In this document: positions 1 to 35,998 of the stretch, piece after piece
Layout: every line of letters begins with the position of its first letter
How positions within the stretch are numbered: the stretch's first letter is position 1
Source of the DNA: Streptomyces coryli
Lineage (GTDB): Bacteria > Actinomycetota > Actinomycetes > Streptomycetales > Streptomycetaceae
Reading direction: 5' to 3'
Assembly (NCBI RefSeq): GCF_011044975.1
Contig: NZ_JAAKZV010000060.1
Coordinates: 1 to 35,998 of the forward strand
Length of the DNA stretch: 35,998 bases
Program-made: the position numbers and the translations under genes
The notes under the pieces: model-generated
Seen by the model: only the letters and a program-made list of their open reading frames with translations
Database searches by the model: none
Told to the model about the DNA's origin: nothing

Positions 1-5
1 CTGCC

Positions 6-29
6 GGGCTGTGGGGCTGTGGGGCTGTG
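6..29. repeat. Three copies of an 8-bp repeat
   Basis: The unit GGGCTGTG occurs three times in perfect tandem (6-13, 14-21, 22-29), immediately before the 14-bp minisatellite. It probably belongs to the same slippage-prone region. It may continue to the left of the window. Confidence 0.85.
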
Positions 30-443
30 GGCAAGGGGCATTGGCCAAGGCGCATCGACCAAGGCGCATCGACCAAGGGGCGCCGGCCAAGGGGCGCCGG
101 CCAAGGGACATTGGCCAAGGGGCATTGGCCAAGGGCGCCAGCGAAGGGCGCCGGCCAAGGGGCGCCGGCCAAGGGGCGTCGGCCAAGGCGCATCGGCCAA
201 GGGCGCCGGCCAAGGCGCATCGGCCAAGGGGCGTCGGCCAAGGCGCATCGGCCAAGGGGCATTGGCCAAGGGGCATTGGCCAAGGGGCATCGGCCAAGGG
301 CGCCGGCCAAGGCGCATCGGCCAAGGGGCGTCGGCCAAGGCGCATCGGCCAAGGGGCATTGGCCAAGGGGCATTGGCCAAGGGGCATCGGCCAAGGGCGC
401 CAGCCAAGGCGCATCGGCCAAGGGGCATCGGCCAAGGCGCACC
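30..443. repeat. 14-bp minisatellite array (30 units) with a 97-bp higher-order repeat
   Basis: About 30 head-to-tail units of consensus GGCCAAGGSGCRYY can be read by eye. Most are 14 bp, with some 13-bp variants (127-139, 195-207, 292-304, 389-401). Four variants recur, with unit ends CGCATC, GGCGTC or GGCGCC, GGCATT and the short GGCGCC. Units 195-291 and 292-388 form two identical 97-bp blocks (one 13-mer plus six 14-mers), and 389-443 begins a third, imperfect block with three mismatches. Where a unit ends in TT the junction makes the palindrome TTGGCCAA. All three forward frames stay open through the array, because the unit is not a multiple of three and lacks stops. I regard those frames as fortuitous: there is no ribosome site and no recognisable protein. 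It lies 77 bp past the stop of the lipoprotein gene, which is read towards it. Confidence 0.93.
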
Positions 444-520
444 GCCAGGTGCTGCCCCTTCCCCTGCGGCATACAGCAACGGGTGGGTTGGTGGGTACAG
501 CCCCCGAAGCCGACCGCAGG

Positions 521-1828
521 TCACCCGCAGGTCAGGCGCTCGCTAGCCCCCGACCGCAAGCGTCCCGTCAGATGCTCCACCGCATACTTCTCCGCGCACC
601 TGTTGCCGTACCCCACCAGCCCATGCTGCCCGCCCCGCACCGTCAGCAGCGGCGCATGGAAGCGGTTCGCCACCCGCTCAGCCCCCGCCAGGGGCGTGCG
701 CATGTCCTTGCGGCTGTTGATCAGCAGTGGCAGCACCTGAGGCGAGTCCCCGGCGGCCGACGCCGGTCGCACCGCCCCGAGCGGGGCCCCTCGCCCCGGC
801 CAGTGGACGCACGCCGCGTAGTCCCGTGCCACCGTGTTCACCCGCCACCCCGCCTCCTGCCCCGACTTCCGCAGCGCCGCCAGCTTGCGCAGCAGCTCGG
901 GGACCGAGTCCGGCCAGGGGAAGTCCGCGCAGTGCACGCTCAGGAAGAGTGCGAGTGGCGGCTTGCCCGGGTCCAGCGTCGCGAAGGCCTCGCGGACCTC
1001 CTCCGGCAGGTCCCGGGACGGTGGTACGGGGACGTGCTCGTCGTCCAGTTCCTCGGGGGAGTGCAGCGTCCGCAGCGCCATGGCCGTACCGCGGCGGCCG
1101 GGGTCGACGACGCCGTCGAAGACCGCCGAGCGGACGCGGTCCGGGTGCTGGGCGACGTAGAGCTGGCCGGGGATCGTGGAGTACGAGTGCATCAGCAGGC
1201 TGATCTTCTCCTCGCCGAGCGCGACCCGCACCGCCTCCAGATCGTCGGCGGCCGCCCGTGAGCCGAGGTGGCCGAGCAGTTCGCCGTGCCGCATACGGCA
1301 GCCCTCGACGTACGCGCGGGCGTCGGCGTCGACGGCGGCGAAGGTGCGGGGGGAGCCGAGGTCCCGCGCGTGCCGCAGCTTGTCCAGGGCGCCCTTCGGC
1401 TCGCCGCAGTCGACCCGGCCGCTGAGGCCGACGCCGCGGCGGTCGAAGCCGACGATGTCGAAGCGGTCGCGCAGCTCGGCGGGGTAGTCGAGGGAGGCGG
1501 CGAGGGCCTCCTGCAGACCGGAGAGGCCGGGGCCGCCGGGGGCGAGGACCAGGGCGCCGACGCGCCGCTCGGGATCGCGGGCGGGCAGTCGGCTGAGGGA
1601 GAGCGCGACGGTCGCGGACCCGGGACCGCCCTGGGGCACGTGCACCAGCCGGCACTCGCGGGTCTCCGCGCCGCCGACGGGGCAGGGCCACCAGCCGTCG
1701 GGGGAGGTGTCGGGCGGGGGATGGAAGTGCCGGGAGCGGTCGATCTCGATCTCGACCCGTGGGGCGCAGCCGGCGAGCACCGCCAGCACCGCGCTCGCCA
1801 GCAGGGCGATGACGCGGCGCGGTGACAT
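521..1828 (-). CDS. Exported lipoprotein alpha/beta hydrolase, TAP/SlpD-like peptidase family
   Basis: This 435-residue protein should be a lipid-anchored extracellular peptidase of the tripeptidyl-aminopeptidase-like family. Residues 1-20 are a signal peptide ending in the lipobox L-A-G-C21. The alpha/beta-hydrolase core shows the oxyanion segment APGGPG (96-101) and the strand GFDRRGVGLSG (127-137). The C-terminal part matches TAP-like C-terminal domains, with the expected acid D375 and H402. The nucleophile should be S215, but the elbow reads M-H-S-Y-S instead of the usual G-x-S-Y-G, so both glycines are missing. The reading frame extends upstream to 1933, but I chose the ATG at 1826-1828 because only it puts the signal peptide at the N-terminus. 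The sigma-factor gene lies upstream on the same strand, separated by a hairpin. Specificity is unknown, and the altered elbow leaves activity open. Confidence 0.85.
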   Translation of the reverse strand: MSPRRVIALLASAVLAVLAGCAPRVEIEIDRSRHFHPPPDTSPDGWWPCPVGGAETRECRLVHVPQGGPGSATVALSLSRLPARDPERRVGALVLAPGGPGLSGLQEALAASLDYPAELRDRFDIVGFDRRGVGLSGRVDCGEPKGALDKLRHARDLGSPRTFAAVDADARAYVEGCRMRHGELLGHLGSRAAADDLEAVRVALGEEKISLLMHSYSTIPGQLYVAQHPDRVRSAVFDGVVDPGRRGTAMALRTLHSPEELDDEHVPVPPSRDLPEEVREAFATLDPGKPPLALFLSVHCADFPWPDSVPELLRKLAALRKSGQEAGWRVNTVARDYAACVHWPGRGAPLGAVRPASAAGDSPQVLPLLINSRKDMRTPLAGAERVANRFHAPLLTVRGGQHGLVGYGNRCAEKYAVEHLTGRLRSGASERLTCG

Positions 1829-1920
1829 ACAGTCAAGCGAACCGCCGGGCCCGGACGCCCGCAGCCGGGACCGGGCCGTACGAGGGAAATATCTGCGGCA
1901 GGTGCGGAGGAACGACCGGA

Positions 1921-1944
1921 GCCGGGCCCTCACACAGGCCCGGC
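1921..1944 (-). terminator. Hairpin terminator after the sigma-factor gene
   Basis: An 8-bp perfect stem GCCGGGCC / GGCCCGGC with an 8-nt loop begins 12 bp past the stop codon of the sigma gene (1957-1959). There is no strong U-tract, as is common in Streptomyces. Confidence 0.6.
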
Positions 1945-1956
1945 CCTAAAGGTCGG

Positions 1957-2871
1957 TCACTCCTCGACCAGCAGCCCCTTGCGGAGCTTCGTCAGCGTCC
2001 GGGCCAGCAGGCGGGAGACGTGCATCTGGGAGATGCCGAGCTCCTCGCCGATCTCGGACTGGGTCATGTTCGCGACGAACCGCAGCGACAGGATCTTGCG
2101 ATCCCGGGCCGGCAGCGAGGCGATCAGCGGCTTGAGGGACTCCACGTACTCGATTCCCTCGAGACCGTGGTCCTCGTAGCCGATCCGGTCGGCCAGGGCG
2201 CCTTCGGTCTCGTCCTCCTCGGGCTGCGCGTCGAGGGAGCTCGCGGTGTACGCGTTGGAGGCGGCCATGCCCTCCACGACCTCGTCCCTGGACAGGTCGA
2301 GGCGGTCGGCGAGCTCCGTCACGGTCGGGGCGCGGTCCAGCTTCTGGGCCAGCTCGTCGCCGGCCTTCGCCAGGTCCAGGCGCAGCTCCTGCAGGCGCCG
2401 GGGCACCCGCACCGACCAGGACGTGTCGCGGAAGAAGCGCTTGATCTCACCGACGATCGTGGGCATCGCGAAGGTGGGGAACTCCACGCCGCGGCCCAGT
2501 TCGAAGCGGTCGATCGCCTTGATCAGGCCGATGGTCCCGACCTGGATGATGTCCTCCATCGGCTCGCTGCGGGAGCGGAAGCGGGAGGCGGCGAACTTCA
2601 CCAGCGCCAGGTTGAGTTCGACCAGGGTGTTACGGACGTACGCGTACTCGTGCGTGCCTTCCTCAAGAACCTCGAGGCGGCTGAAGAGTGTCTTGGACAG
2701 GGCCCGCGCGTCCAGCGGGGCAACCTCGTCGTACGGCGGGATGTCCGCGAGCTCCTCGAGGAGGTCCGCGAGCGGGCCCTCGGGGTCGCAGTCGGCCGCT
2801 TCGTCGGGGACGAGGGCGTGCTGAGCGGGGGGTGCCGACGGCGTAGTGCGCGCGTCGAGCCGGGGTGACAT
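1957..2871 (-). CDS. sigI: SigB/SigF-family RNA polymerase sigma factor (SigI-like)
   Basis: A 304-residue group 3 sigma factor of the SigF/SigB stress and development family. Region 2 covers about 78-150, with the core-binding and -10 recognition segment DIIQVGTIGLIKAIDRFE (107-124). Region 3 covers about 160-230. Region 4 covers about 250-300, with a helix-turn-helix near 270-292. I chose the ATG at 2869-2871 because GGAGG lies 6 nt upstream; an upstream in-frame ATG at 2883 has no such site. It is divergent from the STAS antagonist and HATPase anti-sigma genes at 3087 and 3713, so all three parts of a partner switch are together. The name sigI rests on remembered synteny with S. coelicolor SCO3068 and its PrsI/ArsI partners. 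The family assignment is much firmer than the ortholog name. I found no clear GTTT-N-GGGTA self-promoter upstream. Confidence 0.9.
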   Translation of the reverse strand: MSPRLDARTTPSAPPAQHALVPDEAADCDPEGPLADLLEELADIPPYDEVAPLDARALSKTLFSRLEVLEEGTHEYAYVRNTLVELNLALVKFAASRFRSRSEPMEDIIQVGTIGLIKAIDRFELGRGVEFPTFAMPTIVGEIKRFFRDTSWSVRVPRRLQELRLDLAKAGDELAQKLDRAPTVTELADRLDLSRDEVVEGMAASNAYTASSLDAQPEEDETEGALADRIGYEDHGLEGIEYVESLKPLIASLPARDRKILSLRFVANMTQSEIGEELGISQMHVSRLLARTLTKLRKGLLVEE

Positions 2872-3036
2872 TGTGTCCTCCATCGATTCTCGGCATACGG
2901 CTGCCGATGCCATCTCGCGTTTCTCGGGTGTGCGGCGCCTCCAAAGCCGGCCGTGTTTTCTGTGCTCTTCTACGCCTACCCGCATTCGGTGCGCCTTGGC
3001 AAGGGGTAGATGTCCGTATTTGCCCGGGTTTACGGG

Positions 3037-3055
3037 CTGTTCGGCTGTCGAACAG
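3037..3055. promoter_or_regulatory. Inverted repeat in the sigma/antagonist divergent promoter region
   Basis: CTGTTCG-N5-CGAACAG is a perfect 7-bp inverted repeat, 32 bp before the antagonist start and 166 bp before the sigma-factor start. The half sites are in the opposite order to the actinobacterial LexA box (CGAAC-N4-GTTCG), so I do not call it an SOS box. It could be an operator for either gene; the regulator is unknown. Confidence 0.35.
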
Positions 3056-3086
3056 GCGGGTGCGGGCGTAGGGTCTGGGGCGGAGA

Positions 3087-3515
3087 ATGGACGTACAGCA
3101 AGCCAGCACAGCAAGCACGGGAACCAACGGTCGGGAGAGCAACGGAATGGACCGCGGACTGGTCGGCAGCGGCAGCCGGGGACGGCTCCGGGTCGATGTG
3201 CAGAGACACGGTGCGAGCGCCGTGGTCAAGCCCGCGGGCGAGCTCGACTACCACACCGCCGAACTGCTGCGGCAGCCTCTCGAGCAGTGTGTGGCCGACG
3301 GGTTGGCCCGTCTGGTGGTGGACTGCTCGGAGCTGGAGTTCTGCGACTCCACCGGGCTCAATGTGCTCCTCGGTGCCCGGCTGAAGGCCGAGGCCGCGGG
3401 TGGCGGGGTGCATCTCGCCGCGATGCTGCCGGTCGTCGCCCGGGTCTTCGAGATCACCGGCGCCGAAGCGGTCTTCACCGTCCACGACAGTCTGGACGCG
3501 GCGCTCATCGAGTGA
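3087..3515 (+). CDS. STAS-domain anti-sigma factor antagonist
   Basis: This 142-residue protein has one STAS domain (about 33-142) of the SpoIIAA/RsbV type. In partner switching the unphosphorylated antagonist binds the anti-sigma kinase and frees the sigma factor. The phosphorylation site is the conserved D-S-T-G, Ser88. The start at 3087 is preceded by GGGGCGGAGA. An internal ATG at 3147 also has a purine-rich site (GGGAGAG) and would give a 122-residue protein closer to usual family length, so the true start is uncertain. The divergent sigma factor and the downstream HATPase protein are the likely partners. A hairpin follows the stop codon, so this gene may be transcribed separately from the anti-sigma gene about 200 bp on. 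Confidence 0.9.
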   Translation: MDVQQASTASTGTNGRESNGMDRGLVGSGSRGRLRVDVQRHGASAVVKPAGELDYHTAELLRQPLEQCVADGLARLVVDCSELEFCDSTGLNVLLGARLKAEAAGGGVHLAAMLPVVARVFEITGAEAVFTVHDSLDAALIE

Positions 3516-3549
3516 TCCGTCACATGCGGGCTCCGTCCAGTGGCGGGGA

Positions 3550-3572
3550 GTAAGGCGGGTCACATGCCTTAC
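3550..3572 (+). terminator. Possible hairpin terminator after the antagonist gene
   Basis: GTAAGGC-N9-GCCTTAC forms a perfect 7-bp stem 35 bp past the stop codon. It has no U-tract, so an operator role is also possible. Confidence 0.4.
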
Positions 3573-3621
3573 CGGAAACTCGCGGGTGTTTCCCCGGGAT
3601 CTCAGGGCAGAAGCCCATTCG

Positions 3622-3652
3622 AAAATCTCGTGTTACAGATTTTGAGTTACAG
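3622..3652 (+). promoter_or_regulatory. AT-rich inverted and direct repeats before the anti-sigma gene
   Basis: Two overlapping symmetries sit in an unusually AT-rich patch 61-91 bp before the anti-sigma start. One is an inverted repeat AAAATCT-N8-AGATTTT (3622-3643). The other is a pair of GTTACAG direct repeats 14 bp apart (3632-3638, 3646-3652). This is a plausible promoter/operator, but no known consensus was recognised. Confidence 0.35.
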
Positions 3653-3712
3653 AGCGTGCAGGGCAGGAGCCGTTTCAGTGGCGACGATGGCGAGCGGTGA
3701 GGTGGGGCGGCG

Positions 3713-4168
3713 ATGAGCAGCACCCGGCCGTATCCACCGGGCGACGGCGCCGCCGCCCCCGGTCAGCTGCGCAGGCTGACGCTCGTCGGGGCCAGCGGCG
3801 CGGTCCCGCGTGCCCGCGATTTCGCCCGCCAGGCCCTCTACGACTGGGGCTGGCTGCCCGCCGCCGGCGCCGACCAGCGCGCCGCGGCGGAGGACGTCCT
3901 CCTCGTCGTCTCCGAACTGGTCACCAACGCCTGCCTCCACGCCGGCGGCCCCGACGAACTCCGCCTCCACTGCGCCCCGAAGCTGCTGCGCTTGGAGGTG
4001 TCCGACCTCGGCACCGGCACCCCGGCCCCGCGCACGCCGCACCGGGCCACGCGGCCGGGCGGGCACGGCATGTTCATCGTGCAGCGGCTGTGCCTTGACT
4101 GGGGTGTGGTCCGGTACGACGGGCGCCCCGGTAAGACGGTGTGGGCGGAGCTTGCGGCACCCGGCTGA
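3713..4168 (+). CDS. HATPase-type anti-sigma factor (SpoIIAB/RsbW-like serine kinase)
   Basis: A 151-residue GHKL-ATPase protein expected to bind the sigma factor and to phosphorylate the STAS antagonist. The N box is SELVTNACLHAGG (67-79, E68 and N72). The G1 box is D98-x-G100-x-G102. The G2 box is GGHGM (116-120). These are the ATP-binding motifs of the RsbW/SpoIIAB and Streptomyces HATPase_c families. It starts at ATG 3713 after GGTGGGGCGGCG. It sits 197 bp past the STAS gene. Its last 32 codons are repeated in diverged form 160 bp downstream (4236-4328). In the SigI system described for S. coelicolor this protein would be PrsI; I infer that name from remembered synteny only. Confidence 0.9.
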   Translation: MSSTRPYPPGDGAAAPGQLRRLTLVGASGAVPRARDFARQALYDWGWLPAAGADQRAAAEDVLLVVSELVTNACLHAGGPDELRLHCAPKLLRLEVSDLGTGTPAPRTPHRATRPGGHGMFIVQRLCLDWGVVRYDGRPGKTVWAELAAPG

Positions 4169-4208
4169 CCGGGCCTGCGGGCTCACCGGCACCGGGAACG
4201 TGGGGGTC

Positions 4209-4224
4209 CGGGGGTCGCCCCCCG
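4209..4224 (+). terminator. GC-rich hairpin inside the duplicated anti-sigma region
   Basis: CGGGGG-TCGC-CCCCCG makes a 6-bp stem between the anti-sigma stop and the duplicated tail. The surrounding GGGGGTCC...CCCCCCGAAGG is a common type of Streptomyces intergenic sequence and could end the anti-sigma transcript. Confidence 0.45.
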
Positions 4225-4235
4225 AAGGATGCAGC

Positions 4236-4328
4236 ATCGTGCAGAGGCTTTGTCTGGATTGGGGTGTTGTGCGCCGCGACGGGCGCCCCGGTAAGACGGT
4301 GTGGGCGGAGCTTGCCGCACCTGCGTGA
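4236..4328 (+). pseudogene. Relic of the 3' end of a second HATPase anti-sigma gene
   Basis: This stretch aligns with no gaps to the last codons of the upstream anti-sigma gene (4076-4168) at an offset of exactly 160 bp. It reads I-V-Q-R-L-C-L-D-W-G-V-V-R-R-D-G and on to the stop TGA. Over 31 codons I count ten synonymous and two amino-acid differences (Y to R; G to A near the end). The block 4278-4315 is identical to 4118-4155. The silent-site pattern suggests a true paralogue that diverged under selection before losing its 5' part, with later homogenisation of the second half. The fragment lies in another frame from the intact gene and has no start or N and G boxes, so it cannot encode an active kinase. 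Confidence 0.8.
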
Positions 4329-4432
4329 CCTGGGGTTTCACAGGCTTCACGGACTCTTTTCCGTTGCACTCCGGATCTGCTGTGCACTTGGTCTTCCCTC
4401 CGCAAGGTCACCCGCGTACCTTGAGCGGCCAA

Positions 4433-4449
4433 TCTGATGCGCCGTCAGA
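4433..4449 (+). promoter_or_regulatory. Palindrome/hairpin directly before the ribosome site of the LAxTG gene
   Basis: TCTGATGCGCCGTCAGA is a near-palindrome. As RNA it folds into a 7-bp stem (one G-U pair) with a 3-nt loop, ending 3 nt before the AGGGGAG ribosome-binding sequence (4452-4458). It could be a repressor site or an mRNA hairpin affecting initiation of the three-gene surface operon. Confidence 0.45.
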
Positions 4450-4465
4450 AAAGGGGAGCTCAACA

Positions 4466-5188
4466 GTGAGCCGCGTGAAATTAGTGCACAGCAAACGCAA
4501 GGTGGCCGCCGCGCTCGCGGCCGGGACCACGGTGGCGCTGCTGGCGGCGCCATCCGCACACGCAACCGTCGTCGACGTCAATTACGCGTGCAAGACGCCG
4601 ATCGGCAACAAGAGCGCCGTATCGCCCATCGACATCAAGTCGACCAAGAGCGGCAGCGGTTACAAGCTCGTCATGTCCTTCCAGAAAGGCGTCTCCTCCA
4701 GCCCAGTGGAGCTGGGGAAGGGCGCCATGAAGCCCTCCGCCACGATCAAGCTCGGCGGGGCGGAGTCCGGGACGGTGCCCGTCAGCGGGCCCACCAACCC
4801 CAAGGCCATTCCGGCCAACACACCCATCAAGATCACCGACCTGTCGGGCACGTACACGCCGAAGAAGTCGGGCAAGGTCACGTTCACCGCCGGTGTTCTC
4901 ACCATCAAGGCGATGGGCACGACCACGACCTGCACCGCCACCAACAACCCCAAGCCCTCCCTTGAGCTGGACGTCAAGGCGGCGGCCGGTGGCGGCGGTG
5001 GCGGCGGCACGGCGACCGGAGGCGGCGACTCGGCTGCCGCACCGGGCGGCGGCGGTGGCGGCGGCGACCTGGCCGACACCGGCCCGGCCGACAACGCCGT
5101 CGCGCTCGGCACCCTCGGCGGCACGGTGCTCCTCGCCGGCGTGGCCGGCGGGCTGTGGCTGACGCGGCGGAGGCGGGTTGCTGAGTAA
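4466..5188 (+). CDS. LAxTG-type sortase-anchored surface protein
   Basis: A 240-residue secreted protein. A signal peptide (1-33, ending A-H-A) precedes a beta-rich domain (34-172) with two cysteines, C42 and C156, that could form a disulfide. A Gly-rich linker (174-200) follows. The C-terminus is a cell-wall sorting signal: LADTG (202-206), a hydrophobic segment (210-232) and RRRR. LAxTG is the motif known for Streptomyces class E sortases, as in chaplins. The GTG at 4466 was chosen because of the AGGGGAG site 7 nt before it and because it begins the signal peptide. The reading frame upstream to 4301 runs over the anti-sigma relic and is not coding here. The gene overlaps the next by 11 bp, so the two are translationally coupled. 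The central domain was not recognised. Confidence 0.87.
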   Translation: MSRVKLVHSKRKVAAALAAGTTVALLAAPSAHATVVDVNYACKTPIGNKSAVSPIDIKSTKSGSGYKLVMSFQKGVSSSPVELGKGAMKPSATIKLGGAESGTVPVSGPTNPKAIPANTPIKITDLSGTYTPKKSGKVTFTAGVLTIKAMGTTTTCTATNNPKPSLELDVKAAAGGGGGGGTATGGGDSAAAPGGGGGGGDLADTGPADNAVALGTLGGTVLLAGVAGGLWLTRRRRVAE

Positions 5189-6233
5189 GAGCACGGCAAA
5201 CGCACAGTGGTTGCGCCGGCGGCTGCGGGACGCCGTCACGGCGGCGGTGGTCTGCGGCCTCGGGCTCCTTGCGATGGTGCCCGCGACCCAGGCCGCCGCC
5301 GCCGGCGCGGCCGACAACAACCGCACGTGGGATGCCGCTCCCACGGGCGTGAGCGACCTGGACCGCGACCCCGGGCGCCCCTTCTTCTACGCGGAAGGCG
5401 CGCCCGGCGCCGTCCTGGAGGACGCCGTCGCCGTCACCAACCGCGGCGACAAGCCGCTCACGGTACGGCTGCGCGGCGCCGACGCGTACAACAAGGGCGA
5501 CGGCTCCTTCGCCATCCGCGCGGAGAAGCGCAGCAAGAGCACCGGCGCATGGCTCGCCTTCGCCCGTACGAAGGTGACCGTGCCGCCGCGCACCCGGGCC
5601 GAGGTGCCGTTCTCGGTCACGGTGCCGCGGGACGCGACGCCCGGGGACCACCCGGGCGCGGTGGTGGTGGAATCCGCCTCCGGAGAGGCCCGCAGCGACG
5701 GCATCCGCCTGCACCTGCGGGTGGCGGGGCCGCAGCTGGCGGCGATCGACGTGGAGAAGGTGTCCGCGCAGAGCGATGGCATCCACTACACGCTGGTCAA
5801 CCGCGGCAACACCGCACTGAGTCCGAAGCTCGCGGTGCGCGCGAAGGGCTTTTACGGGGATGTGCTGCGGCACGGCCCCCGCGACGTTGGTGTCGAGCTG
5901 CTGCCCGGGCAGCGGGCCCGGCTGACCGCCAAGTGGCCCGGCACCTCGGCCCTCGACTCGGTCGACGTACGCCTCACGGTCACGGCCGCGGGCGGCGCGC
6001 GGGCGAGCGGCACGACCGAGTACACGGCGGTGCCCTGGGGCTGGATCGTCCTCGTCGTCCTGGTGGGCGGCGGTGCGGCGGCCGCCTGGTGGCGGCGGCG
6101 GGCCGTACCCATCAGAACCGTCGACGCGGCGCGGGCCGAGATCGGGCCCTGGCCGCCAGGGGAGGAGCTGGACCTGGTGTCGAACCGGGCCGGAGACGAG
6201 TCGGAACACGAGGCCGCGGGGGTGCCGCGATGA
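5178..6233 (+). CDS. DUF916-like (WxL-type peptidoglycan-binding) single-pass membrane protein
   Basis: A 351-residue protein with a signal peptide (about 1-42) and two beta-sandwich-like regions: 62-170, then 186-285. One transmembrane helix follows (287-304), then a WWRRRR-type stop-transfer and a 45-residue cytoplasmic tail. The first region carries features of the DUF916 / WxL peptidoglycan-binding family: F-Y-x-x-x-x-x-P-G near the start, then T-N-R-G-D-x-P-L-T-V, V-P-P-R-T-R-x-x-V-P-F and G-D-H-P-G-A-V-V. The second region sits where the DUF3324-like domain sits in Firmicute relatives. I chose the TTG at 5178, which lies inside the upstream gene (11-bp overlap, GGAGGCGGG just before). 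The stop overlaps the next start as ATGA. Domain family is inferred by eye; a profile search would settle it. Confidence 0.75.
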   Translation: MLSKSTANAQWLRRRLRDAVTAAVVCGLGLLAMVPATQAAAAGAADNNRTWDAAPTGVSDLDRDPGRPFFYAEGAPGAVLEDAVAVTNRGDKPLTVRLRGADAYNKGDGSFAIRAEKRSKSTGAWLAFARTKVTVPPRTRAEVPFSVTVPRDATPGDHPGAVVVESASGEARSDGIRLHLRVAGPQLAAIDVEKVSAQSDGIHYTLVNRGNTALSPKLAVRAKGFYGDVLRHGPRDVGVELLPGQRARLTAKWPGTSALDSVDVRLTVTAAGGARASGTTEYTAVPWGWIVLVVLVGGGAAAAWWRRRAVPIRTVDAARAEIGPWPPGEELDLVSNRAGDESEHEAAGVPR

Positions 6234-7240
6234 CAAAGGTGGCTTGGGTGCGTGCCGTTCGATACCGGGTCCGCGACCTGAGACGGTCCGCCACGGCCGC
6301 CGTCGTCGCCGTCCTCGCGCTCGTCCTCATCCCGGTCGCGCCGCTGGCCACCGCGGCCCCGGCCGCCGACAAGAAGCCGGAGATCACCCTCTCCGACAGC
6401 CAGTCGGGCGCCGGCGGCAATGTCACCGTCACCGGCAAGGACTGGCCCGCCAAGGCCCTGCTCACCCTGCTCATCTGCGGGCAGAACATGATCGGCGGCA
6501 CCGACTCCTGCGCGAACGCCGACGGCCGCGCCGTGACCACCGACGCCGCCGGCACCTTCAGCCGCAAGCTGCGGGTCGCCGAACCCCCCAAGCCATGCCC
6601 CTGTGTGGTCGCCGTCGCGACGGTCACCGGCCGCAAGGTGGCGGCACAGAAGAAGTTCGTCATCGCCGGGCACGCCACCGCACCGCTGCCGCCGGAGGCC
6701 GGGCGCGGGCGGCTCGCGCTGCTCGGGGAGCCGGGGCTCGAGGGCACGTCCGGGATCCTGAACTGGTTCGGCGCCCCCGCCCAGCGGCGGCTGACCGTCA
6801 CCGTCGGCAATATGGGCACCGAGCCCGCCAAGAACCCCGTCTTCGAGATCGGCACCGCGCACGGCGTGGTCTCGCCGGAGTGGGAGCGCAGGCAGTGGCG
6901 CGGAGTGATCCCGCCGGGCGGAAAGAAGCAGGTCAAGCTGCTGGTGGAGCTCCCGTCCGGAGCCCACGGCGACTACGTCGTCTCGATGAAGTACCAGGGC
7001 CGGCTGCTGGCCGAACAGCCCTGGGGCGTGGCCCGCCCCTGGGGCGTCATGCTCTTCTGGGTCCTGCTCTTCGTCGTCGTGGTGACCGCCGCCTTCCGCA
7101 TCGGCATGACGATCGTCGGCCGCCTCCGCCCGTACGCCCCCGACGGCCGGCATCGGGCGAAGTCCTCCCGCCGCCGCTGGCAACAGCGCGAGCGCCCGAA
7201 CCGGACGCCGGAGGAAGGCGAGGCACCGGCGGGGGTCTAG
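6230..7240 (+). CDS. Membrane-anchored surface protein with a cysteine-containing Ig-like domain
   Basis: A 336-residue protein with a long N-region and signal segment (about 20-44). Its first beta-domain (50-145) has cysteines at 83, 94, 123 and 125 and the pattern V-T-V-T-G-x-x-W, then T-T-D-A-A-G-T-F, then C-V-V-A-V-A-T. This resembles the neocarzinostatin/Ig-like fold of Streptomyces secreted proteins, though only weakly. A second domain (185-262) has V-G-N-M-G-T-E-P-A-K-N-P, typical of CARDB/Ig-like repeats. A transmembrane helix (271-290) and a basic tail follow. The start ATG overlaps the previous stop (ATGA). It is the last gene of the three-gene surface operon and probably pairs with the DUF916-like protein. 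I cannot name a function. Confidence 0.75.
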   Translation: MTKVAWVRAVRYRVRDLRRSATAAVVAVLALVLIPVAPLATAAPAADKKPEITLSDSQSGAGGNVTVTGKDWPAKALLTLLICGQNMIGGTDSCANADGRAVTTDAAGTFSRKLRVAEPPKPCPCVVAVATVTGRKVAAQKKFVIAGHATAPLPPEAGRGRLALLGEPGLEGTSGILNWFGAPAQRRLTVTVGNMGTEPAKNPVFEIGTAHGVVSPEWERRQWRGVIPPGGKKQVKLLVELPSGAHGDYVVSMKYQGRLLAEQPWGVARPWGVMLFWVLLFVVVVTAAFRIGMTIVGRLRPYAPDGRHRAKSSRRRWQQRERPNRTPEEGEAPAGV

Positions 7241-7256
7241 ACCGGCGGGGGTCTAG
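7225..7256. repeat. 16-bp perfect tandem duplication across convergent stop codons
   Basis: ACCGGCGGGGGTCTAG is present twice without a mismatch (7225-7240, 7241-7256). The first copy carries the TAG stop of the plus-strand surface gene (7238-7240). The second carries the stop of the minus-strand esterase gene (7253-7255). TCTAGA, a palindrome, supplies TAG on both strands. Confidence 0.9.
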
Positions 7257-8200
7257 AACAGCTCGGTCCGCGCCCGGATCCACGCGTCCACGCGCCCCCG
7301 TACCCGCCGGTCCTCCAGCAGCGCCATCCCGTGGGCCCCGCCCGGGACCACGTCGAGGGTGAGGTCCGCGCGGGACATGCCCTGGCCCCACTGGGCCATC
7401 GCGAGTTCCGTCGAGTGCCGCACCGACACCCAGTCGTGTGCGGAGTGCACCAGCAGCATCGGTGCGTCGTCCGCGCCCGACGCCGTGTTCTTGACCACCG
7501 TGGAGCGCCAGGCGTCCCAGCAGCCGGCGTCCGCGCGCCGGGGCGCGCAGCCGGTGAGGAGTTCGGCGTTGCGGCGGAGTTTGCGCTGGTCGGCACTGGC
7601 GCCCTGGCGGCCGCCGTCCAGCCAGGCGCGGTACGGCGAGGCCACCGGGGACAGCGCCACCACCCCGGCCGCGAGCTCGCGCCCGGCGCCGTACGTACCC
7701 ACGGAGGCGGCGATCTGGCCGCCCGCGGAGGAGCCGAGCAGCACCATGCGGTCCTTGGCGAGGCCGTATTCGGCGGCGTGGCCGCGGATCCAGCGCAGCG
7801 CGCGGAGCACGTCGTCGCGCTGGGCCGGCCAGACGGCGTCGCTGTTCAGCCGGTAGTAGAGGTCGAAGACGGCGTAGCCGGCGGCCGCGTAGGTACGGGC
7901 CCAGCCGCTCCAGTCGGTGTCCTTGGCCCAGTAGCCGCCGTGCACGATCACGACGCCGGCCCGCGGGGCGCCGCCGTGCGGATGCCAGTAGGCGGTCAGG
8001 CGCTGGCGCGGATGCGGGCCGTAGGAGCGGGTCGCGTGGTGCAGCGCGCCCTCCGGTACGGAGACCGGCGCCGCGCGGGGGTCAGGGGGCGGGTCCTCGT
8101 GCGGCAGCCCGGCCGAGTGGCTCACCGGCAGCAGCGCCAGGAGCAGCCCCAGGGCGAGCACCAGGAGGAGCCGGGGACGTAAAGCAGCGGACCCTGACAC
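7253..8200 (-). CDS. Exported alpha/beta-hydrolase (esterase-like)
   Basis: A 315-residue secreted or membrane-tethered carboxylesterase-type hydrolase. Residues 8-30 form an N-terminal hydrophobic signal. The oxyanion motif H-G-G-Y-W (87-91), the nucleophile elbow G-S-S-A-G-G with S158, the acid D256 and H290 form a complete catalytic set of the BD-FAE/hormone-sensitive-lipase-like group. The GTG at 8198-8200 was chosen because AAAGG lies at a normal distance upstream; the frame reaches 8245, but that extension would add a polar stretch before the signal. It converges on the surface operon with only 12 bp between stops. Its promoter region faces the terminator of the peptide-transporter gene. 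Substrate unknown. Confidence 0.85.
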   Translation of the reverse strand: MSGSAALRPRLLLVLALGLLLALLPVSHSAGLPHEDPPPDPRAAPVSVPEGALHHATRSYGPHPRQRLTAYWHPHGGAPRAGVVIVHGGYWAKDTDWSGWARTYAAAGYAVFDLYYRLNSDAVWPAQRDDVLRALRWIRGHAAEYGLAKDRMVLLGSSAGGQIAASVGTYGAGRELAAGVVALSPVASPYRAWLDGGRQGASADQRKLRRNAELLTGCAPRRADAGCWDAWRSTVVKNTASGADDAPMLLVHSAHDWVSVRHSTELAMAQWGQGMSRADLTLDVVPGGAHGMALLEDRRVRGRVDAWIRARTELF

Positions 8201-8226
8201 ATCCCGACCTTTCGCCAGATCAGTAA

Positions 8227-8240
8227 TGATGTCTACATGA
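8227..8240. promoter_or_regulatory. Near-palindrome upstream of the esterase gene
   Basis: TGATGTCTACATGA is symmetric but for one pair. It lies 26-40 bp before the esterase start, where an operator or promoter would be expected. The core resembles GntR-type sites only loosely. Confidence 0.25.
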
Positions 8241-8251
8241 TCCACGCTATG

Positions 8252-8289
8252 CCGAAGGCCCGCGATCCGGGTGGATCGCGGGCCTTCGG
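8252..8289 (-). terminator. Strong hairpin terminator of the peptide-transporter gene
   Basis: A perfect 17-bp stem (8252-8268 with 8273-8289) closes a 4-nt loop, 28 bp past the transporter stop at 8317. It also insulates the esterase promoter. No long U-tract follows. Confidence 0.85.
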
Positions 8290-8316
8290 GCGGTGTGGTG
8301 TTGCGGGCTGCCGCGG

Positions 8317-9831
<1,515 letters not shown>

Positions 9832-10116
9832 GATGGTTCCTTGCTTTACGGGGACGGCCGGTCGCGTACGACGCGTCGCCGGGCATCTGGGCACACGGCC
9901 ACCGGGCGCTCCTTGGCGGGCCCCGGGTGCCGGGCAGACTGAACGTCCGACCAGAATGCTACTTACAGGGGGTGGCACGTCAGGGCACTGCGACCTGGGG
10001 GAAGATGGTCACAGGTCCCGAGTTAACGTGACGTTCGCTCACTGTATGCGCGCGATAAGGCTTATGGGTGGTTTTGTAATGCACCTCACAAGTGCCCGGC
10101 ACCCTGACCGCCGGAC
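9832..10116. other. Divergent intergenic region, transporter / response regulator
   Basis: No gene is seen in this gap. The part next to the response regulator is less GC-rich (GATAAGGCTTATGGGTGG, TTTTGTAATG) and holds ordinary promoter-like sequence. No repeat, tRNA or riboswitch was recognised. Confidence 0.5.
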
Positions 10117-10122
10117 TACCAT
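10117..10122 (+). promoter_or_regulatory. Putative -10 box of a leaderless transcript (response regulator)
   Basis: TACCAT ends 6 nt before the ATG at 10129, the spacing at which transcription would start on the A of the start codon. No Shine-Dalgarno sequence precedes the ATG. The -35 region is weak. Confidence 0.4.
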
Positions 10123-10128
10123 CACCCC

Positions 10129-10812
<684 letters not shown>

Positions 10813-10972
10813 CGCCCTCCGGGCGGGTCGGCGCGATGGCGATGCACGGGCAGCTCGTCCTCGGCGGGACCCGCCCTCCCGGCCACCGGCCCGGACCTGC
10901 CCGCCTTCCCGGCCCCGCCTGCCTGCGCGGGCGCACGCCCCAAGCTCTCGCCGTACCCGCCCGGAGGGCACA

Positions 10973-12214
10973 TTGCGCCGCCGACTGATCAATTCCACCC
11001 TTGCCGTCGTGCTCGTCGTCATCGCGGTCTTCGGTGTGTCCCTCGTGATCGTGGAGACCCGGACGATCGAGAGTGCCGCGCACGACCGGGTCAGGTCCGA
11101 GGCGGTGCGCCTCTTCAGCGTCGTCGAGGGGCGGATCGCCGGCGGTGAGCCGGTGACGCCCGAGGCGCTGCAGGAGCAGGTGACCGGGGGGCGCTTCGCC
11201 GTCGTGCGGGCGCCGGGGCAGCGGCCGATCGAGCTGGGCCAGAAGCCCGAGAGCACCGGCATCATCGAGGAGACCCAGAAGGGCGCGGGCGGCGTCTCCG
11301 TCACCGTCCAGGAGTCCCGCGGCGGGGTCAACGGCGAGATCGGCCGGGCCCTCATGATCATCCTCGCGGTCGCGCTGCTCGCCATCGGCGCCGCCGTGCT
11401 GCTCGCCATCCGCCAGGCCAACCGCCTCACCGCCCCGCTCACCGACCTCGCCGAGACCGCCGAGCGCCTCGGCTCCGGCGACCAGCGCCCCCGCCACCGC
11501 CGCTACGGCGTCCCCGAGCTGGACCGCGTCGCCGACGTCCTCGACAACAGCGCCGAGCGCATCTCCCGCATGCTCACCGCCGAGCGCCGCCTCGCCGCCG
11601 ACGCCTCCCACCAGCTCCGTACGCCCCTGACCGCGCTCTCCATGCGGCTGGAGGAGATCACCGTCTCCGACGACCCGGAGACGGTGAAGGAGGAGGCGGC
11701 CATCGGCCTGACCCAGGTCGAGCGGCTCACGGACGTGGTGCAGCGGCTGCTCACCAATTCCCGCGACCCGCGATCCGGCCTCGGCATCGACGTGGACGTG
11801 GACGAGGTGGTCAAGCAGCAGATCGAGGAGTGGCGCCCGGCCTACCGCAGCGCGGGACGGGCGATCGTACGCTCCGGCAAGACCGACCTGCGCGCGGTGG
11901 CTACACCCGGCTCCGTGGCCCAGGTGCTGGCCACCCTGATCGAGAACGCCCTGATGCACGGCGAGGGCCGGGTCGCGATCCGCACCCGCGTCACCGGCAC
12001 CCAGATCGTGATCGAGGTCACCGACGAGGGCAAGGGCGTGTCCCCCGAGCTGGGCTCGCGGGTCTTCGAGCGCTCGGTGAGCGGCCGGAACTCGACGGGG
12101 CTGGGGCTGGCGGTGGCGCGGGACCTGGCGGAGGCGGACGGGGGAAGGCTTGAGCTGGTCCAGCAGCGCCCGCCGGTGTTCGCGCTGTTCCTAGGGCGGG
12201 AAGCCGAGGCTTGA
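10973..12214 (+). CDS. Membrane sensor histidine kinase
   Basis: A 413-residue kinase, partner of the response regulator upstream. Transmembrane helix 1 (8-27) and helix 2 (125-147) flank a roughly 95-residue extracytoplasmic sensor region. A HAMP-like linker (148-200) is followed by the dimerisation/phosphorylation domain with H213 in A-S-H-Q-L-R-T-P-L-T. The ATPase domain has N325 in the N box, G1 (D351-x-G353-x-G355) and G2 (S374-T-G-L-G-L-A). I chose the TTG at 10973 because GGAGGG precedes it at the right distance and the first helix then begins at residue 8. The 160-bp gap after the regulator holds no clear terminator, so cotranscription is plausible. Confidence 0.95.
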   Translation: MRRRLINSTLAVVLVVIAVFGVSLVIVETRTIESAAHDRVRSEAVRLFSVVEGRIAGGEPVTPEALQEQVTGGRFAVVRAPGQRPIELGQKPESTGIIEETQKGAGGVSVTVQESRGGVNGEIGRALMIILAVALLAIGAAVLLAIRQANRLTAPLTDLAETAERLGSGDQRPRHRRYGVPELDRVADVLDNSAERISRMLTAERRLAADASHQLRTPLTALSMRLEEITVSDDPETVKEEAAIGLTQVERLTDVVQRLLTNSRDPRSGLGIDVDVDEVVKQQIEEWRPAYRSAGRAIVRSGKTDLRAVATPGSVAQVLATLIENALMHGEGRVAIRTRVTGTQIVIEVTDEGKGVSPELGSRVFERSVSGRNSTGLGLAVARDLAEADGGRLELVQQRPPVFALFLGREAEA

Positions 12215-12223
12215 GCAGGGGGC

Positions 12224-12242
12224 CTGGGGGCAAAGCCCCCAG
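12224..12242. terminator. Hairpin between convergent sensor kinase and gtrA genes
   Basis: CTGGGGGC-AAA-GCCCCCAG is a perfect 8-bp stem with a 3-nt loop, 9 bp past the kinase stop and 15 bp before the gtrA stop. It can serve both strands. Confidence 0.75.
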
Positions 12243-12257
12243 AACTCTTTCCGGCCG

Positions 12258-12746
12258 CTAGCGGGGCACCCGCACCGGCTGCTCCTGCCGCGCCGCCGGG
12301 ATCGACGGGGTCTCGGGCAGCGCCCGGAAGACCCAGCTGCGGTACGACCAGAAGCGGAAGGCCGAGGCGATGATGACGCCGGCGAACTTGAAAATGTTGT
12401 TCTCCACTGGGCTGTCCCAGTGGAAGCCGTACGTGGCGACGTAGAGCACGCCGTTCTCGATCACCAGGCCGACAGCGCTGAAGATCATGAAGAGCGTCAG
12501 CTCACGGGTCCGCCCGCTCTTGTCCCGGTCCCGGTACGTGAAGTGCCGGAAGCCCACGTAATTGAACGCGATGGCGACTATCGTCGCGATCATGCTGCAC
12601 CGGACGACGGGCAGCTCCGTGTTGTGGTGGACCAGGTTGAAGACCAGGAAGTTCACCACCACGCCGGCCCCGCCGACCGCGGCGAACTTCACCAGCTCCT
12701 GACCGATGCGCCGCATGCGGGAACTGACTATGGCCGGTCCAGTCAT
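12258..12746 (-). CDS. GtrA-family four-helix membrane protein
   Basis: A 162-residue GtrA-like protein with four predicted membrane helices (about 18-38, 47-66, 83-103, 117-135). The family motifs are present: F-N-Y-V-G-F-R-H-F-T-Y (61-71), and the second half repeat F-R-F-W-S-Y-R-S-W-V-F (130-140). GtrA proteins are thought to help move lipid-linked sugars across the membrane for surface polysaccharide glycosylation. That fits the UDP-glucose dehydrogenase, GT2 enzyme and LCP ligases further right, though it is not in one operon with them. It is divergent from purK. Assignment to GtrA is secure; the actual substrate is unknown. Confidence 0.92.
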   Translation of the reverse strand: MTGPAIVSSRMRRIGQELVKFAAVGGAGVVVNFLVFNLVHHNTELPVVRCSMIATIVAIAFNYVGFRHFTYRDRDKSGRTRELTLFMIFSAVGLVIENGVLYVATYGFHWDSPVENNIFKFAGVIIASAFRFWSYRSWVFRALPETPSIPAARQEQPVRVPR

Positions 12747-12836
12747 AGTGATGTCAGCTCCGTTGTTCGTCGGTCCGGAACTTCATGCTAACCGCCACAA
12801 GGTCACCTGCCGGTAAAAGCCGGTACATGAGGCCGA

Positions 12837-12842
12837 TACCCT
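12837..12842 (+). promoter_or_regulatory. Putative -10 box of a leaderless purK transcript
   Basis: TACCCT lies 7 nt before the GTG start at 12850 and there is no Shine-Dalgarno sequence. Just upstream GCCGGTA is repeated with a 10-bp period (12810-12816, 12820-12826), a possible regulator site. Confidence 0.4.
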
Positions 12843-12849
12843 GTAGTGC

Positions 12850-13998
12850 GTGACGTTCCCGGTAGTCGGCATGGTCGGCGGCGGCCAGCTCGCGCGCATG
12901 ACCCACGAGGCGGGCATCCCCCTCGGCATCAGATTCAAGCTCCTCAGTGACACCCCGCAGGACTCCGCGGCCCAGGCCGTCGGCGATGTGATCGTCGGCG
13001 ACTACCGCGACCTGGAGACGCTGCGCGCCTTCGCCCGCGGCTGTGACGTGATCACCTTCGATCACGAGCACGTGCCGACGGAGCACCTGAAGGCGCTGCA
13101 GGCGGAGGGCATCCCCGTACGACCGGGGCCCGACGCCCTCGTGCACGCCCAGGACAAGGGCGTCATGCGCGCCCGCCTCACCGAGCTCGGCGTCCCCTGT
13201 CCCCGCCACCGCATCGTGACGGACCCGGCGGACGTGACCCGCTTCGCGGAGGAGGGCGCCGGCTATCCGGTCGTCCTGAAGACCGTCCGCGGCGGCTACG
13301 ACGGCAAGGGTGTCTGGGTCGTGGACTCCGAGGCTGCTATCTCAGGAGCCGCCGATCCCTTCAAGGCCGGCGTCCCGGTGCTGGCGGAGGAGAAGGTCCC
13401 CTTCACCCGCGAGCTCGCCGCGAATGTCGTCCGGTCCCCGCACGGCCAGGCGGTCGCGTACCCGGTGGTGGAGTCCATCCAGGTGGGCGGCGTCTGCGAC
13501 ACCGTCATCGCCCCGGCCCCCGGCCTGGACCCGGCCCTTTCGGTACGGACCCAGGAGCTGGCGCTCCGTATCGCCAAGGAGCTGGACGTGATCGGCCACC
13601 TGGCGGTCGAGCTCTTCGAAACCGCGTCCGGCGAGGTGCTGGTCAACGAGCTCGCCATGCGCCCGCACAACTCCGGTCACTGGACCCAGGACGGCGCGGT
13701 CACGTCCCAGTTCGCCAACCACGTCCGCGCGGTCCTCGACCTGCCGCTCGGCGACCCGCGCCCGCGCGCGAAGTGGACGGTCATGGCGAACGTCCTCGGC
13801 GGCGACTACCCGGACATGTACCAGGGCTATCTGCACTGCATGGCCCGCGACCCGGGCCTGAAGATCCACATGTACGGCAAGGACGTGAAGCCCGGCCGCA
13901 AGGTCGGCCACGTGAACGTCTACGGCGACGACCTGGCCGATGTGCGCGAGCGCGCCCGGCACGCCGCCGACTACCTGCGAGGAACGATCACCGAATGA
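12850..13998 (+). CDS. purK: N5-carboxyaminoimidazole ribonucleotide synthetase PurK
   Basis: A 382-residue ATP-grasp enzyme. PurK makes N5-CAIR from AIR, ATP and bicarbonate in de novo purine synthesis. The N-terminal motif [11 protein letters not shown] (7-17) is diagnostic. The ATP-grasp loop G-Y-P-V-V-L-K-T-x-R-G-G-Y-D-G-K-G follows, then E-L-A[10 protein letters not shown], also characteristic of PurK, and the C-terminal hybrid motif H-x-Y-G-K. The GTG at 12850 begins directly at the first beta strand. Its stop overlaps the purE start (ATGA), so the two are translationally coupled. The length is normal for the family. Confidence 0.97.
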
Positions 13999-14504
13999 GC
14001 ACCCCCGAGTCCCCGCTGGTCGGCATCGTCATGGGCTCCGACTCCGACTGGCCGGTCATGGAGGCCGCGGCCCAGGCGCTGGCGGAGTTCGAGGTCCCGT
14101 ACGAGGTCGACGTCGTCTCCGCCCACCGGATGCCGCACGAGATGATCGCGTACGGCGAGGGCGCCGCCGACCGCGGCCTGAAGGCGGTCATCGCGGGCGC
14201 CGGGGGCGCGGCGCACCTGCCGGGCATGCTGGCGTCGGTGACGCCGCTGCCGGTGATCGGGGTGCCGGTGCCGCTGAAGTACCTGGACGGCATGGACTCG
14301 CTGCTGTCGATCGTGCAGATGCCGGCGGGCGTGCCGGTGGCGACGGTGTCGATCGGCGGGGCGCGTAATGCGGGGCTGCTGGCGGTCCGTATGATCGCTG
14401 CGCACGATGCTGACCTCCGTCAGCGGATGAGCGCCTTCCAGAGCGAGCTGAACGAGCTTGCCTCGGAGAAGGGGCGCAGGCTGCGCAAGCGGGCCGCCGA
14501 GTAG
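13995..14504 (+). CDS. purE: N5-CAIR mutase PurE (class I)
   Basis: A 169-residue enzyme converting N5-CAIR to CAIR, the step after PurK. The family motifs are G-S-D-S-D-W-P-V-M (14-22), S-A-H-R-M-P (42-47) and [12 protein letters not shown] (67-78), which hold the phosphate- and carboxylate-binding residues and the catalytic histidine H44. The start overlaps the purK stop by 4 bp. Presence with PurK indicates the two-enzyme bacterial route, not the class II animal-type PurE. A hairpin follows the stop. Confidence 0.97.
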
Positions 14505-14513
14505 GCCGCCCTC

Positions 14514-14538
14514 CGGGGGCTCCGCCCACGGACCCCCG
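14514..14538 (+). terminator. Hairpin terminator after purKE, within a common Streptomyces intergenic sequence
   Basis: CGGGGG and TCCG pair with CGGA and CCCCCG around a 4-nt loop (one bulged C), 10 bp past the purE stop. The following CTCAAACGCCGGCGGGCTGA (14561-14580) is a variant of a sequence I know as frequent between Streptomyces genes. Confidence 0.7.
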
Positions 14539-14598
14539 CATCGGCGCTGCGCGCCTCGGCCTCAAACGCCGGCGGGCTGAATTAGGGAGACGCCGACG

Positions 14599-15711
14599 AT
14601 GGCCGCAGACCACCTCGCCCGCGCGCACGAGCTGCTCAAGGCGCACCCGGTCGTGGACGGCCACAACGACCTTCCCTGGGCCCTGCGCAAGCAGGTCGCC
14701 TACGACCTCGACCGGCGCGACGTCGCCGTCGACCAGAGCGCGCACCTCCACACCGACATCCCCCGCCTGCGTGCGGGCGGCGTCGGTGCGCAGTTCTGGT
14801 CCGTCTACGTCTCCACCGAGCACGCCGGCGACGATGCCGTCAGCGCTGTCCTCGAGCAGATCGACTGCGTCAAGCGGCTCGTGGCCGCGCACCCGGCCGA
14901 CCTGAAGCTCGCGCTCACGGCCGACGACATGGAGGCGGCCCGCGCCGAAGGCAAGATCGCCTCGCTCATGGGCGCCGAGGGCGGCCATTGCATCAACAAC
15001 TCCCTTGCCACCCTGCGCGCCCTCCACGAGCTCGGCGTCCGCTACCTGACGCTGACCCACAACGACAACACCGACTGGGCGGACTCGGCGACCGACGAGC
15101 CCGCGCACGACGGCCTCACGGACTTCGGCGAGGAGGTCGTCCGCGAGATGAACCGACTCGGCATGCTCGTCGACCTCTCGCACGTCGCCCCGGCGACCAT
15201 GCATGACGCCCTCCGCGTCACCGAGGCGCCGGTGATCTTCTCGCACTCCTCCTCCCGCGCGATGAACGACCACCCCCGGAACATTCCGGACGACGTCCTC
15301 GCTCAGCTCCCCGCGAACGGCGGGGTGGCGATGGCCACTTTCGTGCCGAAGTTCATTCTCGAGCGCCGCCCCGACGAGACCGAGGAGGAGCAGGCGCGCC
15401 GCGCCACCGCGGCCGTCGTCGCCGACCACCTCGACCACATGCGCGAGGTCGCCGGCATCGAGCACATCGGGATCGGCGGCGACTACGACGGCGTTCCCGT
15501 CACCCCTGTCGATATGTCCGATGTGAGCAGTTATCCCACGCTCGTAGCCGAATTGCTGCGGCGCAACTGGTCGGAATCGGATCTCGCCCGACTCACGTGG
15601 CGTAATGCCGTGCGCGTGCTCAAGGATGCTGAATCGGTCGCAACGGACATCTCCACGCACCGTGGGGCATCTATCCGCACCCTCCAACTCCCCGGTGACG
15701 CAGCTCACTAA
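14599..15711 (+). CDS. Renal-dipeptidase-type metallopeptidase (membrane dipeptidase family, Sco3058-like)
   Basis: A 370-residue amidohydrolase-fold dipeptidase of peptidase family M19, hydrolysing dipeptides including those with a D-residue at the C-terminal side. The binuclear zinc ligands of the family are all visible: H22 and D24 (D-G-H-N-D), bridging E127, H195 and H216. The substrate residues H154 (T-H-N-D-N) and D295 (G-G-D-Y-D-G) are also present. There is no signal peptide, so the enzyme should be cytoplasmic, unlike the mammalian form. The ATG is preceded by AGGGAGA. In S. coelicolor the remembered counterpart is Sco3058, described as the closest bacterial relative of human renal dipeptidase. 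Confidence 0.95.
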
Positions 15712-15956
15712 GCCAATTTTCATCGACATCGGACCCCGTGGCCTGTCGTGTCCATTTTGGTTTCATTGCGTCATCTCCCCAGCTAACAGCGCTATTTGAT
15801 GCCGTGCCCGGGTTACGTCACATCGCTCTCGGTGTGCTGATCCACCGCAGCCGGTGATGACGCGATCTTCTTCGGGGCAATCGCCGCTTGTTTCCCGCAA
15901 ATCGATGTGTTTACGGTGCTCGCCGTGTCCGGATGAAATGTCCGGGCACCTCGCAG
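15712..15956. other. Promoter/leader region of the Rpf gene
   Basis: No gene is seen. The region is markedly less GC-rich than its surroundings (CCAATTTTCATCGACATC, CCATTTTGGTTTCATTGCG) and contains an imperfect inverted pair CACATCG...CGGTGTG (15821-15838). It probably holds the promoter for the riboswitch transcript; no single promoter could be fixed by eye. Confidence 0.45.
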
Positions 15957-16139
15957 CCGAACGCCTAATCCTGTCGGCGGCAGCGGGCACACGATTTACG
16001 CCGTACCGACAGGAGCGGGGGACCCAGGTAAGCCGCCGGAACTGTGCCGCTCAACACACAGCACCGGCTTGGGGTGAAGTCGCGATATGCGGCCGGGCAT
16101 CTCCAGCCCGAACCCGACAGCTCACCTCGCAGGCGTCGG
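15957..16139 (+). promoter_or_regulatory. c-di-AMP (ydaO/yuaA-type) riboswitch
   Basis: The sequence carries the ydaO hallmarks in order. ACGCCTAATC opens P1. A perfect 9-bp stem follows (15969-15977 with 16006-16014). Then come AGCGGGGGACCCA (16014-16026), the helix AAGCCG/CGGCTT (16030-16035, 16065-16070), and TTGGGGTGAAGTC (16069-16081). The helix CGGGC/GCCCG leads into CCGAACCCGACAGCTCACCT. CTCGCAGGCGT closes P1, with 15961-15965 pairing to 16132-16136. These match the consensus I know from B. subtilis ydaO. The closing strand ends about 2 nt before the GGAGAGGAG ribosome site of the Rpf gene, so ligand binding could affect translation as well as elongation. ydaO elements bind cyclic di-AMP, and such an element is known to control rpfA in S. 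coelicolor. Confidence 0.93.
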
Positions 16140-16154
16140 AGAGGAGCAGTCCCT

Positions 16155-17351
16155 ATGTCCGCACGCGGACGTCACCGTCGTCTCGGCCGAATAGCCAAGA
16201 AGCGCGCCACTCTCGTCCTCGCCGCCGGCGGCGCGGGCGTAGCCATTCCGATGATCGCGGGCGGCTCGGCGCACGCAGCCTCCGTCGACACCTGGGACAA
16301 GGTCGCCCAGTGCGAGTCGGGCGGCAACTGGTCCATCAACACCGGCAACGGCTACACCGGTGGCCTGCAGTTCTCGCAGTCGACTTGGGCGGCCCACGGC
16401 GGCACCAAGTACGCGGCGACCGCCGACAAGGCCACCAAGGCCCAGCAGATCGAGATCGCCGAGAAGGTCCTCGACTCCCAGGGCCCGGGCGCCTGGCCGA
16501 ACTGCGGCCCGAAGGCCGGCCTGTCCCAGGGCGGCCCGGCCCCGCAGACGGAGGCCGAGGCCCCGAAGCAGGAGGCCGCTCCCAAGCAGGAGGCCCCGAA
16601 GCAGGACTCCTCGAACGAGGAGTGGGGCACCAAGGCGGCCCCGCAGCAGAAGCAGACCAAGCCGGGCACGTACACCGTGGTCAAGGGCGACACGCTCTCC
16701 GACATCGCGCACAAGCACGACGTCAAGGGCGGCTGGCACGCGATCTACGACAGCAACAAGAAGACCATCGGCGGCGACCCCGACCTGATCTTCCCGGGCC
16801 AGAAGTACGACTTCGACGGTGACCGCGACGTCACCTTCGAGGAGGGCCCGAAGAAGTCGGCCGCCCCGAAGCAGGAGGCCCCCAAGGAGGAGGCCCCCAA
16901 GGCCGAGACCAAGCAGGCCGCTGACAGCTCCTCGTCCGACGGCTTCGTCCGCCCGGTCCCCGGCTCCGTCTCCACGCCGTACGGCGCGGGCGGCGGCATG
17001 TGGTCCTCCGGCAGCCACACCGGCATCGACTTCAGCGCCTCCACCGGCACCCCGGTGAAGTCCGTGGCCGCGGGCACCGTCGTCAAGGCCGGCAACGGCG
17101 CCGACGGCGGCGCGTACGGCAACGCGATCGTCGTCAAGCTCGACGACGGCCGCTACGCCCAGTACGCCCACCTCTCGTCGGTCTCGGTGACCACCGGCCA
17201 GCAGGTGAAGGCGGGCGAGCAGCTCGGCCTCTCCGGCGCCACCGGCAACGTCACGGGCCCGCACCTGCACTTCGAGATCCGCACCGGCGCCGAGTACGGC
17301 TCCGACGTGGACCCGGTGCAGTACCTGCGCTCGCACGGCGTCAGCCTCTGA
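16155..17351 (+). CDS. Secreted muralytic enzyme: Rpf transglycosylase + LysM + M23 peptidase (RpfD-like architecture)
   Basis: A 398-residue secreted cell-wall hydrolase. The signal peptide (1-41, ending A-H-A-A) precedes a resuscitation-promoting-factor lytic transglycosylase domain (43-118), with catalytic E54 in C-E-S-G-G-N-W and paired cysteines C53/C117. A Pro/Lys/Glu linker leads to a LysM peptidoglycan-binding domain (171-220). After a second such linker comes an M23 endopeptidase domain (265-398) with H288-x-x-x-D292, H339 and H-L-H (370-372). It can therefore cut both glycan and peptide bonds. The ATG at 16155 has GGAGAGGAG upstream; the in-frame extension to 16044 lies inside the riboswitch. 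Known Streptomyces Rpf proteins act in spore germination. The architecture matches what I recall for RpfD, but orthology was not tested. Confidence 0.95.
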   Translation: MSARGRHRRLGRIAKKRATLVLAAGGAGVAIPMIAGGSAHAASVDTWDKVAQCESGGNWSINTGNGYTGGLQFSQSTWAAHGGTKYAATADKATKAQQIEIAEKVLDSQGPGAWPNCGPKAGLSQGGPAPQTEAEAPKQEAAPKQEAPKQDSSNEEWGTKAAPQQKQTKPGTYTVVKGDTLSDIAHKHDVKGGWHAIYDSNKKTIGGDPDLIFPGQKYDFDGDRDVTFEEGPKKSAAPKQEAPKEEAPKAETKQAADSSSSDGFVRPVPGSVSTPYGAGGGMWSSGSHTGIDFSASTGTPVKSVAAGTVVKAGNGADGGAYGNAIVVKLDDGRYAQYAHLSSVSVTTGQQVKAGEQLGLSGATGNVTGPHLHFEIRTGAEYGSDVDPVQYLRSHGVSL

Positions 17352-17374
17352 AGCGCGCATAGCTGATACGGCAG

Positions 17375-17402
17375 AGCCCCCGGTTCCGGCGGACCGGGGG
17401 CT
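17375..17402 (+). terminator. Hairpin terminator after the Rpf gene
   Basis: AGCCCCCGGT and ACCGGGGGCT form a perfect 10-bp stem with an 8-nt loop 23 bp past the stop, followed by TCGTCGT. It also separates the convergent VOC gene. Confidence 0.85.
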
Positions 17403-17427
17403 TCGTCGTGCCCGGGGGCGTACGGGC

Positions 17428-17802
17428 TCAGCTGACGCAGAGGCAGAACGGGTGCCCGGCCGGATCCGCGTAGACGCGCCAGAGGCCCTTGCCGATCTGG
17501 TCGTCCAGCAGCTTCGCGCCGAGCGCGAGCACCTGCTCCTGGGCGGCGTCCAGCTCCGCCCGCGGCACCATCAGGTCCAGGTGGAACTGCTGCGGCCGCT
17601 CCGGGTTCGGCCAGCTCGGCGGCACGAAGTCCGGGGCCTCCTGGAAGGCGAGGCGCTCGCCCGTGGGGAGGTTGAGGTCGATCCAGTCCGGCGCGTCGGC
17701 GTTCTGCTTCACCTCGCCGCCCAGGATGCCGGCGTAGAACTCCGCGAGCGCCCGGGGGTCGGGACAGTCCAGCGCTACGGGACCCAGCGTGGCGATGGGC
17801 AT
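17428..17802 (-). CDS. VOC (glyoxalase/bleomycin-resistance fold) protein
   Basis: A 124-residue single-unit VOC-superfamily protein with the expected beta-alpha-beta-beta-beta halves. The first begins at 5-33 with D-C-P-D-P-x-x-L-A-E-F-Y. The second starts at F-H-L-D-L (73-77) and ends in D-P-A-G-H-P-F-C-L-C. It closely resembles Streptomyces VOC proteins of unknown substrate. H74 could be a metal ligand. It is divergent from the CGNR regulator gene across 78 bp with three GGTAAC elements, so the two are probably co-regulated. AAGGAGT precedes the ATG. Function (isomerase, dioxygenase or binding protein) cannot be told from sequence alone. Confidence 0.88.
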   Translation of the reverse strand: MPIATLGPVALDCPDPRALAEFYAGILGGEVKQNADAPDWIDLNLPTGERLAFQEAPDFVPPSWPNPERPQQFHLDLMVPRAELDAAQEQVLALGAKLLDDQIGKGLWRVYADPAGHPFCLCVS

Positions 17803-17828
17803 GGCGTTACTCCTTGCTGGCTTATTCC

Positions 17829-17871
17829 GGTAACTGACTCCGTTACCTCATGATGGGGTGACACAGGTAAC
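17829..17871. promoter_or_regulatory. Three GGTAAC half-sites between the VOC and CGNR genes
   Basis: GGTAAC (17829-17834) faces GTTACC (17842-17847) as an inverted repeat with a 7-bp spacer. A third GGTAAC (17866-17871) overlaps the likely -10 box TAACAT (17868-17873) of the CGNR gene. A partial GTTAC (17806-17810) lies by the VOC start. The layout suggests one regulator, perhaps the CGNR protein itself, acting on both genes. Confidence 0.55.
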
Positions 17872-17880
17872 ATCGCAAGC

Positions 17881-18387
17881 GTGGAGACACCGGCGGGTCT
17901 GCAGCTGATCCAGGACTTCGTGAACACGCTGGACGTGGAGTCCGGGGCGGACGACCTGGAGTCGTTCCTCACCGACGACCGGGTGTCCGCGCTGTCCCTG
18001 CGCAAACGTGACCTGCCGGCGCTCCGGCGGCTGCGGGAGGCGCTGCGGGCCGTATGCCTGGCGCACGCGGGCCTTCCGGCCCCCACGGAGCCGCTGGGGG
18101 AGCTGCTGGCGGCGGCGCCGCTGACGGTGGCGGTGTCGCCGGACGGCGGGGCGCGGCTGCGCCCGGCGCGCGAGCTGAAAGGCGTGGCGGTGCTGACGGC
18201 CCGTATCGCGGCGACGATCGCGTCCGCGGCCGCGGACGGCACCTGGGACCGCCTCAAGGCCTGCGAGGCGGACGACTGCCGATGGGCGTACTACGACCGC
18301 AGCCCGGCGGGCCGGCGCCGCTGGTGCACGATGGCGGTGTGCGGCAGCCGCGCGAAGATGCGGGCGTACCGGACCCGGCAGCGTTGA
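17881..18387 (+). CDS. ABATE / CGNR zinc-finger regulator
   Basis: A 168-residue putative transcription factor. The N-terminal ABATE domain (about 5-115) starts with L-I-Q-D-F-V-N-T-L, the usual opening of the family. The C-terminal CGNR zinc finger (124-165) has ligands C128, C133, C149 and C154. The signature reads C-G-S-R-A-K instead of C-G-N-R-x-K, which keeps the cysteine and the basic residues. The GTG start has no ribosome-binding site and a -10-like TAACAT lies 7 nt before it, so the mRNA is probably leaderless. It is divergent from the VOC gene and may control it. CGNR proteins are generally believed to bind DNA, with few characterised. Confidence 0.9.
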   Translation: METPAGLQLIQDFVNTLDVESGADDLESFLTDDRVSALSLRKRDLPALRRLREALRAVCLAHAGLPAPTEPLGELLAAAPLTVAVSPDGGARLRPARELKGVAVLTARIAATIASAAADGTWDRLKACEADDCRWAYYDRSPAGRRRWCTMAVCGSRAKMRAYRTRQR

Positions 18388-18438
18388 ACGCCCGGCCCGC
18401 CTGGCCTGGCCCGCGCCGCCCAGCCGCCCGCCAGGGCG

Positions 18439-19779
18439 CTACGCGTTCGGGCGGCCCATCCCGCGGTACGTCCAGCCGGCCGCGCGCCACTTCTCCGGGT
18501 CGAGGGCGTTGCGGCCGTCGACGATGGTGCGGCGGGCGGCCACCGCGCCGAGCTCCGCCGGGTCCAGCTCGCGGAACTCGCGCCACTCCGTCAGGTGCAG
18601 CACGATGTCCGTGCCGCGCACGGCGTCCAGTGCCGAATCGGCGTAGCCGAGCGTCGGGAAGAGCCGCCGCGCGTTCTCCATCCCCTTCGGGTCGTACACC
18701 GTGACCTGGCCGCCCTGCAGGTGGATCTGCCCGGCGACGTTCAGCGCGGGCGAGTCGCGGACGTCGTCCGAGTCCGGCTTGAAGGTGGCGCCGAGCACCG
18801 CGACCCGCTTGCCGAGGAAGGAGCCGCCGCAGGCCTCGCGGGCCAGCTCCACCGCGGCACCCCGCCGCCGCATGTTGATCGAGTCGATCTCGCGCAGGAA
18901 GGTCAGCGCCTGGTCGACGCCCAGCTCGCCGGCCCGCGCCATGTAGGCGCGGATGTCCTTCGGCAGGCAGCCGCCGCCGAAGCCGACCCCGGCGCGCAGG
19001 AACTTGTGGCCGATCCGCTCGTCATAGCCCAGCGACTCCGCGAGCTTCACGACGTCGCCGCCCGCGGCCTCGCAGATCTCCGCCATCGCGTTGATGAAGG
19101 AGATCTTCGTGGCCAGGAAGGCGTTCGCGGAGGTCTTCACCAGCTCGGCCGTCGGGAAGTCCGTCACCACGAAGGGCGTGCCCTCCTCGATCGGCGTCGC
19201 GTACACCTCCCGCAGCAGCTTCTCCGCGCGCTCGCTGCGCACGCCGACGACGAGCCGGTCCGGGTGCAGGGTGTCGTCGACGGCGAAGCCCTCGCGCAGG
19301 AACTCCGGGTTCCAGGCCAGCTCCGCCTCGTCGCCCGCGGGCGCCAGCTCGGCGATACGGGAGGCGAGCCGCTCGGCGGACCCCACCGGCACGGTGGACT
19401 TGCCGACCACCAGGCACGGCTTGCTGAGGTGCTTGGCGAGCGACTCCATGGCGCTGTCCACGTACGACATGTCGCAGGCGTACTCGCCGTGCTTCTGCGG
19501 CGTGTTCACGCACACGAAGTGCACGTCGCCGAAGTCCGCGACCTCGGCGAAGTCCATGGTGAAGCGCAGCCGCCCGGACGATCCCTCGAGCCCCGCCACA
19601 TGCTTGGTCAGCAGCTCGTCGAGGCCGGGCTCGTACATCGGGCCCCTGCCGGTCGACAGCTGCGCGATCTTCTCGGGTACGACGTCCAGCGCCAGCACCT
19701 CGAATCCCAGCTCCGCCATGGCGGCTGCGTGCGTGGCACCGAGGTAGCCGGTGCCGATCACAGTGATCTTGGGGGCCAT
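18439..19779 (-). CDS. UDP-glucose 6-dehydrogenase
   Basis: A 446-residue enzyme oxidising UDP-glucose to UDP-glucuronate with NAD+, providing an acidic sugar for surface glycopolymers. The Rossmann motif G-T-G-Y-L-G is at 9-14. The conserved K-S-T-V-P-V-G (127-133) and N-P-E-F-L-R-E-G (157-164) follow. The catalytic cysteine is C271 in F-G-G-G-C-L-P-K-D. The C-terminal UDP-binding domain contains F-K-P-D-S-D-D-x-R-D-S-P. The ATG at 19777-19779 begins the dinucleotide fold and GGAGGA lies 12 nt upstream; the frame continues to 20409 only as an antisense shadow of the LCP gene. It is divergent from an LCP gene and lies within the envelope-gene region. A GDP-mannose dehydrogenase is the main alternative; the motifs favour UDP-glucose. 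Confidence 0.93.
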   Translation of the reverse strand: MAPKITVIGTGYLGATHAAAMAELGFEVLALDVVPEKIAQLSTGRGPMYEPGLDELLTKHVAGLEGSSGRLRFTMDFAEVADFGDVHFVCVNTPQKHGEYACDMSYVDSAMESLAKHLSKPCLVVGKSTVPVGSAERLASRIAELAPAGDEAELAWNPEFLREGFAVDDTLHPDRLVVGVRSERAEKLLREVYATPIEEGTPFVVTDFPTAELVKTSANAFLATKISFINAMAEICEAAGGDVVKLAESLGYDERIGHKFLRAGVGFGGGCLPKDIRAYMARAGELGVDQALTFLREIDSINMRRRGAAVELAREACGGSFLGKRVAVLGATFKPDSDDVRDSPALNVAGQIHLQGGQVTVYDPKGMENARRLFPTLGYADSALDAVRGTDIVLHLTEWREFRELDPAELGAVAARRTIVDGRNALDPEKWRAAGWTYRGMGRPNA

Positions 19780-19869
19780 GGAAGCGGGTCCTCCGGTTCG
19801 CGGGGGCTGGGCCGCCCCCGAGCATAACCGCGTGACCGGGCAACCTTGAGCCACCCTGGGTTGTCTGAC

Positions 19870-20883
19870 GTGGATGTGAATGACAGCACCGGTGTCGAAA
19901 CCGAGCAGGCCCAGCCCGCCCATCAGGCCCAGACCTCCCGCCGCCGCCCCCGCGGCCGCCGCGTCCTCATGGGCGCCCTGGCCCTCCTGGCCGCGGGCGC
20001 CCTCCTGGCCGCCGGCGCGGCGTGGTGGGCGTACGAGCACTACACCGGCCGCGTCGACCGCATCCCCGGCGCCTTCCCTTCGCACGTACCGGAGAAGGAC
20101 CAGCCGGCGCCCGGCAAGGGCGGCGAGACCTATCTCCTCGTCGGCCTCGACGCCCGCTCCGACCTGCCCACCACCGGCAGCTCCGCGAAGGCCCCGCAGT
20201 GGAAGCCGGGCGCGCAGCGCAGCGACACGATGATGCTGGTCCACCTGCCGGAGGACCGCAGCGCCGCCTACGTCGTCTCGCTGCCCCGCGACAGCTGGGT
20301 CCCGGTCCCTGGGCACGGCGACGCGAAGCTGAACGCCGCCTTCTCCTGGGGCGGCCCGCCGCTGCTCATCGACACGGTGCAGCGGCTCACGGACGTACGC
20401 GTCGACCACCTGGCCGTCATCGACTGGAGCGGCTTCAAGCGCCTCACCGACGCCGTCGGCGGCGTCACGCTGGAGGGCCGGGAGATGAACGGCGAGCAGG
20501 CGCTGACGTACGTACGCGAACGCAAGAACCTGCCGCGCGGCGACCTCGACCGCACCCGGCGCCAGCAGTTCTTCCTCAAGGCCGTCGCCGCGAAGACGAT
20601 CTCACCCGCGAACCTCTCCAACCCGCTCAAGGCCAAGCGCCTCCTCGACGCGGTGACCTCCACGATCAGCGTCGACGACCGCCTCGCCGACTCCGACCTC
20701 CGCGACCTCATGTGGGACCTGCGCAACGTCCGCACCTCGGACATGACCTTCATGAACGCCCCGGTCGGCGGCCTCGACACGGTCAAGGGCCAGTCGGTGG
20801 TGCTCCTCGACAAGGACAAGGGCGACCGTCTGTGGGAGGCGATGCGCAACGACACGCTGGCGGAGCACCTCCGCAAGCCGTAA
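19870..20883 (+). CDS. LytR-CpsA-Psr (LCP) family protein with shortened active-site loop
   Basis: LCP proteins attach lipid-linked glycopolymers to peptidoglycan outside the membrane. This one (337 residues from GTG 19870) has a short Arg-rich cytoplasmic tail and one transmembrane helix near residues 33-53. The LCP domain has L-V-G-L-D-A-R, D-T-M-M-L-V-H, S-L-P-R-D-S-W, and the basic run V-R-E-R-K-x-x-x-R-G-D-L-D-R-T-R-R-Q-Q with the pyrophosphate-binding arginines. Unlike the other five LCPs here it lacks the C-x-x-P-I-x-D insertion between G-G-V and N-G-E-Q-A-L, and it has no cysteine and no LytR_C domain. A TTG at 19846 is an alternative start; neither has a clear ribosome site. It is divergent from the UDP-glucose dehydrogenase gene. 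Confidence 0.88.
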   Translation: MDVNDSTGVETEQAQPAHQAQTSRRRPRGRRVLMGALALLAAGALLAAGAAWWAYEHYTGRVDRIPGAFPSHVPEKDQPAPGKGGETYLLVGLDARSDLPTTGSSAKAPQWKPGAQRSDTMMLVHLPEDRSAAYVVSLPRDSWVPVPGHGDAKLNAAFSWGGPPLLIDTVQRLTDVRVDHLAVIDWSGFKRLTDAVGGVTLEGREMNGEQALTYVRERKNLPRGDLDRTRRQQFFLKAVAAKTISPANLSNPLKAKRLLDAVTSTISVDDRLADSDLRDLMWDLRNVRTSDMTFMNAPVGGLDTVKGQSVVLLDKDKGDRLWEAMRNDTLAEHLRKP

Positions 20884-21116
20884 CTGTCGGTAGCCGAGCG
20901 GGCGCAGGCGGTGACATTCATTGTTGACGGTTGTACTTAGTAGGCGGCCCAATGCATCGCCCGCCCCCCAGTTCTGGCTTTACGCATCACCCGTCACATG
21001 GGCAAGGTGGTGCGGCGACGAGGTCTGCACGCCGGCGTCCCGGGTGCGGCCGACCAGTGGAACCTCACGGTTGGTTCGCGAGAACCCCATGGACGACGAA
21101 AGGCAGGGCCTGTCCC
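20884..21116 (+). promoter_or_regulatory. Upstream region of the type III PKS gene
   Basis: No gene is seen in these 233 bp. TTGACG (20924-20929) is a good -35 candidate, but no clean -10 follows at 17-18 bp. TACTTAGTA (20934-20942) is a 9-bp palindrome that could bind a regulator. The PKS frame stays open back to 20931, but that part shows no family similarity. Confidence 0.3.
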
Positions 21117-22223
21117 GTGCCCGTGCTGTGCCGACCCGCTGTCTGGGTCCCCGAGAACATCCTCTCGATGGAAAAGACCCTCAGCCTCGCAGAGGAGTTA
21201 CACCCCAAGCACCCCAGGCTGCGCCTGGTGAAGCGCATGATCACCAACACCGGTGTGACCAAGCGGCACTTGATCCAGCCGGTGGACGTCACCCTCACCC
21301 ACCCCGGCTTCGAGGCCCGTAACAAGGTCTACGTCCGGGAGGCCAAACGCCATATCCCGGCGGCAGTCGAGCAGGCCCTTGCCTCGGCAGGCCTGGGCGT
21401 CCGCGACATCGACGCGATCGTCTTCGTCTCCTGCACCGGCTTCGCCATGCCACCGCTGACCAGCTGGCTGATCAACGAGCTCGGCTTCCGCAGCGCGACC
21501 CGGCAGATCCCCATCGCCCAGCTCGGCTGCGCCGCCGGCGGCACCGCGATCAACCGGGCGCACGACTTCTGCCGCGCCTACCCCGGCGCCCATGTGCTCA
21601 TCGTGGCCTGCGAGTTCTGCTCGCTGTGCTACCAGCCGGACGACTCCGACGTCGGCTCGCTGCTCTCCAACGGCCTGTTCGGCGACGCCATCGCCGCCGC
21701 CGTGGTGCGCGGCGACGACGGCGGGCACGGCATGCGGCTGGTCCGCAACGCCTCCCACCTGGTGCCGGATACGGAGGACTGGATCGCGTACGAGGTGAAG
21801 GCCACCGGCTTCCACTTCCGGCTGGACCGCCGGGTGCCCGGCACCATGTCCGTCCTCGCCCCCGCCCTGCACACGCTCGCGGGCGCCCACGACTGGGACG
21901 CCTCGGCGCTCGACTTCTACATCATCCATGCGGGCGGCCCGCGCATCCTCGACGACCTGTGCCACTACCTGTCCGTCGAGCCGCACGCCTTCCGCCATTC
22001 GCGGACCACCCTCACCGAGTACGGCAACATCGCCTCCGCCGTCGTCTTCGACGCGCTGCGGCGGCAGTTCGACGAGGGCCTCCCCGAAGGGGCGCGTGGG
22101 CTGCTCGCCGGCTTCGGGCCCGGGATCACCGCAGAAACGTCACTGGGCGTCTGGCGCGCCCCCACCGGCCCCCGCTCCGTGGTCCGGCAGACCGGCGGCG
22201 CGGTCCCCACCGCCCAGCACTGA
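21117..22223 (+). CDS. rppA: Type III polyketide synthase, 1,3,6,8-tetrahydroxynaphthalene synthase (RppA-like)
   Basis: A 368-residue thiolase-fold enzyme. The catalytic triad is C138 (I-A-Q-L-G-C-A-A-G-G), H271 (H-A-G-G-P-R) and N304 (E-Y-G-N-I-A-S). Long stretches match the S. griseus RppA sequence as I remember it, including C-E-F-C-S-L-C-Y-Q-P, G-S-L-L-S-N-G-L-F-G-D-A and S-H-L-V-P-D-T-E-D-W-I. C106 in S-C-T-G-F also fits. RppA condenses five malonyl-CoA units to tetrahydroxynaphthalene, which oxidises to flaviolin and melanin. The GTG at 21117 gives the family's normal N-terminus (P-V-L-C-R-P-A). The next gene, 48 bp on, encodes a reductase/NTF2 fusion and is probably cotranscribed. The usual rppB P450 partner is not adjacent. 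Other type III PKS products cannot be excluded without assay. Confidence 0.93.
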   Translation: MPVLCRPAVWVPENILSMEKTLSLAEELHPKHPRLRLVKRMITNTGVTKRHLIQPVDVTLTHPGFEARNKVYVREAKRHIPAAVEQALASAGLGVRDIDAIVFVSCTGFAMPPLTSWLINELGFRSATRQIPIAQLGCAAGGTAINRAHDFCRAYPGAHVLIVACEFCSLCYQPDDSDVGSLLSNGLFGDAIAAAVVRGDDGGHGMRLVRNASHLVPDTEDWIAYEVKATGFHFRLDRRVPGTMSVLAPALHTLAGAHDWDASALDFYIIHAGGPRILDDLCHYLSVEPHAFRHSRTTLTEYGNIASAVVFDALRRQFDEGLPEGARGLLAGFGPGITAETSLGVWRAPTGPRSVVRQTGGAVPTAQH

Positions 22224-22271
22224 CCACCCCCCTCCCGTACGGACCGTCCAGCACGAAAGCGAGGCTGTGCC

Positions 22272-23615
22272 ATGCCCGAAACCGCCACGTCCCCTTCCAC
22301 CTTCCGCCTCGGCGGCGAGACCCCCGTCAACCGGCTCGGCTACGGAGCCATGCACCTCACAGGACCGGGCATGTGGGGTCCGCCGGAGGACCCGGACAGC
22401 GCGGTCCGGATCCTCCGCCGCGCCGTGCACGACCTCGGCGTGAACTTCCTCGACACCGCTGATTCGTACGGCCCCGGCCACAACGAGGAGATCATCCGCA
22501 AGGCCCTGCACCCGTACCCCGACGACCTGGTGATCTCCACCAAGGGCGGCATGCTGCGTACGGGCCCGCGGGACTGGACGCACGAGGAGGGCCGGGACCC
22601 GTACATCATGGCGCTCGGGCGGCCCGAATACCTGCGGCAGCAGGTCGAGGTGAGCCTGCTGCGGCTGGGAGCCGAATCGATCGGGCTCTACCAGCTGCAC
22701 CGCATCGACGACCGGGTGCCGCTGGCCGACCAGCTGGGTGTGCTGGCCGAGCTGAAGGCCGAGGGCAAGATCCGGCACATCGGCCTCTCCGGCCAGCCGG
22801 ATGTGCCGGTGGCGACGATCGAGGCGGCCCGGCAGATCACCGACATCGCCGCCGTGGAGGCGCTGTTCAACATCGCGGACCAGGCGAGCACGCCGGTGCT
22901 GGAGTACTGCGAGGACAACGGCATCGCCTTCATCCCGTGGTTCCCGCTCGGCCACGGCGGCCTCGTCGGCCCCGCCGGGGTGCTGACCAAGGCGGCCGAG
23001 GCATACGGCACCAGCGGCGCCCGGCTCGGCCTGGCCTGGCTGCTGCAGCGCTCGCCGAACATCCTCGCCATCCCGGGCACCACGAAGCTGCCGCACCTGG
23101 AGGACAACATGAAGGCGGCCGGCGTCGTGCTGACCGGCGGCCAGTGGCGGGACGTCGAGGCCCAGTGCGCTCAGGCCGAGGCCTGGCGCCCGGAACCGCG
23201 GCAGACGAGCCCCGCGGCGAGCAGCGAGCACCCGAACTGCGCCACGATCCGCGCCGTGTACCGGGACCTCACCCGGATCGCGGAGTACGCGGCCGACGAC
23301 GTCGTCTATCACGTCGCCGCCCGCGACACCCCCGAGGGCGCACCCGACCTGCACGGCAAGCACGCCGTCACCGCGGTTGAGCGCTGGCTGGCGGACAAGA
23401 CGGGCGGCACGCTGCGCGCGGAGGTGGAGTCGGTGGTGGCCAACGACCACTGGGGCACGATCATCGGCACCTTCCACTTCACGATCCGCGGCGAGGAGCA
23501 CGCGGAGCGGTTCTGCGGCCTGTGGAAGTTCCGCGACGGCCTGATCACGCACCACTGGCAGAACGCCTACGACCCGGTCGCCCTCGGCCGACTGCTCGAC
23601 CCGCCGGCCCAGTAG
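22272..23615 (+). CDS. Aldo/keto reductase fused to an NTF2/SnoaL-like domain
   Basis: A 447-residue fusion. Residues 18-300 form an aldo/keto reductase barrel with the full catalytic tetrad D61, Y66, K91 and H143 (F-L-D-T-A-D-S-Y-G; I-S-T-K-G-G; Y-Q-L-H-R-I-D). The NADPH-site segment near 264-280 is I-L-A-I-P-G-T-T. Residues 319-441 resemble an NTF2/SnoaL-like small-molecule fold, with R-D-L, G-K-H-A-V, H-W-G-T-I-I-G-T-F-H-F and a final W-K-F-R-D-G-L-I-T-H-H-W-Q-N-A-Y-D-P. The NTF2 superfamily includes scytalone dehydratase and polyketide cyclases. The gene follows the RppA-like PKS by 48 bp with no terminator between, so it likely acts on its naphthol product or a derived quinone. The AKR assignment is firm, the second domain is good by pattern, and the substrate is inference. 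Confidence 0.88.
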   Translation: MPETATSPSTFRLGGETPVNRLGYGAMHLTGPGMWGPPEDPDSAVRILRRAVHDLGVNFLDTADSYGPGHNEEIIRKALHPYPDDLVISTKGGMLRTGPRDWTHEEGRDPYIMALGRPEYLRQQVEVSLLRLGAESIGLYQLHRIDDRVPLADQLGVLAELKAEGKIRHIGLSGQPDVPVATIEAARQITDIAAVEALFNIADQASTPVLEYCEDNGIAFIPWFPLGHGGLVGPAGVLTKAAEAYGTSGARLGLAWLLQRSPNILAIPGTTKLPHLEDNMKAAGVVLTGGQWRDVEAQCAQAEAWRPEPRQTSPAASSEHPNCATIRAVYRDLTRIAEYAADDVVYHVAARDTPEGAPDLHGKHAVTAVERWLADKTGGTLRAEVESVVANDHWGTIIGTFHFTIRGEEHAERFCGLWKFRDGLITHHWQNAYDPVALGRLLDPPAQ

Positions 23616-23763
23616 CCGCCGCCGCGCGGCCGGCGGTGCAGTGGACTTTGGTCCCGCCCGGTCGGGACCATTGCCCGCGCTTGTGCATATGTGCCCCTTA
23701 TACGTTGAAGCGGTCCACCCGGGACAACGCCTCAACTCCCAACCGAAAGGGGCCCGCTCACCC

Positions 23764-25311
23764 ATGGGTAAGCGACGCGCGCCCAAGCGCACTGCCGGCC
23801 GCCGGATCATGACCACCGCCGCTGCGACCACCATCATGGGTGGCTCGGTCATCCTGTCGAGCACAGCCGCCATCGCGGCGGACAACCCGGAGCCGACGGC
23901 GAGCCAGGAGACGGCGGCGACGCTGCCGGACACGCCGCGGACGTATGAGGCGCTGCAGGCCGTGGTGGATGCGGCGGTCAAGGACGGGCCCCACGCCCGG
24001 ATGACCCACCACGTCAGCCAGGCGAAGCAGGCGGCCGGCGCCGGGGACACGGAGAAGGCGCACCAGGAGCTCGCGAGCCTTGCCACGCTCGCCGGCAATA
24101 CGCCGATGGACGCCGGCTACCGCCAGGTGATCATCGCCGGTGCCAAGCAGCTGCAGACCCAGCTGCCCCCGGTCGAGCTGCCGAAGCCGGTCCCGGACAC
24201 CCCGAAGACGTACGAGGAGCTGCGGGCCGCGCTGGACAAGGCACTTGAGCTCCAGCACGTATCGCATGGCGATCACGGCCGGATGGCGTCGCAGCTGAGC
24301 CGGGCGCAGAAGGCCGCCGACGCAGGCGACCCGGGCAAGGCGTACGAGGAGCTCAAGAGCCTTGGCGAGCATGCCGCCCGCGCGGTCCACGACGAGACGT
24401 ACCGCACGCTCATCGTGGACGGCGCCAAGAACCTGCGGGAGCAGCTGCCGCCGGTCGAGCTGCCGGAGCCGATAAGGACCCCGCGCAGCTACCAGGACAT
24501 GCGCGACCTGCTGAACAAGGCGCACGGCAAGGGGCACTTGGACAAGACCGAGCTCGGCCGGATGACCTACCGGGTCACCCAGGCGGAGACGGCCGAGAAG
24601 GCCGGGGACAAGGACACGGCGTACGAGCGGCTGCAGGCCGTCATCAAGACCGCCGGTGTGGTGACGGACGAGGCCTACCGCCAGTCGCTCGTGGACGGTG
24701 CCAAGTACCTGCAGGAGCGGCTGAACCTGGAGGAACTGCCGCAGCCGATCATGACGCCGCACAGCTACAAGCAGCTGCTGGCCGTCCTGGGCGAGGCGAA
24801 GGAGAAGGGCCACCTCTCCGACGGCGACCACCAGCACCTGGCGAAGCTCGTCCGCGAGGCGCGTAAGGCCAAGGTCGGCGGCGACCCGGAGAAGGCGTTC
24901 GACAAGCTCGAGAGCGTGATCAAGGACGCCACGAAGGTGACGGACGCGGCGTACCGCCAGGCCACCGTCGACGGCGCCAAGTACCTGCAGAGCAAGCTGC
25001 CGGAGACCGACCCGGGCACGGACCCCGGCACCGACCCGGGCCACGGTGGCGACCACGGCAACGGCGGCGACCACGGCAACGACGCCGGCTCCGGTTCGAA
25101 GCCCGGCGCGAACAACGGCAACGGAACCGGCAACGGCAACGGAACCGGCACCTCCATCCAGACCACCGCCACCAAGCCCACCACCGGCGACCTCGCCCAC
25201 ACCGGCACCGACGGCACCGCCGCCCTCATCGGCGGCGCCGCCACCCTCACCGCCCTCGGCGCGGCCGCCGCAGCGTACGCCGCCCGCCGCCGCGTACGCC
25301 TGCCGCAGTAA
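23764..25311 (+). CDS. LAxTG sortase-anchored protein with four tandem helical repeats
   Basis: A 515-residue surface protein. A long basic signal peptide (1-39) precedes four tandem modules of about 82 residues at 57-135, 146-228, 239-320 and 331-412, spaced 89-93 apart. Each has a T-P-x-S/T-Y-x-x-L opening, a central A-x-x-A-G-D-x-x-K-A-Y-x-x-L helix, and the closing A-Y-R-Q-x-x-V-D-G-A-K-Y-L-Q-x-x-L. The central motif recalls FIMAH-type helical domains, but I do not claim that family. A DPGTDPGTDPG and Gly/Asn/Asp linker (415-470) leads to LAHTG (477-481), a hydrophobic helix and ARRR. The ATG at 23764 follows an AAAGGGG site. The frame reaches back to 23641 without a signal-peptide-like start. 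Function unknown; a cell-wall stalk or adhesin is plausible. Confidence 0.88.
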   Translation: MGKRRAPKRTAGRRIMTTAAATTIMGGSVILSSTAAIAADNPEPTASQETAATLPDTPRTYEALQAVVDAAVKDGPHARMTHHVSQAKQAAGAGDTEKAHQELASLATLAGNTPMDAGYRQVIIAGAKQLQTQLPPVELPKPVPDTPKTYEELRAALDKALELQHVSHGDHGRMASQLSRAQKAADAGDPGKAYEELKSLGEHAARAVHDETYRTLIVDGAKNLREQLPPVELPEPIRTPRSYQDMRDLLNKAHGKGHLDKTELGRMTYRVTQAETAEKAGDKDTAYERLQAVIKTAGVVTDEAYRQSLVDGAKYLQERLNLEELPQPIMTPHSYKQLLAVLGEAKEKGHLSDGDHQHLAKLVREARKAKVGGDPEKAFDKLESVIKDATKVTDAAYRQATVDGAKYLQSKLPETDPGTDPGTDPGHGGDHGNGGDHGNDAGSGSKPGANNGNGTGNGNGTGTSIQTTATKPTTGDLAHTGTDGTAALIGGAATLTALGAAAAAYAARRRVRLPQ

Positions 25312-25322
25312 GCGGTAGCCCG

Positions 25323-25377
25323 CCCGGGCACGGGCCTACGCGGCGTGCGCAACGTCACGTAGGCCCGCTGTCCCGGG
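25323..25377 (+). terminator. Extended hairpin after the repeat-protein gene
   Basis: CGGGCCTACG (25331-25340) pairs with CGTAGGCCCG (25358-25367), and the flanking CCCGGG (25323-25328) with CCCGGG (25372-25377) extends it. There is no U-tract. Confidence 0.65.
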
Positions 25378-25395
25378 GCGCTCTACCATCGTTGC

Positions 25396-25415
25396 GTTAC
25401 TTAACGGTAGTTAGC
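25396..25415. promoter_or_regulatory. AT-rich imperfect palindrome before the acyl-CoA dehydrogenase gene
   Basis: GTTACTTAACGGTAGTTAGC is partly symmetric around its centre (about 12 of 20 positions) and is the only AT-rich patch in the region, 25 bp before the start codon. It looks like a TetR-type operator, as often found before fatty-acid degradation genes. Confidence 0.4.
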
Positions 25416-25439
25416 AGGCAGCGTGGAGTGGAGAGAGCC

Positions 25440-26597
25440 TTGGCAGGACAGCCCGAATTCGACCTGTACCGGCCGGCCGAGGAGCACGACATGCTCCGGG
25501 ACGCCGTGCGCTCGCTCGCCGAGGCGAAGATCGCCCCGTTCGCGGCCGAGGTCGACGAGGAGGCCCGCTTCCCGCGGGAGGCGCTGGCTGCCCTCGTAGC
25601 GAATGACCTGCACGCCGTGCACGTACCCGAGACGTACGGCGGCAGCGGCGCCGACGCGCTCGCCACCGTCATCGTGATCGAGGAGGTGGCCCGCGTCTGC
25701 GGCTCCTCCTCGCTGATCCCGGCCGTCAACAAGCTGGGCTCGCTGCCGGTCATCCTCTCCGGCTCCGAGGAGCTGAAGAAGCAGTACCTGAGCCCGCTGG
25801 CCAAGGGCGACGGAATGTTCTCGTACTGCCTCAGCGAGCCGGACGCCGGCTCGGACGCGGCGGGCATGAAGACCCGCGCGGTGCGCGACGGCGACCACTA
25901 CATCCTCAACGGCGTGAAGCGCTGGATCACCAACGCCGGTGAGTCCGAGTACTACACGGTGATGGCCGTCACCGACCCGGAGAAGCGCAGCAAGGGCATC
26001 TCCGCCTTCGTCGTCGAGAAGAGCGACGAGGGCGTCTCCTTCGGCGCCCCGGAGAAGAAGCTCGGCATCAAGGGCTCGCCGACCCGCGAGGTCTACCTCG
26101 ACAACGTCCGTATCCCCGCGGACCGGATGATCGGCGCCGAGGGCACCGGCTTCGCCACGGCGATGAAGACCCTCGACCACACCCGCATCACCATCGCCGC
26201 CCAGGCGCTGGGCATCGCCCAGGGCGCGCTCGACTACGCCAAGGGCTATGTCAAGGAGCGCAAGCAGTTCGGCAAGCCGATCGCCGACTTCCAGGGCATC
26301 CAGTTCATGCTCGCCGACATGGCGATGAAGGTCTCCGCCGCCCGCGCCCTGACCTACCAGGCCGCCGCCGCCTCCGAGCGGGTCGACGCCGACCTGACGT
26401 ACCTGGGCGCGGCCGCGAAGTGCTTCGCCTCGGACATCGCCATGGAGGTCACCACGGACGCGGTCCAGCTCCTCGGCGGCTACGGCTACACCCGCGACTA
26501 CCCGGTGGAGCGGATGATGCGGGACGCCAAGATCACCCAGATCTACGAGGGCACCAACCAGGTCCAGCGCATCGTGATGGCGCGCAACCTGCCGTAA
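25440..26597 (+). CDS. Acyl-CoA dehydrogenase
   Basis: A 385-residue FAD-dependent acyl-CoA dehydrogenase that introduces the alpha-beta double bond in beta-oxidation or amino-acid catabolism. The N-terminal helical domain is followed by the FAD/substrate segment Y-C-L-S-E-P-D-A-G-S-D-A (129-140). R-K-Q-F-G-K-P (274-280, E-R-K-Q-F-G-K-P) and the C-terminal G-G-Y-G-Y-T-R-D-Y-P-V-E-R-M-M-R-D-A-K (346-364) follow. The catalytic base is E370 in Q-I-Y-E-G-T-N-Q. Length and motifs match short-chain acyl-CoA dehydrogenases. The TTG at 25440 was chosen because GGAGAGAG lies just upstream and the protein then starts like its relatives. A strong terminator follows. From memory it corresponds to S. coelicolor SCO3051. 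Confidence 0.95.
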   Translation: MAGQPEFDLYRPAEEHDMLRDAVRSLAEAKIAPFAAEVDEEARFPREALAALVANDLHAVHVPETYGGSGADALATVIVIEEVARVCGSSSLIPAVNKLGSLPVILSGSEELKKQYLSPLAKGDGMFSYCLSEPDAGSDAAGMKTRAVRDGDHYILNGVKRWITNAGESEYYTVMAVTDPEKRSKGISAFVVEKSDEGVSFGAPEKKLGIKGSPTREVYLDNVRIPADRMIGAEGTGFATAMKTLDHTRITIAAQALGIAQGALDYAKGYVKERKQFGKPIADFQGIQFMLADMAMKVSAARALTYQAAAASERVDADLTYLGAAAKCFASDIAMEVTTDAVQLLGGYGYTRDYPVERMMRDAKITQIYEGTNQVQRIVMARNLP

Positions 26598-26609
26598 CGG
26601 CGCACGCAG

Positions 26610-26638
26610 AAGGGCCGGGTCCGCTGGACCCGGCCCTT
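26610..26638. terminator. Strong intrinsic terminator between convergent genes
   Basis: AAGGGCCGGGTCC-GCT-GGACCCGGCCCTT is a perfect 13-bp stem followed by TTTT on the plus strand. It ends the acyl-CoA dehydrogenase transcript and can also stop the convergent LCP transcript. Confidence 0.92.
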
Positions 26639-26662
26639 TTCGCGTATCAGCGCGTCACCGCG

Positions 26663-27862
26663 TCACTTGTCGGTGACGGTGACCTTCTCGTCGTTCTTCA
26701 CCTGCTCCAGCAGCTGCTTCGCCTTCGCCTCGTCCCACTTCAGGACCGAGCCCGCGCCCGGCATGTTGCCGCCAGGGACGGTGGGCAGGTTCAGCGAGTT
26801 GCCGTCGCCGCCGTTCACGGACTTCATCGCCATGAACATCTTCAGCAGCGTGTAAGGCCCGTTGTCCTTGTCCACGACCAGCGTGTCCAGGCCCGCACCC
26901 ATGGTCGGGTAGAGGCTGAACGGGTTCATGATCGTGCCCGGGCTCGCCGCCTTCTTCGCGATGGCGTTGAGCAGCTTCTGCTGGTTCTTGGTACGGCCCA
27001 GGTCGCCGTCCGCGAGCGCGTAGCGGTTACGGGCCATGGCCAGCGCCTGCTCGCCGTTGAGGTCCTGGCAGCCGGCCTTGAAGTCGGCGCCGGAGTTCTT
27101 GTCCTTGATCGGCTTGTCGAAGCACATCTCGACGCCGCCGAGCTCGTCCACGATGTTCGCGAAGCCGCCGAAGCCGATCTCCGCGTAGTGGTCCATCTTC
27201 AGGCCGGTGTTGTACTCGATGGTGCGCACGAGAAGGCCGGGACCGTCCTGCGAGTACGCAGAGTTGATCTTGTTCTTGGTCGCCGGGTACTGCTTGCCGC
27301 TCTCCGAGCCCTTGAAGGCCGGGATCGTCACGTACCAGTCACGCGGGATGGAGATCAGCGTGTTCCCGTTGTCGCCCTCGTGCAGGATCATCATCGAGTC
27401 GGTGCGGTTGCCCTCGGACGAGCCGGTGTGCAGGCGCTTCTTGTCCTCGTCGGACAGGCCCGCGCGGCTGTCGGAGCCGACGATCAGGGTGTTGGTGCCC
27501 TCGCTGGAAGGACGGTCCTCGACCTTGCTGAGGTCGACCTCCTTGCGCATCTTGCTGTCGGCCCAGAAGTACGTGCCGAGCGAGACGGCGAGCACCACGA
27601 CGAGCAGCGTGATGAGGCCTATCTTGATCCGCTTGCCCCAGTTCGGGGCGCGGCGCGGCCCTGCGTCGTACTGGTCGGGGCCGCGGCCACCGCCGCCGCC
27701 GTAGACCTGTCCCTCGTTGTAACCGTCGTCATACCGTCCGTAGTCATGCTGCGGCGGCACGCCTGGCCGCTGCGTCGGCATGACGCGCGTGGGCTCCGGC
27801 TGCGGGCGCTGCCCACTCCGGTCCCTGCGGTTGTCGTTCCATGCATCCGGCCAGTCGTTCAT
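26663..27862 (-). CDS. LCP family glycopolymer-attachment protein (no LytR_C domain)
   Basis: A 399-residue LCP protein. The cytoplasmic tail (1-77) is rich in Pro, Gly, Tyr and Asp. A transmembrane helix (80-98) anchors the extracellular LCP domain, which has I-V-G-S-D-S-R-A-G (127-135), D-S-M-M-I-L-H, S-I-P-R-D-W-Y-V, and N-S-A-Y-S-Q-D-G-P-G-L. It also has M-D-H-Y-A-E-I, and A-R-N-R-Y-A-L-A-D-G-D-L-G-R-T-K-N-Q-Q with the binding-site arginines. It has two extracellular cysteines, one in V-E-M-C and one in A-G-C-Q-D-L-N-G-E-Q, well placed to pair across the active-site loop. ATG at 27860-27862. Divergent from the thioesterase gene. It shares the LCP core with five other proteins in this window but ends without the C-terminal LytR_C domain of three of them. 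Confidence 0.93.
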   Translation of the reverse strand: MNDWPDAWNDNRRDRSGQRPQPEPTRVMPTQRPGVPPQHDYGRYDDGYNEGQVYGGGGGRGPDQYDAGPRRAPNWGKRIKIGLITLLVVVLAVSLGTYFWADSKMRKEVDLSKVEDRPSSEGTNTLIVGSDSRAGLSDEDKKRLHTGSSEGNRTDSMMILHEGDNGNTLISIPRDWYVTIPAFKGSESGKQYPATKNKINSAYSQDGPGLLVRTIEYNTGLKMDHYAEIGFGGFANIVDELGGVEMCFDKPIKDKNSGADFKAGCQDLNGEQALAMARNRYALADGDLGRTKNQQKLLNAIAKKAASPGTIMNPFSLYPTMGAGLDTLVVDKDNGPYTLLKMFMAMKSVNGGDGNSLNLPTVPGGNMPGAGSVLKWDEAKAKQLLEQVKNDEKVTVTDK

Positions 27863-27991
27863 GCCGTGAAGTCTGCCTTGCTCGGCGTGTCGGCTGGAAG
27901 TGGGGTTCTGAATCGGGCAGAGACTGTGGCGAACCTGATGCAGAGCAGGCCAAATATGTCGCTCTGCGGGTCTGTGCATAAGCTGACCGTC

Positions 27992-28504
27992 ATGAACACC
28001 AAGCCCACCGAGGCTTCCCGTACGACCCTGTCCCACATCATGACGGGGAACGACACCAACCTCCTCGGCACCGTCCACGGCGGTGTGGTCATGAAGCTCG
28101 TCGACGACACCGCGGGCGCGGTGGCGGGGCGGCACTCGGAGGGGCCCGCGGTGACGGTCTCGATGGACGAGATGGTCTTCCTGGAGCCGGTACGGGTCGG
28201 GGACCTGCTGCATGTAAAAGCCCAGGTCAACTGGACCGGATCGTCCTCGATGGAGATCGGGGTGCGGGTGCTGGCGGAGCGCTGGAACGAATCGACCCCC
28301 GCCAAGCACGTGGCCAGCGCCTACCTGGTGTTCGTGGCCGTCGACGAGGAGGGCAAGCCACGCCCTGTCCCGCAGGCGGAGCCGCAGACCGGCGAGGACC
28401 GCCGCCGCCGGCAGGAGGCCCAGATCCGCCGCACCCACCGCCTGGCCCGCCGCCGCGCGATTCAGGAGCTGCGCGCCAAGCGGACCGCCGAGGGCATGGA
28501 CTGA
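27992..28504 (+). CDS. Hotdog-fold acyl-CoA thioesterase (YciA/Acot-like)
   Basis: A 170-residue 4HBT-family protein expected to hydrolyse acyl-CoA esters. The hotdog helix motif N-L-L-G-T-V-H-G-G-V-V-M-K-L-V-D-D-T-A-G (23-42) contains the usual histidine-glycine-glycine and acidic residues. S-M-D-E-M-V-F-L-E-P-V-R-V-G-D-L (57-72) is typical of YciA and BFIT-type thioesterases. The C-terminal 35 residues are strongly basic and look like a tail that could bind nucleic acid or membrane. The ATG at 27992 was chosen; an upstream in-frame ATG exists, but without a good ribosome site. It is convergent with an LCP gene, with only 3 bp between the stop codons. Confidence 0.92.
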   Translation: MNTKPTEASRTTLSHIMTGNDTNLLGTVHGGVVMKLVDDTAGAVAGRHSEGPAVTVSMDEMVFLEPVRVGDLLHVKAQVNWTGSSSMEIGVRVLAERWNESTPAKHVASAYLVFVAVDEEGKPRPVPQAEPQTGEDRRRRQEAQIRRTHRLARRRAIQELRAKRTAEGMD

Positions 28505-28507
28505 CCG

Positions 28508-29923
28508 CTACTTGCAGGTCACCTGGTCGCCCGAGACCGCCGAGAACTCACCGAAGGCCTCCGCGTCCAGCACCGGGTCCGCCGGGCGGACCGGGGCGAC
28601 CTTCTTGAAGTTCTTGCCGAGTGTGACCTGCATCACCGGGCCCTGGCCCGGCTCCTCGCGTAGCACCGAGCCCGGCAGGGCGGCCTGCAGGGAGCGGGCC
28701 GACTGGTCGTGGGCCGGGTCGTAGGAGATCACCGTGCGCTTCTCGTCGGCGTCCGCATTGTCCGGCGGCCCTGCGATGAAGCCGGCCTTCGTCAGATCGG
28801 CCACCGCCTTGCCGGCCAGACCAGAGCGCCCGGTGCCGTTGCGCACCGCCACCTGGATCTGCTGCGGGGGCACCTCGACGAGGCGGGGCTGAGGGCCCTT
28901 CGGGCGCTGCATCAGCAGCGGCTCGTCGGCGCGGATCTTGGCGAAGAGGTTGTCGGCCTTCTTCGTGTCCCACTTGACCGTCTCGCCGACCTCCGGCACC
29001 TGGAAGTTCTCGTCCGCGATCGGCACCGTCGCGAACTCCGAGGACTTCGGCGAGAAGTCCCGCATCGCCTCGCCCAGCGACACCATCGACTCGCTGGAGA
29101 AGCCGGCATCGGCCCGTACGGACCCCAGCACCGTCGAGCTGACCTCCCGGAACTTCGCCGGGTTCAACAGCCCGCCGGTGCCGCTGAGCTTCGCGATGAC
29201 GGCGGCCATGAAGCGCTGCTGGCGCTTCATCCGGCTGAGGTCGGAGGCGCCGTCGACGTGCCGGGCGCGGACGTACTGCAGCGCCTCGCCGCCCTTCAGC
29301 GTCGAGGTGCCGGCGGGGAGGTCGAGCCCGGAGTGCGAGTCCTTGAGCGGGCGCGCGGTGCAGACGTCCACGCCGCCGATGACGTCGACCGTCTTCATGA
29401 AGGCGGAGAAGTCGATCTCCAGGTAGTGGTCGATGTGCACGCCGGTCAGCCGCTCGACCGAGCGGATCGTGAGCGGCGGACCGCCGTGCCCGTACGCCGA
29501 ATTGAGCTTGCCGGGGTGGGCGGCCAGCTCCTCGCCGAGGTCGTGGTTGGTGTGCGGCGGGAACTTCACGTACGTATCGCGGGGGATGGAGATGACGCTG
29601 GCGCGGCGGCGGTCGCCGGAGACGTGCACCAGCATGAGCGTGTCGGTGCAGTTGCAGGGCGCGCCGCCCAGCCGGTACTTCGCCTTCTCCGCGGCCGTGA
29701 CGCTGTCCCGCCGGTCGACGCCGGCGAGCAGGAAGTTCATGCCCCTGCCGTGCTGCTGCGGGCGGTTGTCGAGGCCGTCGAAGGCGTCCACCCGGTCGAT
29801 CTTGTGGCCCAGGGTGCCGAGCAGCAGATGCCCCGCACCCCCGAGTACCAGCAGTGCCAGCGAGAGACCGGTGGCGAGCCGGAGCCCCCACCTAGGGCCG
29901 GGTGGACGGGACGGCGCGGTCAA
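28508..29923 (-). CDS. LCP family protein with C-terminal LytR_C domain
   Basis: A 471-residue LCP protein. A short N-terminal tail and transmembrane helix (14-36) precede the LCP domain with L-L-A-G-V-D-R-R-D, T-D-T-L-M-L-V-H, S-I-P-R-D-T-Y-V, N-S-A-Y-G-H-G-G-P, I-D-H-Y-L-E-I and Y-V-R-A-R-H-V-D-G-x-S-D-L-S-R-M-K-R-Q-Q. A LytR_C domain follows (about 348-437, V-A-V-R-N-G-T-G-R-S-G-L-A). Four extracellular cysteines are present: P-C-N-C, V-D-V-C and the C-terminal T-C-K. The TTG at 29921-29923 is preceded by GGGGAGG at 7 nt, much better than the in-frame start at 29959. Read towards the thioesterase, with a 3-bp gap, so the transcripts probably overlap. Confidence 0.93.
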   Translation of the reverse strand: MTAPSRPPGPRWGLRLATGLSLALLVLGGAGHLLLGTLGHKIDRVDAFDGLDNRPQQHGRGMNFLLAGVDRRDSVTAAEKAKYRLGGAPCNCTDTLMLVHVSGDRRRASVISIPRDTYVKFPPHTNHDLGEELAAHPGKLNSAYGHGGPPLTIRSVERLTGVHIDHYLEIDFSAFMKTVDVIGGVDVCTARPLKDSHSGLDLPAGTSTLKGGEALQYVRARHVDGASDLSRMKRQQRFMAAVIAKLSGTGGLLNPAKFREVSSTVLGSVRADAGFSSESMVSLGEAMRDFSPKSSEFATVPIADENFQVPEVGETVKWDTKKADNLFAKIRADEPLLMQRPKGPQPRLVEVPPQQIQVAVRNGTGRSGLAGKAVADLTKAGFIAGPPDNADADEKRTVISYDPAHDQSARSLQAALPGSVLREEPGQGPVMQVTLGKNFKKVAPVRPADPVLDAEAFGEFSAVSGDQVTCK

Positions 29924-30043
29924 CGAGAATCCTCCCCAGGAGCCGGTGCGCGGCAGCACAGACCGTCAAAGCTATGTATGCCCGTCCCCCGGCAGGTGGC
30001 AGCGCGCCTGGGCATCCCCCGTTCGCGGTAACGTGGCGTGGAT

Positions 30044-31093
30044 ATGAACGCGACAGACCACCACGACCAGGCACAGCAGCCGCCGGCCGTTTCCGTGATC
30101 ATGCCGGTGCTCAATGAGGAGCGGCATCTGCGGCATGCCGTCGAGGCCATCCTGGAGCAGGAGTACCCGGGTGAGCTGGAGGTGGTGATCGCCATCGGCC
30201 CGTCCAAGGACCGCACGGAGGAGATCGCCGCCGAGCTGGTCGCCGAGACTGCGTCCCATTCCTGGGGCCGGGTGCATACGGTGCCGAACCCCACGGGCCG
30301 CACCCCCGCCGCGCTCAACGCCGCCATCAAGGCCTCCCGGCACCCCATCGTGGTGCGGGTCGACGGCCACGGGATGCTCTCGCCGGGCTACATCGCCACC
30401 GCGGTGCGGCTGCTGGACGAGACCGGCGCGATGAACGTCGGCGGCATCATGCACGCCGAGGGCGAGAACGACTGGGAGCGGGCCGTCGCGGCCGCCATGA
30501 CGTCGAAGATCGGCGTCGGCAACGCCGCCTTCCACACCGGCGGCGAAGCCGCCCCGGCCGAGACGGTCTACCTGGGCGTCTTCCGCCGCGAGGCGCTCGA
30601 GCAGCAGGGCGGATACAACGAGGAGTTCATCCGCGCCCAGGACTGGGAGCTGAACTACCGCATCCGCGAGGCCGGCGGCCTGATCTGGTTCTCGCCGGAG
30701 CTGCGGGTCTCGTACCGGCCGCGGCCCTCGGTCAAGGCGCTGGCCAAGCAGTACAAGGACTACGGCAAGTGGCGCCACGTCGTCGCGCGCTACCACTCCG
30801 GCTCGATCAACCTGCGCTACCTCGCGCCCCCGGCCGCCGTCCTCGGCATCGCCGCGGGCCTCGTGATCGGCGCCGTCCTCACCCCGTGGGGCTGGATCAT
30901 CCCCGGCGGCTACCTGGCGGCCATCGCCGCGGGCTCCGTACCGGCGGGCAAGGGCCTGTCGGCGAAGGCCCGCGCGCAGATCCCGGTGGCCCTGGCCACA
31001 ATGCACATGTCCTGGGGCTGGGGCTTCCTCACCAGCCCGAAGAAGCTGGCCAGAAAGGTCATCGCCAGCCGCCGGCCCGCCGTGAAGGCGTAG
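30044..31093 (+). CDS. GT2 family glycosyltransferase (ExoA-like)
   Basis: A 349-residue membrane-attached glycosyltransferase likely building a surface glycopolymer. The nucleotide-sugar domain begins V-S-V-I-M-P-V-L-N-E-E (16-26). The donor and metal region includes D107 in V-V-R-V-D-G-H-G, G-R-T-P-A-A-L-N-A-A (85-94), and the acceptor-side D-W-E-L-N-Y-R-I (200-207). The order of motifs matches ExoA-like succinoglycan transferases. Two hydrophobic segments near the C-terminus (about 260-280 and 282-300) should insert in the membrane. A GTG two codons upstream (30038) is an alternative start; a -10-like TAACGT at 30029-30034 favours a nearly leaderless ATG. It is surrounded by LCP genes, which fits polymer synthesis plus attachment. 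The sugar is unknown. Confidence 0.92.
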   Translation: MNATDHHDQAQQPPAVSVIMPVLNEERHLRHAVEAILEQEYPGELEVVIAIGPSKDRTEEIAAELVAETASHSWGRVHTVPNPTGRTPAALNAAIKASRHPIVVRVDGHGMLSPGYIATAVRLLDETGAMNVGGIMHAEGENDWERAVAAAMTSKIGVGNAAFHTGGEAAPAETVYLGVFRREALEQQGGYNEEFIRAQDWELNYRIREAGGLIWFSPELRVSYRPRPSVKALAKQYKDYGKWRHVVARYHSGSINLRYLAPPAAVLGIAAGLVIGAVLTPWGWIIPGGYLAAIAAGSVPAGKGLSAKARAQIPVALATMHMSWGWGFLTSPKKLARKVIASRRPAVKA

Positions 31094-31110
31094 GGCCGCG
31101 CACAAACACC

Positions 31111-31142
31111 TCGGGGCCGGCACCACACGGTGCCGGCCCCGA
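31111..31142. terminator. Hairpin between convergent GT2 and LCP genes
   Basis: A perfect 14-bp stem (31111-31124 with 31129-31142, TCGGGGCCGGCACC on the left arm) with an ACAC loop lies between two convergent stop codons and can serve both. Confidence 0.9.
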
Positions 31143-31156
31143 AGCTTTGCCTCACA

Positions 31157-32860
31157 TCACCAGATGTACGGCTCGTACACGTCCATGCACGCCTTCTTGT
31201 CGTCCCCGGCGTTCAGCGGGTTGGAGCTGTCCGGCGCCTTGTCGCCGCCGTAGGCCTCCGCCTTGCCCTTCGGGTACGACGCGCCCTGGCGCCAGTCCGC
31301 GCCCACGACCAGCGTGATGCCGGTCGCCTGCGAGGACTCCCGTACCGCCTGGTCCGGCAGGCCGAGCGCCTTCGCCACCGACTGCGCACCGGCGCGCTGT
31401 TCCGCGCCCTTGTACGTGATCGTGGTGTCGGCCGAAGACCGCCGTGTGGTGTCCGACTTGGTGTTGGTGAAGCCGAGGTCCTGCATCCGGTCGGCGACCG
31501 CGCCGGCCCGGCCGGTGACCGGGACCTGGGTGACGGTGCCGGTGCCGTTCTGGACCGTGACCTCGACCTCGCCCTTCGGCGGGGCCTGGGCGGGCGGTGC
31601 CGACGGCTTCTTCTTCTTGTCCTTGCCGTCGATCGGCTGGTCGGAGCGCAGCCGGTTCCAGATCCAGTCCGCGTCCGGGTTCTTCGGGCGGACCCGGCCG
31701 GGGGCCTCGGGGGCGCCGGACTTCCACGGCATCGTGGTCATCGTGATCCGGTCGGTCGGGACCTTCTTGATGTCGTTGGCCAGGTCGTAGAGCTTCTTGA
31801 CCGAGCCGATCTCCTCGTTGACGGTGAGCGCCTTGGTCGCCGCGGTGGCCAGGGAGCGCAGCTTGCCGGGGTCGGTCAGCTTCGCGCCCGCCTTCAGCTC
31901 GCGGACCATGGAGTTCATGTACTGGTGCTGGGCGTGCGTACGGCCGATGTCCGAGCCGTCCTCGAAGCCATGGCGGGTGCGCAGCCACTGCAGCGCCTGC
32001 TCGCCCTTGACGACGGTGGTGCCCTTCTTCAGCCGCAGGTGCGACTGCTTGTCATAGATGTTGTTCTTCACGCAGACCGGGACGCCGCCGACCGCGTCCG
32101 CCATCTGCACCACGCCGGCGAAGTCGACCATCATGAAGTGGTCGATGTGGATGCCGGTCATCTCCTCCCACGTGGCCACGGTGCAGCCCGGGCCGCCGTG
32201 CTGGAGGCTGGAGTTGATGGAGTTCGTGGTGGTGGCCTCGTAGGTCTTGCCGTCCTTGGTCTTGCACTCCGGGATCTTGGTGAGGGTGTCCCGGGGGACG
32301 GAGACGACCGAGATGTTGGAGCGGTCCGCCGATACGTGCAGCAGCATCTGCACATCCGCCAGCGGCGGCCGGTCGGCGTCGCCCTTGGCGCCGCCGAGCT
32401 TCTGGTTCTCCTTCGAGCCGCGGCTGTCGGAGCCGAGCAGCAGGATGTTCAGCGGGGTCTGACCCGCCGCGTTCGGCGGCTTCTTGTCGACCCGGTTCTG
32501 TCCGAGATTGAGCTCATCTTTACGGAGATTGTTGTTCAGGTCCCGATACCAGAGATAACCGCCCGCGGCGGTGGCGAGTATTCCGAGCGCGACCACCCAG
32601 GCGAAGAATCGGAGAACCCGCCGCTTTTTGCGCGGCGGCTCCCAATAGTCATCGTCGTAGTAGTAATCGTCGTCGTCGTAGTATCCGTCGTCATAGTCGT
32701 CATTCGGGACGAAGCCCCCTCGCCGCGGCGGCGGTAGCCTCCGCCCCCGGGGTCTTTCCTCGTACAGGCTGTCATCCCAGCCGAGATCGCGAGGATCGCG
32801 TGCGTAGCCGGAACGCCGGTAGTAATGCGCTCCCTCACCGCGAACGCTGCTGCGGCGCAT
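31157..32860 (-). CDS. LCP family protein with acidic tyrosine-rich tail and LytR_C domain
   Basis: A 567-residue LCP protein. The 80-residue cytoplasmic tail is Arg-rich at first and then carries an Asp/Tyr tract at 54-73 with eight tyrosines. A transmembrane helix (83-103) is followed by the LCP domain with L-L-L-G-S-D-S-R-G, D-V-Q-M-L-L-H, S-V-P-R-D-T-L and N-S-S-L-Q-H-G-G-P-G-C. It continues with I-D-H-F-M-M-V-D and L-R-T-R-H-G-F-E-D-G-S-D-I-G-R. A LytR_C domain follows (about 462-545, V-T-V-Q-N-G-T-G). Four extracellular cysteines are seen, in P-E-C, P-G-C, V-P-V-C and the C-terminal K-A-C. The ATG has GGGAGGG upstream. It lies 57 bp downstream of another LCP gene in the same direction, so the two are likely cotranscribed. 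Confidence 0.93.
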   Translation of the reverse strand: MRRSSVRGEGAHYYRRSGYARDPRDLGWDDSLYEERPRGRRLPPPRRGGFVPNDDYDDGYYDDDDYYYDDDYWEPPRKKRRVLRFFAWVVALGILATAAGGYLWYRDLNNNLRKDELNLGQNRVDKKPPNAAGQTPLNILLLGSDSRGSKENQKLGGAKGDADRPPLADVQMLLHVSADRSNISVVSVPRDTLTKIPECKTKDGKTYEATTTNSINSSLQHGGPGCTVATWEEMTGIHIDHFMMVDFAGVVQMADAVGGVPVCVKNNIYDKQSHLRLKKGTTVVKGEQALQWLRTRHGFEDGSDIGRTHAQHQYMNSMVRELKAGAKLTDPGKLRSLATAATKALTVNEEIGSVKKLYDLANDIKKVPTDRITMTTMPWKSGAPEAPGRVRPKNPDADWIWNRLRSDQPIDGKDKKKKPSAPPAQAPPKGEVEVTVQNGTGTVTQVPVTGRAGAVADRMQDLGFTNTKSDTTRRSSADTTITYKGAEQRAGAQSVAKALGLPDQAVRESSQATGITLVVGADWRQGASYPKGKAEAYGGDKAPDSSNPLNAGDDKKACMDVYEPYIW

Positions 32861-32917
32861 GGGCCCTCCCAGTCGATGGGTTAGCTGACACGGTCGAATG
32901 GCGGTGCGGCCGTGTCC

Positions 32918-34591
32918 TCACTTGGCACAAATGTTTTTGTCGTCCGCGTTGACGTGCTGCACCCCTTCAGGGGCCTTGTCGGGCGCCTCAATAGGCGTGC
33001 CGACACCGGTGAAGTCCTTGCCCAGGGACAGCTTCATCGCTTCCCGGGCGCCGGCGTCGGTCTTCGTCTGCTTCATGGCGCTCTTCGGCAGCCCCATCAT
33101 GTCGGCCAGGGTCGCTGCCTGGTCGGCCTGATTCGGTGCATAGGTGAGGGTGGTCTTCGCCTGGTTCTGCGTGCCGGCGTCGCCCGCGTTGGTCGACAGC
33201 GGTACGCCCTTGTCGGTCTGCAGCCAGGTCAGGACGTTCTGAGCCTGGCCGGTCACGCCACTGCCGTTGTAGACATCGACCCGGACCTCGGCCGCCGGGG
33301 CCTTCTTGACCTTCTTCGCCTCCTTCTTGCCCTTCGCACCGCCGTTCAGCGGGCGGTCCGCCTGCAGCATCTTGAACAGGGGCTCGGCCTTCGTCTTGTC
33401 CAGCACGACCGTGGCGGGGTCGTCCGGATTGTCCACGACAGGCACCGTTGCGAACTCGATGTTCTTCTGCGGCACCTGCTTGAGGTCGTTGGCGAGCTGC
33501 ATCAGCTTCTTCACACTGCCGATGCCCGTGTCAACCGTGAGCGCCTTGGTGGCCACCTGGCTCAGGTCGTAGAGCTTCTTCGGATTGGTGAGGGTGCCGC
33601 CCGACTTCATCTTCCGCACCAGCGAGCCGAGGAACTGCTGCTGCAGCTCGATCCGGCTGAGGTCGCTGCCGAAGCCGACCGAGTGCCGGGTGCGGACGAA
33701 CGCCAGCGCGTCCTCGCCCTCCACGACGCTCTTGCCCTTGGGCAGCTTCAGGTGCGACTTCGGGTCGTTGATGGGCTTGGTGGTGCAGACCTCGACGCCG
33801 CCGACGGCCGACGACAGCTCCTTGACGGCGTTGAAGTCGGCCATCATGAAGTGGCTGATGTTCAGCCCGGTCAGCTTCTCGGTGGTGTCGATGGTGCAGC
33901 TCGGGTCGCGCCCGCTCTGCCCCAGGCTGGTGTTGAAGCGCTGATTCGGGGTGGCGGGGATGGACTTCTCCTCGCCGTCCTTGCGCGACGTGCAGTTGGG
34001 GATGTCGACGATCATGTCGCGCGGGATGGACAGCGCGGTCGCGCTCTTGCGGTCCTCGGCCACATGCAGCAGCAGCGTGGTGTCCGCGTGACCGACGCTG
34101 CCCGCGTCGCCGTAGCCCTCGTTGCCCTTCCCCGTACGGGCGTCGGTGCCCAGGATCAGGATGTTGACGGGACCGTCGGTGGTGGCCGCGTTCTCCTCGC
34201 CGATGTCGTACGTGTTGATGTTGCCGTTGAGCTGCTCGTACAGCACATACGCGCCCACGCACCCGCCCAGCAGCAGGAACGCCATCGTCCCGCCGCCCCA
34301 CAACAGGGCCTTCTGCTTACGGGTCTTGGGCGGCTTCGGCTTGCGCCGGCTGGGGCGTGCACCCGGGTCCTCGACGGGCCGACGGCGCTGGCCCGGCAGC
34401 CGGGGCTCGGCCGGCGGGGCGTACGGGTCGGCGGGCGGAGCGTAGGACTCCGCGTACGGCTCCGGGGACTGTCTCTGCCGAGGCGGTCTCGGTGCGTGCT
34501 GGCGCAGCTCATAGCTGCCGGTGTCCGGGTTGAACACCCACTGGTCAGCAGGGTCGACGTCGCCTGCTCGGCCGCGGCCTCGCGCATCCAC
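32918..34591 (-). CDS. LCP family protein with LytR_C domain
   Basis: A 557-residue LCP protein. The long cytoplasmic tail (1-93) begins V-D-P-A-D-Q-W-V-F-N-P-D-T-G-S-Y-E-L-R, a motif I recall at the start of many Streptomyces LCPs, then Pro-rich repeats (Y-A-P-P-A). A transmembrane helix (97-117) leads to the LCP domain: L-I-L-G-T-D-A-R-T-G-K-G-N-E-G, D-T-T-L-L-L-H, S-I-P-R-D-M-I, I-S-H-F-M-M-A-D, V-R-T-R-H-S-V-G-F-G-S-D-L-S-R. LytR_C spans about 425-520 (V-Y-N-G-S-G-V-T-G). Extracellular cysteines: P-N-C, P-S-C, V-E-V-C and the C-terminal I-C-A-K. GTG start at 34589-34591 after GAAGGA. Followed 57 bp on by another LCP gene. Confidence 0.93.
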   Translation of the reverse strand: MDARGRGRAGDVDPADQWVFNPDTGSYELRQHAPRPPRQRQSPEPYAESYAPPADPYAPPAEPRLPGQRRRPVEDPGARPSRRKPKPPKTRKQKALLWGGGTMAFLLLGGCVGAYVLYEQLNGNINTYDIGEENAATTDGPVNILILGTDARTGKGNEGYGDAGSVGHADTTLLLHVAEDRKSATALSIPRDMIVDIPNCTSRKDGEEKSIPATPNQRFNTSLGQSGRDPSCTIDTTEKLTGLNISHFMMADFNAVKELSSAVGGVEVCTTKPINDPKSHLKLPKGKSVVEGEDALAFVRTRHSVGFGSDLSRIELQQQFLGSLVRKMKSGGTLTNPKKLYDLSQVATKALTVDTGIGSVKKLMQLANDLKQVPQKNIEFATVPVVDNPDDPATVVLDKTKAEPLFKMLQADRPLNGGAKGKKEAKKVKKAPAAEVRVDVYNGSGVTGQAQNVLTWLQTDKGVPLSTNAGDAGTQNQAKTTLTYAPNQADQAATLADMMGLPKSAMKQTKTDAGAREAMKLSLGKDFTGVGTPIEAPDKAPEGVQHVNADDKNICAK

Positions 34592-34809
34592 TGTCGCTCA
34601 GGTCCTTCAGTCAGCTTCCCCGAAGGCGCCTCCCCCGAGGGCGCTCAATACGGTCTACTTGCAGTGCAGGCCGTCCCCCATGGAACGGCCAGACCGCTCA
34701 CACTATCCGCCCACTTCAGCGTCTAGCGACGCCCGTGACAAATTCCACTCGCCTTTACGTCGCGACCACACGGCTCTTACGCCACAGGATTGCCCGTTAT
34801 TAACCGGGT
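34592..34809 (-). other. Intergenic region between two LCP genes, with a possible gene-end relic
   Basis: No complete gene is seen. On the minus strand a short open stretch ends C-K-stop at 34657-34665 (TGC AAG TAG), after ATG GGG GAC GGC CTG CAC. The C-K-stop ending is also found at the ends of LCP genes 28508 and 34810. It may be chance or the tail of a deleted LCP copy. No clear terminator or promoter was found. Confidence 0.3.
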
Positions 34810-35934
34810 TTACTTGCAGATGTCATCTGTAGGGCGCGTGCCCTCGAAGGCGGGAGACCCGCCGTCGGGGTCGGTGTCCGCGCCCGGGTCCTCGCCCTGG
34901 GCCGGCCGGCTGCCGCCGAGCAGCACCGGGCTCACCTGGCGGGAGACGAAGGGGACTTCGGTGTCCAGGCGGAGCGCGTCGAACAGCTCCTCGGCGTCCG
35001 GTTGCACCAGCTCGTCCCGGTTCGTGTCGTAACGGTACGGCTGCCGCGGCACGGTGAGAAAGCGCACGTCCGCCTCCGGTACGTCGCGCAGACTGCGCAC
35101 CAAGTCGTACATATCGGTCAGCGAGGCCAATCCCGGGTCGGTGGTGACCGACTTCGTGGCGGCGTCGAGGAGCGGGGCGAGGCGCAGCGGGTTCAGCAGC
35201 ACGCCGTTGGACTTCACCTTGCTGACGAGCGAGGCCAGGAATTCCTGCTGCCGCGCCATCCGGTCCGTATCGCTGCCGTCGCCGAGGCTCTTGCGGGCGC
35301 GGACGTAACCGAGCGCCTCCTCGCCCATCAGGGTCTGGCGGCCGGCCTTGAGGTGCAGCTTGGCGGGCTTGTCGTTGATCGCCTCGGGGACGCAGACCTC
35401 GACGCCGTTGACGGCATTGACCATGTCCTTGAAGCCGGCGAAGTCGACGATCATGTGGTGGTCGACGCGCAACCCGGTGAGGCGCTCGACGGTGCGGATG
35501 GTGCAGGAGGCGCCGCCGTAGGAGAACGCGAAGTTGAACTGGTTCGTCTGGGCGCCGGAGCTGTCGCCGTTCGGGCGGCGGCAGCTCGGTATCCCGGTCA
35601 TCAGGTCACGTGGGATGGACACCGCGGTGGTGGACCGCCGGTCGCCGGCTATGTGCAGCAGGATCGTGGTGTCCGAGCGCTTGCCGTTGGCCTGGCCGTA
35701 TTTGCGGTTACGGGCCTCGGTGCGGCTGTCGGAGCCGATGAGGAGGATGTTCTGGGCGCCGGTGGCCGAGGGCTGGGGGCGCTCCTGCTCGTAGCGGAGC
35801 AGCTCGCGGGCGGTGGCGGAGTCGGCGTGGATGTTGCCGTCCAGCCGCTCGTACCAGTACCAGCCGGCGCCGCCGGCTATGAGCGTGAGGAAGGCCAGGG
35901 CCAGGAGCGGCCAGCGATACCTCCGGCGGTTCAT
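34810..35934 (-). CDS. LCP family glycopolymer-attachment protein
   Basis: A 374-residue LCP protein with almost no cytoplasmic tail (M-N-R-R-R-Y-R-W) and a transmembrane helix at 8-26. The LCP domain has L-L-I-G-S-D-S-R-T (64-72), D-T-T-I-L-L-H, S-I-P-R-D-L-M, F-A-F-S-Y-G-G-A-S-C, V-D-H-H-M-I-V-D-F and V-R-A-R-K-S-L-G-D-G-S-D-T-D-R-M-A-R-Q-Q. There is no LytR_C domain; an Asp/Gly-rich tail ends D-D-I-C-K. Four extracellular cysteines are present (P-S-C, A-S-C, V-E-V-C, I-C-K). The ATG follows AAAGGGGGAAC, a strong ribosome site. It begins the run of minus-strand LCP genes, and its promoter must lie in the last 64 bp or beyond the window. Confidence 0.93.
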   Translation of the reverse strand: MNRRRYRWPLLALAFLTLIAGGAGWYWYERLDGNIHADSATARELLRYEQERPQPSATGAQNILLIGSDSRTEARNRKYGQANGKRSDTTILLHIAGDRRSTTAVSIPRDLMTGIPSCRRPNGDSSGAQTNQFNFAFSYGGASCTIRTVERLTGLRVDHHMIVDFAGFKDMVNAVNGVEVCVPEAINDKPAKLHLKAGRQTLMGEEALGYVRARKSLGDGSDTDRMARQQEFLASLVSKVKSNGVLLNPLRLAPLLDAATKSVTTDPGLASLTDMYDLVRSLRDVPEADVRFLTVPRQPYRYDTNRDELVQPDAEELFDALRLDTEVPFVSRQVSPVLLGGSRPAQGEDPGADTDPDGGSPAFEGTRPTDDICK

Positions 35935-35998
35935 CTTCGGTTCCCCCTTTCCTCGGCAGCCTTGCGCTCTGTCGAGCGTGGGGGCGGGGAGGTGGGGG

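Follow-up and report, generated by a model that had tools for sequence, protein, structure and literature searches.

The locus lies in the window (the whole 35,998-nucleotide stretch of Streptomyces coryli DNA that was analysed) and comprises two genes on the plus strand. The first encodes an RppA-like type III polyketide synthase of 368 aa (21117..22223, GTG start). The second starts 48 bases after the rppA stop codon and encodes a protein of 447 aa (22272..23615, ATG start) in which an aldo/keto reductase (AKR) is joined to a SnoaL-like domain of the NTF2 type. The best match of the synthase among solved structures, over residues 3-356, is 1u0m (“putative polyketide synthase”; E 5.7e-167), which we take to be the THN synthase of Streptomyces coelicolor. 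The catalytic residues C138, H271 and N304 are all present, as an earlier note on this DNA had claimed. With this Cys-His-Asn triad and its close similarity to a bacterial THN synthase of solved structure, the protein is by sequence a type III polyketide synthase of the RppA kind.

In the second gene, the reductase domain occupies residues 21-296 (22332..23159, plus strand; Pfam PF00248 Aldo_ket_red, E 3.3e-57) and carries D61, Y66, K91 and H143, presumably the Asp-Tyr-Lys-His catalytic tetrad of AKRs. Domain and tetrad together place it in the AKR superfamily; its family is Aldo_ket_red, and it is not of the SDR type to which the fungal naphthol reductase belongs. The SnoaL-like domain follows at residues 331-428 (23262..23555, plus strand; Pfam SnoaL_2, E 4.7e-10), with a score of 40.4 bits against a cut-off of 27. 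The frame is uninterrupted from 22272 to 23615, and the sole in-frame start codon within 23141-23290 is a GTG at 23256, just ahead of the invariant Tyr19 of the NTF2 domain. Translation from this codon would remove conserved NTF2 residues, and a separate NTF2 gene would therefore have no good start. With an open frame, a complete tetrad and a SnoaL_2 match, the fusion of a catalytically complete AKR to an NTF2-like domain described in the earlier note is borne out.

Both domains were found at 16 loci, the window and 15 others, and are fused in the window only; at 15 of 15 other loci they are separate genes. The AKR precedes the NTF2 gene at 13 of these loci, with a stop codon in the AKR frame at each (L066, L067, L069-L072, L080-L086), while at L001 and L002 the NTF2 gene comes first. 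The fusion could conceivably stem from an assembly error. An apparent RppA-AKR fusion in L082 (a stretch of 695 aa) was discarded: tblastn had run through a stop codon, as was seen on translation.

The G+C content of the window varies between about 65 and 74% (2-kb steps). On one side of the two genes lies a UDP-glucose dehydrogenase gene and on the other an acyl-CoA dehydrogenase gene (25392-26597), homologues of which occur at 89-93% identity at 13 places in 12 of 44 large genomes, presumably all of the genus Streptomyces. At four Streptomyces loci, picked from these 12 genomes, the two dehydrogenase genes adjoin, with 131-248 bases between the matches. In the window they are separated by a segment of about 5.6 kb that contains an LCP-family gene, rppA, the fusion and a gene with a FIMAH domain. 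Since this segment is missing at the four other loci, the neighbours in the window appear to have arrived by insertion.

A conserved rppA-AKR-NTF2 cassette

How often do the three parts occur together? The 130-residue NTF2 part of the fusion was used as the survey query, with a cut-off of E up to 1e-13 in the Pseudonocardiaceae and Streptomyces samples and of E up to 1e-7 in the class sample. In the class sample, NTF2 matches were found in 8 of 394 genomes, one of them strong, in the centre genome (G002). The Pseudonocardiaceae sample, drawn from the family of the Amycolatopsis genome, gave matches at 16 places in 14 of 390 genomes, and the Streptomyces sample at 7 places in 6 of 392. Over these last two samples, rppA, AKR and NTF2 lie together at 14 of the 23 NTF2 places, in 12 genomes. 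The survey of genome neighbourhoods proposed in the earlier note thus gave a non-random result, and the pairing of rppA with the AKR and NTF2 genes is more than chance. The order rppA-AKR-NTF2 on the same strand is kept at 11 of the 14 linked loci (L071, L001 and L002 are ordered otherwise). With the starts chosen, AKR and rppA overlap by 4 nt at L067, L081, L085 and L086, and NTF2 and AKR by 4 nt at L069, L081, L083, L084 and L085. Crude clustering of open reading frames revealed no additional gene family in more than three loci, and the three genes are for this reason regarded as the common unit. Taken as a whole, rppA, AKR and NTF2 form a real, conserved biosynthetic module.

The remaining places are of two kinds. 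L080, on a contig of 8.2 kb, has AKR, NTF2 and P450 genes in that order; its assembly is fragmented, and rppA is found on a different contig. At eight of the 23 places (L068, L073-L079) the NTF2 gene is accompanied by neither AKR nor rppA in the fetched stretch, which for L073 is a contig of just 5.1 kb. The matches at L073-L079 are weaker (E about 1e-23 to 1e-19). L068 has a strong one (1.6e-32), and a search of its genome for RppA gave nothing at E up to 1e-60. A weak NTF2 match also occurs within a cassette, at L086 (1.8e-18). An exact short-pattern scan of genome contigs returned two Amycolatopsis loci in which separate AKR and NTF2 genes are clustered with rppA and P450; because exact short patterns were used, these two matches say nothing on absence elsewhere.

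Relatives of the cassette AKR are common: at E up to 1e-60, 137 of the 394 genomes in the class sample have one. When analysed by maximum likelihood, all 16 AKRs of the cassette set (including that of L080) are nevertheless separated by a branch with 100/99 support from 31 other actinobacterial AKRs, of which 29 were the top matches in the class sample and two are additional AKRs from the Amycolatopsis genomes. By this tree, the AKR is a single clade dedicated to the cassette. For RppA, the nearest rows to the window are cassette proteins, with L084 at 82% identity, and the 15 cassette rows and 29 others lie on two sides of one branch with weak support (52/55). Identity to the RppA of the window is 58-71% at the non-cassette Streptomyces rppA places listed, with one partial match at 75%. 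All 15 cassette RppAs in the comparison have Cys138, His271 and Asn304. Nine of the 12 cassette genomes yielded, at E up to 1e-60, cassette RppAs and no others; G976, G1050 and G001 have further ones as well.

Elsewhere in Streptomyces a P450 gene is the usual companion of rppA, and such rppA-P450 clusters are pigment clusters. The 29 loci compared here are the next best-scoring of 115 rppA places in 102 of 179 genomes of the Streptomyces sample, the other 85 places lying outside the set. At 27 of these 29, some of which are cut by contig ends, a P450 match lies no more than about 1.5 kb away, and AKR and NTF2 matches near rppA are lacking at all of them. The window shares a homologous RppA with these clusters and reverses the rest: AKR and NTF2 are present, three P450 queries found no match in the 36-kb window, and the locus is not an rppA-P450 cluster. 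The suggestion that the AKR-NTF2 protein takes the position that a P450 usually holds beside rppA thus agrees with the comparison. L087, the one cassette locus retrieved alongside the 29 others, likewise combines AKR and NTF2 matches with the absence of a P450 match. P450 matches do occur at L001, L002, L072 and L080, four of the 16 loci in the cassette set.

One of the two cassettes of G1050 (L086) is surrounded by phage genes for portal, head, neck and tape-measure proteins, and this copy is therefore in a prophage-like region. Given its insertion between the two dehydrogenase genes in the window and its place among phage genes at L086, the cassette looks mobile. Insertion, together with the abundance of related AKRs, could also be taken to mean that an ordinary AKR-NTF2 protein came to lie beside rppA by chance. 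This explanation is scarcely credible, as the linkage at 14 of 23 NTF2 places involves a one-clade AKR and holds in two actinobacterial groups. Mobile elements were searched as well. Plasmids gave no NTF2 match and viral contigs no relative of the RppA or NTF2 queries; 46 phage records matched the fusion, none over more than 80% of its length, and the five listed match the AKR part alone. Three phage records matched RppA: two belong to Streptomyces phage ZL12 (32%), and the match of the third is weak. The AKR alignment found one AKR at 51% on a viral contig (L117).

The reduce-then-dehydrate reading

What would a reductase and an NTF2-type protein do beside RppA? It is likely that the cassette constitutes a compact DHN-type naphthol pathway, as in 1,8-DHN synthesis, and that it supplies building blocks for melanin through the reduce-then-dehydrate chemistry of black fungi. 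Judging from its family and intact catalytic residues, RppA would convert malonyl-CoA to 1,3,6,8-tetrahydroxynaphthalene (T4HN). By analogy with the enzymes of Sorangium, the AKR domain would then reduce T4HN, in its keto tautomer and with NADPH, to a scytalone-type tetralone, from which the NTF2 domain would remove water to give 1,3,8-trihydroxynaphthalene. Perhaps a second round of reduction and dehydration would yield 1,8-dihydroxynaphthalene, and its oxidation would produce the pigment. As the AKR and NTF2 domains are fused, they may be expected to catalyse consecutive steps, and in the window one polypeptide would pass the tetralone between the reductase and dehydratase active sites, which makes the fused reductase-dehydratase a possible natural channelling enzyme.

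The fungal DHN-melanin pathway resembles this scheme in the proposed order of reactions and in its dehydratase of the NTF2 type. It differs in its SDR reductases and type I polyketide synthase, where the window has an AKR, a type III polyketide synthase and a SnoaL-like domain. A closer parallel is the operon soceCHS1-bdsA-bdsB of Sorangium cellulosum, which reportedly encodes a type III polyketide synthase (SoceCHS1), an AKR (BdsA) and a SnoaL-like dehydratase (BdsB) and leads to 1,8-DHN. The window likewise encodes all three side by side, with the SnoaL-like protein of the NTF2 type. The window departs from this operon in its actinobacterial host, in the fusion of reductase and dehydratase, and in two glutamates of the NTF2 domain that are changed relative to its actinobacterial relatives.

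The AKR of Sorangium cellulosum reduces both T4HN and T3HN, and S. coelicolor is without a T4HN/T3HN-reducing enzyme of such kind (Funa and co-workers, as cited in PMC7154522). The earlier note knew of no description of this gene pair. The chemistry has a published bacterial precedent in the reductase cited there, and the kind of pathway is already known from one other bacterium, a myxobacterium. What is new is the actinobacterial cassette, the AKR-NTF2 fusion, the insertion between genes that adjoin elsewhere and the copy in a prophage-like region. None of the literature matches listed, judged by titles and opening lines of abstracts, deals with an actinobacterial rppA-AKR-NTF2 set. Three bacterial type II ketoreductases have been tested and reduced tetralones but not polyhydroxynaphthalenes or flaviolin; the contrast drawn is that fungi reduce fully aromatic naphthols whereas these bacterial enzymes do not, with the Sorangium AKR as the exception (PMC7154522). 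As Streptomyces and Pseudonocardiaceae have a dedicated AKR clade linked to rppA, this exception becomes testable in laboratory actinomycetes. It also suggests DHN-type pigments in a group whose examined rppA loci mostly have an adjoining P450.

The substrate of the AKR domain could instead be the quinone flaviolin, an oxidation product, rather than the naphthol itself. Fungal T4HNR or related enzymes also accept hydroxynaphthoquinones, flaviolin included (PMC7154522), but the dehydratase partner is less well explained by a quinone substrate, and we regard this as very improbable.

The SnoaL-like domain and the end point

The alignment of the NTF2 domain has 23 rows, the window and 22 relatives (the fetched copy L076 was left out). 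A joint alignment of AKR and NTF2 rows seemed unsound and was set aside. SnoaL_2 is matched by all 23 members and SnoaL by 22 of 23, and Scytalone_dh is absent among the 12 Pfam families listed at E up to 1. Searched against solved structures, the alignment profile matched 1tuh at E 3e-7 and IdmH, a putative polyketide cyclase, at E 8.9e-6, and none of the 11 PDB profile matches at E up to 1 is named scytalone dehydratase. The second domain is thus of the NTF2 type by sequence, as the earlier note had it, whereas its comparison with the scytalone dehydratase family was not borne out by sequence. For a SnoaL-like domain, the term “scytalone dehydratase” fits only as a likeness of the proposed function.

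These family matches favour the chief rival to the naphthol pathway, in which reduction comes early. The AKR would act on the linear or once-cyclised RppA pentaketide and the NTF2 domain would be a cyclase/aromatase, giving a deoxygenated naphthol or some other reduced pentaketide without T4HN as an intermediate. RppA, however, cyclises its own chain inside its active site, which would leave little free intermediate for such a reductase and so disfavours early reduction. The behaviour of bacterial type II ketoreductases, which act on a cyclised, not yet aromatic intermediate and left polyhydroxynaphthalenes and flaviolin unreduced in the three cases tested, speaks for this order of events, while the existence of a bacterial AKR that reduces T4HN and T3HN, as cited in the same source, speaks against it (PMC7154522). 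On balance we hold early reduction to be unlikely.

The main result against a plain reading of the naphthol pathway comes from the NTF2 domain of the window itself, namely its changed glutamates and long branch. Where 22 of 22 aligned relatives have the motif EHWEN, the window has HHWQN, with the changes E116H and E119Q, and its end branch is long (0.8, against a median of 0.27). The fused NTF2 domain may for these reasons have an altered activity or have lost it. In the stronger form of this argument, the AKR works and the HHWQN domain dehydrates nothing or acts on another substrate, so that a tetralone or a new compound results. The change of two otherwise constant positions and the long end branch agree with such an outcome. 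Against it, the residues invariant over the 23 rows, among them Y19, H36, C104, W107, H117, W118 and N120 (domain numbering), are kept in the window and the frame is intact; moreover, L086 has a still longer branch (1.27) and yet retains EHWEN. We judge this altered end point to be decidedly unlikely.

A composite reading, to which we give somewhat more room though we still think it doubtful, is that of a bifunctional naphthol reductase-dehydratase, carried by a mobile cassette that is also present in a prophage, which may stop at or divert to another naphthol or tetralone. With its altered NTF2 motif, the fused enzyme may differ in end point from the Sorangium and fungal enzymes. Early reduction has its likeness in plants, where chalcone reductase is an AKR that acts with a type III polyketide synthase, chalcone synthase, and removes a hydroxyl. 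The partnership of AKR and type III polyketide synthase is the same; chalcone reductase has no NTF2 partner, belongs to a different AKR family and acts before aromatisation.

The segment holding the fusion

In the window, the genes for UDP-glucose dehydrogenase (18439-19773) and acyl-CoA dehydrogenase (from 25392) are separated by a segment (19846-25391) that is absent from four Streptomyces loci compared with it, where the two dehydrogenase genes adjoin. Directly downstream of the fusion of aldo/keto reductase (AKR) and NTF2 domain lies a gene for a repetitive protein with a FIMAH domain, recognized by a domain match (23641-25311), and at its C-terminus an LAHTG-type sorting signal is visible by eye.

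Cassettes and type III PKS genes elsewhere

A complete rppA-AKR-NTF2 cassette is enclosed by a prophage-like region in genome G1050 (L086:9823-12177), with portal and head-maturation genes on one side and neck and tape-measure genes on the other (PHROGs matches). It is possible that these are pigment genes on a temperate phage. In the Amycolatopsis pretoriensis cassette, a glycosyltransferase-like gene, assigned by eye, sits between rppA and NTF2 (L002:6515-7936), and the product may thus be glycosylated.

Amycolatopsis antarctica encodes a second RppA (G001:C64:153344-154393; 57% identity to the window RppA), whose gene shares a contig with the cassette rppA at a distance of about 14 kb. The Streptomyces phage ZL12 record (GQ919031.1:79950-81002) includes an annotated type III polyketide synthase with 32% identity to the window RppA.

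Sister-group NTF2 domains at two other loci

At two other actinobacterial loci, a group sister to the NTF2 domain is found in an operon-like run. By eye, the NTF2-domain gene follows an SDR-like frame and precedes an amidohydrolase-like frame in L073, and the same amidohydrolase-like frame follows it in L075. This is perhaps a further reductase-dehydratase pairing, in a catabolic setting.
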